This document shows, piece after piece, positions 1 to 64,000 of a stretch of 64,000 nt of DNA (positions are counted from its first letter, which is position 1; each line of letters begins with the position of its first letter). Position numbers and translations under genes: made by a program. Source of the stretch: Winogradskyella aurantiaca (GTDB taxonomy: Bacteria; Bacteroidota; Bacteroidia; Flavobacteriales; Flavobacteriaceae); contig NZ_QKTV01000009.1 in assembly GCF_003362725.1 (NCBI RefSeq), positions 1-64,000 on the forward strand, read 5' to 3'. The notes under the pieces were generated by a model. That model saw nothing but the letters and a program-made list of their open reading frames with translations, was not told the DNA's origin and made no database searches.

Positions 1-1
1 C

Positions 2-109
2 TTAAGGTGGTTATAGCGACGGGGCTCACCTCTTACCATTCCGAACAGAGTAGTTAAGCCCGTTAGCGCCGATGGTACTGCACTCGTGGGAGAGTAGGTC
101 GCCGCCTTT
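2..109 (+). rRNA. rrf: 5S ribosomal RNA
   Basis: The sequence has the 5S core (a CCGAACAG-type loop, then GTAGTTAAG and GATGGTACTGC) and a closing helix in which bases 4-10 pair with 102-108. The length of about 108 nt is normal. It sits at the left edge, so the 16S and 23S genes presumably lie upstream, outside the window. A rho-independent terminator follows within a few bases, so this is the end of an rRNA operon. The exact ends are uncertain by 1-3 bases. Confidence 0.95.
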
Positions 110-113
110 TTTG

Positions 114-146
114 AAAACCCTTACTTAACAGTAAGGGTTTTTTTTG
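114..146 (+). terminator. rRNA operon terminator
   Basis: An 11-bp perfect stem (114-124 with 131-141) with a 6-nt loop and a run of T follows the 5S gene immediately. Confidence 0.9.
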
Positions 147-201
147 CTCCTAACTTTAATATTAAGTGAATTATTCTTCAAGTATTATCCGTGATTCTGA
201 T

Positions 202-232
202 TTGATAAATCGCTATCTTCCTGCTACTTTTA
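202..232 (+). promoter_or_regulatory. candidate pta-ackA promoter (-33/-7 type)
   Basis: A TTG at 202-204 is followed after 20 bp by TACTTTTA (225-232), one mismatch from the Bacteroidota -7 consensus TAnnTTTG. Transcription would begin about 40-45 nt before the pta ATG. The remainder of the 5S-pta gap holds nothing recognisable. Confidence 0.4.
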
Positions 233-280
233 AACAGATGTAAAAAATATTCTAAAGCTTGGTATTCAACACAGTAAACT

Positions 281-2380
281 ATGAATAAGGCTATCTATAT
301 TACTTCAAACAGTGCAGAAAGCGGAAAATCTATTTTAACAATTGGACTTATGAACTCATTACTTAGGCATAAACCTAAAGTAGGGTATTTTCGTCCGGTA
401 ATTGATGACACTGTAGACCCTAAAAAAGACAATCATATTAACACGGTACTTTCTTATTTCTCAATTGATGCCCGTTATGAGGATACTTATGGATATACCA
501 TGTCAAATCTCATCCGATTTTGGAACGGTAATAAACGAGAACTCATTTTAAATACCATCATTGAAAAATATAAAAGGATTGAGGATCAGTATGATTTTGT
601 AATTGTTGAAGGCAGTGACTTTTCGCAATTCGGTTCTATAATTGAATTGGATTTGAATATTCTTATTGCTAAGAACTTAGGTATTCCTGTAATTCTAATT
701 TCAAATGTATTTGATGATTCGATAGAGAGAAGTCTTGATAATTTACTATTGACCTATGACTCATTTGATGAAAAGGATGTTAATGTTATTGCTGTAATTG
801 CCAATAAGGCGATGCCAGAACATTTGAGCGAAATCAATTCAAGGTTAGTTAAAATGCTACCTGAGTCTGTAGTGGTGAATACGATTCCAATTAATGAGAA
901 ACTCAAGAATCCAACCATGAAAGAATTATCAGAGGCTATAAAAGCGAATGTGATTTTTGGCGAGGGCTTATTAGATCGACCTACGGGTGACATAAAAATT
1001 GGTGCTATGCAATTGAGCCACTTTTTAGAACACATAACGGATGATGCCGTTATTGTGACTCCAGCGGATCGAGAGGATATTCTTATGGGAAGTTTGCAAG
1101 CTAATATTTCAAGCAACTACCCAAATCTTTCAGGAATTATATTAACGGGAAGTATGAAGCTGTCGGATTCGGTAGAACAATTAATAGATGGTCTTGATAA
1201 AATTATACCGATTATATCTGTAAATGAAGCCACTTTCGACATTGCATCGCAATTGGTGAATGTTAGATCTCACATTTACGCAACGAATAAGGAAAAAATA
1301 AAAATATCAATTGATGTATTTGAATCCAATGTTGATGTTAATGGGTTAATGACACATTTGGAGTCCTATGAGGTTAGTAAGGATATGACCCCAAGAATGT
1401 TTCAGTATTATTTGGTGCAACGAGCCAAGGCAGAGCGAAAGCACATTGTACTTCCAGAGGGAAGTGATGACCGTATTTTAATCGCCGCTTCTAAACTTCA
1501 GCAGCAAGATATTATTGACATTACTATTTTAGGTGAACAAGATAAAGTTGAATCCTCAGTAAAGAGGCTTAATCTTTCCTTTGATTTTAATAAAACCCCC
1601 GTCATTAACCCTGAGGAATCCGAGCATTTCGCTGATTTTACTAATACGCTATATGAACTGAGGAAGCACAAAGGTCTGAGTCCAGCAATGGCTGAAGATT
1701 TGATGATTGATGTTTCCTATTTTGGTACAATGATGGTGTATAAGGGGCTAGCCGATGGTATGGTTTCTGGGGCTGCTCACACCACTGCACATACCATTAA
1801 GCCCGCACTTCAGTTTATTAAAACGAAGCCTGGGTTTTCTGTAGTTTCATCAGTTTTTTTTATGTGTCTAGAAGATAGGGTTTCTGTTTTTGGGGATTGT
1901 GCCATTAACCCAAACCCAACCGCTGAACAGCTATCAGATATTGCTATTGCCTCTGCAGATTCAAGTATGGCATTTGGGATAGATGCCAAAATAGCTATGC
2001 TATCCTATTCTTCAGGTGTATCTGGAAAGGGAGCGGATGTTGAAATTGTAAAAGAAGCAACGGCCATTGTTAAGTCCAAAAGACCAGATCTTAAGGTCGA
2101 AGGACCTATTCAATATGATGCTGCAGTTGATCCTGAGGTTGGAAGAAAGAAGTTACCTGATTCCGAGGTGGCCGGTCAGGCAAGTGTGTTAATATTTCCT
2201 GATTTAAATACGGGAAATAATACATATAAAGCGGTACAAAGAGAAACCGGGGCATTGGCAATTGGTCCAATGTTACAAGGTTTAAATAAACCTATTAATG
2301 ACCTATCTCGTGGATGCACCGTTGAAGACATTTTTAACACTGTGATTATTACAGCCATTCAGGCACAAGACAAAAGCTAA
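281..2380 (+). CDS. pta: phosphate acetyltransferase, long form
   Basis: Converts acetyl-CoA plus phosphate to acetyl phosphate in the cytoplasm. The 699-residue length is that of the long bacterial Pta. The N-terminal third begins with a P-loop-like segment (SNSAESGKS, residues 9-17) typical of the dethiobiotin-synthetase-like domain, followed by a DRTGG-type middle domain around residues 215-330. The C-terminal catalytic PTA_PTB domain starts near residue 370 (RMFQYYLVQRAKAERK, LPEGSDDRI) and ends with the conserved IGPMLQGLNKPINDLSRG. Its stop lies 3 nt before ackA, so the two genes form the acetate-producing, ATP-yielding operon. Confidence 0.96.
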   Translation: MNKAIYITSNSAESGKSILTIGLMNSLLRHKPKVGYFRPVIDDTVDPKKDNHINTVLSYFSIDARYEDTYGYTMSNLIRFWNGNKRELILNTIIEKYKRIEDQYDFVIVEGSDFSQFGSIIELDLNILIAKNLGIPVILISNVFDDSIERSLDNLLLTYDSFDEKDVNVIAVIANKAMPEHLSEINSRLVKMLPESVVVNTIPINEKLKNPTMKELSEAIKANVIFGEGLLDRPTGDIKIGAMQLSHFLEHITDDAVIVTPADREDILMGSLQANISSNYPNLSGIILTGSMKLSDSVEQLIDGLDKIIPIISVNEATFDIASQLVNVRSHIYATNKEKIKISIDVFESNVDVNGLMTHLESYEVSKDMTPRMFQYYLVQRAKAERKHIVLPEGSDDRILIAASKLQQQDIIDITILGEQDKVESSVKRLNLSFDFNKTPVINPEESEHFADFTNTLYELRKHKGLSPAMAEDLMIDVSYFGTMMVYKGLADGMVSGAAHTTAHTIKPALQFIKTKPGFSVVSSVFFMCLEDRVSVFGDCAINPNPTAEQLSDIAIASADSSMAFGIDAKIAMLSYSSGVSGKGADVEIVKEATAIVKSKRPDLKVEGPIQYDAAVDPEVGRKKLPDSEVAGQASVLIFPDLNTGNNTYKAVQRETGALAIGPMLQGLNKPINDLSRGCTVEDIFNTVIITAIQAQDKS

Positions 2381-2383
2381 GAA

Positions 2384-3577
2384 ATGAAGTTATTAGTACT
2401 AAATTCTGGCAGCTCATCATTAAAGTATCAGGTATTTTCAATGCCAGATGAAATGGTTCTGTGTTCAGGTCTTGTTGAGCGTATTGGGTTAGCCGAATCT
2501 AAATTCAAGCATAAATCCGGAACTAATATTTTGGAAAATAGCAAAGGCATAAATGATCATGGCCAGGCCCTAAAGCATGTGGTTGAGCTATTGTTAGATG
2601 ATCAAATGGGTGTTGTATCTTCCATAAATGAGATAAAGGCAGTAGGACATCGCGTTGTTCATGGTGGTTCTTCTTTTAAAAATACCACTGTTATTACTGA
2701 GGAGGTTAAAAAGACTATTAAATCGTTATTTAACCTGGCACCTCTTCACAATCCAGCAAACTTGGACGGTATAAAAGTTGCCGAATCTGTTTTTCCAGAA
2801 GCTCTTCAGGTCGCTGTTTTTGATACGGCTTTTCATCAAACAATTCCACCTAAGGCCTATAAATATGCCATTCCTAATAAGTTTCTAGAAGAACAGCATA
2901 TTCGACTTTATGGATTCCACGGAAGCAGTCACAAGTTCGTGTCTGAGCAGGCTATTAACTATTTAGGATTACCAAATTCCAAAATAATAACGATTCACCT
3001 TGGCAATGGCTGTAGTATGACCGCCATTGAGAATGGTAAAAGCTTAGATCATAGTTTAGGATTCTCGCCGGTTAATGGTTTAATTATGGGAACTAGATCG
3101 GGTGATATCGATCACTCTTTAATTTTCTATTTGGTTAATGTCTTAAAATACAATCTTAATGATGTTAATACCTTATTACAATCTAATAGTGGTTTAGTTG
3201 GACTAACAGGGTTTAGCGATATGAGAGATGTTCAGGAAGAAGCTGAAAAAGGCAACCTCCAATGCCAACTGGCATTAGATATGACATCTTATAGAATTAA
3301 AAAGTATATAGGTGCCTATACTGCTGCAATGAACGGATTGGATGCCATTGTCTTTACAGCCGGAATAGGTGAGAACTCAGCCTTAGTCCGTCAATTGGTA
3401 TGCGAAGGACTAGAGTATTTTGGTATTGAACTGGACCCTTCTAAAAATATAGAACGAACGAAAGAAATTTTGGAAATTAATAGACCGGGATCTCTCGTCA
3501 AAATACTCATCATACCTACTAATGAAGAGCTTGAGATTGCCAAACAGACTTATGCTCTATCTAAACAAAGGGCATAA
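2384..3577 (+). CDS. ackA: acetate kinase
   Basis: Transfers phosphate from acetyl phosphate to ADP, giving acetate and ATP. The 397-residue length is standard. Seen in the sequence: the N-terminal LVLNSGSSSLKYQ phosphate-binding motif, GHRVVHGG, the AVFDTAFH segment, the second signature around RLYGFHGSSHKFV, the adenosine-loop HLGNGCS, and the late GIGENS motif. It is cotranscribed with pta (3-nt gap) and is followed at once by a terminator. Confidence 0.97.
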   Translation: MKLLVLNSGSSSLKYQVFSMPDEMVLCSGLVERIGLAESKFKHKSGTNILENSKGINDHGQALKHVVELLLDDQMGVVSSINEIKAVGHRVVHGGSSFKNTTVITEEVKKTIKSLFNLAPLHNPANLDGIKVAESVFPEALQVAVFDTAFHQTIPPKAYKYAIPNKFLEEQHIRLYGFHGSSHKFVSEQAINYLGLPNSKIITIHLGNGCSMTAIENGKSLDHSLGFSPVNGLIMGTRSGDIDHSLIFYLVNVLKYNLNDVNTLLQSNSGLVGLTGFSDMRDVQEEAEKGNLQCQLALDMTSYRIKKYIGAYTAAMNGLDAIVFTAGIGENSALVRQLVCEGLEYFGIELDPSKNIERTKEILEINRPGSLVKILIIPTNEELEIAKQTYALSKQRA

Positions 3578-3604
3578 AAAAACCGAGATATAATCTCGGT
3601 TTTT
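3578..3604. terminator. bidirectional terminator between ackA and acyl-CoA dehydrogenase gene
   Basis: A-run, CCGAGA/TCTCGG stem with a short AT loop, then a T-run. It abuts the ackA stop codon and lies 20 bp from the stop of the convergent minus-strand gene, so it can terminate both transcripts. Confidence 0.85.
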
Positions 3605-3623
3605 AGGATCATTTTCAATGATT

Positions 3624-4766
3624 TTATCCTTTTATGACTCCTCGAGAGATCACAATTTTCTGTATTTCCGAAGTGCCTTCGTATATCTGAGTGATTTTAG
3701 CATCTCTCATTAGACGTTCTACATGATATTCTTTCACAAAACCATTTCCTCCATGGATTTGTACAGCTTCAACAGTTTGTTCCATGGCAACTTTAGAAGC
3801 ATATAATTTGGCCATGGCACTAGACATGTCATGATTTAAACCTTGGTCTTTTTCCCAGGCGGCTTTCATTACCAATAAACGAGCAGCTTCAATTTCGGTA
3901 TACATGTCGGCTAATTTAAAAGCAATCGCCTGATGGTTACAGATTTCTGTGCCAAATGCTTTCCTTACTTTGGAGTATTCTAAGGCCAATTCATAGGCAC
4001 CTGCAGCAATTCCAAGGGCTTGAGAGGCAATTCCAATTCTTCCACCTGATAGTGTTTTCATGGCAAACTTAAATCCAAAACCATCTTCTCCAATTCTATT
4101 TTCTTTCGGCACCTTTACATCATTAAATTGAAGCGTATGCGTATCACTTCCTCTAATGCCAAGTTTATCTTCTTTTGGACCAATATCAAATCCTGGTGTG
4201 CCTTTTTCAACAATAAAGCAGTTAATTCCTCTATGACCCTTCTCACGATCAGTCTGAGCTATAACAAGGTAAACATCAGAGCGACCTCCGTTTGTAATCC
4301 AGTTCTTAGTGCCGTTGATCACATAATGGTCTCCCATGTCTATGGCCGTAGTCTTTTGTGAGGTAGCATCACTACCAGCTTCAGGCTCACTTAAACAGAA
4401 GGCTCCAACCATTTCACCTGTAGCAAGTTTGGTCAGGTATTTTTGTTTTTGCTCTTCAGTTCCAAATTTTTCAAGACCATAACAGACCAAAGAATTATTC
4501 ACTGAAACAATAACAGATGCTGAGGCATCAATTTTAGATAATTCCTCCATAATAAGTACGTATGATATGGTATCCATACCACTACCGCCATATTTTGGAT
4601 CAACCATGATTCCCATGAATCCTAGCTCTCCCATTTTCTTTACTAGTTCGTCTGGGAAAACTTGTTTCTCATCTCTTTCAATTACACCAGGCAAAAGTTC
4701 TGTTCTTGCAAAATCTCTCGCCGCTTCTTTGATCATTAAATGTTCTTCAGTTAAGCTAAATTCCAT
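3624..4766 (-). CDS. acyl-CoA dehydrogenase (short/medium-chain type)
   Basis: FAD enzyme that introduces the alpha-beta double bond of acyl-CoA in fatty-acid or branched-chain amino-acid breakdown and passes electrons to ETF. The 380-residue length is typical. Signature 1 is visible at 121-136 (AFCLSEPEAGSD) and signature 2 near the C terminus. The catalytic base is Glu363 in IYEGT, the position used by short-chain and butyryl-CoA dehydrogenases rather than isovaleryl-CoA dehydrogenase. It stands alone on the minus strand with its own good promoter. The exact chain-length preference cannot be read from the sequence. Confidence 0.93.
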   Translation of the reverse strand: MEFSLTEEHLMIKEAARDFARTELLPGVIERDEKQVFPDELVKKMGELGFMGIMVDPKYGGSGMDTISYVLIMEELSKIDASASVIVSVNNSLVCYGLEKFGTEEQKQKYLTKLATGEMVGAFCLSEPEAGSDATSQKTTAIDMGDHYVINGTKNWITNGGRSDVYLVIAQTDREKGHRGINCFIVEKGTPGFDIGPKEDKLGIRGSDTHTLQFNDVKVPKENRIGEDGFGFKFAMKTLSGGRIGIASQALGIAAGAYELALEYSKVRKAFGTEICNHQAIAFKLADMYTEIEAARLLVMKAAWEKDQGLNHDMSSAMAKLYASKVAMEQTVEAVQIHGGNGFVKEYHVERLMRDAKITQIYEGTSEIQKIVISRGVIKG

Positions 4767-4801
4767 TGTTGAAAAATTATTGATTTTTTAAAAAAGGTTG
4801 A

Positions 4802-4832
4802 CAAAGATAACTCTTTAATAGGGTATTTTCAA
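4802..4832 (-). promoter_or_regulatory. promoter of acyl-CoA dehydrogenase gene
   Basis: On the minus strand a TTG (4832-4830) is followed after 20 bp by TATCTTTG (4809-4802), a perfect TAnnTTTG -7 element. The predicted start site is about 30 nt before the ATG. It is one of the clearest -33/-7 promoters in the window. Confidence 0.65.
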
Positions 4833-4834
4833 TA

Positions 4835-5929
4835 ATGATTTATATTTTTAATAATATGTTAAAGAATAGGTATAAAGTTATTGGAGTGATGTCAGGTACA
4901 TCTCTTGATGGAATTGACTTTATTTGGTGCGAAATTAGCCTGGAAGATGAATGGAAATTTAAAATTTTGGCCACTGAAACGCGGCCCTATTCCATAGAAT
5001 GGAAAAGCAAACTGGAGAATCTAATTAGTTTAACAGATAAAGAATTGCTCTTAACTGACCAAGACTATACAAGATTATTGTCAAAAGAGATAATCAGTTT
5101 CATTTCTCAACATAACATTTCAGATATTGATTTAATAGCTTCTCATGGTCATACCGCAAGACATTTACCTGATGAAGGGCTAACCTATCAAATTGGCAAT
5201 CTTGATGAATTGGCTGACCTAGTCAACCAAAGGATCGTCTGCGATTTTAGAGTTCAGGATGTCGAATTAAATGGGCAAGGGGCACCGCTGGTACCCATAG
5301 GTGATCAACTCTTTTTTGGTGAATTTGGTTACTGTTTAAACCTGGGCGGCTTCAGTAATGTATCTTTTCAATCCAATGCAGATCGACATGCCTTCGATAT
5401 AAGTCCTGTGAATATCGTCCTCAACTATTGTGCTAATAAAATGGGATTGGAATATGATAAAGATGGTCAATTAGCTGAATCCGGCAATTTAAATAAGTCC
5501 CTCTTGGAACAGCTTAATAATCTGGAATATTATAAACAATCATGGCCTAAATCTTTGGGTAAAGAATGGGTTGATGCGGTCGTATTACCATTAATTAGAT
5601 CGTATAATCTAAAAGTTGAAGATGTATTAAAAACGTTTGTAGAACACATTGCTATTCAAGTTAAATCCACCATTGATCCTGGAACTACAGTTCTTGTAAC
5701 TGGAGGAGGTGCCTTTAATAGCTTTTTAATGAAGCGAATTAGAAATGGCTCACAAGCTAGTTTTATCCTGCCAGAAAAGGAAATTATTGAATATAAGGAG
5801 GCTTTAATATTTGCCTTGCTTGGTGTCTTAAAAATCCGGAATGAGATCAATTGTTTGAGTTCTGTTACAGGTGCAAGCCGTGATCATTCTTCGGGGAGGA
5901 TTATTGAACCAAAAATAGTGATTACTTAA
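4835..5929 (+). CDS. anmK: anhydro-N-acetylmuramic acid kinase
   Basis: Cleaves and phosphorylates 1,6-anhydro-MurNAc to MurNAc-6-phosphate, so that murein turnover products can be recycled. The 364-residue length is right for the family. The ATP-binding motif VMSGTSLDG is at 18-26. Further family blocks are SHGHTARH, DFRVQDVELNGQGAPLVP (with the catalytic Asp region), LNLGGFSN and DISPVN, and a late TGGGAFN phosphate-binding segment. The ATG at 4835 gives a short extra N terminus; the second Met (4856) is an equally good start. Divergent from the acyl-CoA dehydrogenase gene. Confidence 0.93.
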   Translation: MIYIFNNMLKNRYKVIGVMSGTSLDGIDFIWCEISLEDEWKFKILATETRPYSIEWKSKLENLISLTDKELLLTDQDYTRLLSKEIISFISQHNISDIDLIASHGHTARHLPDEGLTYQIGNLDELADLVNQRIVCDFRVQDVELNGQGAPLVPIGDQLFFGEFGYCLNLGGFSNVSFQSNADRHAFDISPVNIVLNYCANKMGLEYDKDGQLAESGNLNKSLLEQLNNLEYYKQSWPKSLGKEWVDAVVLPLIRSYNLKVEDVLKTFVEHIAIQVKSTIDPGTTVLVTGGGAFNSFLMKRIRNGSQASFILPEKEIIEYKEALIFALLGVLKIRNEINCLSSVTGASRDHSSGRIIEPKIVIT

Positions 5930-5950
5930 CCTATGAGAATAAGAGTTTGT

Positions 5951-5958
5951 TATATTTG
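5951..5958 (+). promoter_or_regulatory. candidate nhaD promoter -7 element
   Basis: TATATTTG matches TAnnTTTG exactly, 21 bp after the anmK stop. It implies a leader of roughly 80 nt before nhaD. No clear -33 TTG is seen at the expected spacing. Confidence 0.45.
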
Positions 5959-6044
5959 TTTAACTACAATGCTTACAAGAATTGAAGAACTTCTATTCCG
6001 TATTCATAATTATCACTAACTAAGGCTAACTTAATCAGAACCAT

Positions 6045-7436
6045 ATGGAAACCATTATTGTATTAGTATTTATTGCTGGCTATTTGGCCATTACCTTGGA
6101 ACACAGTATTAAAATAGACAAGCTAATACCTGCGTTGGTCATGATGGCAATAAGTTGGGCACTAATCTCACTTGGTATTGATGCCTTTCCACGTTGGTTT
6201 GATTCTGGTGAGCATGCACTATTAGAGAACTTTGGGGCCTTAGGACATGAAGATAAGATGCACCTTATGGAAGAAACCTTGTTGCATCACCTAGGAAAGA
6301 CTGCTGAAATACTTGTGTTTCTATTAGGGGCCATGACCATTGTTGAAATCATAGATTATTTTGATGGATTCTCAACCATTAAGGCCGCAGTAAAGTTCAA
6401 AAGTAGACGCAAAATACTATGGTTGTTTTCTATTTTGGCCTTTTTTCTTTCTGCTATTATAGATAATCTTACGGCCACAATTGTTCTAATTTCCATATTA
6501 CAGAAAATTGTTAAGGATAGAGATATTAGAATCTGGTATGCGGGATTAATAATTATCGCCGCCAATGCCGGTGGTGCATGGTCACCGATTGGTGACGTTA
6601 CTACAACCATGTTATGGATTGGCAATAAAGTATCTACCCAATATCTCATAGTTTATCTATTTATTCCTTCTGTTCTCTGTATGGTAGTGCCATCTGTAAT
6701 TGCTTCTTTCTTACCTCCATTTAGAGGGGAACTCGAGTTAGTAGAATCAGACAATAAATCTGTAAATAAATACAGTTCAACAATGTTGTTCCTTGGTTTG
6801 GGCGCCATTGTTTTCGTTCCAATTTTTAAGGTATTGACGCACTTACCTCCATACGTGGGGATGATGCTGTCATTGGGTGTTGTGGCTACTTTTGCTGAAA
6901 TATATACGAGTTCAAGATTTACAATGTCTCAGGTAGATTCAGGACAAAGTGTTGCTCACGAACATCATAGTCCTGTACATAGATCCTTGTCACGAATTGA
7001 AATGCCAAGTATTCTGTTTTTCCTTGGAATATTAATGGCAGTAGCTGCACTAGAATCGTTAGGGATCTTATTTGGATTTGCAGATTCCTTACAAGAAACG
7101 ATGCCAATGATGGGTACAGAGTTAGATCCAAATGGGGTATCTGACTTGGTGGTATTATTGCTTGGTGTAGGCTCAGCAGTAATTGATAATGTACCACTGG
7201 TCGCTGCAAGTTTAGGTATGTTCTCTGAACCTCTAGATAATGAGCTTTGGCACTTTATCGCCTACTCTGCTGGAACAGGTGGAAGTATGTTGATTATTGG
7301 ATCTGCAGCTGGAGTAGTAGCCATGGGAATGGAAAAAATCGACTTCTTTTGGTACCTGCGAAAAATATCCTGGTTGGCCCTTGTTGGTTTTATGGCTGGG
7401 GCGGTAGCCTTCATGGTTACACGATCAATATTCTAA
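6045..7436 (+). CDS. nhaD: NhaD-family sodium:proton antiporter
   Basis: Inner-membrane antiporter exporting Na+ (or Li+) in exchange for protons; common in marine and halophilic bacteria. The 463-residue protein has about 11-13 hydrophobic segments. It carries the two inverted-repeat signature loops of the ion transporter superfamily: IDNLTATIVLISIL followed by NAGGAWSPIGDVTT in the first half, and IDNVPLVAASLGMF followed by GTGGSMLIIGSAAG in the second. The conserved Asp residues in both ID-N loops are present. It is probably transcribed alone. Confidence 0.92.
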   Translation: METIIVLVFIAGYLAITLEHSIKIDKLIPALVMMAISWALISLGIDAFPRWFDSGEHALLENFGALGHEDKMHLMEETLLHHLGKTAEILVFLLGAMTIVEIIDYFDGFSTIKAAVKFKSRRKILWLFSILAFFLSAIIDNLTATIVLISILQKIVKDRDIRIWYAGLIIIAANAGGAWSPIGDVTTTMLWIGNKVSTQYLIVYLFIPSVLCMVVPSVIASFLPPFRGELELVESDNKSVNKYSSTMLFLGLGAIVFVPIFKVLTHLPPYVGMMLSLGVVATFAEIYTSSRFTMSQVDSGQSVAHEHHSPVHRSLSRIEMPSILFFLGILMAVAALESLGILFGFADSLQETMPMMGTELDPNGVSDLVVLLLGVGSAVIDNVPLVAASLGMFSEPLDNELWHFIAYSAGTGGSMLIIGSAAGVVAMGMEKIDFFWYLRKISWLALVGFMAGAVAFMVTRSIF

Positions 7437-7504
7437 GTTGATATACTTAAGAATTTATTCTTACGTTATTAAGTTAATTTAAAGAAACAACCCAAATTTA
7501 TTAT

Positions 7505-8200
7505 ATGTTATTACTGAATACGCTTCAGGAAGATGTTCAAGCGCTAAATAGCGAAGAGTCTGTTGAAAAGACACTTTCCATTATTGAACTTATAGGCAGT
7601 GGAGGAACCGCTGGAATAGTTATCATTGGGATTTTATTTGTCCTTATGGTAGTAGCCATTTATATCTATTTTGAGAGACTTTTTACGATAAAAGCAGCTT
7701 CGAAAGTCGACTCCAATTTTATGAATCAGATTAAAGATCATGTTAGTCATGGCAAAATTGAAAGTGCACAATTGTTATGTGCTCAAGTTAATTCTCCAGT
7801 GTCGAGGCTCATTGGTAAAGGAATTTCACGCATTGGCAAACCCTTGGATGATATAAACACCGCTATTGAAAACGCCGGACGACTAGAGGTATATGAACTA
7901 GAGAAAAATGTCAGCGTTTTAGCAACTATCTCAGGTGCAGCCCCAATGATTGGTTTCTTGGGAACTGTAATAGGGATGATCTTATCTATTTTTGAAATAG
8001 CCAATTCTGGAGGTCAAATAGATATAAAACTCCTGGCCGATGGATTGTATACAGCGATGACTACTACTGTTGGTGGTTTAATTGTGGGAATTGTGGCTTA
8101 CATAGCCTACAATCATTTGGTAGTAAGAACCAATAAGGTTGTTTATCAAATGGAAGCGAACTCGGTTGAGTTTTTAGACCATCTAAATGAGCCCATCTAA
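7505..8200 (+). CDS. exbB: MotA/TolQ/ExbB proton channel protein
   Basis: Inner-membrane component of the proton-motive-force motor that energises TonB-dependent outer-membrane transport. The 231 residues contain a TM helix near 38-60, a cytoplasmic loop, and two further TM segments near 135-165 and 180-205. The family block AAPMIGFLGTVIGMILSIFEIA and the AMTTTVGGLIVGI helix with its conserved Thr residues are present. The stop overlaps the exbD start by one base (TAATG), indicating translational coupling. Confidence 0.93.
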   Translation: MLLLNTLQEDVQALNSEESVEKTLSIIELIGSGGTAGIVIIGILFVLMVVAIYIYFERLFTIKAASKVDSNFMNQIKDHVSHGKIESAQLLCAQVNSPVSRLIGKGISRIGKPLDDINTAIENAGRLEVYELEKNVSVLATISGAAPMIGFLGTVIGMILSIFEIANSGGQIDIKLLADGLYTAMTTTVGGLIVGIVAYIAYNHLVVRTNKVVYQMEANSVEFLDHLNEPI

Positions 8201-8592
8201 TGAATATTCGAGGAAGAAATAAAGTAACTCCGGAATTTAATATGTCTTCCATGACAGATATTGTATTCCTGTTACTCGTATTTTTTATGCTGGCTTCTAC
8301 ATTGGTAACTACTAGCGCTATAGATATTATACTTCCAAAAGCGAGTGGAAAAACTGAAAATAAAAGGTCAGTTTCAGTAAGTATTAAGAAGGATCTAACT
8401 TATTATATTGATCAAAAACGTGTTGGTGTCGCCTCTTTAGAGCGTCAACTTGTAGATGCTTTATCGTCACAGGATCAACCAACCATTGTTTTAAGGGCCG
8501 AGGAATCTGTCCCTGTTGAGAATGTAGTTAAGGTTATGGATATTGCCAATAGGAACAAATTCAAAGTTATACTTGCTGTACGACCAAATTAG
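8200..8592 (+). CDS. exbD: ExbD/TolR-type biopolymer transport protein
   Basis: Partner of ExbB. The 130-residue protein has one N-terminal TM helix (about 15-38) that carries the functional Asp in MTDIVFLLLVFFML, and a periplasmic C-terminal domain (KKDLTYYIDQK, ending VILAVRPN). The length and topology are standard. Starts one base before the exbB stop ends and is followed after 3 nt by the TonB-like gene. Confidence 0.93.
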   Translation: MNIRGRNKVTPEFNMSSMTDIVFLLLVFFMLASTLVTTSAIDIILPKASGKTENKRSVSVSIKKDLTYYIDQKRVGVASLERQLVDALSSQDQPTIVLRAEESVPVENVVKVMDIANRNKFKVILAVRPN

Positions 8593-8595
8593 TAT

Positions 8596-9444
8596 ATGAA
8601 GTATTTGGAGACCAAACACGAACGAAATTCAGCTAAGATCACCACTCTTATAGTGATTATAGTATTACTGTTGTTATTTGTGGTTGGACCACCTTATATG
8701 GATCCTCCTTTGGAGTATGGTGTTGCTGTTAATTTTGGAACCAGTAATGTTGGCAGCGGTTCTAAGCCAAAAGCACAACCCGTCAAGGCACCTGTTAAAA
8801 AACCTATTGAGCAATCACAGCCCAAACCTGCTGAACCTCAAAAAGTACAGGAAATGCCTAAAGCGGAAGATGTACTTACCAATGAAACTGCTGAGAGCAT
8901 TGCTATAAAAAAACAGAAAGAGGCCGAGGCGAAGGCTAAGGCAGAAGCAGAGCGTATTGAGCGTGAAAAGCGTGAAGCTGAAGAACGGAGATTGCAGGAG
9001 GAGGCTGAGAAACGTAAAAAACTGGATAACCTAATAGGTGGGGTTAAAAATTCCACAAGTGCAGATGAGGGTGGTGAAGGTCCTGACAACAGTGCTGGCA
9101 ACAAGGGACAGCTTAATGGCGACCCATATGCTCCGAGTTATTTTGGGGGAGCAGGACCTGGTAAAGGAGGAGTGGGATATGGACTCAATGGTCGAGGTAG
9201 ACCTCAGAAACAGATATTTAAGCAAGACTGTAATGAGTACGGCATTGTAGTCGTTAGAATTAAGGTAAATCGAAATGGGCAGGTGATAAGTGCTGAGACA
9301 GGAATTAAAGGAACAACAAATTCCCATCCCTGTCTAATAGATCCAGCCAGAAAGATAGCGCTATCTCATAAATGGCCAGCAGATTCAAAGGCACCAGCTG
9401 AACAGGTTGGTTTTGTAAGTATCAACTTTGACGTTTCTCAATAA
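8596..9444 (+). CDS. TonB/TolA-like energy transducer
   Basis: Single-pass inner-membrane protein expected to span the periplasm and transmit ExbBD force to the outer membrane. The 282 residues hold a TM helix at about 17-34, a Pro/Lys-rich segment (50-90), a highly charged Ala/Glu/Lys/Arg coiled coil (about 100-145), a Gly-rich hinge (about 155-205), and a compact C-terminal domain (about 210-282) with two Cys and the VVVRIKVNRNGQV strand typical of TonB C-terminal folds. The TolA-like coiled coil leaves open whether it serves Ton or Tol. Ends 2 nt before folC. Confidence 0.85.
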   Translation: MKYLETKHERNSAKITTLIVIIVLLLLFVVGPPYMDPPLEYGVAVNFGTSNVGSGSKPKAQPVKAPVKKPIEQSQPKPAEPQKVQEMPKAEDVLTNETAESIAIKKQKEAEAKAKAEAERIEREKREAEERRLQEEAEKRKKLDNLIGGVKNSTSADEGGEGPDNSAGNKGQLNGDPYAPSYFGGAGPGKGGVGYGLNGRGRPQKQIFKQDCNEYGIVVVRIKVNRNGQVISAETGIKGTTNSHPCLIDPARKIALSHKWPADSKAPAEQVGFVSINFDVSQ

Positions 9445-9446
9445 TA

Positions 9447-10667
9447 ATGTCTTATCAAGAGACTATAAATTGGTTGTTCAATCAGCTACCCATGTATCAA
9501 AAGCAGGGAAAAACAGCCTATAAAGCCGATCTCTCTAATACAATTCTACTCACTAAACATTTAGGAAATCCTGAGTCTGATTTTAAATCGGTCCATGTTG
9601 GCGGTACCAATGGAAAGGGATCCACCAGCCATATTCTATGCTCCGTTTTAATGGAGGCTGGCTATAAGGTTGGCTTATACACGTCCCCCCATTTAAAAGA
9701 TTTTAGAGAGCGCATTAGAATAAACGGTAAAATGATTGAAGAGTCTTATGTCGTGAACTTCGTTGAAGAGAATAAATCGTTTTTTGAAGCGAATAGTTTG
9801 TCATTTTTTGAAATGACAGTTGGTATGGCCTTTACCTACTTTAGAGATGAGAAGGTCGATATTGCGATTATTGAGGTGGGGCTTGGTGGTCGACTTGATT
9901 CTACAAATATTATTGAACCAGAGCTAGCTGTTATAACCAATATTGGCTATGATCATATGCAATTTTTAGGGGATACCTTAGAGAAAATTGCCGCAGAAAA
10001 GGCAGGTATAATTAAAGCTGGGATTCCTGTAGTCATTGGAGAAACTGTTGGAGAAACCAAACCGGTTTTTAATGCAAAAGCAGAGGAACAAGGTGCTAAA
10101 ATAATTTTTGCAGAAGATATAATCCTTAATGAAGTACCGAACAGTGATTTAAAGGGCATTTATCAGAAAAAAAATTTGAGGACAGCCTTAGTAGCGCTTC
10201 AAGAGCTCAGAAATAGATTTAACAGAATCAATACAAAAAATATTTCTGACGGATTTACCAATGTTGAAAGGAATACCGGCCTAATGGGACGTTGGCAGGT
10301 TTTTAATAACGAGCCTTTGACAGTTGCAGATACAGCTCATAATAAGGAGGGAATTATGGAGGTGGTGCATCAGATCAATGATCAATCATTTAACCAACTA
10401 CATCTGGTACTTGGTTTTGTTAATGACAAGAACATTGAAGAGCTGTTATCATTCTTTCCGGCAAAAGCTCAGTATTACTTTTGTGAACCTAAGATTGCCA
10501 GAGGTTTACCACTTAATTCATTGATTGAAATCTCAAGTAGATTAGGTTTAAATGGTACTGCTTATGACTCCGTTAGTAAGGCATTTAAGGCCGCTAAGAA
10601 ACAGGCTAATAAAGAAGATATGATCTTTATTGGTGGCAGTACATTTGTGGTGGCAGAAGTGGTCTAA
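9447..10667 (+). CDS. folC: bifunctional folylpolyglutamate / dihydrofolate synthase
   Basis: Adds glutamate to dihydropteroate and tetrahydrofolates. It belongs to the Mur ligase fold: P-loop GTNGKGS at 53-59, SPHLKDFRERIRING folate-binding region, the IEVGLGGRLDSTN block, and NIGYDHMQFLG. The length (406 aa) is normal. It is the last gene of the exbBD-tonB run (2-nt gap); the linkage to the Ton genes is positional only. Confidence 0.93.
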   Translation: MSYQETINWLFNQLPMYQKQGKTAYKADLSNTILLTKHLGNPESDFKSVHVGGTNGKGSTSHILCSVLMEAGYKVGLYTSPHLKDFRERIRINGKMIEESYVVNFVEENKSFFEANSLSFFEMTVGMAFTYFRDEKVDIAIIEVGLGGRLDSTNIIEPELAVITNIGYDHMQFLGDTLEKIAAEKAGIIKAGIPVVIGETVGETKPVFNAKAEEQGAKIIFAEDIILNEVPNSDLKGIYQKKNLRTALVALQELRNRFNRINTKNISDGFTNVERNTGLMGRWQVFNNEPLTVADTAHNKEGIMEVVHQINDQSFNQLHLVLGFVNDKNIEELLSFFPAKAQYYFCEPKIARGLPLNSLIEISSRLGLNGTAYDSVSKAFKAAKKQANKEDMIFIGGSTFVVAEVV

Positions 10668-10686
10668 CATTTTTATAAAAAAGTTT

Positions 10687-10715
10687 TTGAGGAATTAAAA
10701 ACTAGGTTATATTTG
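10687..10715 (+). promoter_or_regulatory. tRNA-Val promoter (-33/-7 type)
   Basis: TTG (10687-10689), an 18-bp spacer, and a perfect TATATTTG (10708-10715) lie just upstream of the first tRNA. The start site would be a few bases before the mature 5' end. Confidence 0.65.
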
Positions 10716-10728
10716 CAGTCCAATAATC

Positions 10729-10803
10729 GGGCGCGTAGCTCAGTTGGTTCAGAGCACTTGGTTTACACCCAAGGGGTCAGGGGTTCGAATCCCTTCGCGC
10801 CCA
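10729..10803 (+). tRNA. tRNA-Val (anticodon UAC)
   Basis: A complete cloverleaf: 7-bp acceptor stem (GGGCGCG with CGCGCCC), D arm, anticodon stem CTTGG/CCAAG with loop TTTACAC giving anticodon TAC, and a T arm with TTCGAAT. Discriminator A; CCA is not encoded. A hairpin terminator follows directly. Confidence 0.95.
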
Positions 10804-10805
10804 CG

Positions 10806-10837
10806 AAAGTCCGTAGCAATACGGACTTTTATTTTTT
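10806..10837 (+). terminator. hairpin terminator between the two tRNA-Val genes
   Basis: AGTCCGTA/TACGGACT stem, GCAA loop, then T-rich tail. It lies between the two tRNAs, although no separate promoter is visible for the second. Confidence 0.75.
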
Positions 10838-10838
10838 A

Positions 10839-10913
10839 GGGTCATTAACTCAGTTGGTTCAGAGTGTTACCTTGACAGGGTAGAAGTCACTGGTTCGAAT
10901 CCAGTATGACCCA
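10839..10913 (+). tRNA. tRNA-Val (anticodon GAC)
   Basis: Acceptor stem GGGTCAT/ATGACCC, D arm nearly identical to that of the preceding tRNA, anticodon stem TTACC/GGTAG with loop TTGACAG giving anticodon GAC, T arm with TTCGAAT. Discriminator A; CCA not encoded. With the UAC isoacceptor it covers the valine codons. Confidence 0.93.
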
Positions 10914-10914
10914 C

Positions 10915-10947
10915 AAAAAAAGTCCAAACATATGTTTGGACTTTTTT
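10915..10947. terminator. bidirectional terminator between tRNA-Val and murF
   Basis: Long perfect hairpin (A-run, GTCCAAACA..TGTTTGGAC core, T-run). It serves the tRNA transcript on the plus strand and murF on the minus strand, whose stop lies 16 bp away. Confidence 0.88.
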
Positions 10948-10962
10948 CGTATAGATTACAAC

Positions 10963-12249
10963 CTATTCAAAGTCTAGATAATCCAAAATACGTTCGAGTG
11001 CCATGCCACGGGATCCTTTGATCAATACTTGCGCATTTTTGAGTTTTATTGATTTTAAAGTGTCTATCGCCGTACTGAAAGACTCAAATTTCTGAGTCGC
11101 GCTCTCGGTCACCGTACTATAAAAATGATTTCCCAATAAATAGACATTAGTATTGAAATGCTTTTCAGCATAATCAACGATTTCCTGATGTTCTTTTTGT
11201 GCATCTTCTCCCAATTCAAACATATCTCCTAGGAATAAAAACTTATTATTGGAATTTAGCTTATTAAAATTAACAAGAGCGGCGATCATGCTTGTTGGAT
11301 TGGCATTATAGGCATCCATGATAATCTGATTACTGCCACGACTTATAATTTCTGATCTGTTGTTATCGGGTACGTATGCTTCAATACCAGATTTTATTGA
11401 TTCTAGGGATAGTTTAAAATACCCTCCAATGGCCACTGCTACTGCAATGTTTCCAAAATTATAGTCGCCAATTAATCGGCTATTTATGATCGTTTCATTA
11501 TAGCTAATGGTTACATAAGGATCCACGGACTCCAATTGAATCCTGAAATTATTGGCTATTGCACTGCCAAAACCTATGACATTAGCGTAATCTCCAATTT
11601 GTTTAAGTTGTTTTTCATCGTCATTATTTATGAAAGCATACTTCCCATTTAATTTTAAATAATCATACAATTCAGATTTTCCTTTAATAACCCCTTCTTC
11701 GCCTCCAAATCCTTCCAAATGTGCTTTTCCAAAATTGGTAATAAGACCAAAATCGGGTTGGGATATAGTGCATAAAAATTCTATCTCTTTCTGATGATTG
11801 GCTCCCATCTCTACAATACCAAAATCTAAATCCAGATCAAAGGATAAAATGCTTAAGGGGACGCCGATATGATTGTTGAGATTTCCCTGAGTACATGACA
11901 CCTTCTTGGAAATAGCCAACACACTGTAAATCAATTCTTTTGTTGTGGTCTTTCCATTACTGCCTGTTAATCCAATAATGGGAAAGGTAAATTGTGATCT
12001 ATGAAGTCTTGCGAGATCCTGCAAGCACTCAAGAACATCATCAACCAAAATAGTACCATCACTGCTGTAATTGGCATCATCTATAACTGCGTATTTCGCA
12101 CCAAGTTCTATAGCCTTTTGTGCAAATTGATTTGCATTAAAGTTAGGACCCTTTAAAGCAAAAAATAAGCATCCTTCTTTAATTTTTCTAGTGTCTGTGC
12201 ATACCCCCGAACACTCTTTGAAATATTGATATAATTCATCTGTGGTCAT
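10963..12249 (-). CDS. murF: UDP-N-acetylmuramoyl-tripeptide--D-alanyl-D-alanine ligase
   Basis: Cytoplasmic ATP-dependent ligase adding D-Ala-D-Ala to the muramyl tripeptide. 428 residues, with an N-terminal uracil-binding domain (CTDTRKIKEGCLFFALKG), P-loop GSNGKTT at 96-102, the central EMGANHQKEIEFL block and a C-terminal domain with DAYNANPTSM and ending near LIKGSRGMALERIL, all Mur-ligase features. It follows gldJ on the minus strand, but a hairpin terminator lies between the two, so murF expression from gldJ read-through may be limited. Confidence 0.95.
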   Translation of the reverse strand: MTTDELYQYFKECSGVCTDTRKIKEGCLFFALKGPNFNANQFAQKAIELGAKYAVIDDANYSSDGTILVDDVLECLQDLARLHRSQFTFPIIGLTGSNGKTTTKELIYSVLAISKKVSCTQGNLNNHIGVPLSILSFDLDLDFGIVEMGANHQKEIEFLCTISQPDFGLITNFGKAHLEGFGGEEGVIKGKSELYDYLKLNGKYAFINNDDEKQLKQIGDYANVIGFGSAIANNFRIQLESVDPYVTISYNETIINSRLIGDYNFGNIAVAVAIGGYFKLSLESIKSGIEAYVPDNNRSEIISRGSNQIIMDAYNANPTSMIAALVNFNKLNSNNKFLFLGDMFELGEDAQKEHQEIVDYAEKHFNTNVYLLGNHFYSTVTESATQKFESFSTAIDTLKSIKLKNAQVLIKGSRGMALERILDYLDFE

Positions 12250-12260
12250 AAAACGAAAAT

Positions 12261-12290
12261 AAAAAAAGTCCTGGCAAAATAACCAGGACT
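12261..12290 (-). terminator. terminator downstream of gldJ
   Basis: AGTCCTGG/CCAGGACT 8-bp stem; on the minus strand it is followed by a U-run (A-run at 12261-12266 on the plus strand). It separates gldJ from murF. Confidence 0.8.
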
Positions 12291-12319
12291 CTTGATATAT
12301 AATTAAAACTGTATTTAGA

Positions 12320-13999
12320 CTAATTTCTTCGTTTAGTAGGGTTCAATGATTTAGATCCTACTCTAGATACAGCACATCTGAAGCCAATGTAATCCGTGGC
12401 CATATCCTGGGGGAAATAACGTCTCTGTGCTGGGTCTAACCAGTAAGCTCTATCTCTCCATGATCCACCTTTGAATACTCTTACTTCATCACTGATAAGG
12501 GTGGTTCTTCCGTTAGAGTCATCAAAAGATCTAACAAGTTCCCCGGTTTCAGGGTCTAGTTCTACTTTATGACTTGGAGAGTTATACATTTCTTTTGTGT
12601 CGGTATTATCCGCAATTGGAGTTTCATCAAAACTATCTCTATAAGCTCTAGAAGAATTTTTATCACCATCGCGGTAGTTTCTATTGTCACTTCTATCGAA
12701 GTTCGTTCTTAAGTAAGTTTCAGAGTCACCTACAGGCGCGGTAGCTATTTCTCCAGGTAAATCTCTGGCTATAACACGACCACTGCTTAAGGTATCATAA
12801 ACAATTTCAGTTGCAGTTACAACTTTCACAGAACCATCATCATTCAATAAATTCTTGGTGTATACATTCCCACGGTAGTAGTTAAAGTCGTTAAATTCAT
12901 CGTCAACAATTGGTCTGTAAACATCGGCAACCCATTCTGCAACGTTACCAGCCATATCATATAAACCATGATCGTTTGGTGCATAAGTCATCACAGCTGC
13001 AGTGATATCTGCACCATCGTCAGACCATCCTGCAATTCCACCATAGTCACCCTTACCTTGTTTGAAGTTGGCCAATTGGTCACCGCGATTTACACGCTTT
13101 CCTGATCTTGTGTATTGACCATCCCAAGGGTATTTTTTACGTCCTCTGTAGACATTGTAATCTCTTAATTCACTTAATCCAAGAGCGGCATATTCCCATT
13201 CAGCTTCAGTAGGTAACCTATATTTAACAGTAATCAAACCACTTTCAAGTCCTGCATAAACATTGATTGGATTACCATCGGCATCGGTTTGCTGACGTCT
13301 TTTTCCGCCTTGAAGTACTTCTTCGTTACCTCCATATACTTGATTAGGGGCATTTACATAAGTATCAATGTCAAAGGTACTTTCAGCATTGAGATCTGTG
13401 TATTGAGAATCTCTTTTAAGATAACCAGCATTCTGTAATGACATTTCTGCTACTCTGTTTGATCTCCATTGAGCGTATTCAACTGCTTGAATCCAACTCA
13501 CACCTACAACAGGGTAATCTCCGTAGGCAGGATGACGCAAATAATTTTCAGTCATCATCTCATTGTATCCCAATCGATTTCTCCAAACTAGAGTGTCTGG
13601 TAATGCTCCTTTATAAATATTGGCATAATTAGGATCCTCTGGAGGATATACTGTTTTTAAATAATCTAAGTACATTAAGTAATTCTGGTTGGTCACCTCA
13701 TGTTCATCCATGTAAAAGGATTGGATGTGTTGTTGGGTAGGAGTATTATTCCAATCGTGCATAGGATCATCTTGAACCTTACCCATTGTAAAAGTTCCAC
13801 CTTCTATAAAGGCTGTCCCTGGAGGAGTTTCTTGCTCCTTATAATTGGTATTATATTGAAATCCTCCATTTCTATTATTGATCTGCCACCCTGTAGCGCT
13901 ATCAATGTTTCCGTTTGAGGATCTACCGCAACTGAATGCGACCGCTGAGAGGGCTATCAGCGTTATAAATCTAAGGTTAAATACAGTTTTCATATCCAT
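12320..13999 (-). CDS. gldJ: gliding motility lipoprotein GldJ
   Basis: Outer-membrane-associated lipoprotein needed for gliding and for stability of the GldK/L/M/N T9SS motor in Flavobacterium (family knowledge). 559 residues. A signal peptide ends in a lipobox-like VAFSC (Cys24 from this start). The rest is a formylglycine-generating-enzyme-like (sulfatase-modifying factor) fold: GGTFTMG, VTNQNYLMYLDYL, PVVGVSWIQAVEYAQWRS, YRLPTEAEWEYAA, DMAGNVAEWVADVY, VFKGGSWRDRAYWLDPAQR, GFRCAVS. It is not expected to be an active FGE. Divergent from porU, the arrangement known in flavobacteria. A second ATG at 13993 is an equally good start. Confidence 0.93.
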   Translation of the reverse strand: MDMKTVFNLRFITLIALSAVAFSCGRSSNGNIDSATGWQINNRNGGFQYNTNYKEQETPPGTAFIEGGTFTMGKVQDDPMHDWNNTPTQQHIQSFYMDEHEVTNQNYLMYLDYLKTVYPPEDPNYANIYKGALPDTLVWRNRLGYNEMMTENYLRHPAYGDYPVVGVSWIQAVEYAQWRSNRVAEMSLQNAGYLKRDSQYTDLNAESTFDIDTYVNAPNQVYGGNEEVLQGGKRRQQTDADGNPINVYAGLESGLITVKYRLPTEAEWEYAALGLSELRDYNVYRGRKKYPWDGQYTRSGKRVNRGDQLANFKQGKGDYGGIAGWSDDGADITAAVMTYAPNDHGLYDMAGNVAEWVADVYRPIVDDEFNDFNYYRGNVYTKNLLNDDGSVKVVTATEIVYDTLSSGRVIARDLPGEIATAPVGDSETYLRTNFDRSDNRNYRDGDKNSSRAYRDSFDETPIADNTDTKEMYNSPSHKVELDPETGELVRSFDDSNGRTTLISDEVRVFKGGSWRDRAYWLDPAQRRYFPQDMATDYIGFRCAVSRVGSKSLNPTKRRN

Positions 14000-14032
14000 A
14001 AGATTAAGTAAGCTCGTTAAATTTTAGGTGTG

Positions 14033-14061
14033 CAATATAGTAATTAAACCTAAACCTCCAA
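14033..14061 (-). promoter_or_regulatory. candidate gldJ promoter
   Basis: On the minus strand TTG (14061-14059) is followed after 19 bp by TATATTG (14039-14033), one base short of the TAnnTTTG consensus. Predicted start site about 30 nt before the gldJ ATG. Confidence 0.38.
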
Positions 14062-14190
14062 CTTTTTTTTGTGTGAAATTGCAAAAAATAGTGTATTTCA
14101 TCCGTTTTTTTATGCATAATATCGGATTTTTGCACATTTCATCGATGAAATACACACCTGAAATAACAGTTAAAAATTAAATTAATATTG

Positions 14191-14198
14191 TACTTTTG
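14191..14198 (+). promoter_or_regulatory. candidate porU promoter -7 element
   Basis: TACTTTTG matches TAnnTTTG exactly in the roughly 250-bp AT-rich gldJ-porU divergent region. It implies a leader of about 45-50 nt. No convincing TTG at the -33 position. The rest of the divergent region shows no further clear element. Confidence 0.5.
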
Positions 14199-14250
14199 AG
14201 TTAAAAATTGACCCATAATAATAAGCCTTATCAAAAGGCGTTATTTTTCT

Positions 14251-17200
14251 ATGAGAACGAGCCTTCTTGCTGTTTTATTTTTCTCTTTTCTTATTTCTTT
14301 TGCGCAAAACCAAGAATTTAACATTATTTGGGGAGAGTCCCAATCGTTGGATACTGGCTACGGGGCGATTAAAGTTCCAGTTGTTGAAAATTTTAGGTCG
14401 TCATACGACGATGAGCGTGGCTTTTATATCTACAAAGAACTTGAACAATCTGTTTCACCGAGTGCGAGTTTTAGTAATTTGAAATATGAAATTGTACCAG
14501 CTTCACAGTTGTTCGATCTTGATTTGGATCTTTTACCAGCTGAAGTAAAAGCTGACTATTCGGTTACTACTTCAAGAGGCCAGCGAAAAGGGTTCGTTTA
14601 TTTAAGCCCCATCATCAAGGTTGATGGTGTGTATCAACGCCTGGTGTCATTTGAATTGACATTTTCATCATCATTCACGGCAAATCTTAATTCATCAGTT
14701 GATAATAACACAATAACTAATTCGGTTCTGGCTACTGGAGATTGGTATCGTTTTTATGTCGAGGATTCTGGTGTTTTTCGATTAGACAGAGGTTTTTTAA
14801 ACGATTTGGGCATAAACACCAATAACCTTGATCCAAGAACAATTAGGATTTTTGGAAATGGCGGACAAATGATTCCTCAAAGAAATTCAGTGCCTTACCC
14901 CATTGATCCGACGGAATTAGCGATTTGGGTTTCAGGTGAAGATGACGGTTCTTTTGATAATGGTGATTTTGTCTTGTTCTATGCACAAGGACCCCATGGT
15001 ATACATCAACGTTCCTACAATCAACAGTTCAATTCGAATATTAATCTATTCACAGACAGAACCTATTATTATGTGAACGTTAGTTCGGCAAATGGAAAAC
15101 GTGTACAAAATAGGATCCAGCCTGATGAAGAAGCAAATATTCAAATAGATACCTTTCAAGATTACCAATATTATGAGGTAGATGAGGAAAACCTGGTTAA
15201 GATTGGCCGCAGGTGGTTTGGTGAGGACTTCAGTTTTGAGAATGAGCGTGTCTTTGAATTTGAGTTTCCTAACCTGGTTTCATCAGAGCCCCTAGTATTT
15301 GATATCGCTTTTGGATCAGTAGCGCCTATCCCAACGCAAACATCTATGGACATAAGTATTAATGGACAATCGTTTAACCAGAGTTTAATTTCGGTTGATT
15401 TAAATGGCTCCATACTGGCATCAGCATCAACTTTTTTTAGAGAAGTGAACTTAAACACGGACGCAGTTAGCGTTCAATTAAATTACAATAATGGCGGTAA
15501 TCCTACAGCTAATGCCTATTTAGATTACATTAATATTGAAGCGACACGGCAACTTATTTTTGAAGGAGTACCTTTGCATTTTAGTAATAAATCCGTACCG
15601 ACTTCACCCGGTATAGTACAATATAATCTGTCTTCTGCAAGTCAAGTCGCCCAGATTTGGGACATTACTGATAGATTTAATATTGGGTCTTACACAAATA
15701 CAGATGGAGATAGTAATTATTCCTTTAAAGCAATTTCAGGGGAAGAAAGAGAATACATAGCCTTCAGTTATTCTAATGTTCCTGTGCCGTCGAGAGATGT
15801 GAATTCTAGAGTAATCAATCAAAACTTAAAAGGTACTGTATTTCAAAACGATAATAATCAGTTCGAAGATGTTGATTATATAATGGTTTCACCAGATATT
15901 CTTATTAGTCAGGCGGAACGTCTTGCAGATATCAACAGGTCAAATTATGATCTTAACATACGTGTGGTATCCCTAACGAGTATTTATAACGAGTTTGGTT
16001 CAGGGAATATAGATATTAGTGCTATTAGGAATTTTATTCGATATGTATATTCCAACGCGAGTTCTCCAAATAATCGGGTAAAATATGTGTGCTTGTTTGG
16101 TGATGGATCCTATGATTATAAGGATAGAATACCTAATAACACCAATTTAGCACCACCTTGGTATAGTGAGAATAGTTTTAGTTTAACAGGTTCTTTTGTT
16201 TCGGATGATTATTATGGAATGATGGATGAATTTGAGGGTCAAATGTTAATCACAGACCGTCTTGATATTGCCATGGGTAGAATACTCGCAGAAAATCCGA
16301 AACGCGCTCGAGAAATGGTGGATAAAATTCAGCAATATTATGAAGAGGAGTCCTTTGGTAGTTGGCGTAATAATGTCCTCTTAGTCTCCGATGATGTTGA
16401 TGAAAGTTGGGAGCGGATATTGCAACAAACCACTGATGACATTGGAACTGCAGTAGAAGGTGAAAAACCATTTTTAAACATGGTAAAGATTCATTCGGAT
16501 GCCTTTATTCAAGAATCATCTCCTGCAGGTGATCGCTACCCAGAAGTCAATGAGCGGTTTAAGGATCGTGTGGATGTTGGGGCCTTAGTTGTTAATTATT
16601 TTGGACATGGGGGTGAAGATGGTTTGGCTAAGGAAAGAATTCTGGATAAAAATGATGCACAAGAGTTTAGTAACCTCTGCAAGTACAATTGTTTTGTTAC
16701 AGTTACTTGTGAATACACTAAGTTTGATGATCCTAACAGAACTACTGCAGGGGAGTTTACTTATTGGAATACCAATGGGGGATCAACTAGTATGATTACA
16801 ACAACTCGGCAAATATTTGTTACAGTTGGGGTTGCCTATAATATTGTGCTCGAGGAATATTTGTTTGCATTTGGATCAAATGATTATCCTTCCGCTGCTG
16901 AAGCCTTAAGATTAACAAAGATTGATCCGAGGATAGCAGGGAGTAGTCAAAAAAGACTTGTTTATTTTATCGGTGATCCAGCCATGAAACTCACTTTTCC
17001 AAAACCAAACATTAGATTGGCTTCAATAAATGATATTCCTATTGACCAGGTAACTGATGTCTTAGAGGCTTTATCTTATGCTAAAATTGGTGGCGAAGTT
17101 CTCGATGAGAATAATCAATTGATTGATGATTTTAACGGTGTGGTGACCGTGACCGTTTATGATAAACCTATAGACAGGCAGACCTTAGCTAATGATGGGG

Positions 17201-18117
17201 TTACCGATGCAACAGGTCAATTGATAAAAATGGATTTTAATACCTTAGGTGAGGTAGTCTTTAAAGGTCAGGCAACGGTTACGAATGGCATATTTGATGT
17301 CGATTTTATTGTGCCAAGAGACATTGGAATTCCAGTTGGTCGGGGTAAGGTTAGTTTTTACGCTAAGGAGAACAATGTCTTAGTGGATAGGGCAGGACAC
17401 AGTTTTGACATAAATATTGGTGGAATTAATGAAAATGCCACTGAAGACAATCAAGGTCCTGAAATACGTCTATTTATGAATGATGAGAATTTTGTAGATG
17501 GTGGAATTACAGGATCATCGCCTACCCTGATAGCTAAACTCCAAGACGAAAATGGAATTAATACTGCCAGTGGTATAGGTCATGATATTGTTGCTATATT
17601 GGATGGGGATGAGACCAATCCAATAGTTCTAAACGACTATTATCAAGCGGAAGTGGATGATTATACAAATGGTGTGGTGTCCTTTGCTTTAAGAGATATA
17701 GAGCCAGGTATACATACATTGACACTACGAGCATGGGATGTTTACAATAATTCCGCCATATCTGAACTTCAATTTAATGTTTTCAACGAGAACGAAGAGC
17801 TTGTTATCGATAATGTTTTAAACTATCCGAACCCCTTTGTAGATTACACGGAATTTTGGTTTAACCATAATAGCCCGGATCAATTGGATATTTCAGTTCA
17901 AATATTCACTGTCTCTGGAAAGCTGGTTAGAACCTTAAACGGACAAACAGCAGCGGGTGGAAAAACGACGTCGTCTCTATCACGAGATATAATATGGGAT
18001 GGTCGCGATGATTTTGGTGAAAAAATAGGTAAAGGAACTTATATATATAAACTAAAAGTAAAATCTAACCGTTTAAATAAACAAGTTCAAAAAATTCAAA
18101 AACTTGTTATTCTTTAA
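14251..18117 (+). CDS. porU: type IX secretion system sortase/peptidase PorU
   Basis: Gingipain-like (C25) cysteine protease on the cell surface that removes the C-terminal sorting domain of T9SS cargo and links it to the anchor. 1288 residues with a cleavable signal peptide ending near FAQNQ. The catalytic pair is visible as His786 (NYFGHGGEDG) and Cys820 (VTVTCEYT), 34 residues apart, close to the His657/Cys690 spacing of Porphyromonas PorU. The C terminus has an NYPNPF / VFTVSGK-like FlgD-type sorting or Ig domain ending in GTYIYKLKVKS. Followed by porV. Confidence 0.95.
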   Translation: MRTSLLAVLFFSFLISFAQNQEFNIIWGESQSLDTGYGAIKVPVVENFRSSYDDERGFYIYKELEQSVSPSASFSNLKYEIVPASQLFDLDLDLLPAEVKADYSVTTSRGQRKGFVYLSPIIKVDGVYQRLVSFELTFSSSFTANLNSSVDNNTITNSVLATGDWYRFYVEDSGVFRLDRGFLNDLGINTNNLDPRTIRIFGNGGQMIPQRNSVPYPIDPTELAIWVSGEDDGSFDNGDFVLFYAQGPHGIHQRSYNQQFNSNINLFTDRTYYYVNVSSANGKRVQNRIQPDEEANIQIDTFQDYQYYEVDEENLVKIGRRWFGEDFSFENERVFEFEFPNLVSSEPLVFDIAFGSVAPIPTQTSMDISINGQSFNQSLISVDLNGSILASASTFFREVNLNTDAVSVQLNYNNGGNPTANAYLDYINIEATRQLIFEGVPLHFSNKSVPTSPGIVQYNLSSASQVAQIWDITDRFNIGSYTNTDGDSNYSFKAISGEEREYIAFSYSNVPVPSRDVNSRVINQNLKGTVFQNDNNQFEDVDYIMVSPDILISQAERLADINRSNYDLNIRVVSLTSIYNEFGSGNIDISAIRNFIRYVYSNASSPNNRVKYVCLFGDGSYDYKDRIPNNTNLAPPWYSENSFSLTGSFVSDDYYGMMDEFEGQMLITDRLDIAMGRILAENPKRAREMVDKIQQYYEEESFGSWRNNVLLVSDDVDESWERILQQTTDDIGTAVEGEKPFLNMVKIHSDAFIQESSPAGDRYPEVNERFKDRVDVGALVVNYFGHGGEDGLAKERILDKNDAQEFSNLCKYNCFVTVTCEYTKFDDPNRTTAGEFTYWNTNGGSTSMITTTRQIFVTVGVAYNIVLEEYLFAFGSNDYPSAAEALRLTKIDPRIAGSSQKRLVYFIGDPAMKLTFPKPNIRLASINDIPIDQVTDVLEALSYAKIGGEVLDENNQLIDDFNGVVTVTVYDKPIDRQTLANDGVTDATGQLIKMDFNTLGEVVFKGQATVTNGIFDVDFIVPRDIGIPVGRGKVSFYAKENNVLVDRAGHSFDINIGGINENATEDNQGPEIRLFMNDENFVDGGITGSSPTLIAKLQDENGINTASGIGHDIVAILDGDETNPIVLNDYYQAEVDDYTNGVVSFALRDIEPGIHTLTLRAWDVYNNSAISELQFNVFNENEELVIDNVLNYPNPFVDYTEFWFNHNSPDQLDISVQIFTVSGKLVRTLNGQTAAGGKTTSSLSRDIIWDGRDDFGEKIGKGTYIYKLKVKSNRLNKQVQKIQKLVIL

Positions 18118-18130
18118 TAAAGTATATTTG
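18104..18130 (+). promoter_or_regulatory. candidate porV promoter inside the porU 3' end
   Basis: TTG (18104-18106) in the last codons of porU, a 16-bp spacer, and a perfect TATATTTG (18123-18130). This would allow porV to be made independently of porU, giving a leader of about 45 nt. Confidence 0.5.
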
Positions 18131-18179
18131 TTAAAGGACGCTGCATAAAAACAACAGTGATTAAGCAACCAAATAAATC

Positions 18180-19427
18180 ATGAAAAATTACTTACCGATC
18201 TTATTCTGCTTTTTAGCAGTAATGACACTCAATGCCCAGGATATAATTGTGCAGGATATTCCAGACCCTAATGATAGCCGTGTAATTACAACTGGTATTC
18301 CCTTTTTATTAGTCGCGCCTGATGCTAGGGCTGCAAGTTTAGGTGACCAAGGTGTTGCCACAGGTCAAGATGTTTTTTCACAACACTGGAACATGTCTAA
18401 ATATGCCTTCTCAGAAGCGAAATCAGGATTAGGAATAAGTTATACTCCATATCTCTCTAGATTAGCCAATGATATTGATTTAGGATATGTAGCATACTTC
18501 AATAGACTTAACGAATTCAGTGCTGTTTCTGGAAGTTTCAGGTATTTTGGACTGGGTGAGATATTATTGACTCAAGGGCCAAATGACCCAGGCGTGTTAG
18601 TAAACCCTAACGAGTTTGCTCTGGATTTAGGATATTCTCTAAGACTTTCAAACCAGTTTGCAATGTCAATTGGAATGCGTTATGTGCGGTCTGACCTTAG
18701 ATTAGCCGCAGATCCAAATTCAAATGCTCAGGCTGCTAATACATTTAATGTGGATATTAGCGGATATTATCAAAGCGAGGAAATTGCTTATACTGACTTT
18801 AATGGTAGATGGCATGGCGGATTTGCTATCCAAAATCTGGGACCAAAATTTCGATATGATGATGGAGGGCAACAAAACTTTCAACCGTCTAATTTACGTT
18901 TAGGGGGTGGGTTTGACTTTATTTTTGATCAGTACAATACGTTAGCCCTTAATGCAGAATTTACGAAGTTATTAGTGCCAACACCGCCATTAAGAGGTGA
19001 TCGTCGTACGTTTGAGGATGTTGATGGTGATGGAGTTTATGACCCAGATGTTGATAATGAAATTAGTTATGACGAAGGTGTTATTCTTGCGGGAAGAGAT
19101 GATAACGTTGACTTTTTATCAGGTGTTTTTCAATCCTTTGGGGATGCCCCAGGTGGCTTTAGTGAAGAACTTAGAGAAATTACCTGGGCACTAGGCGCTG
19201 AATACCGTTATCAGGATTCCTTTTCATTGAGGGGAGGATATTTTAACGAAGCATCAGATAAAGGTGGTAGATCCTTTTTCTCCTTGGGTGCAGGTTTTAA
19301 GTACACCACCATTGAAATAGATTTGTCATACCTGTTTGCTACTGGTGCACTTCAAAATCCTTTAGAGAATACCTTGCGATTCTCACTAACCTTTAATTTT
19401 GGTGAAGAAACGTATCAGGAATTTTAG
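18180..19427 (+). CDS. porV: type IX secretion system outer membrane protein PorV
   Basis: FadL-like outer-membrane beta-barrel that collects cargo from the SprA translocon and delivers it to PorU (family knowledge). 415 residues with signal peptide (MTLNAQ cleavage region). Family blocks: ITTGIPFLLVAPDARAASLGDQGVAT near the N terminus, then alternating barrel strands, ending with an aromatic C-terminal strand (TLRFSLTFNFGEETYQEF). The position directly after porU is the usual flavobacterial arrangement. Confidence 0.94.
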   Translation: MKNYLPILFCFLAVMTLNAQDIIVQDIPDPNDSRVITTGIPFLLVAPDARAASLGDQGVATGQDVFSQHWNMSKYAFSEAKSGLGISYTPYLSRLANDIDLGYVAYFNRLNEFSAVSGSFRYFGLGEILLTQGPNDPGVLVNPNEFALDLGYSLRLSNQFAMSIGMRYVRSDLRLAADPNSNAQAANTFNVDISGYYQSEEIAYTDFNGRWHGGFAIQNLGPKFRYDDGGQQNFQPSNLRLGGGFDFIFDQYNTLALNAEFTKLLVPTPPLRGDRRTFEDVDGDGVYDPDVDNEISYDEGVILAGRDDNVDFLSGVFQSFGDAPGGFSEELREITWALGAEYRYQDSFSLRGGYFNEASDKGGRSFFSLGAGFKYTTIEIDLSYLFATGALQNPLENTLRFSLTFNFGEETYQEF

Positions 19428-19451
19428 TACTATGTAATCACATAATTATTC

Positions 19452-19934
19452 ATGAAGGAAGTTAAAATTGAAATCAAAATCGATGTTTTTGATGACATTA
19501 ATGCACTTCCAGAATATGCTTCAAATTTAATGTTTGAAGCCATTGAAGCAAGAAAAAAGGCCTACGCACCGTATTCCAATTTCCATGTTGGGGCGGCATT
19601 ACTTCTGTCAAATGGGAAAATTGTAGTTGGTTCAAATCAAGAAAATGCATCATATCCTTCAGGCCTGTGTGCTGAACGCACTGCTATATATTATGCCGGC
19701 GCTAAATATCCAGACTCTGTTATTAAGGCGATGGCTATAACGGCTGCTTCTTCTAATGAAGCAACTAAAAATCCAATTCCTCCCTGTGGCGCATGCAGAC
19801 AAGCAATAGCAGAATATGAAGACCGACAGAATTCTAGTATTGAAATCTTCTTTATGGGAGAGACAGGTTCTGTTGCACGATCCCATTCACTGTCTAATTT
19901 ACTTCCCTTTGGCTTTAAGAGTTCTATGCTATAA
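19452..19934 (+). CDS. cdd: cytidine deaminase
   Basis: Zinc enzyme hydrolysing cytidine/deoxycytidine to uridine/deoxyuridine for pyrimidine salvage. 160 residues, the size of the homotetrameric short form. Zinc ligands and catalytic Glu are seen: Cys73 and Glu75 in GLCAERTA, Cys112 and Cys115 in PPCGACRQ. The substrate loop FHVGAALLL is present. Lies 24 bp after porV and may be cotranscribed with it; the porV-cdd-pdhA order recurs in flavobacteria. Confidence 0.96.
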   Translation: MKEVKIEIKIDVFDDINALPEYASNLMFEAIEARKKAYAPYSNFHVGAALLLSNGKIVVGSNQENASYPSGLCAERTAIYYAGAKYPDSVIKAMAITAASSNEATKNPIPPCGACRQAIAEYEDRQNSSIEIFFMGETGSVARSHSLSNLLPFGFKSSML

Positions 19935-20009
19935 CGTTTTCGTGGATAAATTGTATTAAACCGCCATTTTTTTTGATATTAATGATGTGGGCAATACTGT
20001 CTAAAATGT

Positions 20010-20017
20010 TATTTTTG
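20010..20017 (+). promoter_or_regulatory. candidate pdhA promoter -7 element
   Basis: TATTTTTG fits TAnnTTTG in the 154-bp cdd-pdhA gap, about 70 nt before the ATG. No -33 TTG is evident. A small dyad (CTCAA/TTGAG) lies downstream in the leader. Confidence 0.35.
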
Positions 20018-20088
20018 TTTTCTGTTTGTGCTCATTTAAGAGTGTACTCAATATTTGAGAATAACTTACGCAACTAAGACGAAAACGA

Positions 20089-21087
20089 ATGCAAAAAATC
20101 ACAAAAGAAGTATATCTAAAATGGTATGAGGACATGCTATTTTGGAGAAAGTTTGAAGATAAACTGGCTGCTGTATATATTCAGCAAAAGGTTAGAGGTT
20201 TTTTACACTTATACAATGGACAGGAAGCCGTCCTAGCAGGAGCGCTTCATGCTATGGATCTAACCAAGGATAAAATGATAACAGCATACCGTAATCATGT
20301 GCAACCAATTGGTATGGGTGTTGATCCAAAAAGGGTCATGGCAGAATTATATGGTAAGGCGACGGGTACTTCTCAAGGTTTAGGAGGATCCATGCATATT
20401 TTTTCTAAAGAACACCGTTTTTATGGTGGTCATGGTATCGTTGGCGGTCAGATTCCTTTAGGAGCCGGGATCGCATTTGGAGATAAGTACCATGGAAGTG
20501 ATGCAGTTACGCTTTGTTGTTTTGGTGATGGTGCAGCACGACAAGGTTCCTTGCACGAAACCTTTAATTTAGCAATGCTCTGGAATCTGCCCGTAGTATT
20601 TGTGTGTGAGAATAACGGTTATGCCATGGGGACATCTGTTGAGCGTACGGCTAATCATGGCGAGATTTGGAAATTAGGTTTAGGATATGAGATGCCAAGT
20701 GGCCCGGTTGATGGCATGAACCCTGTGAAAGTTGCTGAGGCTTTTGATGAGGCCATTCAAAGAGCACGTAAAGGGGGAGGACCAACCTTTCTAGAATTGA
20801 AGACTTACCGATACAGAGGGCATTCCATGTCTGATGCTCAAAAGTACAGAACCAAAGATGAGGTTGAAGAATACCGTAAGATAGATCCGATTACTCAAGT
20901 GAAGGATGTAATTCTTGAAAAAGGTTATGCCTCCGAAGAAGATATAAAAGCTATTGATAAGCGCGTAAAAGAACGTGTTTCAGAGTGTGAAAAATTTGCA
21001 GAAGAGTCACCTTTCCCAGAAAAGAACGTGATGTATGATGCAGTATATGAACAAAAAGATTATCCGTTTATTCCACATAAATTATAA
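20089..21087 (+). CDS. pdhA: pyruvate dehydrogenase E1 component subunit alpha
   Basis: Thiamine-diphosphate-binding subunit of the decarboxylase of the pyruvate dehydrogenase complex. 332 residues. The TPP motif GDGAARQG with the trailing ENN is at about 146-177; the phosphorylation-loop-like TYRYRGHSMSDAQKYR and the N-terminal YNGQEAVLAG region are typical of PdhA. The beta subunit is not adjacent; the next gene (3-nt gap) is E2. E1-beta must be encoded elsewhere if this is a functional alpha2-beta2 enzyme. Confidence 0.94.
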   Translation: MQKITKEVYLKWYEDMLFWRKFEDKLAAVYIQQKVRGFLHLYNGQEAVLAGALHAMDLTKDKMITAYRNHVQPIGMGVDPKRVMAELYGKATGTSQGLGGSMHIFSKEHRFYGGHGIVGGQIPLGAGIAFGDKYHGSDAVTLCCFGDGAARQGSLHETFNLAMLWNLPVVFVCENNGYAMGTSVERTANHGEIWKLGLGYEMPSGPVDGMNPVKVAEAFDEAIQRARKGGGPTFLELKTYRYRGHSMSDAQKYRTKDEVEEYRKIDPITQVKDVILEKGYASEEDIKAIDKRVKERVSECEKFAEESPFPEKNVMYDAVYEQKDYPFIPHKL

Positions 21088-21090
21088 GCT

Positions 21091-22716
21091 ATGGCTGAAG
21101 TAATTAATATGCCGCGTCTTAGTGACACCATGGAAGAAGGAACCGTGGCTAGCTGGCTAAAGAAAGTTGGAGATAAAGTTGAGGAAGGTGATATCCTGGC
21201 AGAAATTGAAACTGATAAAGCCACCATGGAATTTGAATCCTTTTATGAAGGAACACTCTTGCACATTGGTGTTCAGGAGGGAGAAACGACGAAGGTGGAT
21301 GCTTTATTAGCGATAATTGGTGACGAAGGAGAGGATATATCAGGCCTGTTAAATGGTTCCTCTGAGCCTCCAGTAGAATCTGGTGAGGCTGATGCTAAAC
21401 AAGATATATCCGATGTGAATTTTGAAGAAGCTGCACCTGAAGAACTTCCTGAAGGAGTTACAGTAGTGACCATGCCTAGGTTGAGTGATACTATGGAAGA
21501 AGGAACGGTTGCGAGCTGGTTGAAGAATGTTGGTGATCAAGTGGAAGAAGGTGATATTTTGGCTGAAATTGAAACAGATAAGGCTACGATGGAATTCGAA
21601 TCTTTTCAGTCAGGAACTTTGCTTTTTGTGGGATTACAAGCAGGAGAGTCTGCTAAAGTTGACGATCTGTTAGCTATAATTGGACCTGAAGGAACAGAGG
21701 TTGAAAGAATTGCCAAAAACTTTAAACCAGCTGTTTCTGCTAGTTCTGAGCCGGAAACAGCAGAAGCACCTGAACCGGCAGCTGCAACACCAGTTCCAGC
21801 AAAAGTAACGGAGACTCCAAAGGCAGAGGCAGTTGCTGCACCTGCACCAGTTAGTTCAAATGGCCGTGTTTTAGCTTCACCTTTGGCAAAGAAAATGGCC
21901 GAAGAAAAAGGAATCAATTTAAGTCAAGTGCCAGGAACTGGTGAGAACGGTAGAATTGTTAAGCGCGATATAGAAAATTATACTCCCCAAGCTGCTGCGG
22001 CAACTTCCGTTGGTAAGTTTGTACCCTCTGGCCAGGAAGACTTTGATGAGGTATCTAACTCTCAGATGAGAAAAACAATTGCTAAGCGTTTAGCACAGTC
22101 TAAATTTACGGCACCACATTACTATTTAAATGTGGAGTTTGATATGGCCAACGCTATGGCATTCAGACAACAATACAATTCTATACCTGATACTAAAATA
22201 TCATTTAACGACATTGTAGTGAAAGCTTGTGCGCTTGCTCTAAAGCAACATCCACAAGTAAACTCCCAATGGTTTGATGACAGAATGCGTTTAAATAATC
22301 ATGTGCATATTGGAGTAGCCGTGGCGGTAGAAGATGGGCTGGTTGTACCAGTAGTAAAGTTTGCAAATGAACAATCTTTACCTCAAATTGGTGCTGCAGT
22401 TAAAGATTTCGCTGGAAGAGCAAGAAATAAAAAGTTGACTCCAGCTGAAATGGAAGGCAGTACATTTACTGTTTCAAATCTTGGAATGTTTGGAATCGAA
22501 AGCTTCACCTCGATAATAAATCAACCCAATTCAGCAATCTTATCTGTTGGGGCCATCGTTGAGAAACCGGTTGTAAAGAATGGCGAAATTGTAGTAGGTC
22601 ATACTATGAAATTGACCTTAGCCTGTGACCACCGTACAGTGGATGGGGCAACTGGCGCCCAATTCTTACAAACGCTTAAAGGTTATATTGAAAATCCTAT
22701 TACCATGTTGGTATAG
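21091..22716 (+). CDS. pyruvate dehydrogenase E2, dihydrolipoamide acetyltransferase with two lipoyl domains
   Basis: Transfers acetyl groups from lipoate to CoA. 541 residues: lipoyl domain 1 (1-80, lipoylated Lys43 in ETDKATMEFE), lipoyl domain 2 (about 124-202, Lys164 in the same motif), an Ala/Pro/Glu linker, a peripheral subunit-binding domain (about 256-295, ASPLAKKMAEEKGI), and the catalytic domain with His514 and Asp518 in DHRTVDG. The two lipoyl domains are nearly identical in protein but differ at many silent positions, so the duplication is old and selected. Cotranscribed with pdhA and followed by a terminator. Confidence 0.95.
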   Translation: MAEVINMPRLSDTMEEGTVASWLKKVGDKVEEGDILAEIETDKATMEFESFYEGTLLHIGVQEGETTKVDALLAIIGDEGEDISGLLNGSSEPPVESGEADAKQDISDVNFEEAAPEELPEGVTVVTMPRLSDTMEEGTVASWLKNVGDQVEEGDILAEIETDKATMEFESFQSGTLLFVGLQAGESAKVDDLLAIIGPEGTEVERIAKNFKPAVSASSEPETAEAPEPAAATPVPAKVTETPKAEAVAAPAPVSSNGRVLASPLAKKMAEEKGINLSQVPGTGENGRIVKRDIENYTPQAAAATSVGKFVPSGQEDFDEVSNSQMRKTIAKRLAQSKFTAPHYYLNVEFDMANAMAFRQQYNSIPDTKISFNDIVVKACALALKQHPQVNSQWFDDRMRLNNHVHIGVAVAVEDGLVVPVVKFANEQSLPQIGAAVKDFAGRARNKKLTPAEMEGSTFTVSNLGMFGIESFTSIINQPNSAILSVGAIVEKPVVKNGEIVVGHTMKLTLACDHRTVDGATGAQFLQTLKGYIENPITMLV

Positions 22717-22744
22717 GTTAGTAGCGTACATGTACGATATAAAG

Positions 22745-22776
22745 ATCCTATATTCCATATTGATATAGGATTTTTT
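22745..22776 (+). terminator. terminator after the pdhA-E2 operon
   Basis: ATCCTATAT/ATATAGGAT 9-bp perfect stem, 9-nt loop, then a T-run, ending 15 bp before the next gene. Confidence 0.85.
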
Positions 22777-22790
22777 CATAAATAGAGAAT

Positions 22791-23474
22791 ATGGTCAAAC
22801 ACATTGTAATTACAGGAACTAGCAGAGGGATAGGTCTTGAACTTGTTAAACAACTGGCGAGTCAAGGGCATTCAATTCTTGCTTTATCAAGAAATTCTAA
22901 GCCATGTGAATCTTTGAACTTAAGCAATGTCATGTCATTATCCTGTGACTTAAGTCTCGAAGAGGACTTTGACAAAGTGATTGATTTTGTGACCTCTAGT
23001 TGGAGGAAGGTTGATATTTTAATTAATAATGCCGGTGCCATTTTAAATAAACCTTTTGAAGAAACTACAATGGAGGATTTTCAAAATGTATATCAAACCA
23101 ATGTTTATGGTGTTGCTGAAATGACAAGGAGACTAATACCGTTTATGGAAACTGGAAGTCATGTTGTAACAATTAGTTCTATGGGTGGGGTCCAGGGAAG
23201 TATGAAATTCCCTGGCTTGGCAGCCTACAGCTCTAGTAAAGGAGCCGTAATTACACTAACAGAATTATTAGCAGAAGAGTACAAGGAACTAGGTATAGCT
23301 TTTAATGTGTTGGCCCTAGGTGCCGTACAAACAGAAATGCTTGAAGAAGCTTTTCCCGGATATAAGGCACCCTTAACTGCAGAGGAGATGGCCAATTATA
23401 TTCAAGATTTTGCTCTAACAGGGAATAAAATTTACAACGGAAAGTTACTCCAGGTATCCAATTCTACCCCATAA
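22791..23474 (+). CDS. short-chain dehydrogenase/reductase
   Basis: NAD(P)-dependent oxidoreductase of unknown substrate. 227 residues, slightly short for a classical SDR. Cofactor motif TGTSRGIG at 8-15, NNAG at 79-82, catalytic Ser129/130, Tyr146 and Lys150 (AYSSSKG). The Arg at position 12 of the glycine motif and nearby residues favour NADP(H), an inference only. Located between the PDH terminator and a HAD gene (3-nt gap), with which it is probably cotranscribed. Confidence 0.88.
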   Translation: MVKHIVITGTSRGIGLELVKQLASQGHSILALSRNSKPCESLNLSNVMSLSCDLSLEEDFDKVIDFVTSSWRKVDILINNAGAILNKPFEETTMEDFQNVYQTNVYGVAEMTRRLIPFMETGSHVVTISSMGGVQGSMKFPGLAAYSSSKGAVITLTELLAEEYKELGIAFNVLALGAVQTEMLEEAFPGYKAPLTAEEMANYIQDFALTGNKIYNGKLLQVSNSTP

Positions 23475-23477
23475 TTC

Positions 23478-24110
23478 GTGGCTGACTTTAAGGCAGTAAT
23501 ATTTGATTGTGATGGTGTCCTAGTTGATAGTGAGCCCATTTCAAATCGCGTTTTGGTTGATATGGCTAATGAAGTAGGTGCTAATATTAATTTGCAATAT
23601 GCTTTTAATCACTTTAAAGGTAATTCGTTAAAAAAATGTATCACCCTCATAGAAGAGTTGGCTGGCATTAGTTCTGTGACTGAATTTGAAGTGGAGTTTA
23701 GAAGACGATCTTTCGAAGCATTTAAAATTGAGCTAGAACCTGTTCCCGGTGTTGAGTCCTTAATCAAGGATCTAAAAATACCATATTGCGTTGCTTCAAG
23801 TGGACCAGAAAACAAAATCAGACTTAATTTAGAATTAACAGGCCTGCTAAAATATTTTGAGAACAATATTTTTAGTTGCTATAGTATCAATAAGTGGAAA
23901 CCTGATCCTGCGGTTTTCTTATGGGCTGCAGACCAAATGAAACTACAACCAAGTGAGTGCCTTATTGTTGAAGATAGCATCTTAGGAATTCAGGCGGCAC
24001 TTTCGGGTGGATTTACGGTTTGTGCATATAATCCAGATGATGACGAATCAATTGAAAATATAGTGGATTTTTCAATTGATAGCATGTTAAAATTAAAGGA
24101 CTATCTCTAG
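23478..24110 (+). CDS. HAD-superfamily hydrolase, beta-phosphoglucomutase-like
   Basis: Probable small phosphatase or phosphosugar mutase. 210 residues beginning with a GTG codon 3 nt after the SDR stop; no ATG lies near. Motif I is FDCDGVLVDSEP (nucleophile Asp10, general acid Asp12), followed by a helical cap, motif II around VASSGPE, motif III Lys in KWKPDPAVF, and motif IV VEDSILGIQAA. The substrate is not predictable; the DxDGVLVDSEP form is shared by phosphoglycolate phosphatases and beta-phosphoglucomutases. Confidence 0.85.
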   Translation: MADFKAVIFDCDGVLVDSEPISNRVLVDMANEVGANINLQYAFNHFKGNSLKKCITLIEELAGISSVTEFEVEFRRRSFEAFKIELEPVPGVESLIKDLKIPYCVASSGPENKIRLNLELTGLLKYFENNIFSCYSINKWKPDPAVFLWAADQMKLQPSECLIVEDSILGIQAALSGGFTVCAYNPDDDESIENIVDFSIDSMLKLKDYL

Positions 24111-24148
24111 AATAAACTTGAATTTATATATTTATAAAAAATGTTAAA

Positions 24149-27100
24149 ATGACGCATTGTGTAGGGAAAACCACGCTTAAATGTGGTTTGTGGTTGGTTT
24201 CATTTTTAAACGTTTTCCTCATCTCAGCCCAAACTTTTGAGAGAGTAGAAACAACTGTTGGATTGTCAGTATTAGAGGAAAATAATGGGGTAGCAGTTGC
24301 GGATTACGATGGGGACAATGACCTGGATATATTTGTTGTAGCCATAGATAAAGATGATCCCACTAATTCCAAAACCATTAGTAGATTATTTCGTAATAAT
24401 AATGACGGCTCATTCACTGATGTCACGGAATTTGCTGGGTTGACGGAATTGCTAAGTCAGGAAGAAGGGGGTGATGATTATTTTGGCTTGGCGGGACACA
24501 AGAGTGGTGCATCGTGGGGCGATTATAACAATGATGGTTTCCCAGACTTATTTTTAACTAATTCCTACAAGGTTCAGTTATGGCGAAATATTGGCAATGG
24601 TACCTTTGTAAATGTCACTGGTATTTCGGGCTTTGATGGATTAAACGAATGCAGAAATACGGGTGCTACATGGTTTGATTATAACAATGACGGCTATTTA
24701 GATATTTACATAAGTGACTGGGACGAGTGTGATAGTAATCAACTTTTTAGAAATAATGGGAATTCAACATTTACCAATGTGACTTCACAAACAAATATCC
24801 AGGCAACCAATGGATTGGCAAGTTATACGGCCGTTCCCTTCGATTTTAATGAAGATGGTTATATGGATATTTATATTTCAAATGATTTTGATGAACCAAA
24901 TGATTTGTACATAAATAATGAAGGAAATACATTTTCTAACCAGAGTGAAGCGTTTGGTGTAAATACGATGGGAGATGATATGGGAATTACGGTTGGAGAC
25001 TATAACCTTGATGGTGCCTTTGATATTTTTATAACCGCTATTGACAATAACTTTCTCTTAACCAATAATGGTGATAATACATTCAGTGAAAATGCAGATG
25101 CCTTAAATGTCGGTAACTCTTTTTGGGCTTGGGGGACGCGTTTTGCAGATTTCGATCTGGATGGTGATGAAGACCTATTTGTGGCCAATGGATATGAGTT
25201 TGAAACACGAAATGTAGAACCCAATTTTTATTATCGCAATAATTTCATAGAGGGAGGTAATTCATTTGAAGACATTTCAGCTCAACTCGGCTTAAACGAA
25301 GAGACCATTAGTGTAGAGGCCATTGATTGGGATTATGACAATGACGGTGATTTAGATTTATTTGTTACTAACAGCAATACCAACTCCTTTTTTTATGAAA
25401 ATAAGGTTTTAAATTTTGACGATGCAGCTCCAACTAGGAACTGGTTGAAAATTAAGTTACAAGGAACCATTTCTAATAGGGACGCCATTGGAACAGTAGT
25501 TGAGATTACCACCACTGAAGGTACTTATAGTCGTTATTATTCCGGAGTTGGATTTCTTGGGCAAAGTTTAAGGCCTGTGCATTTTGGGTTAAATCAGATC
25601 GGTGAGATTCAAGAGATTACTGTAAAATGGCCTTCTGGTTTGGAAGAAACTTATGAAGATTTAGAAGTAAATCAAACTTATAAGTTGACGGAGGCTCAGG
25701 GTATTGAAAATTTGAATATTCAACCGAGCGAAAAGATTTATGGGTGTACAGATCCAACATCATGCAGCTACAATCCTGACGCAACACTTGATGACGGTTC
25801 ATGCACTTACTTAGAAACTGGAGCTATTTCTGGAAATACCAACTCAAGTTTTTTAAGCGTTGAAACTTATAGTTTTCCTATAGCAGCTGGTTCAACAGCT
25901 CAGTGGTCTGTTATTGGTGGGCATATCGAGAATGGCCAAGGCACAGGATCAATTACCGTTGAATGGGAAATTGAAGAGGAGGGGCAAGTGTCTGTTAGAG
26001 AATTTGGTGAAAATTGTGCAGGTGAGGAACGCAATATTTCCGTGAGTTTGTCAGCATCCGATTTACCAGATAACATTTCAATTTCCAGGTTATGGAATGA
26101 GGCATTACTTGAGGCAATTCGTAATGACTTTGCAAGACCAACAGTACATGCGCGTAATTTATTTCATACCAGTATTGCTATGTATGATATTTGGGCTACT
26201 TATAACGAAGGAGCACGGCCGTATTTACTGGGTAATAGTGTAAATGGGTTTACATCTGATCTCGAAACATTCATTCCAATAGAACCTATTGATGATGCCA
26301 TGAACAGAGCAATCAGTTATGCTATGTATCGCATTATTTCACATCGCTTTCAGACGGCACCTGAATTTGAGCTAATTCAAAGAAGGATTGATTTGATAAT
26401 GGAAAAGTTAGATTACGATACCAATTACTCGTCCGTGCTTTATGAATTTGGAAATGCTGCTGCATTTGGAAATTATGTGGCTCAGGTGATCATAAATTAT
26501 GGCTTACAGGATGGTTCACGTGAAACCTCAGGATATGATAATGCATATTATCAGCCAGTTAACGAGCCGTATGGATTGGAATTAACAAATAACCCACCAA
26601 CCGAACACCCGAATCGATGGAGGCCACTTGGCTTAGATATATTTATCGATCAAGGCGGTAATGTTGTGGATGGCAATGTGCCTGAGTTTTTGAGCCCTGA
26701 GTGGGGAAATGTATTTAGTTTTGCTCTTAAAGATGAGGATTTAACAAGCTATGAGCGGGATGAAAATACCTTTAAGGTATATCATGACCCTCAAGATCCG
26801 CCATATATAAGTTTGACTGAAAACAATGCAATGTCTGATGCTTATAAATGGGGATTTTCTATGGTAAGTGTTTGGCAATCTCATTTAGATCCCGCTGATG
26901 GGGTTATGTGGGATATTTCACCGGCATCAAAGGGAAATGTTGACATTAGTTTATATCCGTCTGGCTATGACGAGTACCCCAATTTTTACAATTTTTTTGA
27001 AGGGAGCGCTACCAATATTGGTCATACAATAAATCCGGTAACCGGCAGCCCATACCAACCCAATATGGTACCAAGGGGCGATTATGCAAGAGTTCTTGCA

Positions 27101-28192
27101 GAATTCTGGGCAGATGGACCTGATTCAGAAACGCCACCTGGACATTGGTTCACTATTTTGAATTACGTGAATGATCATCCAATGTTCGAAAAGAAATTTC
27201 GAGGTGAAGGTGATATACTAAACGATTTAGAGTGGGATGTAAAGTCTTATTTTATTCTTGGGGCCACAATGCATGATGCGGCGATTGCAGCTTGGAGTGT
27301 TAAAGGTTGGTACGATTACATTCGACCTATATCTGCCTTGAGATATATGGCTGCGGAACAAGGTCAGAGTTCTAGTCCAGAATTACCTAATTATAGCATC
27401 TCGGGAATACCATTAGTAGATGGTTATATTGAAATGGTCGAAGAAGGGGATGCCTTGGCTGGTCCTGGCAATGTTAATGTTGGAAAAATCAAACTTTATA
27501 CATGGCGTGGTCATGATTACATTGATGATACCGATGTAGATGTTGCTGGTGTTGGATGGATTTTGGCTGAGGATTGGTATCCTTATCAACGACCTACCTT
27601 TGTAACACCACCATTTGCTGGGTTTGTTTCAGGACATTCTACCTATTCACGCGCAGCTGCAGAAATTCTAACGAAGTTAACAGGTTCTGAATATTTTCCG
27701 GGGGGGATGGGTGAATTTGTCGCTCGGAAAAATGAATTCCTGGTTTTTGAAGAAGGACCTTCTCAAGATGTTGTTCTTCAATGGGCTACATATAGAGATG
27801 CGTCCGATCAAACCAGTTTATCACGTATATGGGGAGGTATTCATCCACCGGCAGATGACATTCCTGGGCGATTAATTGGAATTGAGGTAGCACAAGATAC
27901 CTGGGAGTTAGCACTTCCATATTTTAGTGAAGAGGAAGTACCTCTAGACCCAAATGAACCAATTAAAGTATATCCAGTTCCAACACAGGATAGGCGACTT
28001 AATGTGACTAACACCAATGAGAATACAGAAATTCAAATATTCGATTTGCGTGGGCGTTTGATAGCCATACCAAGAATTGATTACGATGGTCAATCCAAAA
28101 TAAGTACAATTCATATTTCATCATCTACTTCCTCGGGTCCCTATTTGCTAGTGGTTAATGGTGAAACTAGAATGGTAGTTATTGAAAACTAG
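24149..28192 (+). CDS. secreted FG-GAP/UnbV - vanadium haloperoxidase (PAP2) fusion with T9SS sorting domain
   Basis: 1347-residue secreted protein. A signal peptide (cleavage near LISAQT) is followed by seven FG-GAP/VCBS-type repeats, each with a Ca-binding D-x-D/N-x-D-G-x-x-D loop (DYDGDNDLD, DYNNDGFPD, DYNNDGYLD, DFNEDGYMD, DYNLDGAFD, DFDLDGDED, DYDNDGDLD), enough for a seven-bladed propeller; an ASPIC/UnbV domain (about 430-505); a Cys-rich CTDPTSCSYNPDA..DDGSC motif near 531-550; a beta-sandwich/PKD-like segment; and a haloperoxidase/PAP2 domain from about 650. Its active-site pattern is intact: K1052-x6-R1059-P, S1161-G-H1163, S1225-R1226-x5-H1232-x3-D1236. The last 75 residues (KVYPVPTQDRRLNV, IFDLRGRLI) are a type A T9SS sorting domain. 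Whether it oxidises halide with vanadate or is a phosphatase cannot be told from sequence. Confidence 0.85.
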   Translation: MTHCVGKTTLKCGLWLVSFLNVFLISAQTFERVETTVGLSVLEENNGVAVADYDGDNDLDIFVVAIDKDDPTNSKTISRLFRNNNDGSFTDVTEFAGLTELLSQEEGGDDYFGLAGHKSGASWGDYNNDGFPDLFLTNSYKVQLWRNIGNGTFVNVTGISGFDGLNECRNTGATWFDYNNDGYLDIYISDWDECDSNQLFRNNGNSTFTNVTSQTNIQATNGLASYTAVPFDFNEDGYMDIYISNDFDEPNDLYINNEGNTFSNQSEAFGVNTMGDDMGITVGDYNLDGAFDIFITAIDNNFLLTNNGDNTFSENADALNVGNSFWAWGTRFADFDLDGDEDLFVANGYEFETRNVEPNFYYRNNFIEGGNSFEDISAQLGLNEETISVEAIDWDYDNDGDLDLFVTNSNTNSFFYENKVLNFDDAAPTRNWLKIKLQGTISNRDAIGTVVEITTTEGTYSRYYSGVGFLGQSLRPVHFGLNQIGEIQEITVKWPSGLEETYEDLEVNQTYKLTEAQGIENLNIQPSEKIYGCTDPTSCSYNPDATLDDGSCTYLETGAISGNTNSSFLSVETYSFPIAAGSTAQWSVIGGHIENGQGTGSITVEWEIEEEGQVSVREFGENCAGEERNISVSLSASDLPDNISISRLWNEALLEAIRNDFARPTVHARNLFHTSIAMYDIWATYNEGARPYLLGNSVNGFTSDLETFIPIEPIDDAMNRAISYAMYRIISHRFQTAPEFELIQRRIDLIMEKLDYDTNYSSVLYEFGNAAAFGNYVAQVIINYGLQDGSRETSGYDNAYYQPVNEPYGLELTNNPPTEHPNRWRPLGLDIFIDQGGNVVDGNVPEFLSPEWGNVFSFALKDEDLTSYERDENTFKVYHDPQDPPYISLTENNAMSDAYKWGFSMVSVWQSHLDPADGVMWDISPASKGNVDISLYPSGYDEYPNFYNFFEGSATNIGHTINPVTGSPYQPNMVPRGDYARVLAEFWADGPDSETPPGHWFTILNYVNDHPMFEKKFRGEGDILNDLEWDVKSYFILGATMHDAAIAAWSVKGWYDYIRPISALRYMAAEQGQSSSPELPNYSISGIPLVDGYIEMVEEGDALAGPGNVNVGKIKLYTWRGHDYIDDTDVDVAGVGWILAEDWYPYQRPTFVTPPFAGFVSGHSTYSRAAAEILTKLTGSEYFPGGMGEFVARKNEFLVFEEGPSQDVVLQWATYRDASDQTSLSRIWGGIHPPADDIPGRLIGIEVAQDTWELALPYFSEEEVPLDPNEPIKVYPVPTQDRRLNVTNTNENTEIQIFDLRGRLIAIPRIDYDGQSKISTIHISSSTSSGPYLLVVNGETRMVVIEN

Positions 28193-28210
28193 ATAAACTA
28201 TTCTCATTAT

Positions 28211-28804
28211 TTGGATTCTCTTCCCTCATACATTCCGTCTCACTCAGTTACTCATGTCTTACAACTAATTAAGGATGAGGACCTTGAGATCAAAATTAAA
28301 AATGAGCGAAAAACTAGGCATGGTGATTACCGGAGATTGCCAAATGGAAAGCATCAAATAACAGTCAATTCAAATCTAAACCCCTATAAGTTTCTTATTA
28401 CGCTTATTCATGAGATTGCTCATTTACGAGCATATAAGGAATATGGTAACCAAATCAAACCTCATGGTCGCGAATGGAAACAAACCTTTCAAAAGCTTAT
28501 GCTACCACTAATACATCCTAACATTTTCCCAGAGGAACTTTTGGCTAAGGTGGCCAAGCATTTTATTAATCCTAAAGCCAGTAGCGATACTGATGGTCAA
28601 TTGGCATTGGCGCTTAGGAAATATAATGCTGATACGGATAAAATTATGGTTGTACAGATAGCGGAAGGGCGAAAATTTAAACTGCATAACGGTAAGGTGT
28701 TTGAAAGAGGGGTGCAACGTAGGAAGCGCATAGAATGTAAAGAAATTCAATCAGGTAAATGGTATTTATTTAATCCTTATGCCGAGGTTGACATAATCAA
28801 ATAA
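28211..28804 (+). CDS. SprT-like zinc metallopeptidase domain protein
   Basis: 197 residues with zinc motif HEIAH (His67, Glu68, His71) in LITLIHEIAHLRAY followed by HGREW, matching the SprT/Spartan-type family, in which eukaryotic members cleave DNA-protein crosslinks. The bacterial role is unclear. The start is TTG at 28211: no ATG occurs in frame before the active site and an upstream stop bounds the frame. Lies 18 bp after the haloperoxidase fusion and 30 bp before the GDP-mannose pyrophosphorylase gene. Confidence 0.82.
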   Translation: MDSLPSYIPSHSVTHVLQLIKDEDLEIKIKNERKTRHGDYRRLPNGKHQITVNSNLNPYKFLITLIHEIAHLRAYKEYGNQIKPHGREWKQTFQKLMLPLIHPNIFPEELLAKVAKHFINPKASSDTDGQLALALRKYNADTDKIMVVQIAEGRKFKLHNGKVFERGVQRRKRIECKEIQSGKWYLFNPYAEVDIIK

Positions 28805-28834
28805 AAATCAATAAATTAGTAAGGAAGAAGTTAC

Positions 28835-29920
28835 ATGATACATCATAAAAATAATTACGCTATTCTTATGGCAGGTGGAGTTGGTTCAAGATTTTGGCCA
28901 ATTAGCACTCAGGATTTTCCAAAACAATTTCACGACATGCTTGGAACAGGTGATACCTTAATCCAAAAAACGTTTAATCGTTTGGCGAACCTCATTCCAA
29001 AAGAAAACATATTCATTCTCACGAATGAAAGGTATAACGATCTTGTTCTTGAGCAACTCCCAGAAATCACCCAAAGACAGGTGGTGCTTGAGCCTGCAAT
29101 GCGCAACACAGCCCCATGTATTTTGTATGCAGCAATGAAAATTAAGAAAGAAAACCAGAATGCGGTTATGATTGTTGCACCAAGTGATCATTGGATAGAA
29201 GATGAAGCGGCCTTTACAGAAAATGTTGCTGCGGCATTATCCTATTGTCAAAATAATGACGCCCTTGTAACTCTTGGTATTCAACCAACATTTCCAAATA
29301 CAGGTTATGGGTACATTGAATTTGATAAGACATCTGATAATAGACTTAAACCAGTACATCAATTTCGGGAAAAGCCAGATTACGAAACAGCTAAAGAGTT
29401 TATAGAAAAAGGAAATTTTCTTTGGAATGCCGGTATTTTTATGTGGAGTGCCTCATCTATATTAAAAGCTTTTCAATCTTACCAGCCTGGTTTGTATGCG
29501 TTATTTGAAAAGGGAATGGATGTGTACAATACAGACGGAGAGACTGAGTTTATTAAGAGTCATTATGAGATGGCCGAGAATATATCAGTTGATTATGCTA
29601 TAATGGAACCTTCAGGGAATGTCTATGTTATTGCTGCTACGTTTGATTGGAATGATCTAGGCACCTGGGGAAGTCTATATGATAAATTAGACAAAGATGA
29701 ACAAAATAACGCTATTGTCAATTCTGAAACCTATGTCTTGGAGTCGTCATCAAATATGATTCGAAGTAAGAAGGGGAAACTTATTGTAGCGGATGGAATA
29801 GAAGATTATATAATCGTGGATAAAGAAGACGTGCTTCTTATATACCCTAAAAAGAAAGAACAAGATATTAAATCACTTTTACAAGGAGTGAAAGATAAGT
29901 TTGGTAACACATACAGCTAA
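28835..29920 (+). CDS. manC: mannose-1-phosphate guanylyltransferase
   Basis: Makes GDP-mannose from mannose-1-phosphate and GTP for polysaccharide and glycoprotein synthesis. 361 residues, the nucleotidyltransferase domain without the C-terminal isomerase domain of bifunctional enzymes. Pyrophosphorylase signature AGGVGSRFWPIS near the N terminus followed by FPKQF; EPAMRNTAP and APSDHWI are typical; FREKPDYETAKEFI and WNAGIFMW are the sugar-binding blocks. A purine-rich AAGGAAG precedes the ATG. The symbol manC is by function only. Confidence 0.92.
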   Translation: MIHHKNNYAILMAGGVGSRFWPISTQDFPKQFHDMLGTGDTLIQKTFNRLANLIPKENIFILTNERYNDLVLEQLPEITQRQVVLEPAMRNTAPCILYAAMKIKKENQNAVMIVAPSDHWIEDEAAFTENVAAALSYCQNNDALVTLGIQPTFPNTGYGYIEFDKTSDNRLKPVHQFREKPDYETAKEFIEKGNFLWNAGIFMWSASSILKAFQSYQPGLYALFEKGMDVYNTDGETEFIKSHYEMAENISVDYAIMEPSGNVYVIAATFDWNDLGTWGSLYDKLDKDEQNNAIVNSETYVLESSSNMIRSKKGKLIVADGIEDYIIVDKEDVLLIYPKKKEQDIKSLLQGVKDKFGNTYS

Positions 29921-29925
29921 AATTT

Positions 29926-31428
29926 ATGGAAGAAAACAAGTTTAATTTCTCAGAAGAGACCCCGGACGAAATACAAGATAAAAAGGTAGCGGAATCAAAA
30001 AAGGCTATTAAGGAAGATGCCAAGGAACTAGCTACTAATGTTAGGGGGTTTTTGAGTGAATTGCTTGATTTTAGACACGATACGGATCGGGAACAAACTA
30101 TTGCAGCAATAAAGGCCGACATACCTTTTAAGGGAGCCACAGCATGGATTTTAATTTGTTCCATATTTGTTGCCTCAATTGGTTTGAATGCCAATTCTAC
30201 TGCAGTGGTAATAGGTGCCATGTTAATTTCACCATTAATGGGTCCAATTTTAGGAATTGGGCTCTCGGTAGCGGTGAATGATATTGACACATTACGAAAG
30301 TCATTAATCAATTTTGGTGTCATGATTCTCTTGAGCGTTTTAACCGCCTTTTTGTTTTTCTGGTTATTTCCTTTAAGTGATGATTCTTCTGAATTGCTAG
30401 CCAGGACAAGACCAGATATAAGAGATGTTCTAATTGCCTTCTTTGGTGGTTTGGCCTTAATAATCGCAAGAACAAAGAAGGGTACTATTGCCTCTGTTAT
30501 TTTTGGTGTTGCCATTGCAACGGCCTTAATGCCTCCTTTGTGTACTGTAGGATTTGGACTTTCTTATGCGTTACAAGATAATTTTGACACTGGTATCAGG
30601 TTTGCTGCCGGGGCCATGTATTTGTTTACTATCAACACCATATTTATAGCCTTGGCTACCTTCTTAACTGTAAAGATCTTAAAGTTTCCAATGCTGAAAT
30701 ATGCAAATTCGAAGCGCAGAAGGTTTATATCTCGAGTTGCTACAGTATTGGCTATTATTGCCATGGTGCCAGCAATTTGGACCTTTGTTGATGTACTCCG
30801 TGAAAGTAACTTTTATAGAGATGCAGAACGGTTCATGGATAAGGAATTGAAGGAACTGGCTACCATTGAAATTGGAAATTATGAGTATCTCAAAAGAAAT
30901 ACTGTTGCAGTTTACCAAGATAAAGACAACAAGTATATTGAGATAAATTCTTATGGACTGGATGATATAAAAGAAAGTACCATTTCCATACTTGAAAGTA
31001 GAATGCAAGATTATCCTGCACTTCAAAATGCTAGGTTATTCGTGAATCAGGATATGGATCCGCAGCAGGACCAAATGAAATATATTCAGCAGTTGCGAAT
31101 TAGAGATTCTATTGAATTGGTTAATAATGCCAACCGTATCAAGTTACTTGAAAGCCAAGCGCTTGAATTAGCAAATTATAGAAGATTGGAGATTCCTTTT
31201 AATGAAGTTGCTGAGGAGGCACGGATAAATTATAAGGATATTGAGAATTTTAGCTTTTATAATCGCTTGTCTACTAACTTCTCAAAGACAGATACTATTC
31301 CTGTGGTTGTTATAAAATGGAATGAGAAAATGAAACGCAAAGTCTTTAAAGAGGATAGTGAAAAAGTGGAAGCATGGCTAAAGTATAAACTTAAAATGGA
31401 TAAGCTAGTTGTAAGCCACGTGCGTTAA
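29926..31428 (+). CDS. DUF389 multi-pass membrane protein
   Basis: 500 residues. A charged cytosolic N terminus (1-60) is followed by a membrane domain of about six helices (70-300) holding the DUF389 signature VVIGAMLISPLMGPILGIG and ARTKKGTIASVIFGVAIATALMPPLCT. The C-terminal 190 residues are soluble, helical and charged, with a short repeat-rich region. Family function is unknown; membership rests on the GAMLISPLMGP block. It begins 5 nt after the guanylyltransferase stop, and its stop codon abuts that of the convergent MlaF-type gene with no gap. Confidence 0.88.
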   Translation: MEENKFNFSEETPDEIQDKKVAESKKAIKEDAKELATNVRGFLSELLDFRHDTDREQTIAAIKADIPFKGATAWILICSIFVASIGLNANSTAVVIGAMLISPLMGPILGIGLSVAVNDIDTLRKSLINFGVMILLSVLTAFLFFWLFPLSDDSSELLARTRPDIRDVLIAFFGGLALIIARTKKGTIASVIFGVAIATALMPPLCTVGFGLSYALQDNFDTGIRFAAGAMYLFTINTIFIALATFLTVKILKFPMLKYANSKRRRFISRVATVLAIIAMVPAIWTFVDVLRESNFYRDAERFMDKELKELATIEIGNYEYLKRNTVAVYQDKDNKYIEINSYGLDDIKESTISILESRMQDYPALQNARLFVNQDMDPQQDQMKYIQQLRIRDSIELVNNANRIKLLESQALELANYRRLEIPFNEVAEEARINYKDIENFSFYNRLSTNFSKTDTIPVVVIKWNEKMKRKVFKEDSEKVEAWLKYKLKMDKLVVSHVR

Positions 31429-32196
31429 TTAGGTATTATCTTCTAAGTACATTTTGCGTACTTTTTTAAATAATTCTGAAGAATACACGAAATTGGTAAC
31501 GGCTTCATTATCGGTTTTAAAAATAGTGTCTTTAGACCCTTCCCATTCTTTGTGACCATTTTTTAGGAAGACAATTTTCTCACCAATTTCCATGACCGAG
31601 TTCATATCATGTGAGTTGATAACAGTGGTGATATTAAATTCATCGGTAATCTCCTGAATTAAATTATCAATGACAATGGCTGTTTTAGGGTCCAAACCTG
31701 AATTAGGCTCATCACAGAAAAGAAACTTTGGATTATTGACTATGGCCCTTGCAATGGCTACGCGTTTTTGCATCCCACCAGAGGCTTCGCTAGGCATTTT
31801 ATGTTGGGCGCCATCAAGATTAACTCGATTTAAGACTTGATTTACTCTGTCCTCCATTTCGCTTTTTGACTGTTTGGTGAACATGCGGAGTGGGAACATG
31901 ACATTTTCTGCAATAGTCATGGAGTCAAATAAGGCACTGCCTTGAAATACCATGCCTATATCAGCTCTTAAATCACGTTTTTCATTTGGGGTCATATCAT
32001 TTAAAGATTTTCCTTCATAGGAAATACTTCCTTTTTCATATGAATAGAGACCTAGTAAACATTTAAGAAATACAGTTTTTCCAGATCCGCTTTGCCCGAT
32101 GATCAAATTGGTTTTACCCTTTTCAAAAGAGGTAGAAATACCTTTGAGTATATGGGCGTCTCCGAATGACTTATGTAAATTATCGACAACAATCAT
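31429..32196 (-). CDS. ABC transporter ATP-binding protein, MlaF/Mkl type
   Basis: ATPase of an MCE-linked phospholipid transport system between inner and outer membrane. 255 residues with Walker A IGQSGSGKT (about 33-41), signature ASGGMQKRVAIARA, Walker B FLFCDEPNSGLD and the switch His in VINSHDM. The ASGGM-type signature and small size are typical of MlaF-like proteins. Its ATG overlaps the permease stop (TAATG), so the two are translationally coupled. No MCE-domain (MlaD) gene lies next to them in this window. Confidence 0.9.
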   Translation of the reverse strand: MIVVDNLHKSFGDAHILKGISTSFEKGKTNLIIGQSGSGKTVFLKCLLGLYSYEKGSISYEGKSLNDMTPNEKRDLRADIGMVFQGSALFDSMTIAENVMFPLRMFTKQSKSEMEDRVNQVLNRVNLDGAQHKMPSEASGGMQKRVAIARAIVNNPKFLFCDEPNSGLDPKTAIVIDNLIQEITDEFNITTVINSHDMNSVMEIGEKIVFLKNGHKEWEGSKDTIFKTDNEAVTNFVYSSELFKKVRKMYLEDNT

Positions 32197-32933
32197 TAGC
32201 CTAAAAGTAAACTGGTTATGAGGTAATTTAATAATATTATAACCACACTAGTCCATACAAATGAGGTTGTACTGGCCTTGCCCACTTCCAGAGCACCACC
32301 TCTCATGTAATAACCATAAAAAGAAGGTATTGTGGCTAGAATAAAAGCAAAAACCAGAGTTTTAATAAAGGCATAAATAATATGAAACGTTATGAAGTCT
32401 AATTGTACCCCCTGAATATAATCCTCATAAGAACCATAACCTCCATAAACACAAGCCACTAAACCACCTAAAATTCCGAGAAACATGGCGATTGAAATTG
32501 CAAAGGGGTAAAGCGATAAGGCAATTAATTTAGGGAAGACTAGATAATTAAGAGAATTGATTCCCATGACTTCAAGTGCATCAATCTGCTCAGTTACTCT
32601 CATAGTTCCAATACTTGAAGTGATAAACGAACCAACTTTTCCGGCCATAATAATGGAAATAAAAGTTGGTGCAAATTCTAAGATAATGGACTGTCTTGTT
32701 GCAAACCCAACTAAATATTTGGGGATTAATGGGTTACTTATATTTAAAGAAGTTTGAATAGCTACAACACCACCTACAAAAAAGGAAATGAAAGCAACAA
32801 TTCCGAGAGAATTGATAATAAGGTCATCAATATCCTTAAGAATAAGATTTTTCATCACCGACCATTTGGTTGGTTTTCTGAACATATCTTTAATCATCAG
32901 GAAATAAACACCAATATTATGAAGGTACTTCAT
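32196..32933 (-). CDS. MlaE-family ABC transporter permease
   Basis: Inner-membrane permease of the MlaFE-type lipid transporter. 245 residues with about five hydrophobic segments; the conserved MlaE block is seen as VLEFAPTFISIIMAGKVGSFITSSIGTMRVTEQIDALEVMGI in the ORF (ILEFAPT, GKVGSF, EQIDALEVMGIN). Upstream gene of the MlaF partner on the minus strand. Divergent from the PafA-like gene, 113 bp apart. A weak -7-like element (TACTTTAG at 32959-32952) could serve it. Confidence 0.9.
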   Translation of the reverse strand: MKYLHNIGVYFLMIKDMFRKPTKWSVMKNLILKDIDDLIINSLGIVAFISFFVGGVVAIQTSLNISNPLIPKYLVGFATRQSIILEFAPTFISIIMAGKVGSFITSSIGTMRVTEQIDALEVMGINSLNYLVFPKLIALSLYPFAISIAMFLGILGGLVACVYGGYGSYEDYIQGVQLDFITFHIIYAFIKTLVFAFILATIPSFYGYYMRGGALEVGKASTTSFVWTSVVIILLNYLITSLLLG

Positions 32934-33014
32934 AGACGCTCGAATCGTTTGCTAAAGTATAAAAAAAGCCTAGTTTATTAATGCAATTTTAAATGAAGAT
33001 AAAACAATAGTTGT

Positions 33015-33022
33015 AATTTTGA
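33015..33022 (+). promoter_or_regulatory. candidate promoter -7 element of the alkaline phosphatase gene
   Basis: TAATTTTG fits TAnnTTTG and lies 24 bp before the ATG. No -33 TTG is seen. Confidence 0.42.
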
Positions 33023-33046
33023 CAACAGTGACGAAAGACCATTAAA

Positions 33047-34705
33047 ATGAAGCAAACAGTTCTTTATTTACTCTTTATAACCTTAAGCTTTTCTTCTTGT
33101 ATTGATCAATCAAAATCAAACACTTCGAGATCAAGTTCATCTGAGGTAGCTCCGAAACTTGTGGTAGGAATTGTGGTTGATCAGATGCGATATGATTATT
33201 TAACGCGATTCCAATCGCACTACAGTGAAGGTGGCTTTAAGCGTATGATGCGAGAAGGATTTAATTGTAAAAACAATCACTTTAATTATGTGCCTACTTA
33301 TACGGGACCAGGGCACGCATCGGTTTATACAGGTACCACGCCTAAATACCACGGCATTATTTCTAATAATTGGTACGATAAAGAATTAAAGAAAACAGTT
33401 TATTGTGCATCTGATTACAAGGTTAGATCTGTGGGAACAGAGTCTATGGCTGGTAAGATGTCGCCAAATAAGATGCTGACTACAAGTTTTGCAGATGAAA
33501 ATCGTTTGTTTACTCAAATGCGGGGAAAAACAATAGGAGTGGCCATAAAGGATAGGGGTGCTATCTTGCCAGCAGGCCATACAGCCAATGCTGCTTATTG
33601 GTTTCATGGTGCTGATGAAGGATTGTGGATCACTAGTGATTTTTACAGAGAGGAATTACCAGAATGGGTCAATGAGTTTAACGCATCTGGCGCTGTTAAG
33701 GCGTATTTAAAAGTATGGGACACATATGACCCAATAGATACCTACAAGCAAAGCGGGGATGATCTTAATAATTTTGAGACAGGTTTTAACGGACAGGAAA
33801 CCGCAACTTTTCCTTATGATCTTAACAAGTTAAAAGATGCTAATGGTGGATATGACATTATAAAAACCTCACCTTTTGGGAATGCACTAACTACTGACTT
33901 TGCTATAGCGGCTATTAAAGGTGAGCAACTTGGTCAAGACTCGGATACTGATATATTAGCTCTAAGTTATTCTAGCACCGACTACATAGGACACAATTTT
34001 GGCGTTAATTCTAAAGAGGTTCAAGACACTTATATTAGATTAGATAAAGACCTAGAGCGTTTATTTAATTATCTAGATGAGTTTGTTGGTGAAGGTGAAT
34101 ATACTGTATTTTTAACGGCAGACCATGGTGCTGTAGACGTCCCTGCATATTTGCAATCGGTAAATATACCAGCTGGCTATCTGGATTACAATGATCGAAA
34201 AAGGCGTTTTCAGGAATTTTTATTTAATACTTATGGCACTAATGAATTGGTTGAGAATGTAAGTAACAATCAAATTTTCCTTAACAAAAAAGTTCTAAAA
34301 GAACTTAATTTGGATATTCACGAAGTTGAACAAGCCTTGGTTGATGAACAAATAAGCTATCCTAATATTTCAAAGGTTTATACAGCAACGACCATGAACA
34401 GCACCAATTTTACTCATGGTATAGAAGCATTGCTACAAAATGGGTTTAACCAGAAAAGATCAGGAGACGTAATAATTGTGGATGATATTGCTCACATAGC
34501 ATATAGTAAAACAGGATCAACTCATGGAAGTGGTCTTAATTATGACACCCATGTTCCTCTTTTATTTTTTGGGAAAGGAATATCTCACGGTCAAACATTA
34601 GAAAAAACGACAATTCCAGATATTGCACCAACTATGTCAGCGTTACTTGGTATTAGTTTTCCAAACGGAGCTACTGGAAAACCCTTAGAAATTGTGTTAG
34701 ATTAA
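33047..34705 (+). CDS. PafA-like alkaline phosphatase lipoprotein
   Basis: Predicted periplasmic or surface phosphomonoesterase of the type I phosphodiesterase/alkaline-phosphatase superfamily. 552 residues, with signal peptide and a Cys at 18 (SFSSC) that could be lipidated. Active-site elements follow PafA: metal-ligand Asp45 in VVDQMR, nucleophile Thr86 in PTYTGPGH, Asn107/108 in SNNWY, then DYIGH, ADHGA and a late GSTHGSGLNYDTH. PafA enzymes are reported to be insensitive to phosphate repression and important in marine Bacteroidota. The stop overlaps the convergent glycosyltransferase stop in a shared TTAA. Confidence 0.88.
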   Translation: MKQTVLYLLFITLSFSSCIDQSKSNTSRSSSSEVAPKLVVGIVVDQMRYDYLTRFQSHYSEGGFKRMMREGFNCKNNHFNYVPTYTGPGHASVYTGTTPKYHGIISNNWYDKELKKTVYCASDYKVRSVGTESMAGKMSPNKMLTTSFADENRLFTQMRGKTIGVAIKDRGAILPAGHTANAAYWFHGADEGLWITSDFYREELPEWVNEFNASGAVKAYLKVWDTYDPIDTYKQSGDDLNNFETGFNGQETATFPYDLNKLKDANGGYDIIKTSPFGNALTTDFAIAAIKGEQLGQDSDTDILALSYSSTDYIGHNFGVNSKEVQDTYIRLDKDLERLFNYLDEFVGEGEYTVFLTADHGAVDVPAYLQSVNIPAGYLDYNDRKRRFQEFLFNTYGTNELVENVSNNQIFLNKKVLKELNLDIHEVEQALVDEQISYPNISKVYTATTMNSTNFTHGIEALLQNGFNQKRSGDVIIVDDIAHIAYSKTGSTHGSGLNYDTHVPLLFFGKGISHGQTLEKTTIPDIAPTMSALLGISFPNGATGKPLEIVLD

Positions 34706-35550
34706 AATAATTTCTGGAAAATTCCTTTCCATCGCTTTTGGCGGATAAAAGCCCCTTGATCCTTTGTAACTAAAGGTTCTTGCTTAATTCTTTTAGCTTT
34801 AAAATAACCTTGTAGGTAGTCCATAAACAAACGTGGCTTCTGTTTTTTTAAAGCTAGCTTTAAGCCTGAAATAGCTGTTATACCTAAACCATAGCGCATT
34901 CTATACATTGCCTCACCTTGCAATAATTTTGCTGCTTTGTTGTAGGTGTGTCCAGTAGGCTTTAGATGTTTTACCTTTAAAGAGTCATCAGTTAATATTT
35001 CCCAACCATAATATGAGGCAATGAGCTCATCAACAGTATCCCAGCCCATAGCTGGTTTGAGGCCACCAATTTCTTCAAAACAGGCACGACGGTAACACTT
35101 TAAAGCACCTCGAATATGATCTTTCCGGGTTAGATTTTCTAACACCCAAGTGCCTTTTTTTTCGATATAACAAAATCCTGATGCCATACCAAGTTTGTGA
35201 TGTCCATCGAAATGGGACATAAGTTTTTCTAGATAGTTCTTTGGAAAAATTAAGTCTGCATCGAACTTACAAATGAAGTCATAATCTTGTTTTACCAATT
35301 TAAAACCTTCATTGAAGGCATTAATTATTTTAGAACCAGGGAGATGATCATTTGAGCTTTCAATATCCACTAATTCAATCCAAGTATGTTGACTACAGTA
35401 TTCTAGAACCAGATTTCCAGTCTCATCACTGGAATTATCGTTAACGACAATTAATTGATATGGTGTAATGGTTTGTTCAATTAATGAATCAAGTGTTTGA
35501 CAAATGAAATCTGCTTCGTTATGGGCCGGTATGATGATCGCAACTTTCAA
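34702..35550 (-). CDS. glycosyltransferase family 2
   Basis: 282 residues with a GT-A fold start (IIPAHNEADFI, VVNDNSSDET) and metal-binding DAD in CKFDADLIFP. The C-terminal third is basic with a helical region, without clear TM segments. The acceptor is unknown. Third gene of a minus-strand set with a KAS III-like enzyme and a methyltransferase (8-bp gap to the methyltransferase), suggesting a shared lipid- or polysaccharide-linked product. Confidence 0.87.
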   Translation of the reverse strand: MKVAIIIPAHNEADFICQTLDSLIEQTITPYQLIVVNDNSSDETGNLVLEYCSQHTWIELVDIESSNDHLPGSKIINAFNEGFKLVKQDYDFICKFDADLIFPKNYLEKLMSHFDGHHKLGMASGFCYIEKKGTWVLENLTRKDHIRGALKCYRRACFEEIGGLKPAMGWDTVDELIASYYGWEILTDDSLKVKHLKPTGHTYNKAAKLLQGEAMYRMRYGLGITAISGLKLALKKQKPRLFMDYLQGYFKAKRIKQEPLVTKDQGAFIRQKRWKGIFQKLF

Positions 35551-35558
35551 GATGTATC

Positions 35559-36089
35559 CTATTTCGGAGTTTGTGTGCGTTCAGCATAAACTATATAATA
35601 GCGGTTTGTAAAATAGCGCAGAATTGGTCTTAGTCCGAGTTTGTTAACAGGATGCGTCCATTTTTTTCTATTGATTATCTTCCATCCAGTTTTTTCTAAT
35701 AGCCAATCTAACTGCCAATCTTCAAACTCATGGTAATGCCTGTCCCATGGATCAGTTTTACTTCGGTAAGCTGGGGAAAACCATAATCGGAGAGGTACAC
35801 TGATTACAAGTTTTCTTGCTTTAATAGATTTGAGGACCTCGTACGGCGACAGTAAATGTTCAAATATTTCAAAAGCTGTAACCACAGTAGCATTTGAATT
35901 GGAGATTGCACTTTGGTCTTCATCCAAATCTTCTCCTTGGGTGTTGGTAACAGAATAACCTTTTTGTTTCATTAATTCTGCCAACGGGTTTGGAACACCA
36001 AGATCTAAAATAAGTTCTTCTGTACTTAAATGTGTACCAATGAAATCTAAGGTAAGCTCATACCTTTTTTTAGGAACAGTTTTATACAT
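35559..36089 (-). CDS. class I SAM-dependent methyltransferase
   Basis: About 176 residues from the ATG at 36089 (MYKTVPKKRY), which I prefer because it begins 23 nt past the preceding gene's stop codon; a longer frame from 36158 would overlap that gene by 47 bp. The fold is seen as motif I LILDLGVPNPLAELM (a degenerate G-x-G loop), the acidic pair after it, and VVTAFEIFEHLLSP as the post-motif characteristic of Methyltransf_11/23 families. Substrate unknown. It sits between the KAS III-like gene and a glycosyltransferase. Confidence 0.78.
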   Translation of the reverse strand: MYKTVPKKRYELTLDFIGTHLSTEELILDLGVPNPLAELMKQKGYSVTNTQGEDLDEDQSAISNSNATVVTAFEIFEHLLSPYEVLKSIKARKLVISVPLRLWFSPAYRSKTDPWDRHYHEFEDWQLDWLLEKTGWKIINRKKWTHPVNKLGLRPILRYFTNRYYIVYAERTQTPK

Positions 36090-36111
36090 TGACCATTTAC
36101 AAACAATAAAC

Positions 36112-37176
36112 TCATTCAGAATATCTATAAGTGATGGCATTGATATGCATGCCAGCACCTACACTTGCAAACATAATAATATCACCTGTATCTAGCTCAT
36201 GACTTCCCAACTTTTCATTTTTTACAAGATCGAATAGGGTTGGTACTGTGGCCACGGAGCTATTTCCAAATTTATGGATGCTCATGGGCATGATATCATC
36301 AGGGATCTCTGTATTGTAGAGTTTGTAAAAACGTTCAAGGATGGCATCATCCATTTTTTCATTGGCTTGATGAATAAAAATCTTCTTCAAATCTTTAATA
36401 TCACAACCACTTGCATCAAGGCACTCTTTCATAGCTTTAGGAACGTTAGTCAGCGCAAATTCATAGATTTTTCTGCCGTCCATTTTTATATACTTGGTGT
36501 CGGGACAAAGGTCTTTGTTAAACGACTTTCCAAAATGCAAGTAAAATGCTTCATCCAAGGTGTAGCTTGCCGTTTCATGTGACATGATACCATATTCTGA
36601 ATTATCGATAGACAAAACAGTTGCCCCAGCGCCGTCTGAATAAATCATTGAGTCCCGATCATGCACATCAACCACTCTCGATAATGTTTCAGTTCCTATA
36701 ACAAGGCAAGTCTTAGCCATTCCGGCCTTCATGAAGGCCTGTGCTTGAATTACACCTTCAACCCAACCTGGACAACCAAATAAAATATCATAGGCCACAC
36801 ATTTTGGATTTTTTATTCTAAGATGATGCTTAATCCTAGCTGCCAGACAAGGTAGGATATCACTTTGGACCGTATTATGTTTTACATCACCAAAATTATG
36901 CGCAACAATTATGTAATCAATCGTCTCAGGATCGATAGCCGCATCCTCAATAGCACGTTCAGCAGCAAGATAGCCCAGGTCTGATGATGTAAGATGGTTG
37001 TCGGCGTAGCGTCTTTCACCTATTCCGGTGATAGATTTAAACTTTTTGATGATGACATCATTCGCGTGTTTAAAGGCCGAACCATCATTATTTAGGAATT
37101 GATGATTTATGAAATCTTCGTTTTTTTCGATACTACTAGGCACATAACTCCCAGTTCCAATTATTTGAATTCCCAT
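36112..37176 (-). CDS. beta-ketoacyl-ACP synthase III-like (FabH family) enzyme
   Basis: 354 residues, thiolase fold. The Cys-His-Asn triad is complete: Cys135 (LFGCPGW), His269 (FIHQANEKM), Asn305 (FGNSSVATVP). It is somewhat longer than E. coli FabH (317 aa), and the Cys loop GCPGW differs from the CAGF-type loop of housekeeping FabH, so it may use an unusual acyl starter. It heads a minus-strand set with a methyltransferase and a glycosyltransferase. Whether it acts in primary fatty-acid synthesis or in a specialised lipid pathway is not decided by the sequence. Confidence 0.85.
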   Translation of the reverse strand: MGIQIIGTGSYVPSSIEKNEDFINHQFLNNDGSAFKHANDVIIKKFKSITGIGERRYADNHLTSSDLGYLAAERAIEDAAIDPETIDYIIVAHNFGDVKHNTVQSDILPCLAARIKHHLRIKNPKCVAYDILFGCPGWVEGVIQAQAFMKAGMAKTCLVIGTETLSRVVDVHDRDSMIYSDGAGATVLSIDNSEYGIMSHETASYTLDEAFYLHFGKSFNKDLCPDTKYIKMDGRKIYEFALTNVPKAMKECLDASGCDIKDLKKIFIHQANEKMDDAILERFYKLYNTEIPDDIMPMSIHKFGNSSVATVPTLFDLVKNEKLGSHELDTGDIIMFASVGAGMHINAITYRYSE

Positions 37177-37297
37177 AGCATTGTTAGTTATTTTAACGAA
37201 ACTACTTAAATGAACCCATTTATTAGTTAAAATAGCATAGGTTGGATGTATTTTTGCGAATTACGCATCCAAGCGGATATAAATATGAAAAATTCAT

Positions 37298-37323
37298 AAA
37301 AAAACCGCCCAAAAGGACGGTTT
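37298..37323 (-). terminator. terminator downstream of gcvP
   Basis: AAACCG-C-CC/GG-A-CGGTTT stem with one mismatch and an AAAA loop; on the minus strand it is followed by a U-run. It starts 4 bp past the gcvP stop codon. Confidence 0.78.
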
Positions 37324-37326
37324 AAA

Positions 37327-40176
37327 TTATGCTTCGATATAGTCTTCAATTGGTGCGCAACTACAGATTAAATTCCGGTCCCCGTAGGCCTCATTAACAC
37401 GCCTCACAGTAGGCCAGAATTTGTTGTCTTCAACAAATGGTAATGGATATGCTGCTTCTTGTCTCGAATAAGGGAACAGCCATTCGTCTGAGGTTACCAT
37501 TGCCAAGGTATGCGGTGCATTTTTTAGCACATTATTTGGCTCATCTTGAGATGATTTATCAATTTCTGCTCGAATAGAAATCATGGCATCACAAAAACGA
37601 TCCATCTCAGCTTTACTTTCACTTTCAGTTGGTTCAATCATCATGGTACCGGCCACTGGAAAAGACACTGTAGGAGCGTGGAAGCCATAGTCCATTAACC
37701 GTTTGGCGATGTCAGTAACTTCAATTCCTTTTGCCTTGAATTCTCTACAGTCGATAATAAGTTCGTGGGCAGCACGACCATTTTCTCCAGTGTATAGTGT
37801 GTTAAAGTATCCATCCAGCCGTTCTTTGATATAGTTAGCATTTAAAATAGCAACCTCCGTTGCATCTTTTAAACCTTGAGAGCCAAGCATTTTAATATAG
37901 CCATAAGAAATTATGCAGGCTAAGGCTGAACCAAATGGCGCTCCTGAAATAGCGGTAATAGCATTTTCGCCACCTGTCGAAATAATGGGATTTCCTGGCA
38001 AGAATGGCACTAATTGTTTAGCAACACAAATTGGTCCCACACCCGGGCCACCTCCACCATGAGGTATGGCGAAAGTCTTGTGTAAGTTAAGATGACACAC
38101 ATCGGCTCCAATATTTCCAGGATGGGTTAGTGCTACTTGAGCATTCATGTTGGCCCCATCCATATACACTTGTCCACCATGGTCATGTATGATCTGTGTT
38201 ATTTGTTTAATCGCTGATTCGTAAACCCCATGAGTAGATGGATAGGTCACCATTAATGCTGCTAAATTGGCACTGTGCATTTCAGCTTTTTGGCGTAAGT
38301 CTTCCACATCAATGTTTCCGTGTTCATCTGCTTTAGTTACTACCACTTTCATTCCTGCCATAACCGCACTAGCAGGGTTGGTTCCGTGCGCTGACGATGG
38401 TACCAGGCATATATTCCTATGATGATCACCTCTTGATTCGTGATAAGCCCTAATAACCATTAATCCGGCAAACTCTCCTTGAGCTCCTGAATTTGGTTGT
38501 AATGATGTTCCGGCAAATCCAGTAATCTCGGTTAATTGGTCTTCTAGAGCTTTCAGCATTTCCTGGTAACCTTGAGCCTGTTCAATTGGCACAAAGGGGT
38601 GAATACTACCCCAACTACTCCAACTAAGCGGTAGCATTTCTGTAGCCGCATTTAATTTCATTGTACAGGACCCAAGAGAAATCATGGAATGATTTAATGC
38701 TAAATCTTTACGTTCAAGCCTTTTGATGTAACGCATCAACTCTGTCTCAGAGTGATAGCTGTTAAACACATCATACGTTAAAAACTCAGATTGACGTTTG
38801 AGATTGTTTGGAAGGGTATCCGCACTTTCAATCGCAGTGATTTTTGGTGTGCTTTTACCAGTATAGGTTTCAAAAAGTCCAATGATTTCATTTAAATCTG
38901 AAAGACTCGTTGTTTCGTTTACAGAAATTGAAACAGTATCCTCACCTGGGTAGTAAAAGTTGATACCTGCTGCTTCTGCTAATTCTTTAATTTCCTTGGC
39001 ACTGGCCTCGATTTTAATTGTATCAAAGTAGTGTCTATTAACTTGATTCAATCCTAAATGCTCCAGGGAACTAGCCAGCTTTGCGGCTGATTTATTGACA
39101 CGGTTTGCTATATCTTTAAGTCCTTCAGGACCGTGATATACCGCATACATTCCAGCCATAACAGCCAATAAAACCTGAGCTGTACATATGTTTGAAGTAG
39201 CTTTGTCTCGTTTAATATGTTGCTCGCGTGTTTGGAGTGCCATACGCAATGCACGCTGATCATTCAAATCTTTAGTTACACCAATAATTCGTCCTGGTAC
39301 GTCGCGTTTATAAGACTCTTTTGTAGCGAAATAGGCAGCATGAGGACCACCGTATCCCATAGGAATTCCAAATCGTTGGGTTGTTCCTACTACAACATCA
39401 GCCCCAAATTTCCCGGGTCCTTCCAATAATACAAGGCTTAATATATCTGCTGAAACGGCAACCTTAATGCGATTGGCGTTAGCTTGTTCAATGAAGCTCT
39501 TTGTATCCGTTATATCACCCTCTTTTCCTGGATATTGAATAATGGCTCCAAAAAACTCATTTGAAAAATCAAACTCTTCCTCATTACCAACCACCAATTC
39601 GATACCTATTGGATTAGCCCTGGTTTGCAGCAACGACAAGGTTTGAGGTAAAATGCGATCGGACACGAAAAATTTGTTGACACCAGCTTTCTTTTGATCA
39701 CGTTCTCTTACGGCAAAAAGAAGGCTCATAGCTTCAGCCGAGGCAGTACTTTCATCAAGCAGTGAGGCATTGGCAATTTCCATTCCCGTCAGATCAATAA
39801 TCATGGTTTGATAATTGAGAAGTGCTTCAAGTCGTCCTTGAGCAATTTCGGCCTGATAAGGAGTATATGCTGTATACCATCCTGGATTTTCAAGAATATT
39901 TCTTTGGATCACAGATGGCAAAATGGAGGGGTGGTATCCCAGTCCAATGTAAGTTTTAAAGAGCTTGTTCTTCTGAGATAATTCGTAAATATGATTTAAA
40001 AATTCAAATTCACTTAATTCTTTATCCAAATTTAAAGGCTTCTCAAGTCTAATTTCGGCAGGAATAGTCTCCGAAATAAGTTGTTCTTTAGATGATACCC
40101 CAATAGCTGCAAGCATTTGATTTTGCTCTTTTTCACTAGGGCCAATGTGTCTTAACGCAAAAGAGGATGTATTCAT
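37327..40176 (-). CDS. gcvP: glycine dehydrogenase (aminomethyl-transferring), glycine cleavage P protein
   Basis: PLP-dependent decarboxylase of the glycine cleavage system. About 949 residues, the single-chain (fused P1/P2) form. N terminus FALRHIGPSEKEQ is the family start; the C-terminal half contains the PLP region HLNLHKTFAIPHGGGGPG with the Schiff-base Lys. I chose ATG 40176 (MNTSSFALRH) over an upstream in-frame ATG at 40203, because the likely promoter -7 element (40201-40208) places the transcript start downstream of 40203. The gcvT and gcvH genes are not adjacent. Confidence 0.95.
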   Translation of the reverse strand: MNTSSFALRHIGPSEKEQNQMLAAIGVSSKEQLISETIPAEIRLEKPLNLDKELSEFEFLNHIYELSQKNKLFKTYIGLGYHPSILPSVIQRNILENPGWYTAYTPYQAEIAQGRLEALLNYQTMIIDLTGMEIANASLLDESTASAEAMSLLFAVRERDQKKAGVNKFFVSDRILPQTLSLLQTRANPIGIELVVGNEEEFDFSNEFFGAIIQYPGKEGDITDTKSFIEQANANRIKVAVSADILSLVLLEGPGKFGADVVVGTTQRFGIPMGYGGPHAAYFATKESYKRDVPGRIIGVTKDLNDQRALRMALQTREQHIKRDKATSNICTAQVLLAVMAGMYAVYHGPEGLKDIANRVNKSAAKLASSLEHLGLNQVNRHYFDTIKIEASAKEIKELAEAAGINFYYPGEDTVSISVNETTSLSDLNEIIGLFETYTGKSTPKITAIESADTLPNNLKRQSEFLTYDVFNSYHSETELMRYIKRLERKDLALNHSMISLGSCTMKLNAATEMLPLSWSSWGSIHPFVPIEQAQGYQEMLKALEDQLTEITGFAGTSLQPNSGAQGEFAGLMVIRAYHESRGDHHRNICLVPSSAHGTNPASAVMAGMKVVVTKADEHGNIDVEDLRQKAEMHSANLAALMVTYPSTHGVYESAIKQITQIIHDHGGQVYMDGANMNAQVALTHPGNIGADVCHLNLHKTFAIPHGGGGPGVGPICVAKQLVPFLPGNPIISTGGENAITAISGAPFGSALACIISYGYIKMLGSQGLKDATEVAILNANYIKERLDGYFNTLYTGENGRAAHELIIDCREFKAKGIEVTDIAKRLMDYGFHAPTVSFPVAGTMMIEPTESESKAEMDRFCDAMISIRAEIDKSSQDEPNNVLKNAPHTLAMVTSDEWLFPYSRQEAAYPLPFVEDNKFWPTVRRVNEAYGDRNLICSCAPIEDYIEA

Positions 40177-40200
40177 TTTTGGAATAGCTTTTTTAAGTTG

Positions 40201-40208
40201 CAAAAATA
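40201..40208 (-). promoter_or_regulatory. gcvP promoter -7 element
   Basis: Minus-strand TATTTTTG fits TAnnTTTG, about 25 bp before the preferred ATG. It overlaps the alternative upstream start and argues against it. Confidence 0.5.
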
Positions 40209-40294
40209 CATATTATTACATGGTTAAGTGCTAAGAATAACTTAAGTTTTTAACCGATTCAGATGGTTATTAACACAATGATTATTTTAGCTTT

Positions 40295-41134
40295 ATGAAG
40301 GTCCTTAAGACTCTAATGAATTTTTATTTAAATGCGAGTCTGCACGTTGCTCTTGCCGTCGTGAGTTTTACCTATATTTCTTATTGGGATTTACAACTAG
40401 AGGTTTCAAATACGGTTATTGGATTTGTATTTTTTGCAACAGTTCTGGGTTATAACTTTGTAAAGTATCTAGGCTTTCACGTAATTTTTGAAAAGGGAAG
40501 ACCTACCTGGTACCGATTAATTGAAATACTTTCAATTTTTTCCTTAGCAATGGTTTTGAGCTATGTTTCGAGATTTAAAAGCGATTTACTAATTGCGCTT
40601 TGCTTTATGACACTCCTGACATTTTTCTACGCTATGCCAATTTCAATTAAAGGATCAAATTCTATAACGATGAACAACCTTAGAGGGCTGAGTGGTGTAA
40701 AGGTCTTTATTATTGCTACAGTTTGGACCTTTACAACGGTTGTTATTCCTATTATGGATGCGAGAGGAATGTTGCTGTTGGGGGATTTGATTCTAGTAAT
40801 CCAACGATTCCTTTGGGTTTTGATCTTGATGATTCCATTTGAGATTAGAGACTTGAAATATGATCATAAGTCCCTTGGAACCATACCTCAGGTGTTGGGG
40901 GTTTTCAATGCTAAAATAGCAGGGTATATTATGCTGTGCGTAATTTGCCTTTTGGAATTCTTAAAGACGAGCATTAGTGTAACTCAAACTTTAATTCTAG
41001 TAACGGTAATACTGATCACCGCACTACTCATATGGAAATCTGAAAAAAAGCAGTCGGAATATTACAGTTCTTTTTGGGTGGAAGGGATTCCTATACTCTG
41101 GTTAGGGTTGATTTTGGTATTTCGCCAATTCTGA
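40295..41134 (+). CDS. UbiA-superfamily-like integral membrane protein
   Basis: 279 residues with about eight hydrophobic helices. A single aspartate motif, MIPFEIRDLKYDHKSLGTIPQ (around residues 185-203), resembles the second Asp-rich motif of UbiA prenyltransferases (DxxxDxxxGxxT). The first motif (NDxxDxxxD) expected in the N-terminal half is not visible; the corresponding region reads GYNFVKYLG. It may be a divergent or non-catalytic member. The gene's last 33 bp overlap a convergent small coding frame on the minus strand. Function unknown. Confidence 0.72.
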   Translation: MKVLKTLMNFYLNASLHVALAVVSFTYISYWDLQLEVSNTVIGFVFFATVLGYNFVKYLGFHVIFEKGRPTWYRLIEILSIFSLAMVLSYVSRFKSDLLIALCFMTLLTFFYAMPISIKGSNSITMNNLRGLSGVKVFIIATVWTFTTVVIPIMDARGMLLLGDLILVIQRFLWVLILMIPFEIRDLKYDHKSLGTIPQVLGVFNAKIAGYIMLCVICLLEFLKTSISVTQTLILVTVILITALLIWKSEKKQSEYYSSFWVEGIPILWLGLILVFRQF

Positions 41135-41368
41135 TTCAAAAGATTTTTGTAATTCTTCTTTTTCATTAAGGGTCATAGCCTCAACAGAGGCTTTATCCAT
41201 AGACTCAGTTAATTTGTTGTTCTGCTTGGAGTACTTTTGAGTAATCTGACACCAGGTTAAGCGTAAACCTAATTTAAAGCGCTCCCACCCCGTAGCTTCA
41301 TTGTACTGTACCTTGTCGCAGATGTGTTTCGCTTCCTCGCAGCTAATAAATAAAAAACTCTTTTTCAT
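41102..41368 (-). CDS. small conserved-looking protein linked to the ECF sigma factor
   Basis: About 88 residues, soluble (no TM helix), with Cys/His residues near the start (SCEEAKHIC) and a Trp/Cys-containing middle (RLTWC), then a charged helical tail. The ATG at 41368 has a purine-rich GGGAAGA eight bases upstream; a TTG at 41392 would also work. It starts 25 bp after the sigma-factor stop. Its position suggests a cytoplasmic anti-sigma-like or regulatory partner, but it lacks the classic H-x3-C-x2-C zinc motif, so this is inference. Confidence 0.65.
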   Translation of the reverse strand: MKKSFLFISCEEAKHICDKVQYNEATGWERFKLGLRLTWCQITQKYSKQNNKLTESMDKASVEAMTLNEKEELQKSFESELAKYQNQP

Positions 41369-41393
41369 AATTTCTTCCCAATCTCTAGCCAAC

Positions 41394-41948
41394 TTAAAAC
41401 CAGTTGTCTTCCATACATTCCGCTAATGCTGTTCTGGCTCTATGGATAATGACCCACAGGTTAGACGGAGTGATATTTAATTCATTACAAATTGTTTCAG
41501 TATCATAATTTAAAATGGTCTTCATCTTAAATACTTGCGCTTGTTTTTCTGGCAACTTGTCCATACAGTTGTATATGGCATCACCTAGTTCACTGTTTTC
41601 TATGGTATCTTCTGCAGTTTTGTCAAAGGGGTCAGCCACTTGTTCTTCAAGCCAATCACCTTCATTTTCACTGTCAGAGTTATAATTAACGCGTACTTCA
41701 GCTTTACCTTTTTTAGAATTTATTTTTCGGTAATAGTCAATGATTTTTCTTTTAAGAATAGCAATCAACCAGGTGCGCTCACTGGATTCGCCTTTAAAAT
41801 TGGCCATTGATTTAAGTCCAGCCAGAAAGGTTTCCTGGACTAAATCCTGAGCAATTACTCTGTCATTAACTCTGGTAATCGTGTAATTGAAGAGATAGTC
41901 AGAATACTGTGTTATCCACTTATTGGGATCAATTTGGTGTTGGGCCAT
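41394..41948 (-). CDS. ECF-type RNA polymerase sigma factor
   Basis: About 184 residues. Sigma region 2 is seen in YLFNYTITRVNDRVIAQDLVQETFLAGLKSM, with the DLVQETFL core, and region 4 in LPEKQAQVFKMKTILNYDTETICNELNIT, a helix-turn-helix. A linker rich in acidic residues separates them. ATG 41948 is preferred over the in-frame TTG at 41954 because a TATTTTTG -7 element lies just upstream. Followed on the same strand by a small soluble protein. No signal for the target regulon is visible here. Confidence 0.9.
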   Translation of the reverse strand: MAQHQIDPNKWITQYSDYLFNYTITRVNDRVIAQDLVQETFLAGLKSMANFKGESSERTWLIAILKRKIIDYYRKINSKKGKAEVRVNYNSDSENEGDWLEEQVADPFDKTAEDTIENSELGDAIYNCMDKLPEKQAQVFKMKTILNYDTETICNELNITPSNLWVIIHRARTALAECMEDNWF

Positions 41949-41966
41949 TGACAACTTCTTTCAATC

Positions 41967-41974
41967 CAAAAATA
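41967..41974 (-). promoter_or_regulatory. candidate promoter -7 element of the ECF sigma gene
   Basis: Minus-strand TATTTTTG, a perfect TAnnTTTG match, about 19 bp before ATG 41948, giving a leader of about 10-15 nt. Confidence 0.42.
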
Positions 41975-41999
41975 GACTTTTTTTATTTTATTATAGGAA

Positions 42000-44027
42000 T
42001 CAATTTATCAATCCGGCACGACGCAATAGTGCTTCAGGTTCGGGCTTTTTACCTCTAAATTGTTCATAAAGTTTAATGGGATCTTCTGTGCCTCCCTTGG
42101 ACAGTACAAAGGCTTTAAATTTATTGGCAACCGATTTATTAAAAATCCCTTCTTCTTTAAAATATTCAAAAGCATCAGCGTCCAGTACTTCTGCCCATTT
42201 ATAGCTATAATAACCAGATGAATAACCTCCTTGGAATATATGCGCAAAAGATGTGCTCATACAATTATCGGCTACATCTGGAAATAGTTGTGTGTGCTTA
42301 AAGGACTCCAACTCATGTTCTTTTACAGAAACAACATTAGAAATGTCCTCAATGCCATGCCAATTCATGTCTAACAAGCCAAAGCTAATTTGTCTTAAGG
42401 TTTGTAAGCCTTCATGGAAAGTTGATGAATCCTTGATTTTTTGAATAAGCTCCATTGGAATGGCCTCACCAGTTTCATAATGAGTGGCAAACAATTTAAG
42501 TGTCTCTTCTTCATAACACCAATTTTCTAATATTTGACTAGGCAACTCTACAAAGTCCCAGAACACATTAGTTCCAGAAAGACTTGGATACTGGGTATTT
42601 GCTAATATACCGTGAAGGGCATGGCCAAACTCGTGAAAAAGTGTTGTTACTTCATTAAAGGTTAGTAGTGAAGGTTTAGTCTCAGTTGGCTTGGTAAAAT
42701 TGCATACAATTGAAACATGCGGGCGTTCATTGGCACCATCTTTAAACATTTGAGGTTTAAAGGAGGTCATCCAGGCCCCGTTTCTTTTTCCTGGTCGCGG
42801 GAAGAAATCTGCATAGAATAGGGACACATAATTTCCTTCATCATCAACGACTTTGTAAGTCTTAACGTCCTTATGGTAGACATCAATTGAAGAAATCGGT
42901 TGGAATCTTAACCCAAATAGTTTTTCAGCAACAGTAAAAGCACCATTGATAACATTCTCAAGTTTAAAATAGGGTTTTAACTGTTCTTCATCTAAATGGT
43001 ATAACTTTTGTTTCAATTTTTCAGAATAGTAGGCGGAGTCCCATTTTTCTAAGGATGTTATACCATCCAATTCCTTTGCAAACTTTTCAAGTCTTTCAAA
43101 CTCATTCTTTGCCGCCGGTTTTGCCTTTTCAAGAAGAGAGTTTAAGAACTCCATCACATTGTCTGGAGATTTGGCCATACGCTCTTCCAGTACAAAATGA
43201 GCATGAGTTTTGTAGCCCAGTAGATTGGCGCGTTTATGTCTTAAGTTGGCAATTTTTAAAACAATCTCTTCATTATTAAAACTATTATTAGCAAACCCCT
43301 TTTTTCCAAACGCCTTTGAAAGTTCTTCTCTCAAAGAACGATTATCAGCATAAGTCATAAAAGGTATATAACTAGGGTAATCAAGCGTAAAAACCCAACC
43401 CTCTTTACTTTGGTTTTTTGCAATTTGTTTAGCCGCTTCAATGGCGCCCTCAGGCAACCCAGAAAGATTTTCTTGGTTGATGATATGTAGCTGATAATCA
43501 TTGGTTTCGGCTAGCACATTTTCGCCAAACTTTAGTTTGAGTTGACTTAGTTGTTTGTCAATTTTTCTGAGCTCTGCTTTTTTATTGTCGGGAAGGTTGG
43601 CCCCATTTCTAGAAAACGACTTGAATTTTTTTGTTAGTAAGGTATCTTGTTCTGGATTTAAGGATAATTTATGCTTTTGATCATAAAGTACTTTAATCCT
43701 TTGAAATAACTCTTTGTTTAAGGTAATGTCATTACTAAATTCTGATAATAGTGGTGATACTTCTTGTGCAATGGCCTGTAGATTGTCATTCGTTTCTGCC
43801 GAATTAAGGTTGAAAAACATACTGCTAATACGATCTAAACCTTCACCAGAATAGTCCAGAGCTTCAATTGTGTTTTCAAAACTGGGTAACTCTGAGTTTG
43901 CTGTTATTTCTTCTATCTCAATTTTAGCTTCAGCAATAGCTGTTTTAAACGCATTTAACCATTCGTTTTCATCTATCTTGCTGAATTCAGCGGATTTATA
44001 GATTCCGTTATAAGAAATGCCTCTCAT
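42000..44027 (-). CDS. M3-family oligopeptidase (oligopeptidase A / dipeptidyl carboxypeptidase type)
   Basis: Zinc peptidase that degrades short peptides. 675 residues, normal for the family. The zinc motif is HEFGH in TLFHEFGHALHGIL with a downstream Glu (ELPSQILENW) as the third ligand. Other M3 blocks: SSGYYSYKWAEVLDADAFEYF and the C-terminal FRGKKPEPEALLRRAGL. No signal peptide, so cytoplasmic. Own promoter candidate upstream; no cotranscribed neighbour. Confidence 0.93.
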   Translation of the reverse strand: MRGISYNGIYKSAEFSKIDENEWLNAFKTAIAEAKIEIEEITANSELPSFENTIEALDYSGEGLDRISSMFFNLNSAETNDNLQAIAQEVSPLLSEFSNDITLNKELFQRIKVLYDQKHKLSLNPEQDTLLTKKFKSFSRNGANLPDNKKAELRKIDKQLSQLKLKFGENVLAETNDYQLHIINQENLSGLPEGAIEAAKQIAKNQSKEGWVFTLDYPSYIPFMTYADNRSLREELSKAFGKKGFANNSFNNEEIVLKIANLRHKRANLLGYKTHAHFVLEERMAKSPDNVMEFLNSLLEKAKPAAKNEFERLEKFAKELDGITSLEKWDSAYYSEKLKQKLYHLDEEQLKPYFKLENVINGAFTVAEKLFGLRFQPISSIDVYHKDVKTYKVVDDEGNYVSLFYADFFPRPGKRNGAWMTSFKPQMFKDGANERPHVSIVCNFTKPTETKPSLLTFNEVTTLFHEFGHALHGILANTQYPSLSGTNVFWDFVELPSQILENWCYEEETLKLFATHYETGEAIPMELIQKIKDSSTFHEGLQTLRQISFGLLDMNWHGIEDISNVVSVKEHELESFKHTQLFPDVADNCMSTSFAHIFQGGYSSGYYSYKWAEVLDADAFEYFKEEGIFNKSVANKFKAFVLSKGGTEDPIKLYEQFRGKKPEPEALLRRAGLIN

Positions 44028-44050
44028 CGCAAATATTAACTGTTAAACTG

Positions 44051-44058
44051 CAAAATTA
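44051..44058 (-). promoter_or_regulatory. candidate promoter -7 element of the M3 peptidase gene
   Basis: Minus-strand TAATTTTG fits TAnnTTTG, 24 bp before the ATG. No -33 TTG at the expected distance. Confidence 0.42.
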
Positions 44059-44118
44059 CAGGTATTCTTAGTGTTATTTGTTAATTGCTGCCAAAATCTC
44101 AAATCAAATTATTATAAC

Positions 44119-45138
44119 ATGAAAAAAATTACTTTATTAATTACATTAACGCTAACCTTTATGTTAGTGGCTCAACCAGGGCCAAATGATGGGTTGTCAT
44201 TTAATGGTGTTGATCAATTCTTTATCATGCCAGATTCTGACAATATTAATACGACAACAGTTCAGAATAGAACTATAGAAACCTATTTTAAAGTAACCGA
44301 TGGTACTGATCGTCAGGTCTTTTACAAGGAAGGTGCACAGGTAAACACTATTAAGTTCTATGTTGAAAACGGTGAGCTGTATGTTGGTTCTTACCGAAAC
44401 AATGGTGGAAATAACAAATCAATCTGGTTTAGAACTCCTGTTGCCAATAATACTTGGTATCATGTTGCTTTAGTATTGGACAATGCATCAAGATTACTAT
44501 TTTATTTAAACGGACAACTTCAGGCAACTAATACCAATTATTTTGAATTGCCATTCCATCCTGGAAATTTTGAGATTGCAAGAACTCAAGGTCCAGCAAG
44601 ATATCCTGATTGTGATACCTGGGGTACCAATGGAAACGTTGAAGAATGTTTAGGTGATGTTACCAATACAGATAATATTCAATTATTCTATGAAGGTAGA
44701 ATTTATGGATTCAGAATCTGGGATGATGTAAGAACAGAGCAAGAAATTATGACAAACATGAATGTTCTTATTACTGATCCTACCTCTGATAGAGGTGAAG
44801 ATTTGATTGCATTTATTGATGGTAATGTGATGGTGTTTAAGGATGATGATGGCGATTTTGACACTCAGGAATCTTCAGGAAATGTTCTTAGCCTTGAGGA
44901 TTTTACACAAAGTGAGTTTAAGATTTACGTAGAAAATAACTTCTTAAATGTAGAGTCTACAGACGGGATTTTACCTGAAGGATTAGTTTTATATGATTTA
45001 ATTGGGAAAGTAGCGGCTGAGAACACTAATACCACTCAATTGCCGGTAAGTGAATTATCAGATGGTGTTTATATTCTTAGAATTAACCATCAGGGAATGA
45101 GTGTGAGTAAGAAGGTTTTAATACAACGTAAGTATTAA
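44119..45138 (+). CDS. secreted LamG-domain protein with T9SS sorting domain
   Basis: About 339 residues from ATG 44119 (MKKITLLITL), which begins a clean signal peptide ending near MLVAQ; the frame extends upstream but without signal sequence. The middle 200 residues form a LamG/concanavalin-like fold (NTWYHVALVLDNASRLLFYLNGQ, RIYGFRIWDDVRTEQEI), usually carbohydrate- or glycan-binding. The last 75 residues (VENNFLNVES, VLYDLIGKVA, GVYILRINHQG, KKVLIQRKY) are a type A T9SS C-terminal sorting domain. Probably surface-exposed or secreted through the PorU/PorV pathway. The ligand is not predictable. Confidence 0.85.
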   Translation: MKKITLLITLTLTFMLVAQPGPNDGLSFNGVDQFFIMPDSDNINTTTVQNRTIETYFKVTDGTDRQVFYKEGAQVNTIKFYVENGELYVGSYRNNGGNNKSIWFRTPVANNTWYHVALVLDNASRLLFYLNGQLQATNTNYFELPFHPGNFEIARTQGPARYPDCDTWGTNGNVEECLGDVTNTDNIQLFYEGRIYGFRIWDDVRTEQEIMTNMNVLITDPTSDRGEDLIAFIDGNVMVFKDDDGDFDTQESSGNVLSLEDFTQSEFKIYVENNFLNVESTDGILPEGLVLYDLIGKVAAENTNTTQLPVSELSDGVYILRINHQGMSVSKKVLIQRKY

Positions 45139-45217
45139 ATCTGAATTAAAGGTTATTAACTAACTGATAATCTTTAATTTAACAACATATTAAGAGGCGC
45201 ATTGATACAACGATTTG

Positions 45218-45302
45218 TATCTTTGTGCCATCTTTTTAAAGACATTGTCTTGTACAAAGATTGATTAATAGCCAAAAGCTTCAACCGCAGGTTGAGGCTT
45301 TT
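45218..45302 (+). promoter_or_regulatory. candidate orphan promoter leading into a hairpin; possible small RNA
   Basis: TATCTTTG (45218-45225), a perfect -7 element, lies on the plus strand 80 bp past the LamG gene. About 50 bp downstream is the strong hairpin that also ends purE. No plus-strand gene follows. Either a roughly 70-75 nt small RNA is made, or the -7 match is chance; no -33 TTG supports it. Confidence 0.28.
45274..45302. terminator. terminator hairpin after purE
   Basis: A 13-bp stem (AAAAGCTTCAACC with GGTTGAGGCTTTT, one T-G pair) with a GCA loop, 5 bp past the purE stop. U-runs are contained in the stem base on both strands, so it may act both ways. Confidence 0.7.
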
Positions 45303-45307
45303 CTGGT

Positions 45308-45787
45308 TTAGAGGTTTTTTGAAGCTTCGATTACTTTAGCTTTTAAGCTCTCTTTGTAGGCAATAATTCTATCCAGTACCTCTGCGTCAGAAGACCCAAT
45401 TATCTGCGCTGCCAAGATCCCGGCATTTTTCGCTCCATCTAAGGCCACTGTGGCCACAGGGACACCTCCAGGCATTTGTAAGATCGATAAAACAGAGTCC
45501 CAACCATCAATTGAGTTGCGACTTTTAACAGGTACACCTATCACTGGTAAAGGGGATAAAGAAGCAATCATGCCGGGGAGATGAGCAGCACCACCAGCAC
45601 CAGCGATTATTACTCTTAGTCCTCGTTGATGTGCATTTTTTCCATAATCAAACATCTTCTCGGGTGTTCTGTGCGCCGAGACAATATCAATTTCGGTCTG
45701 GATTCCTAATTCACTTAAAATATCAATTGCATCTTGCATCACCGGAAGGTCGCTATTGCTACCCATAATTATTCCAACCTTTGCCAT
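45308..45787 (-). CDS. purE: N5-carboxyaminoimidazole ribonucleotide mutase
   Basis: Converts N5-CAIR to CAIR in de novo purine synthesis. 159 residues. Family motifs are GSNSDLPVMQDA at the N terminus, SAHRTPEKMFDYG and AGAGGAAHLPGMIASL. Class I (bacterial, PurK-dependent) is inferred from the presence of purK directly upstream (11-nt gap). Confidence 0.96.
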   Translation of the reverse strand: MAKVGIIMGSNSDLPVMQDAIDILSELGIQTEIDIVSAHRTPEKMFDYGKNAHQRGLRVIIAGAGGAAHLPGMIASLSPLPVIGVPVKSRNSIDGWDSVLSILQMPGGVPVATVALDGAKNAGILAAQIIGSSDAEVLDRIIAYKESLKAKVIEASKNL

Positions 45788-45798
45788 TTATTATTTCT

Positions 45799-46956
45799 CT
45801 AATTATTACTGATTACACGAATGGTTCGTTTTACTTTTTCCGCCATTATTCGGGCTTTGTCCATGTCTTTGTTAACAATGGTTACATGGCCCATTTTTCT
45901 GAATGGTCTTGTCATTTGTTTTCCATAGATGTGTGGTGTCACACCATCTAGAGCCATAATTTCCTCAATATTTTCATAAACCACCGGGCCAGTATACCCT
46001 TCTTCTCCTACTAAATTAACCATAACTCCAGCAACTTTACTGTCTGCATTCCCTAGTGGTAAATTTAATATAGCCCTAATGTGTTGCTCAAATTGCGAGG
46101 TATAACTTCCTTCAATTGAATAATGTCCAGAATTATGAGGTCTTGGAGCAACTTCATTCACTAGAATCTCGTCGTCCTCAGTCTGAAACATTTCTACGGC
46201 TAATAAGCCTACATGTTCAAATGCAGCAGCAGTTTTTAAGGCTATCAATTCAGCTTTTCGTTGAATTTCAATGGGTATCCTAGCAGGGCAAATAACATAC
46301 TCCACTTGGTTAGCTTCAGGGTGAAACTCCATTTCAACAGTTGGGTAGGTTTTTAAATGGCCATTGGCATTTCTAGCTACAATAACAGCAAGCTCGTTTT
46401 TAAAGGGAATCAATTCCTCAGTGATGCATTCTACATTTGGTAGGTCAATTAAATCTGTATAGCGACGTACTATCTTAACTCCCGTACCGTCGTAACCAAA
46501 TTGAGCACTTTTCCATACAAATGGATAGGATAAGCCTCCATTTTCAACCGCTTCATCAATTTCTGAAGTATAAGCAAAACGGTTAAAATCAGCTGTTGGG
46601 ATATTATGATCTCTATAAAACAGTTTCTGCTTTGCTTTATTCTGTATGGTTCTTAAAACCTTGGATTGTGGGTAGACTGTTTTTCCTTCTTTTTCTAATT
46701 GCTCAAGTGCATCAACATTGACATTTTCAATCTCAATGGTGATCATGTTCGCCTTTCTTCCAAAATCAAGCACTGTATCATAGTCCATTAAATCACCATT
46801 GTAAAACTCGTTACAAGCCAATCTAGAAGGGGCTTCCAGGGATGGGTCAATCACTAATGTGTAAATATCATACATTCTGGTATAATAAAGCATCATTTTA
46901 CCCAGCTGCCCTCCACCTAAAATTCCAAGTTTAAAATCCGAAGAGAAATAATTCAT
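45799..46956 (-). CDS. purK: N5-carboxyaminoimidazole ribonucleotide synthase
   Basis: ATP-grasp enzyme making N5-CAIR from AIR, bicarbonate and ATP. 385 residues. N-terminal ILGGGQLGKMM, the ATP-grasp lid around YPFVWKSAQFGYDGTGV, and the metal-binding NEVAPRPHNSGHYSIEG are present. First gene of the purKE pair on the minus strand, with a good promoter 20-50 bp upstream. Confidence 0.96.
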   Translation of the reverse strand: MNYFSSDFKLGILGGGQLGKMMLYYTRMYDIYTLVIDPSLEAPSRLACNEFYNGDLMDYDTVLDFGRKANMITIEIENVNVDALEQLEKEGKTVYPQSKVLRTIQNKAKQKLFYRDHNIPTADFNRFAYTSEIDEAVENGGLSYPFVWKSAQFGYDGTGVKIVRRYTDLIDLPNVECITEELIPFKNELAVIVARNANGHLKTYPTVEMEFHPEANQVEYVICPARIPIEIQRKAELIALKTAAAFEHVGLLAVEMFQTEDDEILVNEVAPRPHNSGHYSIEGSYTSQFEQHIRAILNLPLGNADSKVAGVMVNLVGEEGYTGPVVYENIEEIMALDGVTPHIYGKQMTRPFRKMGHVTIVNKDMDKARIMAEKVKRTIRVISNN

Positions 46957-46976
46957 TTCAGTAATTCTATAAGATG

Positions 46977-47007
46977 CAAAAGTAAGTGCATTTTATCTGT
47001 AAGGCAA
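46977..47007 (-). promoter_or_regulatory. purK-purE promoter (-33/-7 type)
   Basis: On the minus strand TTG (47007-47005), a 20-bp spacer and TACTTTTG (46984-46977), a perfect -7 element. Predicted start site about 15 nt before the purK ATG. Confidence 0.6.
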
Positions 47008-47073
47008 AAATACACGATAGGAAAGCATACTTTAAAATATACCATCAAAAACGATAATTAATACTAGTATGAT

Positions 47074-47081
47074 TATCTTTG
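47074..47081 (+). promoter_or_regulatory. hpt-adk promoter -7 element
   Basis: TATCTTTG, a perfect match, 23 bp before ATG 47105. It lies inside the coding frame of the longer alternative start (47069), which it therefore disfavours. Confidence 0.5.
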
Positions 47082-47104
47082 CCCTTCTAATTTCTGCAAT
47101 ACAG

Positions 47105-48214
47105 ATGATTAAGTTACATGATCTATATTTTAAACCGTTCATTAGTGCAGAGCAAATTGACGCTGCTGTAACAAGAATGGTGGATGAAATAGCTACTGAT
47201 CTTGGTGATGAGGTTCCAGTATTTGTTGGGATCATGAATGGATCCTTCATGTTTGTTAGTGATTTCGTAAAGAAATATCCTAAACCATGTGAGGTTACCT
47301 TTATTAAATTGGCTTCCTATGCAGGACTTAAATCTACAGAAGATATCCAACGCCTGATAGGATTAACTCAAGATCTAACTGGACGAACAGTTGTGATTTT
47401 GGAGGACATTATTGATTCTGGAAATACACTTGCAGAGGTACACCGCATATTTAAAAATGAAAATGTAAAATCTCTGACCATTGCTACACTGTTTCATAAG
47501 CCAGAAGCCTATAAAAAGGACTTTAAATTGCATTATGTAGGGATAAACATCCCTAATAAATTTATTGTTGGCTATGGTTTAGACTACGAAGGTTTGGGAA
47601 GGGATTTACCAGAAGTATACCAGTTAAAAACAACACAACACATGACAAATATTGTCCTATTTGGCCCTCCAGGGGCTGGTAAAGGTACTCAAGCAAACTT
47701 TTTAAAAGAAAAATATAGTCTTGTACACATATCTACAGGAGATGTATTTAGATACAACATAAAAAATGAAACAGCACTTGGGATGTTAGCAAAGTCCTAT
47801 ATGGATAAAGGGCAATTAGTTCCAGATAAGGTGACGATTGATATGTTGAATAATGAGGTTGAGAAAAATGCCGATGCCAACGGATTTATCTTTGACGGTT
47901 TCCCTAGAACCAACGCACAGGCTGAAGCATTGGATAAACTTATGGATTCCAAAGATTCTCAAATTAACGCTATGGTAGCTCTTGAAGTTGAAGATGATAT
48001 TCTTGTTGATCGTCTTTTAGAGCGTGGCAAAACTAGTGGCCGTTCTGATGATGCTGATAAGAGTATTATTCGTAATCGTATTAAAGAGTATTACGATAAG
48101 ACAGCGATTTTAAAAGACTATTACACCAAGCAAGACAAGTACTTTGGTGTTGATGGTGTTGGTGATATCTCTGAAATCACCAATCGCCTTAGCACTGTAA
48201 TAGATGCCTTATAA
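47105..48214 (+). CDS. hypoxanthine phosphoribosyltransferase - adenylate kinase fusion
   Basis: One chain of about 369 residues carrying two purine enzymes. Residues 1-175 are an HPRT domain (VGIMNGSFMF, the PRPP loop VVILEDIIDSGNTL), salvaging hypoxanthine/guanine to IMP/GMP. From about residue 180 an adenylate kinase begins with P-loop GPPGAGKGT (187-195), GFPRTNAQA and the lid-flanking LLERGKTSGRSDD; the short lid lacks the long Cys-containing insert. ATG 47105 (MIKLHDLYF) is preferred over 47069 because of the promoter position. The obgE and channel genes follow in the same direction. The adk part has no separate start signal that I can see, although an internal ATG precedes it (MTNIVLFG). 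Confidence 0.93.
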   Translation: MIKLHDLYFKPFISAEQIDAAVTRMVDEIATDLGDEVPVFVGIMNGSFMFVSDFVKKYPKPCEVTFIKLASYAGLKSTEDIQRLIGLTQDLTGRTVVILEDIIDSGNTLAEVHRIFKNENVKSLTIATLFHKPEAYKKDFKLHYVGINIPNKFIVGYGLDYEGLGRDLPEVYQLKTTQHMTNIVLFGPPGAGKGTQANFLKEKYSLVHISTGDVFRYNIKNETALGMLAKSYMDKGQLVPDKVTIDMLNNEVEKNADANGFIFDGFPRTNAQAEALDKLMDSKDSQINAMVALEVEDDILVDRLLERGKTSGRSDDADKSIIRNRIKEYYDKTAILKDYYTKQDKYFGVDGVGDISEITNRLSTVIDAL

Positions 48215-48235
48215 GCTTAATTAAAATATTAGAAT

Positions 48236-49234
48236 TTGACCGAAGGCAATTTTGTTGATTATGTAAAGATGCATGTCACATCTGGTAATGGTGGCAAGGG
48301 CTCTGCACACCTGCATAGAGAAAAATACATTGCCAAGGGTGGGCCAGATGGAGGTGATGGTGGTCGTGGTGGTCATGTTATAATTAAAGGTAATGCCAAT
48401 CTTTGGACCTTATTACATTTAAAGTATAAGCGACATTTAAAGGCTGGACATGGGGAGCATGGAGGTTCTTCCAGAAGTACTGGAGCGGATGGGTCTGATG
48501 TTTTTATTGAGGTGCCTTTAGGAACTGTTATAAAAGATACAGATTCTGGTAAAACCTTGTTTGAAATTACAGAAGACCAGGAAGAAAAAATTGTTGCCAA
48601 GGGTGGTCTTGGAGGTCGTGGTAATTGGCATTTTAAAAGCCCAACCAATCAAACTCCAAGGTACGCGCAGCCTGGAATCCCTGGAGAGGAAGTCAATGTA
48701 ACCATTGAATTAAAAGTTTTAGCAGACGTAGGATTGGTTGGATTTCCTAATGCTGGGAAATCAACACTTCTGTCCGTCATAACCTCAGCCAAGCCAAAAA
48801 TTGCTGACTACGAGTTCACAACTTTGAAACCTAATTTAGGGATTGTCAAATACAGAGATTATCAGTCTTTTGTGATGGCAGATATTCCCGGAATTATTGA
48901 AGGTGCTGCCGAGGGTAAAGGTCTTGGTCATTATTTTCTAAGGCATATTGAAAGAAATTCGGTATTATTATTCTTAATTCCTGCTGATGCTGATAATGTT
49001 GCTAAGCAATATCATATATTATTGAGTGAATTGCGTCGATATAATCCTGAGATGCTGGACAAAGAACGGTTTATAGTCATATCTAAATCGGACATGCTGG
49101 ATGATGAACTCAAATCTGAGTTAACTGAAGAACTACATAAAGAACTCGGGTTGGAATTTATGTTTATTTCAAGTGTGGCACAACAAGGACTTGTAGAATT
49201 GAAAGATAAGCTTTGGTCGATGCTTAATGAGTAA
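48236..49234 (+). CDS. obgE: Obg family GTPase CgtA
   Basis: Ribosome-associated GTPase needed for large-subunit maturation and growth control. 332 residues: N-terminal glycine-rich Obg domain ([29 protein letters not shown], about 10-160) and a GTPase domain with G1 [10 protein letters not shown]3 DIPGII and G4 SKSD. It starts at TTG, as judged by the family-typical start [10 protein letters not shown] right after it; no earlier in-frame ATG is available. 21-bp gap to adk; the next gene overlaps its stop. Confidence 0.95.
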
Positions 49235-49958
49235 AATGAGTTTTAAACAACGAATTAAGAGTATTGTTGAATATAATGACAACACCTTGAGTCATTACTT
49301 CGCCTACTTTATTCAGTTTCTCATAATTGTCTCTGTTATTACCTTCTCGTTTGAAACGCTTCCAAATATATCAGAAAGCACCAAGTTTTTGTTGCATATA
49401 ATCGAAGTAGTTTGTGTCATAGTATTCACCATTGAATACCTGGCGCGTATTTATGTCGCTGATCATAAATTAAAGTTTGTATTCAGTTTTTTTGGCATCA
49501 TTGATTTATTGGCGATACTTCCATTTTACCTCTCATTCGGTGTTGATTTAAGATCTCTAAGACTTATGCGTCTGTTTAGGTTGTTCAGATTGCTTAAGCT
49601 TGTGCGGTATAATAAGGCGATGCGTCATTTTACTGAGGCTATGCTTTTGGCAAAGGAGCAGATAATTTTATTTATGGGCGTAACCTTAATACTTATATAT
49701 TTCTCAGCAGTGGGTATTTATTACTTTGAAAATGAGGCGCAGCCAGATCATTTTTCTTCTGTTTTTGATAGTCTTTGGTGGTCTATTGTAACCTTAACAA
49801 CGGTTGGTTATGGGGATGTTTATCCAATTACTGTTGGCGGTAAAGTGTTTACATTTTTTATTCTTCTTATAGGATTAGGAATTGTTGCCATTCCAACCGG
49901 TATTATTTCCTCATCACTAACTAAAACCATCGAAGATAAATCTCACGAGAAGCGTTAA
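49227..49958 (+). CDS. voltage-gated-type potassium channel, six-TM
   Basis: Ion channel of the inner membrane. 243 residues with six TM segments. S4 is rich in Arg at every third to fourth residue ([19 protein letters not shown]), and the pore loop carries the selectivity filter TVGYGD. No cytoplasmic RCK or cyclic-nucleotide domain is present. The first ATG overlaps the obgE stop by 8 bp; ATG 49236 (MSFKQR) is an alternative that removes the overlap. Probably translationally coupled to obgE. Confidence 0.9.
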
Positions 49959-50002
49959 AGAACAAAATTCTATCCTCATTTTTCTTAATTTTAAAGAAAA
50001 GT

Positions 50003-50533
50003 ATGGTGGTGAAAAACGGTGTTAGCTTCTTAGTATTTCTGTTTGTTTTAAGTTGTGGTCCAGCGATTAACTATGACTATGATAGAAACGCGGATTTCGG
50101 TGCGTATAAGACCTATCTCTATTACAGCGATATTCAATCAGGATTAAGTACCTTGGATGAGCGACGCTTATTGAGAGCTCTTGACAGCCAGCTAAAAGTT
50201 ATGGGCTATACCAAATCTTCTAAGCCCGACTTTATAATTAATATTAGTGGAAATGCCTATGAAACCAACAATACGTCAAGTGTTGGGCTTGGAGTTGGAG
50301 GTACCGGGGGTAATACTTCTGGTAGTATTGGTGTTAGTGTTCCTATAAATAACTATAAAACTTATGATGAATTGGTGATTGAATTTGTAGATGAGAAAAA
50401 GGAGACTACAATTTGGTTGGCTGATGTTAATGTTGTTGTTCCTAACTCAGAGACTCCTGAAAATCGCGATGCCTATTTCCAAAACCTTGTGAATAAGATA
50501 CTTAGTAATTATCCACCTAAAAAAAAGAAGTGA
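50003..50533 (+). CDS. DUF4136 lipoprotein
   Basis: 176 residues with an N-terminal signal and lipobox-type Cys (FVLSCGP). The body follows the DUF4136 pattern: YDYDRNADFGAYKTYLY near the start, RLLRALDSQLKVMGY, DFIINI, and a Gly-rich segment followed by VIEFVDEKKETTIWLADV. Function unknown; family members are envelope lipoproteins. It stands 44 bp after the channel gene and 81 bp before the TPR gene. Confidence 0.82.
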   Translation: MVVKNGVSFLVFLFVLSCGPAINYDYDRNADFGAYKTYLYYSDIQSGLSTLDERRLLRALDSQLKVMGYTKSSKPDFIINISGNAYETNNTSSVGLGVGGTGGNTSGSIGVSVPINNYKTYDELVIEFVDEKKETTIWLADVNVVVPNSETPENRDAYFQNLVNKILSNYPPKKKK

Positions 50534-50614
50534 CAGCTTTCCTTAGGAACTAAAGTTCGATAGAATTGTAATTTGAATTAAAATTAACGACTAGATACAC
50601 ATAACTACTTTTTT

Positions 50615-51577
50615 ATGAGATACCTACTTTTATTCATTTTTTCTACTATACTCATAAATGTTGTCAACAGTCAAAGTTTGACCTTAGAAGTGGATGGTCT
50701 GTTTCAAAAAAGAGAGTATGATACTGCGGCGAAAATTTTAAATGAGTATTTAAAAACGCGACCAGAAGATAAAGAAGCTTATGAATTATTAGGGGATGCC
50801 TATGGGTATCAACGTGCATGGGATGCGGCAATAGAAATTTATTCAAGTCTGGTAAGCCAATATCCTGAAGATGCTGATTTATATTACAAATTGGGTGGTT
50901 CTTTGGGGCTAAAGGCCCAATCTGTTAATAAATTAAAAGCCATCACTTATGTTGGAGATATTAAAGAGGCATTAAAAGAGGCCATACGTATAGATCCAAA
51001 TCACATTGAGGCGCACTGGGCTCTCATAGAATTGTATATCGCCTTACCTGGAATTCTAGGAGGTAGCAATAAAAAAGCACTTGATTATGCTACCAAATTA
51101 ATGGACGTTTCTGCGGTGGATTGTTATTTGGCCAAGGGATATATTTATGAGTACGACGATGAACCAGAGCTGGCTGAATTCAATTATTTAAGGGCTGTGG
51201 AGGTTGGTGGCTCCGTGGTCTGTTACAGGGAGCTTTCAGAGTTTTACCAAGAGGAAAACCAACCTGATAAAGCCATTAAAACCCTAGAAGAAGCTCAAGA
51301 ATTACACCATAGAAATGCCTTGCATTATCAAATTGGTAAGGTATCTGCAGATTATAAGGTAGACCTTGACAAAGGATTGATTTGCCTTAATACCTATATA
51401 AAGAACTATACATCAAAGGACGGAGTTCCAATTGAATGGGCTTATTACCGTTGTGCCCAGATCTATCGCCATCAGAATAACAAAGAAGAGGCCTTGCAAC
51501 ACATTGATCGTGCCTTGTCCTTGCGTGCGGATTTCCCTCAGGCGCTCCAAGAAAGGAAACGAATCCAGAATTTATAA
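50615..51577 (+). CDS. tetratricopeptide repeat protein, exported
   Basis: 320 residues with signal peptide (NVVNSQS cleavage). At least six TPR-like helix pairs can be followed, e.g. PEDKEAYELLGDAYGYQRAWDAA, DADLYYKLGGSLGLKAQ, HIEAHWALIELYIA, IEWAYYRCAQIYRHQNNKEEAL. A periplasmic protein-interaction scaffold is likely; no specific partner is known from context. The next gene begins about 100 bp downstream, a regulator with its own promoter. Confidence 0.82.
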   Translation: MRYLLLFIFSTILINVVNSQSLTLEVDGLFQKREYDTAAKILNEYLKTRPEDKEAYELLGDAYGYQRAWDAAIEIYSSLVSQYPEDADLYYKLGGSLGLKAQSVNKLKAITYVGDIKEALKEAIRIDPNHIEAHWALIELYIALPGILGGSNKKALDYATKLMDVSAVDCYLAKGYIYEYDDEPELAEFNYLRAVEVGGSVVCYRELSEFYQEENQPDKAIKTLEEAQELHHRNALHYQIGKVSADYKVDLDKGLICLNTYIKNYTSKDGVPIEWAYYRCAQIYRHQNNKEEALQHIDRALSLRADFPQALQERKRIQNL

Positions 51578-51641
51578 CTATTAGATAATCAGTTGAGAAT
51601 GGTAGAATTAATCTGCTAAATAACTGTTAATTATTTTAAAT

Positions 51642-51664
51642 TAATAGTAATACTATTATATTTG
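51642..51664 (+). promoter_or_regulatory. tetR promoter -7 element overlapped by a 7-bp-arm palindrome (candidate operator)
   Basis: TAATAGT (51642-51648), a 3-nt spacer, and ACTATTA (51652-51658) form a perfect 7-bp-arm inverted repeat. Its right arm overlaps the -7 element TATATTTG (51657-51664). ATG 51683 follows. This is a classic arrangement for autorepression by a TetR protein. Confidence 0.5.
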
Positions 51665-51682
51665 CAATTAAATATTTTAGAA

Positions 51683-52372
51683 ATGATAAAATTGCTATCA
51701 AATTTAAAAATTGCAGTACCAGACAAGATTTATATCAAAGATCCAGAGTCTTCTGATCTTGGTAAGCGCATTATTCAGCACAGTATAGTACTTATAGATG
51801 AGTTAGGCTTCGATAGTTTTACCTTTAAAAAATTGGGAGCTAAAATTGGTTCCAATGAGAGCTCTATTTACCGCTATTTTGAGAGTAAACACAAGTTGTT
51901 ATTGTATTTGACATCTTGGTATTGGGCATGGATCGAGTACCATCTGGTATTCGCAACTTTTAATGTATCGGACCCCGAGTTGCAACTATCAAAAGCCATT
52001 GAAATTATATCCAAGAATGTTGAAGAAGATCAGGCCTTTTCCCATATTAATGAGGTAGCTCTTAACCGAATTATTATTAATGAATATTCAAAATCTTATC
52101 TCACTAAGGAGGTAGATAGTGAGAATAAAGAAGGATACTTTGTTGTTTATAAACGACTGGTAACTAGACTTAAAGATATGATTCTGATAATCAACTCTAA
52201 TTATAAGTACCCTGCTAGTTTGGCGAGCACCATCATTGAAGGGTCACTGCATCAGCACTATCTCAAAGATCATTTCAGGTCCATTACGGACTGTTCAGAA
52301 ACAACAACCCCGGCCGAGTACTTTACACATTTGGTCTTATCAACCTTAAAACAAACTACACATGACAAATAA
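51683..52372 (+). CDS. TetR-family transcriptional regulator
   Basis: About 229 residues from ATG 51683; a TTG-initiated longer frame (51662) would start within the promoter -7 element, so I reject it. N-terminal HTH: FDSFTFKKLGAKIGSNESSIYRYFESKHKLLLYLTSWY, with the typical recognition helix and Y-RYF. The C-terminal ligand domain is helical. First gene of an export operon; its stop lies inside the start of the next gene (11-bp overlap). A dyad over its own promoter suggests autorepression. The ligand is unknown. Confidence 0.85.
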   Translation: MIKLLSNLKIAVPDKIYIKDPESSDLGKRIIQHSIVLIDELGFDSFTFKKLGAKIGSNESSIYRYFESKHKLLLYLTSWYWAWIEYHLVFATFNVSDPELQLSKAIEIISKNVEEDQAFSHINEVALNRIIINEYSKSYLTKEVDSENKEGYFVVYKRLVTRLKDMILIINSNYKYPASLASTIIEGSLHQHYLKDHFRSITDCSETTTPAEYFTHLVLSTLKQTTHDK

Positions 52373-54020
52373 ACCACTTTTAACCCCTTGGCAGAGGTTT
52401 ATTGGATTGCTGCGATTAGAAAAAAAGGACCTGTTACAGGTGATTTACTATGCCGTTTTCTCAGGGTTAATTAGTTTAACATTACCCCTAGGAATCCAAG
52501 CCATTATAAATCTTATTCAAGGAGCACAGGTAAGTACCTCCTGGATCGTGTTGGTTATATTGGTGACCATTGGTGTAGCATTTGTGGGAATACTTCAACT
52601 AATGCAGATGCGCATTATTGAAACGGTTCAGCAGCGTGTTTTTATGCGTGCCTCATTCGAGTTTACATATAGGTTTCCAAAGATTAAAATGGATGAATTG
52701 CGCAATTACTACCCGCCGGAGTTGGCCAATAGATTTTTTGACGTATTAACAGTTCAGAAGGGACTTGATAAATTGTTAATAGATGTTCCAGCAGCGGTTT
52801 TACAAATTGTATTTGCATTGATTCTATTGTCCTTTTACCATCCGTTTTTTATTGCTTTTGGATTACTATTAGTCATTCTAATCTATGTGGTCTTTAAGTT
52901 TACTATCGAGCGCGGTATGCAGACGAGTTTAATGGAATCTAAGAAAAAGTATATGGTGGCACATTGGATTCAAGAAGTTGCCAGGGCCATTACCAGTTTT
53001 AAAGTGTCTGGACGCACCTCATTAGCAGTGGATAAAAACGATAGATTGGTTGATGGATATCTTATTGCAAGAGAATCGCACTTTAGAATTCTAGTCTTAC
53101 AGTTCATTCAAATGATTGGATTTAAAGTTCTTGTAACAGGAGGGCTATTAATTATTGGTGGCTTACTTGTGCTATCTCAGGAAATGAATATTGGGCAATT
53201 TGTCGCCGCAGAGATCATCATTTTATTGGTAATATCTTCAGTTGAAAAATTAATTCTCGGACTGGAATCCTTTTATGATGTTTTAACCTCATTAGAGAAA
53301 ATGGGACAGGTTGTCGACAAACAAATTGAAGATCAAGAAGGTAATGAAGTCCGCAGTATTGATGATTTTAAAATTGAATTGGATCATATTGCTTATGAAG
53401 TACCCAATAGGTCTCTTCATATTTTAAAGGATATCAACTTAACCATAACTCCTAAGAGTCGGATCTTAATTCAAGGCGAGAGTGGTTCTGGGAAGTCCAG
53501 TTTATTGAGAATGATATCTGGAATTATCGAGCCCACATCAGGTCGTATTTATGTGAATGATCAGGCCTTAGATAATTTAAAGATTAATTCTTACAGAGCT
53601 CAGCTGGGAATGTCATTAGTGGATGAAACACCCTTTGAAGGAAGTATTCGTGAGAACATCACATTAGGAGACAAAAATATAACTGATGATCAGATATATG
53701 AAGTTATAGAACTAGTTGGACTATTGGAATATATGAGAGAGTCTGAAAAAGGCTTGGATACCATCATTTATCCCGAAGGCCGTCAGATGTCCTTTACAGT
53801 AGCGAAGAAAATTATTCTAGCCAGAGCCATTATTGTAAAACCTAAAGCTTTGATTTTAGAAGAGCCGCTTGAGCATTTTGAGAAATATGAGGTTAAAAGG
53901 ATTATTGACAGGTTAACTGATCCTAAGCATCCATGGTCACTTATTGTAGTGAGTTTTAATAATGAGTGGGTTGATAAGTGTACACAAGTAATTCAACTTA
54001 AAAAAGGTGTAATTGTTTAA
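52362..54020 (+). CDS. ABC exporter half-transporter with degenerate ATPase domain
   Basis: 552 residues: an N-terminal membrane domain (about 1-310, hydrophobic helices near 30, 70, 145, 250, 285) and a C-terminal nucleotide-binding domain. Walker A GESGSGKS (Lys378) is intact, but the signature LSGGQ is replaced by MSFTV (476-480), Walker B reads LILEEP so its Asp is Glu500 while the catalytic Glu501 remains, and the H-loop position reads VSFNN (531-533) with no His. ATP hydrolysis may therefore be slow or absent, or the protein may pair with another NBD. Followed by HlyD- and TolC-type genes. Confidence 0.83.
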   Translation: MTNKPLLTPWQRFIGLLRLEKKDLLQVIYYAVFSGLISLTLPLGIQAIINLIQGAQVSTSWIVLVILVTIGVAFVGILQLMQMRIIETVQQRVFMRASFEFTYRFPKIKMDELRNYYPPELANRFFDVLTVQKGLDKLLIDVPAAVLQIVFALILLSFYHPFFIAFGLLLVILIYVVFKFTIERGMQTSLMESKKKYMVAHWIQEVARAITSFKVSGRTSLAVDKNDRLVDGYLIARESHFRILVLQFIQMIGFKVLVTGGLLIIGGLLVLSQEMNIGQFVAAEIIILLVISSVEKLILGLESFYDVLTSLEKMGQVVDKQIEDQEGNEVRSIDDFKIELDHIAYEVPNRSLHILKDINLTITPKSRILIQGESGSGKSSLLRMISGIIEPTSGRIYVNDQALDNLKINSYRAQLGMSLVDETPFEGSIRENITLGDKNITDDQIYEVIELVGLLEYMRESEKGLDTIIYPEGRQMSFTVAKKIILARAIIVKPKALILEEPLEHFEKYEVKRIIDRLTDPKHPWSLIVVSFNNEWVDKCTQVIQLKKGVIV

Positions 54021-54031
54021 AGAATAGAATC

Positions 54032-55381
54032 ATGCTAAACATTTCAAATAATCCTTTAAATAAAAAAGTAGATCTCACAAAATACAGATCTGCAGGTCAT
54101 GTATTTGGAAAACAATATTATAAGTATTTCAACCGATTCTTAACTGGTTTTGCCTTGACTGCTTTTATTATCTTGTTTTTCCCATGGACGCAGAATATTA
54201 CTGGTAGAGGGGAGGTCACTACCTTAACTCCAGACCAACGACCACAGACAATACAATCTCCTATTCCCGGAAGAATTGTTGCCTGGCATGTACGTGAAGG
54301 TAATTTGGTAAAGAAGGGTGATACTATTATGGAGATTGCCGAAGTTAAAAGTGAGTATTTTGATCCTCAATTGGTAGAGAGAACTGGTCAGATGAGAGAT
54401 GCAAAAGCCTTTTCTGCAAAGTCTTATGAGCAAAAGGTGAAGGCTAAAGAGGTTCAGATTGAGGCCCTTAAAAAAGAGCGAGTTTTAAAGCTCAAGCAGG
54501 CTAGAAACAAATTATACCAATCAAAACTTAAGGTGCAAGAAGATAGTATTAATCTAGAGGCCGCTAAGACGAATATGCGCATTGCTACGACAAGATTTGA
54601 TCGTGCTCAGGAGCTAGAAAACGATGGAATTATATCCTTAAAAGATTTTGAGGAAGCCAGACTAAAGTTTCAGGAAAATGAAGCTAAACTCATTTCGCAG
54701 AAAGCCAAACTGGCGGCAAGTCAGAATGAAGTTATCAATGCAGAGGTAAATATTTCATCAACAGATGCTTCATACATCGATAAGATTTCAAAGGCAGAGA
54801 GTGAGAAGTTTGCAGCGATGTCTGGCCAACTAGATACAGAGGCGCAGGTGACCAAATTAGACAATGAAGTATCTAACTATCAAATTCGAAATAGTTTATT
54901 GTTTATAACCGCTCCGCTTGATGGCTATATAAATAAAGCCCTTAGAGGAGGTATTGGTGTCACATTTAAGGAAGGAGAGGAATTGGTGGGAATTATGCCT
55001 GCACAAGTTGATTTGGCGGTCGAAACTTATGTAGATCCAATTGATTTACCATTAATGCATTTAGGTGAAAAAGTAAGAATTCAGTTTGATGGTTGGCCAG
55101 CAATTATTTTTAGAGGTTGGCCAAATGTGTCCTATGGAACTTATGGTGGGGAAGTTGTTGCTGTTGAGAACTTTATAAGTTCAAATGGTAAGTTCAGAAT
55201 TCTTTTAAAACCAGATCCAGATGATCACCCATGGCCGCAAGAAATTAGAGCTGGTTCAGGTGCCTTTACTATGGCATTATTAGAGGATGTTCCAATTTGG
55301 TTTGAAATTTGGAGGCAGTTAAATGGGTTTCCTCCAAATTACTACCAACCTATAGATTCTGGTAAAACCGCTAAAAAGTAA
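54032..55381 (+). CDS. HlyD-family membrane fusion protein
   Basis: Periplasmic adaptor linking an inner-membrane transporter to TolC. 449 residues: one TM helix near 38-58 (GFALTAFIILFFPW), a lipoyl/barrel-sandwich half (about 75-105, QSPIPGRIVAWHVREGNLVKKGDTI), a long coiled-coil hairpin (about 120-275, Lys/Glu/Ala-rich), the second lipoyl half (LLFITAPLDGYINKAL) and a beta-barrel. Starts 11 nt after the ABC gene and ends 3 nt before TolC. Confidence 0.9.
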   Translation: MLNISNNPLNKKVDLTKYRSAGHVFGKQYYKYFNRFLTGFALTAFIILFFPWTQNITGRGEVTTLTPDQRPQTIQSPIPGRIVAWHVREGNLVKKGDTIMEIAEVKSEYFDPQLVERTGQMRDAKAFSAKSYEQKVKAKEVQIEALKKERVLKLKQARNKLYQSKLKVQEDSINLEAAKTNMRIATTRFDRAQELENDGIISLKDFEEARLKFQENEAKLISQKAKLAASQNEVINAEVNISSTDASYIDKISKAESEKFAAMSGQLDTEAQVTKLDNEVSNYQIRNSLLFITAPLDGYINKALRGGIGVTFKEGEELVGIMPAQVDLAVETYVDPIDLPLMHLGEKVRIQFDGWPAIIFRGWPNVSYGTYGGEVVAVENFISSNGKFRILLKPDPDDHPWPQEIRAGSGAFTMALLEDVPIWFEIWRQLNGFPPNYYQPIDSGKTAKK

Positions 55382-55384
55382 GCC

Positions 55385-56809
55385 ATGAGATCTTACCTAA
55401 AATACATACTGTGTCTTCTTGTCATTCAGGTAGGAAGTAGTCAGGTAGAATTGCCGCTGGATAGTCTCAATAAGATTTTTCGATTTGATGAATATCTGGG
55501 ATATGTCAAACGTTTTCATCCAGTTGTAAAACAAGCACAATTAGTTATAGATGAAAGTCAGGCGAATCTAATGCGATCAAGAGGTGCATTTGACCCAAAA
55601 ATAGAGGTTGATTATGACCGTAAGAAGTTTAAGAATACAGAGTACTATGACAAACTCAATGCTACCTTTAAAATACCGACATGGTATGGTATTGAATTGA
55701 AAGGTAATTTTGAAGATAATAGGGGAGATTTTTTAAATCCCGAGAACGATACTTCAGCGGAAGGTTTGTATAGTGCAGGGGTATCCTTTTCCTTAGCCCA
55801 AGGCCTATTAATCAACAAGCGAATGGCCCAATTGAAGCAAGCTAAACTATTTAGAGAGCAGGCCAAGGCGGATAGAGATTTGTTGGTCAATAACATTTTG
55901 TATGAAGCTTCATTGGCCTATTTTAAGTGGTTGCAAGCGTATAAAGAGAATCAATTGTTTCAACGCTTTCTAGTTAATGCTGAACAACGTTTTCAGGGAA
56001 TAAAACGAGGGGCAGAAACTGGGCAGTTTGCCGCTATTGATTCTGTGGAAGCCAGAATAGCGGTTAATGACAGAGTATTAAAGGCAGAACAAACTCGAAT
56101 CAAATTTGTTAAGGCTAGCTTTGAGTTGACCAATTACTTGTGGTTTGATGGTAATATTCCAATAGAATTACAGCCAGGTGTAATTCCTGATTTGGAAACT
56201 GAAACGGTAGTTGATGATACATTTAATTTATCATCTTTTGAACCAGACAGCTTGTTGTTAGATGCGCACCCTAAACTTTTGTCATTAGATTATAAGTTGC
56301 AAAATTTGCAGGTAGATCGTCAACTAAAGTCCAATATGCTCTTACCTAGGATTGATCTTGAGTACAATTTTTTAAATGAAAGAAACAACTCAATTGATGC
56401 CTTTACAACTTCAAATTATAAAGCCGCAGTTAATTTTAGTTTTCCTTTATTTTTAAGAAAAGAACGAGGTGAGTTGAACTTGGCTAAGTTGAAAATTAGA
56501 GATGCTGAATTTGAAATTGACGCCACACGAATTACCCTTGGAAACAAGATTGAAGCTATAAGACAGGAGCTAGCTTCTTTTATTGTGCAAAATGATGTAA
56601 CAGAACAAATGGTATCTGATTATGAGCGAATGCTACGTGCAGAAATAAGAAAATTTGATATAGGAGAGAGTTCCTTGTTTCTTGTGAACTCACGTGAGTC
56701 CAGTCTTATTAATAGTCAATTAAAGGCCATTGAACTTCAAAACAAGTACTTTTCTACAAAGGCAAAATTATTTAATAGTTTGGCTCTAAATCCTGATTTT
56801 TTATACTAG
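55385..56809 (+). CDS. TolC-family outer membrane efflux protein
   Basis: 474 residues with signal peptide (LCLLVIQVGSSQ). Two pseudo-repeats of helical coiled coil with short barrel strands, e.g. FDEYLGYVKRFHPVVKQAQLVIDESQANLMRSRGAFDPK opening and HPKLLSLDYKLQNLQVDRQLKSNMLLPRIDLEYNF in the second half, as usual in OEP-family proteins. It is the exit duct of the tripartite exporter encoded by this operon. Confidence 0.9.
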   Translation: MRSYLKYILCLLVIQVGSSQVELPLDSLNKIFRFDEYLGYVKRFHPVVKQAQLVIDESQANLMRSRGAFDPKIEVDYDRKKFKNTEYYDKLNATFKIPTWYGIELKGNFEDNRGDFLNPENDTSAEGLYSAGVSFSLAQGLLINKRMAQLKQAKLFREQAKADRDLLVNNILYEASLAYFKWLQAYKENQLFQRFLVNAEQRFQGIKRGAETGQFAAIDSVEARIAVNDRVLKAEQTRIKFVKASFELTNYLWFDGNIPIELQPGVIPDLETETVVDDTFNLSSFEPDSLLLDAHPKLLSLDYKLQNLQVDRQLKSNMLLPRIDLEYNFLNERNNSIDAFTTSNYKAAVNFSFPLFLRKERGELNLAKLKIRDAEFEIDATRITLGNKIEAIRQELASFIVQNDVTEQMVSDYERMLRAEIRKFDIGESSLFLVNSRESSLINSQLKAIELQNKYFSTKAKLFNSLALNPDFLY

Positions 56810-56868
56810 GTATATTCCATAAAAATACCATCAGTTCTCTCAAAACTTAATGTATTTTTACTGTAGAA

Positions 56869-56876
56869 TATATTTG
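56869..56876 (+). promoter_or_regulatory. mpl promoter -7 element abutting the ATG
   Basis: TATATTTG, a perfect match, ends 2 bp before the ATG at 56879. If transcription starts 3-7 nt after the element, the mpl mRNA is leaderless or nearly so. Confidence 0.42.
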
Positions 56877-56878
56877 GT

Positions 56879-58231
56879 ATGAATATCCATTTCATAGCTA
56901 TTGGTGGTGCTGCTATGCACAACCTGGCAATTGCGTTGCACAATAAAGGTTATAACATCACAGGAAGTGATGACACGATTTTTGACCCATCAAAATCAAG
57001 GTTGGAAACAATTGGCTTATTGCCCCAAGAATATGGCTGGTTTCCAGATAAAATAACAGAGGAATTAGATGCTATTATCCTAGGAATGCATGCCAAGGTC
57101 GATAATCCTGAATTATTGAGAGCTCAGGAATTAGGTCTTAAAGTGTATAGTTACCCTGAATTTCTTTATGAGCAATCTAAGGATAAAACTAGGGTTGTTA
57201 TTGGTGGTAGTCATGGAAAGACTACAATTACGGCTATGATTTTACATGTTATGAATTATCATGACCGAGAGGTGGATTATATGGTGGGTGCCCAACTAGA
57301 AGGGTTTGACGTTATGGTAAAACTAACAGACGATAACGATTTTATAGTTCTAGAAGGGGATGAGTACTTGAGTTCTCCAATTGATAGACGTCCTAAATTT
57401 CATTTATACAAGCCTAACATTGCCTTGCTAAGTGGGATTGCCTGGGATCACATCAATGTCTTTCCAACCTATGAAAATTATGTGAAGCAGTTTGAGATAT
57501 TCCTTGATTCTATAGTTAGAGGTGGAAGTATTAATTATAACTCAGAGGATCCGAAGGTCGCTAGAATTGTAGAAGCTACCGAAAACCAAATTAGAAAGTT
57601 GCCCTACGAAACTCCTGAGTATTATGTCGAAGAAGGAACAACTATGTTAGAAACAGAAGATGGCCCCATGCCTATTGAACTTTTTGGGCGACACAATCTT
57701 AATAATTTGGCTGGAGCCAAATGGATTTGTCAACATATGGGAGTTGATGAAGAAGATTTCTATGAGGCTATAAGCACATTTAAAGGTGCTAGTAAGCGTC
57801 TCGAAAAAATTGCAGAGAATTCAAATTCAGTTGCCTTTAAAGATTTTGCACATTCACCAAGTAAGGTAAAAGCAACCACAAAAGCTGTAAAATCTCAGTA
57901 TCCAGATCGCCAATTGTTAGCTTGTTTGGAACTACACACATATAGTAGTCTTAATGCAAAATTTCTAAAAGAATATGAAGGGGCTCTAAATGCAGCTGAT
58001 ATTGCCGTAGTTTTTTATTCTCCACATGCAGTTAAAATTAAGAAGCTTGACGAAGTCTCTGAATCTCAAATTTCAGAAGCATTTAATAGGAATGATTTGA
58101 AAATATTCACCAATCCAGAATTGTTTAAATTCTTTTTGTTAGAGCAAAATTTTAGAAATAAATCCTTGTTATTAATGAGTTCAGGTAACTACGGTGGTTT
58201 GGATATCGAAGAACTTAAAAAATTCTATTAG
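56879..58231 (+). CDS. mpl: UDP-N-acetylmuramate:L-alanyl-gamma-D-glutamyl-meso-diaminopimelate ligase
   Basis: Murein-recycling ligase that joins recovered tripeptide to UDP-MurNAc. 450 residues. Mur ligase fold: N-terminal NAD-like IHFIAIGGAAMHNLAIAL, P-loop GGSHGKTT in the middle, EGDEYLSS and AWDHINVFP. The family normally starts at this MNIHFIAIGG, so the ATG is well supported despite the missing leader. Thematically linked to anmK and murF in the window. It is 69 bp downstream of the tolC-like gene. Confidence 0.94.
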   Translation: MNIHFIAIGGAAMHNLAIALHNKGYNITGSDDTIFDPSKSRLETIGLLPQEYGWFPDKITEELDAIILGMHAKVDNPELLRAQELGLKVYSYPEFLYEQSKDKTRVVIGGSHGKTTITAMILHVMNYHDREVDYMVGAQLEGFDVMVKLTDDNDFIVLEGDEYLSSPIDRRPKFHLYKPNIALLSGIAWDHINVFPTYENYVKQFEIFLDSIVRGGSINYNSEDPKVARIVEATENQIRKLPYETPEYYVEEGTTMLETEDGPMPIELFGRHNLNNLAGAKWICQHMGVDEEDFYEAISTFKGASKRLEKIAENSNSVAFKDFAHSPSKVKATTKAVKSQYPDRQLLACLELHTYSSLNAKFLKEYEGALNAADIAVVFYSPHAVKIKKLDEVSESQISEAFNRNDLKIFTNPELFKFFLLEQNFRNKSLLLMSSGNYGGLDIEELKKFY

Positions 58232-58248
58232 ACAAATCCTATAACATC

Positions 58249-60723
58249 TTAGTCATCTGTACTAGGATTGAATCCAATTTCCGTAGTTGGATTTTCCCCT
58301 TTGGTGATGCTTTTAATATGTAAATCCCGTTGTGGGAACGGAATTTCAATTTGAGCTTCTTTAAAGGCATTATAAATTGCTATTGAAATGTCACTTTTGG
58401 AAGCAAATCCGTCCTCAAAATAAACCCAATATCTTAAACTGAAATTAAGTGAGCTCTCACCAAATTCCATAAAAAGAACCTGTGGTTCTGGATCTTTTAA
58501 GACTGCAGAATGTTTTTTAGCAGCGTTACTAAGTATTTCTAATACTCTGTTTGGATCACTCGAATAGGATGTACCTATGTTTATTTGCATTCTTCTTATT
58601 TTACTCGAGTGAGTCCAATTGATCAAATCGTTCGTTATTAAATTATTATTTGGTACAATAACTTCTGCCCCATCATAAGTATTAACGACAGAGGCTCTTA
58701 TACCTATCTTTGTAACTGTCCCCCACAAATCATTAAATTCAACCGAATCGCCGGGTAGTATTGGACGTTCAAAAATCAGAATAAGTCCAGATACGAAATT
58801 GGATATTATTGTTTGTAACCCAAAGCCAATACCTAAACCAAGGGCTCCTGCCATTAGATTAAATGTGCTTAAATCTATACCCAAAATCGAAAGAGCAAAA
58901 ATGAACCCGAAACCTATAATTGCATATCTAGAAACAACCGAAATGGCGGTGGGAACTCCTTTTGAGAAATTAAACACTTTTAAGATTTCGTTATCTTCAT
59001 TGACAAAAAAGGAGACGAGCTTCGAGAGTGTGTAAGAAATGAAAAGGACTAAGAAGAATGAAAAAATCGCTCCTAAAGTAAAAGAGATGCTGCCAATTGT
59101 ATACGTTTCAGAGAGAAAAAGTTCTAAATAATCAATAAAGTCTTCAAGCCTGTCAATTATTCCCAAAAATAGAACTGCCCATATTGTGACGACTATAATC
59201 TTAATATATTTAAGAACATCTTTTTCAATTACTAACTGATTCTTCTTTGTTTTCTGCAATGGGCGTTCATAATGTCTATAAACAACACTAATAGCCATAC
59301 TTTCTACAATTAGTAAAATGGCGTAGGCAAAAACCGAGACGATACCGCTTTGTATGGATACTATAAGGACAATATCGGCTAGATTAGTGTACCCGAAAAT
59401 ATTGGCAATAATTCCGACTAGAATACCTGATAAGATGGCAGGTCTGAGATATTGAAAGTACTTGGAAAAACGGCGAGTTTCGGGGCGCTTGTTTTGAAGC
59501 AGATACGATGAGGAATAACGCAATACCAGTACTATGAGTAATCCAAATTCTAAGAAAAGAAATAATCTGTAATCTAGTGAACTAAACCAAGCATAGGTTT
59601 TGAATGCATCTAGTACATACATTCCAGTTAAGAAATAAAAGAAACTTCTAAAAAACTTGGGTTCATATAATTTTACGATAGGAATAATGGTTAACATCAT
59701 TGCCACATTGATCACATCGGAAAAAATACGTTCATTGCCGACAATATAGAACCTTAAAAAGGCGAGACCTGCGAAAATAAGAATTAAGGTGCTTTGTTGG
59801 GTTAGAAGTGTTCCAAATCGCTTCAACCTTGAGTTCTTCTCTTCTAATGGGTATTTAATAAATGCTCTTCGGAAATAGCGCAACAGGAAGAAGAACACCA
59901 CCATTGTGATTACATAATTTATTAAAAACTCTGGTTTACTAATAACGTATCTGTATAGGTCTACCATAGCAGTTTCATAGGATTCTAAGGCTTCCTTTCC
60001 ATCATCGTTAGTTTTGAAATCTCGATCCTCAGGGTTCCAAATATTTGTGTGGCGTTTGTGCAATACATGGTATTGTTTAGATCTTTTAAATTGCTGAAGT
60101 TCACTTCTAATTTCGTCTACAATCTCACCAAGTCGTGCAAATTTGGTTTGTAATCTCAGGTATTTTGTTGTGGTCCGTGTAATTGCTTTATCGGCTAAAT
60201 ATAGACTATCTCTTATCCCTTGTGCATACCCCAGTAGCTCTCTGGGTGCATTATTTTCATTGGCATTTTTATAGGTGAGGTTCCAGGTTTTAATTTTAGA
60301 ATTGAGATCATGGATCAATGCTGAATTTTTGTTGTTATAATCATTAATTTTACTTTCCCATTTAGATATGGCCTCTTTATAAACCCCCCATTTTTTTATT
60401 TGATTCTCAATCTTTTGACGGTTAGGATTTGATAAAACGAACGCTCTCGAAACAGCCTCTTGTTTACTTAAAAACTCTTTATAGCTAGGATAAATTGAAT
60501 CAATCTGAATAAGGTCCTTTGAGGGCTTAGCCTTTTTCTTGATGAGTTTTAAATCATTATTTACCTCCCTTATTTCTTTAATAATGTCAACAATATTGAC
60601 AGGAACAGGGACTTGCTTAATGGAATCGTTCGTGACCTCTACTTCTTGGGAATAAACCTTGATGTTGGCAACTATTCCCAAAAGGATTAATAAGAATAAT
60701 ATAGTTTTGTTGGTAGATTTCAT
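58249..60723 (-). CDS. large MscS-family mechanosensitive channel (MscK-like)
   Basis: 824 residues. A signal sequence precedes a long charged periplasmic coiled-coil region (about 30-250), then roughly eight TM helices (275-600), and a C-terminal MscS domain (about 615-800) with pore helix GALGLGIGFGLQTIISNFVSGLILIFERP and ISIAIYNAFKEAQIEIPFPQRD cytoplasmic block. Acts in relief of hypoosmotic shock. Last gene of a minus-strand set starting at DUF1569. Confidence 0.9.
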   Translation of the reverse strand: MKSTNKTILFLLILLGIVANIKVYSQEVEVTNDSIKQVPVPVNIVDIIKEIREVNNDLKLIKKKAKPSKDLIQIDSIYPSYKEFLSKQEAVSRAFVLSNPNRQKIENQIKKWGVYKEAISKWESKINDYNNKNSALIHDLNSKIKTWNLTYKNANENNAPRELLGYAQGIRDSLYLADKAITRTTTKYLRLQTKFARLGEIVDEIRSELQQFKRSKQYHVLHKRHTNIWNPEDRDFKTNDDGKEALESYETAMVDLYRYVISKPEFLINYVITMVVFFFLLRYFRRAFIKYPLEEKNSRLKRFGTLLTQQSTLILIFAGLAFLRFYIVGNERIFSDVINVAMMLTIIPIVKLYEPKFFRSFFYFLTGMYVLDAFKTYAWFSSLDYRLFLFLEFGLLIVLVLRYSSSYLLQNKRPETRRFSKYFQYLRPAILSGILVGIIANIFGYTNLADIVLIVSIQSGIVSVFAYAILLIVESMAISVVYRHYERPLQKTKKNQLVIEKDVLKYIKIIVVTIWAVLFLGIIDRLEDFIDYLELFLSETYTIGSISFTLGAIFSFFLVLFISYTLSKLVSFFVNEDNEILKVFNFSKGVPTAISVVSRYAIIGFGFIFALSILGIDLSTFNLMAGALGLGIGFGLQTIISNFVSGLILIFERPILPGDSVEFNDLWGTVTKIGIRASVVNTYDGAEVIVPNNNLITNDLINWTHSSKIRRMQINIGTSYSSDPNRVLEILSNAAKKHSAVLKDPEPQVLFMEFGESSLNFSLRYWVYFEDGFASKSDISIAIYNAFKEAQIEIPFPQRDLHIKSITKGENPTTEIGFNPSTDD

Positions 60724-60749
60724 TTTAATAGCATTAGTGGTTAACTATT

Positions 60750-61637
60750 CTACAAGTGAGTTTTAAAGAATTTGATGGTTCTTTCCCATGATAAATTGGC
60801 CGCAGCTTTATCATAACGTGGGGTGGTGTTATTATGGAAGCCGTGGTTAACCTCTCGATAAATATAGGCTTCATAGGTAATATTGTTTTTCTTTAGTTCA
60901 ATTTCATAATCTGGCCATCCGGCATTTACGCGCTTATCTAATTCTGCATAATGAAGCATCAGAGGTGCCTTTATTTGAGCAACCTCCGCTGAGGTCTGAG
61001 GTTGTCGTCCATAATAAGGTACTGCCGCACCTAATTCCTGTAATTTTACAGCCATCATATTAGAGATCCACCCCCCAAAACAAAAACCAACAACCCCAAT
61101 CCGGCCATTGCATTTCTCGTGAGTTCTGAGGTGTTCAAATGCAGCTATGAAATCTTCTAACATCTCGTTGCGGTCCCTTTGTCGTTGCATTGTTCTGCCA
61201 TCATCATCATTTCCAGGATAACCACCAAGGGGGGATAGAGCATCAGGTGCCAATGATATAAATCCTTCTAGAGCAGCGCGCCTCCCAACGTCTTCTATAT
61301 ATGGATTTAACCCCCTGTTTTCGTGAACAATAACAATTCCAGGCAATTTTTCGCTTGGGTCCTTAGGCATAGAAAAAAGACCACTGATAGTGCCACCACC
61401 TTTGGGTGAACGGTAATTAATCATCTTCGAATCAAGATTTGGGTCATCTGGTTGAACCAATAAGGTGTCTAAATAGTTTGGTGAAATAAAATTTAAAAGT
61501 GAGGGTAAGGTAAGCCCACCTACCGCATAAATAGAAAGCTTTTCTAAAAATTGCTTCCTATTGAGCTTGTTATGCGCATAATCATCGTACAAATCAAAAA
61601 CATCCTGACTTATGTCTTCTTTTTTTATGTTATTCAT
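60750..61637 (-). CDS. dienelactone hydrolase family protein
   Basis: 295 residues, alpha/beta-hydrolase fold. Nucleophile Cys in GVVGFCFGGW, catalytic Asp in AELDKRVNAG and His in EVNHGFHNN give a Cys-Asp-His triad of dienelactone hydrolase type. The N terminus carries a helical segment with a hydrophobic stretch (LSIYAVGGLTLPSLLNF) preceded by NRKQFLEK, which could be an export signal. Between MscS (26 bp) and PaiB-like (13 bp) genes on the minus strand. The physiological substrate is unknown. Confidence 0.87.
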   Translation of the reverse strand: MNNIKKEDISQDVFDLYDDYAHNKLNRKQFLEKLSIYAVGGLTLPSLLNFISPNYLDTLLVQPDDPNLDSKMINYRSPKGGGTISGLFSMPKDPSEKLPGIVIVHENRGLNPYIEDVGRRAALEGFISLAPDALSPLGGYPGNDDDGRTMQRQRDRNEMLEDFIAAFEHLRTHEKCNGRIGVVGFCFGGWISNMMAVKLQELGAAVPYYGRQPQTSAEVAQIKAPLMLHYAELDKRVNAGWPDYEIELKKNNITYEAYIYREVNHGFHNNTTPRYDKAAANLSWERTIKFFKTHL

Positions 61638-61650
61638 AGTGCGGAATTTG

Positions 61651-62241
61651 TTAAAAAATTAGATCTAAAAAGAGCCTGATACTTTTTTGATTTGATGAAA
61701 TGAGCTCTTCTCTTGCGGCCATTCTATCCCCTGGTTTCTTATCCTGTGATAATTTAAATTTCCCTTCCCATTCTAAGATACTAATTTCGAACATTTCAAT
61801 ATAGTCTAAATTCCTCTGCATTCTGGGATTGTCAGCATCTAAAGTATATTTTGGGTTTTCACCTTCAAGAAATTCTGTCATAGTAATTAGAGATTCTTTT
61901 AAGGCCTCTTTGTTTTCTATGGCATTAACTATTCCCTTTATATGCACCTTAACATAGTTCCAAGTTGGCAACTGCGTGGTGCTGTATACACTGGGTGAAA
62001 TGTAGCATTGTGGTCCTTGAAAAATTATTGTTACCGGTTTGCTATCCTTCAGAAGTTTGGCATGTGGATTAAAAATATCTATATGCCCAATTAGTTTATT
62101 GTCTTCAAACACGAGGGGCAGATGAGTTACAAATGGTTCATTCTCATGCACAGAAATAACAGTTGCAAGCGGATAATGCTTTATAACGGCAATCATGTGT
62201 TCACGTGTGTCGTCTTGATGGTGCTGTGGTGGGTATTTCAT
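61651..62241 (-). CDS. FMN-binding negative transcriptional regulator (PaiB-like)
   Basis: 196 residues of the PaiB/split-barrel flavin-binding family: N-terminal MKYPPQHHQDD, VISVHENEPFVTHLPLVFE, GHIDIFNPHAKLLKDSKPVTIIFQGPQCYISPSVY and NYVKVHIKGIV are typical. In Bacillus PaiB is linked to repression of sporulation and protease genes; here the role is not known. Coupled to the upstream DUF1569 gene through a TAATG overlap. Confidence 0.85.
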   Translation of the reverse strand: MKYPPQHHQDDTREHMIAVIKHYPLATVISVHENEPFVTHLPLVFEDNKLIGHIDIFNPHAKLLKDSKPVTIIFQGPQCYISPSVYSTTQLPTWNYVKVHIKGIVNAIENKEALKESLITMTEFLEGENPKYTLDADNPRMQRNLDYIEMFEISILEWEGKFKLSQDKKPGDRMAAREELISSNQKSIRLFLDLIF

Positions 62242-62684
62242 TAAACTCCAAATTGTCTCAAGTGATGGTCCAGGTGTTTATACTGCATTTTACCCCATTG
62301 ATCTTTGCTTAACTTTCCAAAAGCCGGATGATCTTGCCATTCAGTTTTATTTTTATGCTGGTTCAATTCTGTAAGGAGGCTTAGCAGTTCTTCTTTCTCA
62401 TTATTAAAATCATAATCTGCTTTTACTGCAAAGCCTTTAGCCGTAGGCATATTTTTTCGCCATAGTTTATCACTATACATTGATTTTTTAAAGAGTAGGT
62501 TGATTAACCAGTTGGGTTTCACCCCATAATCGTTCTTTTCAAGAATGATATGTAAGGGCATTTGACAGTGATGCATCATCTGCGCAGGATTCATCCTGCC
62601 CCAAAGTGCAGGTGTGTCTTCATTGAGTTGATTTACCCTGGAAATAATCTCATCATAAATACCACTATTGAAAAAAGACCTCAT
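62241..62684 (-). CDS. DUF1569 (DinB-like) protein
   Basis: 147 residues, a four-helix bundle with conserved His pairs: NPAQMMHHCQMPLHIIL and the C-terminal KMQYKHLDHHLRQFG, which look like metal ligands of the DinB/DUF1569 family. Function unknown; such proteins are probably metal-dependent thiol-linked enzymes. First gene of a four-gene minus-strand operon (DUF1569, PaiB-like, dienelactone hydrolase, MscS). Divergent from radC. Confidence 0.8.
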   Translation of the reverse strand: MRSFFNSGIYDEIISRVNQLNEDTPALWGRMNPAQMMHHCQMPLHIILEKNDYGVKPNWLINLLFKKSMYSDKLWRKNMPTAKGFAVKADYDFNNEKEELLSLLTELNQHKNKTEWQDHPAFGKLSKDQWGKMQYKHLDHHLRQFGV

Positions 62685-62691
62685 GGATTTA

Positions 62692-62699
62692 CAAAACTA
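62692..62699 (-). promoter_or_regulatory. promoter -7 element of the DUF1569 operon
   Basis: Minus-strand TAGTTTTG, a perfect TAnnTTTG match, ends 7 bp before the ATG, so the leader is very short or absent. Confidence 0.42.
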
Positions 62700-62732
62700 A
62701 TTTTGGTTAAGATATTGAAATTTTCAATTTTT

Positions 62733-62740
62733 TATCTTTA
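62733..62740 (+). promoter_or_regulatory. weak radC promoter -7 element
   Basis: TATCTTTA (one mismatch) ends 4 bp before the radC ATG. A TTGAAA-T-TTTCAA dyad (62715-62727) lies just upstream. Confidence 0.28.
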
Positions 62741-62744
62741 ACCT

Positions 62745-63443
62745 ATGGCAGAATTTTCAAACTCAATGAGCATTAAATCCTGGTCTCAAGACGATCAACC
62801 TCGTGAGAAGTTAAGAGATAAGGGAAGAAACTCTTTGAGCAATGCAGAATTAATCGCCATACTTATTGGCTCAGGAAGCAAGAACGAGTCAGCTGTTGCC
62901 CTAAGTAAACGTATTCTTTCGAGTGTTGATAACAACTTATATTCATTAGGGAAGTTATCCTTAAAACAACTCATGAAGTTCAAGGGAATAGGAGAAGCTA
63001 AGGCTATTGCAATTGCCGCGGCTCTTGAGATAGGGAGAAGAAGGGGTGTTGAAGGTGAAATTGTGTTGGACAAAATTGAGTCCAGTAATACTGTTTTTAG
63101 AATTATGCAACCAATAATTGGAGACTTACCTCATGAAGAGTTTTGGATTTTATTCCTTAATAATTCTAATAAGATATTAAGAAAACAACAGTTGAGTAGA
63201 GGTGGTATGACTGGTACATTGGTAGATACCAGACTTGTTATGAAACAGGCTTTGGAGGAAGGTGCTACGTCCATAATCTTAATTCATAACCATCCATCAG
63301 GTACACTTCGAGCCAGCAAAGCCGATAAGTCTATTACACAAAAATTAAAGGCAGCTGGAGAATTATTAGATGTGAAGGTTTTGGATCATTTAATTGTAAC
63401 AGAACATGCGTATTTTAGCTTCGCAGATGAAGGCTTCCTCTAA
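62745..63443 (+). CDS. radC: RadC-family JAB-domain protein
   Basis: 232 residues: a helix-hairpin-helix-like N-terminal half (LSNAELIAILIGSG, KFKGIGEAKAIAIAAALEIGRR) and a C-terminal JAB/MPN domain with metal motif HNHPSGTLRASKAD in IILIHNHPSG. Named for DNA repair in E. coli, but that role is disputed and the family's true function is uncertain. Not linked to a mobile element here. It is followed 17 bp downstream by a partial gene on the same strand. Confidence 0.94.
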   Translation: MAEFSNSMSIKSWSQDDQPREKLRDKGRNSLSNAELIAILIGSGSKNESAVALSKRILSSVDNNLYSLGKLSLKQLMKFKGIGEAKAIAIAAALEIGRRRGVEGEIVLDKIESSNTVFRIMQPIIGDLPHEEFWILFLNNSNKILRKQQLSRGGMTGTLVDTRLVMKQALEEGATSIILIHNHPSGTLRASKADKSITQKLKAAGELLDVKVLDHLIVTEHAYFSFADEGFL

Positions 63444-63460
63444 TTAATGTTCTGTTCTTA

Positions 63461-64000
63461 ATGCTTTTAGTTTATACGCATAAAATAACACCAAGACTGA
63501 CCTATACCTTTAATCATATTTTTAAAAGGGTGTTATTACTTGAGGTTAATTATACCTCTAAGGTTGAAGACTTTATAGCTCATGATTCTATAAAGATGTC
63601 GTATTCAAAAAAGCCCTTGAGCAACGAGTTTCATGTTAAAAGTCATGATTTGCTTTTTGACCAAGGCTTATCTGATTTTGATATCAAGGTACAGAATTGG
63701 GAGGAAACTAAAGGTTTTTTTCCAACCAATGAACGTAGCGATTTACCTTTTGATATTTTTGCTGCTTCCTTTTTTTTACTGAGCAGATATGAGGAGTATT
63801 GGCCACATGTTAGTGATGATTTTGGAAGATTTATGGCTTCGGAGAGCCTTGCATTTCAAAATGGGTTTTTAGAACAACCGGTTGTGGATATTTGGGCTTT
63901 AAAACTAAAAACTAAACTACAGCTTCAATTTCCTAGCTATATCTTTCCTAAGAAAAGATACCAAATTATTCCAGTCATTGATGTTCCCATTGCTTATTAC
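63461..64000 (+). CDS. partial polysaccharide deacetylase-like protein, 3' truncated by window end
   Basis: ATG 63461 opens a frame of 180 codons that continues past the window edge; it is absent from any complete-gene list because it lacks its stop. The visible residues (MLLVYTHKITPRLTYTF, PFDIFAASFFLLSRYEEYW, QIIPVIDVPIAYY at the end) match the N-terminal region I associate with flavobacterial polysaccharide-deacetylase-family proteins. The deacetylase (NodB-like) domain itself would lie further downstream, so the assignment is tentative. Confidence 0.65.
   Translation, partial: MLLVYTHKITPRLTYTFNHIFKRVLLLEVNYTSKVEDFIAHDSIKMSYSKKPLSNEFHVKSHDLLFDQGLSDFDIKVQNWEETKGFFPTNERSDLPFDIFAASFFLLSRYEEYWPHVSDDFGRFMASESLAFQNGFLEQPVVDIWALKLKTKLQLQFPSYIFPKKRYQIIPVIDVPIAYY

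Follow-up and report, generated by a model that had tools for sequence, protein, structure and literature searches.

A predicted cell-surface vanadium haloperoxidase joined to a CRTAC1-like propeller–UnbV module in Winogradskyella aurantiaca, and the recurrence of this pairing

A long gene of Winogradskyella aurantiaca encodes a propeller–UnbV module in one chain with a domain of the vanadium-dependent haloperoxidase (VHPO) type. This raises the question of what such a protein would do and whether its two halves belong together. The gene lies in the window, i.e., the whole analyzed stretch of 64,000 nucleotides. A sequence-only reading had placed its open reading frame (ORF) exactly, and the following features were assigned.

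24149..28192, + strand: fusion-protein ORF, 1347 aa, ATG start
24149..24232, + strand: putative signal peptide, about aa 1–28, judged by eye from the sequence
24233..25441 (approximate borders), + strand: FG-GAP beta-propeller (profile, model, conservation)
First residues at aa 52, 125, 177, 232, 284, 334 and 395: seven acidic (calcium-type) propeller loops
25484..25681, + strand: UnbV/ASPIC domain, aa 446–511 (profile; together with the propeller matches mouse CRTAC1)
25739..25804, + strand: Cys-rich linker YGCTDPTSCSYNPDATLDDGSC (sequence, conservation)
25817..26032, + strand: PKD-like stretch, aa 557–628 (profile under the curated cut-off; beta-rich in the model)
26075..27943, + strand: VHPO domain as modelled, aa 643–1265 (profile, structure model, conservation)
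27302..27328, + strand: motif K1052-x6-R1059-P1060 (sequence, conservation)
27629..27637, + strand: motif S1161-G1162-H1163 (sequence, conservation)
27821..27856, + strand: motif S1225-R1226-x5-H1232-x3-D1236 (sequence, conservation)
27968..28171, + strand: T9SS type A sorting domain, aa 1274–1341 (profiles)
14251..18117, + strand: porU, T9SS sortase (NF033707, 1339 bits), ending 6 kb upstream of the fusion ORF
18180..19427, + strand: porV, T9SS outer-membrane protein (NF033710, 500 bits)

The domain order, the export signal and the VHPO-type catalytic domain claimed for this frame were upheld: profile matches and conservation agree with them, as do two structure models predicted with confidence. 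Judging from sequence and models, we favor, with a probability of roughly 0.6, a vanadium-dependent haloperoxidase that sits at the cell surface and is tethered to a docking module of the CRTAC1 type.

The propeller–UnbV half, export and genomic surroundings

The FG-GAP_3 profile matched seven stretches (134.7 bits) and the UnbV_ASPIC profile matched aa 446–511 at 59.2 bits (cut-off 23.4). The model of this half (pLDDT 93.8) was aligned with mouse CRTAC1 (9etn) over 450 residues at 2.4 Å with a Z of 41.6, the next rows having 30.8. Thus, the profiles and the fold match both show a propeller followed by UnbV, which is the CRTAC1 / UnbV-ASPIC arrangement. CRTAC1 is a mammalian cartilage protein that is not known to have such a catalytic domain or a T9SS tail. 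Seven loops of the form D-x-D-x-D-G-x-x-D had been claimed for the propeller; seven acidic loops are indeed present, but only two of them fit the strict pattern. Six fit the relaxed form D-x-[DN]-x-[DN]-G-x-x-D, and the first loop (aa 52–60, DYDGDNDLD) lacks the G. The acidic positions across the seven loops are retained in 34 or 35 of 35 aligned rows, those of the first loop in 29/29 or 30/30 of the rows that extend to it. Three cysteines of the linker (C533, C539 and C552) and the downstream C623 are invariant (35/35). The PKD-like stretch, which was absent from the earlier domain list, matched weakly, at 20.5 bits against a cut-off of 25.

The proposed T9SS type A sorting domain at the chain end was confirmed by two profiles above their cut-offs, namely Por_Secre_tail (PF18962; aa 1274–1341, 30.3 bits, cut-off 27) and TIGR04183 (27.8 bits, cut-off 23). 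The neighbors of the gene code for pyruvate dehydrogenase, SDR, HAD and SprT-like proteins, mannose-1-P guanylyltransferase and DUF389. A recent mobile insertion is not favored, because the families of eight window neighbors recur at 20–26 of 65 fused loci (62 of them distinct; the counts include five duplicate loci). The neighborhood was also considered as an operon clue to function and rejected; it is conserved, and the neighbors offer no functional link.

The catalytic domain and its probable chemistry

All the catalytic residues named by the sequence-only reading were found at their positions: K1052 and R1059 (in KGWYDYIRP), S1161-G1162-H1163, S1225-R1226, H1232 and D1236. The vanadate ligands Lys, Arg, Ser, Gly and Arg and the bonding His are therefore present, in order. 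In alignment A3, K1052, R1059, S1161, G1162, H1163 (the acid–base His of SGH) and H1232 are conserved in 65/65 rows and R1226 in 64/65, the remaining row having an ambiguous residue (X). In an earlier alignment set, the motif residues were invariant in the 43 of 44 rows covering the region. It should be noted that the alignments used with the structure models (65 and 35 rows) hold only the window sequence and those of kept relatives, and that this set is skewed toward close ones since only the best 80 of at least 580 were kept.

The window protein scored under the cut-off of 27 with both DUF6851 (26.2 bits) and VCPO_2nd (25.4 bits) and was therefore filed by fold and motifs; among seven relatives scanned, DUF6851 was passed by all and VCPO_2nd by five. 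As the motif residues are invariant across alignment A3, the sub-cut-off match is not a matter of chance.

The model of the domain (pLDDT 90.4, pTM 0.92) contains the VHPO core with its two-bundle fold and aligns with VHPO structures along its whole length. The closest folds are NapH1, NapH3 and XhnO11 (3w35, 8cxl and 9l8x; Z 28–29), which are chains of 478–531 residues lacking the extra modules of the window protein. In VIA-align, the NapH1 VCPO gave a Z of 29.0 (2.6 Å, 434 residues) and XhnO11 28.4. ZgVIPO1 of Zobellia galactanivorans, also from a marine member of the Flavobacteriaceae, has the same fold (4cit, 4usz; Z 25.9–26.4, VIA-align 26.4 for 4usz) and shares the SGH and R-x5-H motifs; however, it is an unfused chain of 458 residues and is distant in sequence (E 4.9e-5). 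A close relative of it lies elsewhere in the window genome (L185, E 5.2e-188). The VCPO of the fungus Curvularia inaequalis (1vnc, 3bb0; Pfam DUF6851 and VCPO_2nd) shares the two-bundle architecture at Z 20–21 (VIA-align 20.9 for 3bb0). It is not known to carry a propeller, UnbV or T9SS tail.

A kept VHPO site alone does not prove halide oxidation, as the PDB title of NapH3 speaks of catalyzing a rearrangement, and two other chemistries have to be weighed. A halide-oxidizing enzyme and a phosphatase had both been proposed; on the coverage of the modelled fold, the haloperoxidase is preferred. If the vanadate-capable fold served instead in a surface acid phosphatase, or in some other PAP2-clan enzyme that transfers phosphoryl groups, this would agree with the kinship within that clan, as class A acid phosphatases align at a Z of about 10–12 over some 190–200 residues (at most 11.9, over 199), and apo-VCPO can dephosphorylate according to the title of 3bb0. 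Yet bacterial VHPOs cover the whole two-bundle fold (Z 26–29 across 391–439 residues), W1049 and F1156 are invariant alongside the K-x6-RP, SGH and SR-x5-H set, and the PAP2 profile reached 12.5 bits against a cut-off of 27.2. The sequence-profile matches in the PDB comprised five sequences of VHPOs or homologues and one unrelated row (E 0.13), with no phosphatase among them, and we regard this reading as very improbable. It is slightly less improbable, though still quite unlikely, that the protein is a VHPO homologue that releases no hypohalous acid, i.e., a substrate-selective halogenase or a NapH3-like rearrangement enzyme to which the propeller presents the substrate. The best fold matches include NapH1, NapH3 and XhnO11, which appear among the sequence matches too; against this, H1163 is invariant where XhnO11 has Ser (SGS), the NapH3 alignment does not show SGH, and no natural-product genes were found among the eight scanned neighbors. 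Because H1163 is kept and its counterpart in XhnO11 is Ser, we expect the type releasing hypohalous acid and not a selective halogenase.

In the favored haloperoxidase reading, the protein would be exported by Sec and the T9SS, PorU would trim the tail and the enzyme would be left at the cell surface. Vanadate would be held by K1052, R1059, S1161, G1162 and R1226 and bound via H1232, with H1163 as the acid–base residue, roles which we assume by analogy with known VHPOs. Hydrogen peroxide and sea-water iodide or bromide would yield HOI or HOBr at the surface. The propeller–UnbV module would carry out no chemistry and would fix the enzyme to a ligand (a glycan, matrix or outer-membrane partner), and such docking may direct oxidation to a chosen place.

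Recurrence of the VHPO–UnbV pairing

The architecture is no lone oddity, since it is common in genomes. At least 50 of 397 sampled Flavobacteriaceae genomes hold a frame that has the VHPO domain and the size of the fusion, and at least 61 of 397 hold a frame of 600–1239 aa with this domain, both among the matches listed, with at most three scored candidates per genome. The check for the same domain order thus showed it to be recurrent, while no paper describing it was found in the literature searched. The short VHPO forms examined are propeller-free, so the propeller is dispensable for some family members.

The UnbV-fused rows did not form a single clade in the VHPO tree (p-AU 0.00012), nor did the fused rows in the propeller–UnbV tree (p-AU 0.00011), and both reject a single origin of the fusion. 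These are quick LG+G4 trees with groups named once a first tree was known, and a long-branch meeting of L145 with L111 was flagged in the latter. At locus L145, the same VHPO family occurs as separate SusC-SusD-UnbV-VHPO genes.

The ZgVIPO-type iodoperoxidase genes represent another VHPO lineage. In a sample of 51 genomes including that of the window, an UnbV gene lies within 3 kb of at least 15 of 21 such genes, against 0.26 expected from genome size and UnbV number; these cases are not independent since the genes are kin across genomes. The count is based on 28 standalone VHPO genes, which were divided among three kinds according to their profile scores, excluding the window's own family and one 53-aa stop-containing row. 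Among the 21 ZgVIPO-type calls, the window genome's own gene was checked against 4cit and 15 against this gene (144–632 bits), the other five being assigned by profile score. As fewer than the 186 UnbV matches entered, the pair counts are lower bounds. Meanwhile, none of three VHPO genes of the 490-aa type and none of four of other types had UnbV within 10 kb in the same sample, among the matches listed. Among 12 fetched loci of the 490-aa type, an UnbV ORF lies 25–65 bases off at four (L188, L189, L190 and L192) and 3.9 kb off at L193; seven have none in the fetched stretch and eight none directly adjoining. No UnbV ORF was seen in the fetched stretch of the two loci of a third type (L195 and L196). 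A general VHPO–UnbV rule is thus too strong, because the 490-aa and other types adjoin UnbV less often.

The company of VHPO could also reflect shared location instead of function, with UnbV being a generic surface module of SusCD loci. Most of the 186 UnbV matches in 51 genomes lie away from VHPO genes (the sample has 21 genes of the ZgVIPO type), a TonB receptor and TPR proteins are encoded close to CRTAC1-family genes in Granulicella, and fused loci have SusC-like neighbors at 11/65 and SusD-like ones at 9/65 (named by sequence look). Several VIPO loci also carry SusC- or SusD-like genes beyond the UnbV genes, recognized partly by phmmer match and partly by look. However, in nine genomes UnbV was found within 3 kb of 9/10 ZgVIPO-type genes versus 7/63 SusD genes and 2/77 sulfatase genes, with 39 of 45 UnbV matches and 77 of 84 sulfatase rows used (seven fragment rows dropped) and the genomes chosen for a ZgVIPO-type gene, most of them with the neighbor; without such selection, the figure is the 15 of 21 given above. 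Moreover, VIPO–UnbV pairs lack a nearby SusD match at L185 (window genome), L211, L213 and L215, and the fusion is repeated in both trees. We therefore consider the shared-location explanation a real but minority possibility. Since the pairing arose several times, as fusions and as neighboring genes, the two halves probably work as a team.

The recurring VHPO–UnbV partnership is the new part of the finding, and no paper on it was found in the literature searched. A plasmid search for UnbV gave 21 records, with one inspected region holding CRTAC1-family genes without a haloperoxidase; that for the VHPO domain gave five, with no annotated UnbV in the one region inspected. An SSF gene adjoins the UnbV–VIPO pair of the window genome. 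The idea of a conserved iodide symporter was dropped because the SSF likenesses elsewhere are weak (45–55 bits vs 1024) and occur at only 5/15 other VIPO loci.

A possible role for UnbV

We are not aware of any function assigned to the UnbV domain, nor of protein partners of such haloperoxidases. A calcium-loop propeller fused to VHPOs or encoded beside them is a concrete candidate for one. More speculatively, and rather doubtfully, UnbV/CRTAC1-type propellers might be dedicated partners of halogen chemistry, holding the substrate or the oxidized halogen for the adjacent peroxidase in the fused enzymes, at the VIPO-side UnbV and perhaps at the UnbV of enediyne clusters. The name UnbV comes from these clusters, and enediyne biosynthesis reportedly passes through a diiodinated intermediate; nothing usable was found when the enediyne–UnbV link was sought. 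If true, such a dedicated partnership would be the first function assigned to UnbV and would offer a starting point for work on CRTAC1. As UnbV is repeatedly joined to one enzyme class, its role is testable by one gene deletion. The cyanobacterial CylK, which is said to form carbon–carbon bonds, is not known to be a VHPO. It is reported as a fusion with a Ca2+-binding part, and the source also speaks of a beta-propeller and of alkyl-halide substrates (PMC8916777).

Domain organization and predicted fold of the fusion protein

The open reading frame named in the sequence-only reading was found at exactly its coordinates (24149-28192, + strand, 1347 aa), and the observation of a fusion protein was confirmed. 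The residues K1052, R1059, S1161-G1162-H1163, S1225-R1226, H1232 and D1236 all lie where that reading had placed them. Its seven calcium loops held in part: just two show the strict pattern, although each loop keeps its acidic positions in nearly all rows. The following Pfam matches were obtained.

Pfam matches in the fusion protein
N-terminal half: seven FG-GAP stretches, over cut-off
aa 446-511: UnbV_ASPIC, over cut-off
aa 557-628: PKD-like stretch, below cut-off
aa 676-826: DUF6851, below cut-off
VCPO_2nd, below cut-off
aa 1274-1341: Por_Secre_tail, over cut-off

As DUF6851 and VCPO_2nd stay under the cut-off and NCBIfam adds solely the type IX secretion system (T9SS) tail, the catalytic half could escape routine annotation at these cut-offs.

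When the catalytic domain sequence was compared with the PDB at E up to 10, four distinct sequences were matched, all of them vanadium haloperoxidases (VHPOs) or VHPO homologues; a 19-row profile matched five such entries, with a single unrelated hit (E 0.13). The AlphaFold2 model of the domain (65-sequence alignment; mean pLDDT 90.4, pTM 0.92) gave 17 Foldseek matches at E <=0.001, again all VHPOs or homologues. In the structure comparison proposed earlier, which was run using VIA-align, the model aligned to VHPOs far above acid phosphatases: the Z score was 29.0 for NapH1 (2.6 A over 434 residues), 28.4 for XhnO11, 28.1 for NapH3, 26.4 for the Zobellia galactanivorans iodoperoxidase ZgVIPO and 20.9 for the fungal chloroperoxidase, differences below 1 being treated as ties, and at most 11.9 for the acid phosphatases. 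W1049, K1052, R1059, F1156, S1161, G1162, H1163, S1225, H1232 and D1236 are conserved in 65/65 rows and R1226 in 64/65, the remaining row having an ambiguous residue. A histidine of the H1163 type is linked to the release of hypohalous acid. Since H1163 is kept, whereas XhnO11 has Ser at the matching position of the sequence alignment, the window enzyme would be expected to release hypohalous acid. One paper remarks on the catalytic Lys and Ser of selective enzymes (PMC12871659).

The model of aa 29-640 (35 sequences) reached a pLDDT of 93.8, and its closest structure was mouse CRTAC1 (Foldseek E 3.8e-25; Z 41.6 over 450 residues, following rows Z 30.8), with fungal lectins and integrins among the weaker Foldseek rows. 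The likeness to CRTAC1 spans both the propeller and UnbV, while the ligand of the module is not given by the fold match. C533, C539, C552 and C623 are each present in 35/35 rows. The interpretation of the protein as a VHPO-type enzyme fused to a propeller/UnbV module is supported, as far as sequence can carry it.

Distribution and probable repeated joining of the two modules

VHPO matches occur in 175 of 397 Flavobacteriaceae genomes at E 1e-5 and 37/395 genomes phylum-wide at E 1e-10, distant VHPO types being counted in both cases. Among 125 strong rows (108 genomes) taken from the matches listed for Flavobacteriaceae, 59 rows in 50 genomes fall in frames of at least 1240 aa and 62 rows in 61 genomes in frames of 600-1239 aa; UnbV presence was checked in the fetched loci. 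Among relatives in named genomes, the best 80 of 580 include Winogradskyella (the nearest, at 77% identity), further Flavobacteriaceae, Fulvivirga, Flexithrix, Saprospiraceae and a Prolixibacteraceae MAG, as well as MAGs labelled Gemmatimonadetes and KSB1. Of 123 distinct VHPO rows, 63 carry UnbV and 51 have the VHPO domain at the start; of the remaining nine, five are N-truncated and four begin differently or are cut at the N-terminus. The fusion combines two known families in a new arrangement that marine Bacteroidota commonly carry. Our literature search, which covers few subscription papers, found no paper joining a haloperoxidase with UnbV or a vanadium haloperoxidase with FG-GAP; in broader searches no title or abstract opening among the entries listed concerned the pairing, which is not proof of novelty.

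The two modules also occur as separate genes. In Splendidivirga corallicola (locus L145), SusC, SusD, UnbV (607 aa) and VHPO (744 aa) are encoded by four consecutive genes, UnbV preceding VHPO as in the domain order of the fusion. SusD, UnbV and VHPO are consecutive at L073, and at L072 a single gene separates two UnbV genes from the VHPO gene. The VHPOs of all three loci fall in the window protein's own family.

In the VHPO tree, 60 fused rows lie within one clade of 62, and the fused rows L052, L053 and L054 lie inside a clade of otherwise unfused rows; the gap between the UnbV and VHPO profile matches is ~25 residues in these three and ~130 in the window protein. Holding the two fused groups together was rejected in a 46-row VHPO tree (log-likelihood lower by 157, p-AU 0.00012), as was holding the fused rows together in a 68-row propeller-UnbV tree (log-likelihood lower by 136, p-AU 0.00011), where L042 groups with the UnbV genes that stand apart from VHPO in L072 and L073, and L105 with L052-L054. 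Because both trees reject the fused rows as one group, the modules appear to have been joined, or swapped, more than once, although several losses rather than gains may lie behind the scattered fused rows.

Other arrangements were also seen. L129 and L200 have the VHPO domain fused to FG-GAP-like repeats with no UnbV match, possibly a further independent fusion. The VHPO domain is followed by Cu-binding_MopE motifs in L131 and L113, both relatives from Saprospiraceae; in L135, LRR and Ig matches precede it. L049 and L110 each hold two fused genes in tandem, the VHPO domains being similar in L049 and clearly different in L110. The VHPO gene at L074:4296-6913, a single ORF in relatives, reads as two, owing to either a disrupted gene copy or faulty assembly.

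UnbV neighbours of ZgVIPO-type genes

The window's genome encodes a second VHPO of a different lineage, related to ZgVIPO (4cit, E 5.2e-188); a gap of 9 bases separates its gene from the FG-GAP/UnbV gene (1080 aa) that precedes it. In 51 genomes (own + 50), 21 ZgVIPO-type genes were counted, and a UnbV match lies within 3 kb of at least 15 (0.26 expected) and within 10 kb of at least 17 (0.75 expected); these genes are related by descent, so the pairs are not independent events. As a control, in nine of these genomes, picked for carrying a ZgVIPO-type gene, UnbV matches were counted and lie within 3 kb of 9/10 VIPO, 7/63 SusD and 2/77 sulfatase genes. In 15 loci chosen for a nearby UnbV, with one to three UnbV genes each, the VIPO gene adjoins UnbV in 13, other genes intervening in L220 and L221. 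The larger point is a recurring VHPO-UnbV partnership.

As a rule for all VHPOs, the pairing is contradicted by two other VHPO kinds, with UnbV within 10 kb in 0/3 and 0/4 cases among the matches listed for the 51 genomes, and by the fetched 490-aa-type loci, in only 4 of 12 of which a UnbV ORF directly adjoins VHPO.

In the genome that holds the window, a sodium:solute symporter gene (PF00474; L185:3767-5209) sits immediately ahead of the paired UnbV and VIPO genes; at other VIPO loci only weak likenesses to it were found, near 5/15. This symporter family includes the animal iodide symporter.

Proposed mechanism and genomic setting

The fusion gene lies in the same window as porU and porV.

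Genes preceding the fusion gene
14251-24110, same strand as the fusion gene and running up to it: porU, porV, cytidine deaminase, pyruvate dehydrogenase E1 alpha and E2, SDR, HAD

Parts of this gene order recur in relatives. The T9SS tail together with porU/porV supports predicted export of the fusion protein by the T9SS. From what is known of the family, the VHPO domain would bind vanadate and oxidise halide, and the repeated VHPO-UnbV pairing suggests that the CRTAC1-like module would place this chemistry at a surface ligand. Iodine uptake by Arenibacter C-21 requires calcium, oxygen and glucose, and a haloperoxidase is thought to be involved (PMC5064120); a partner protein with calcium loops would fit this calcium need. 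In Zobellia, one study reports one vIPO gene as upregulated on an alga (PMC9296495).

In propeller-less relatives (L055-L063, L124, L127, L128 and others; 14 loci, L059 and L130 being one locus), four conserved genes adjoin VHPO. One encodes kynureninase (Pfam, L055), and the other three resemble, by eye, kynurenine 3-monooxygenase, a RidA-like deaminase and aldehyde dehydrogenase; these VHPO genes stand beside putative tryptophan breakdown genes.
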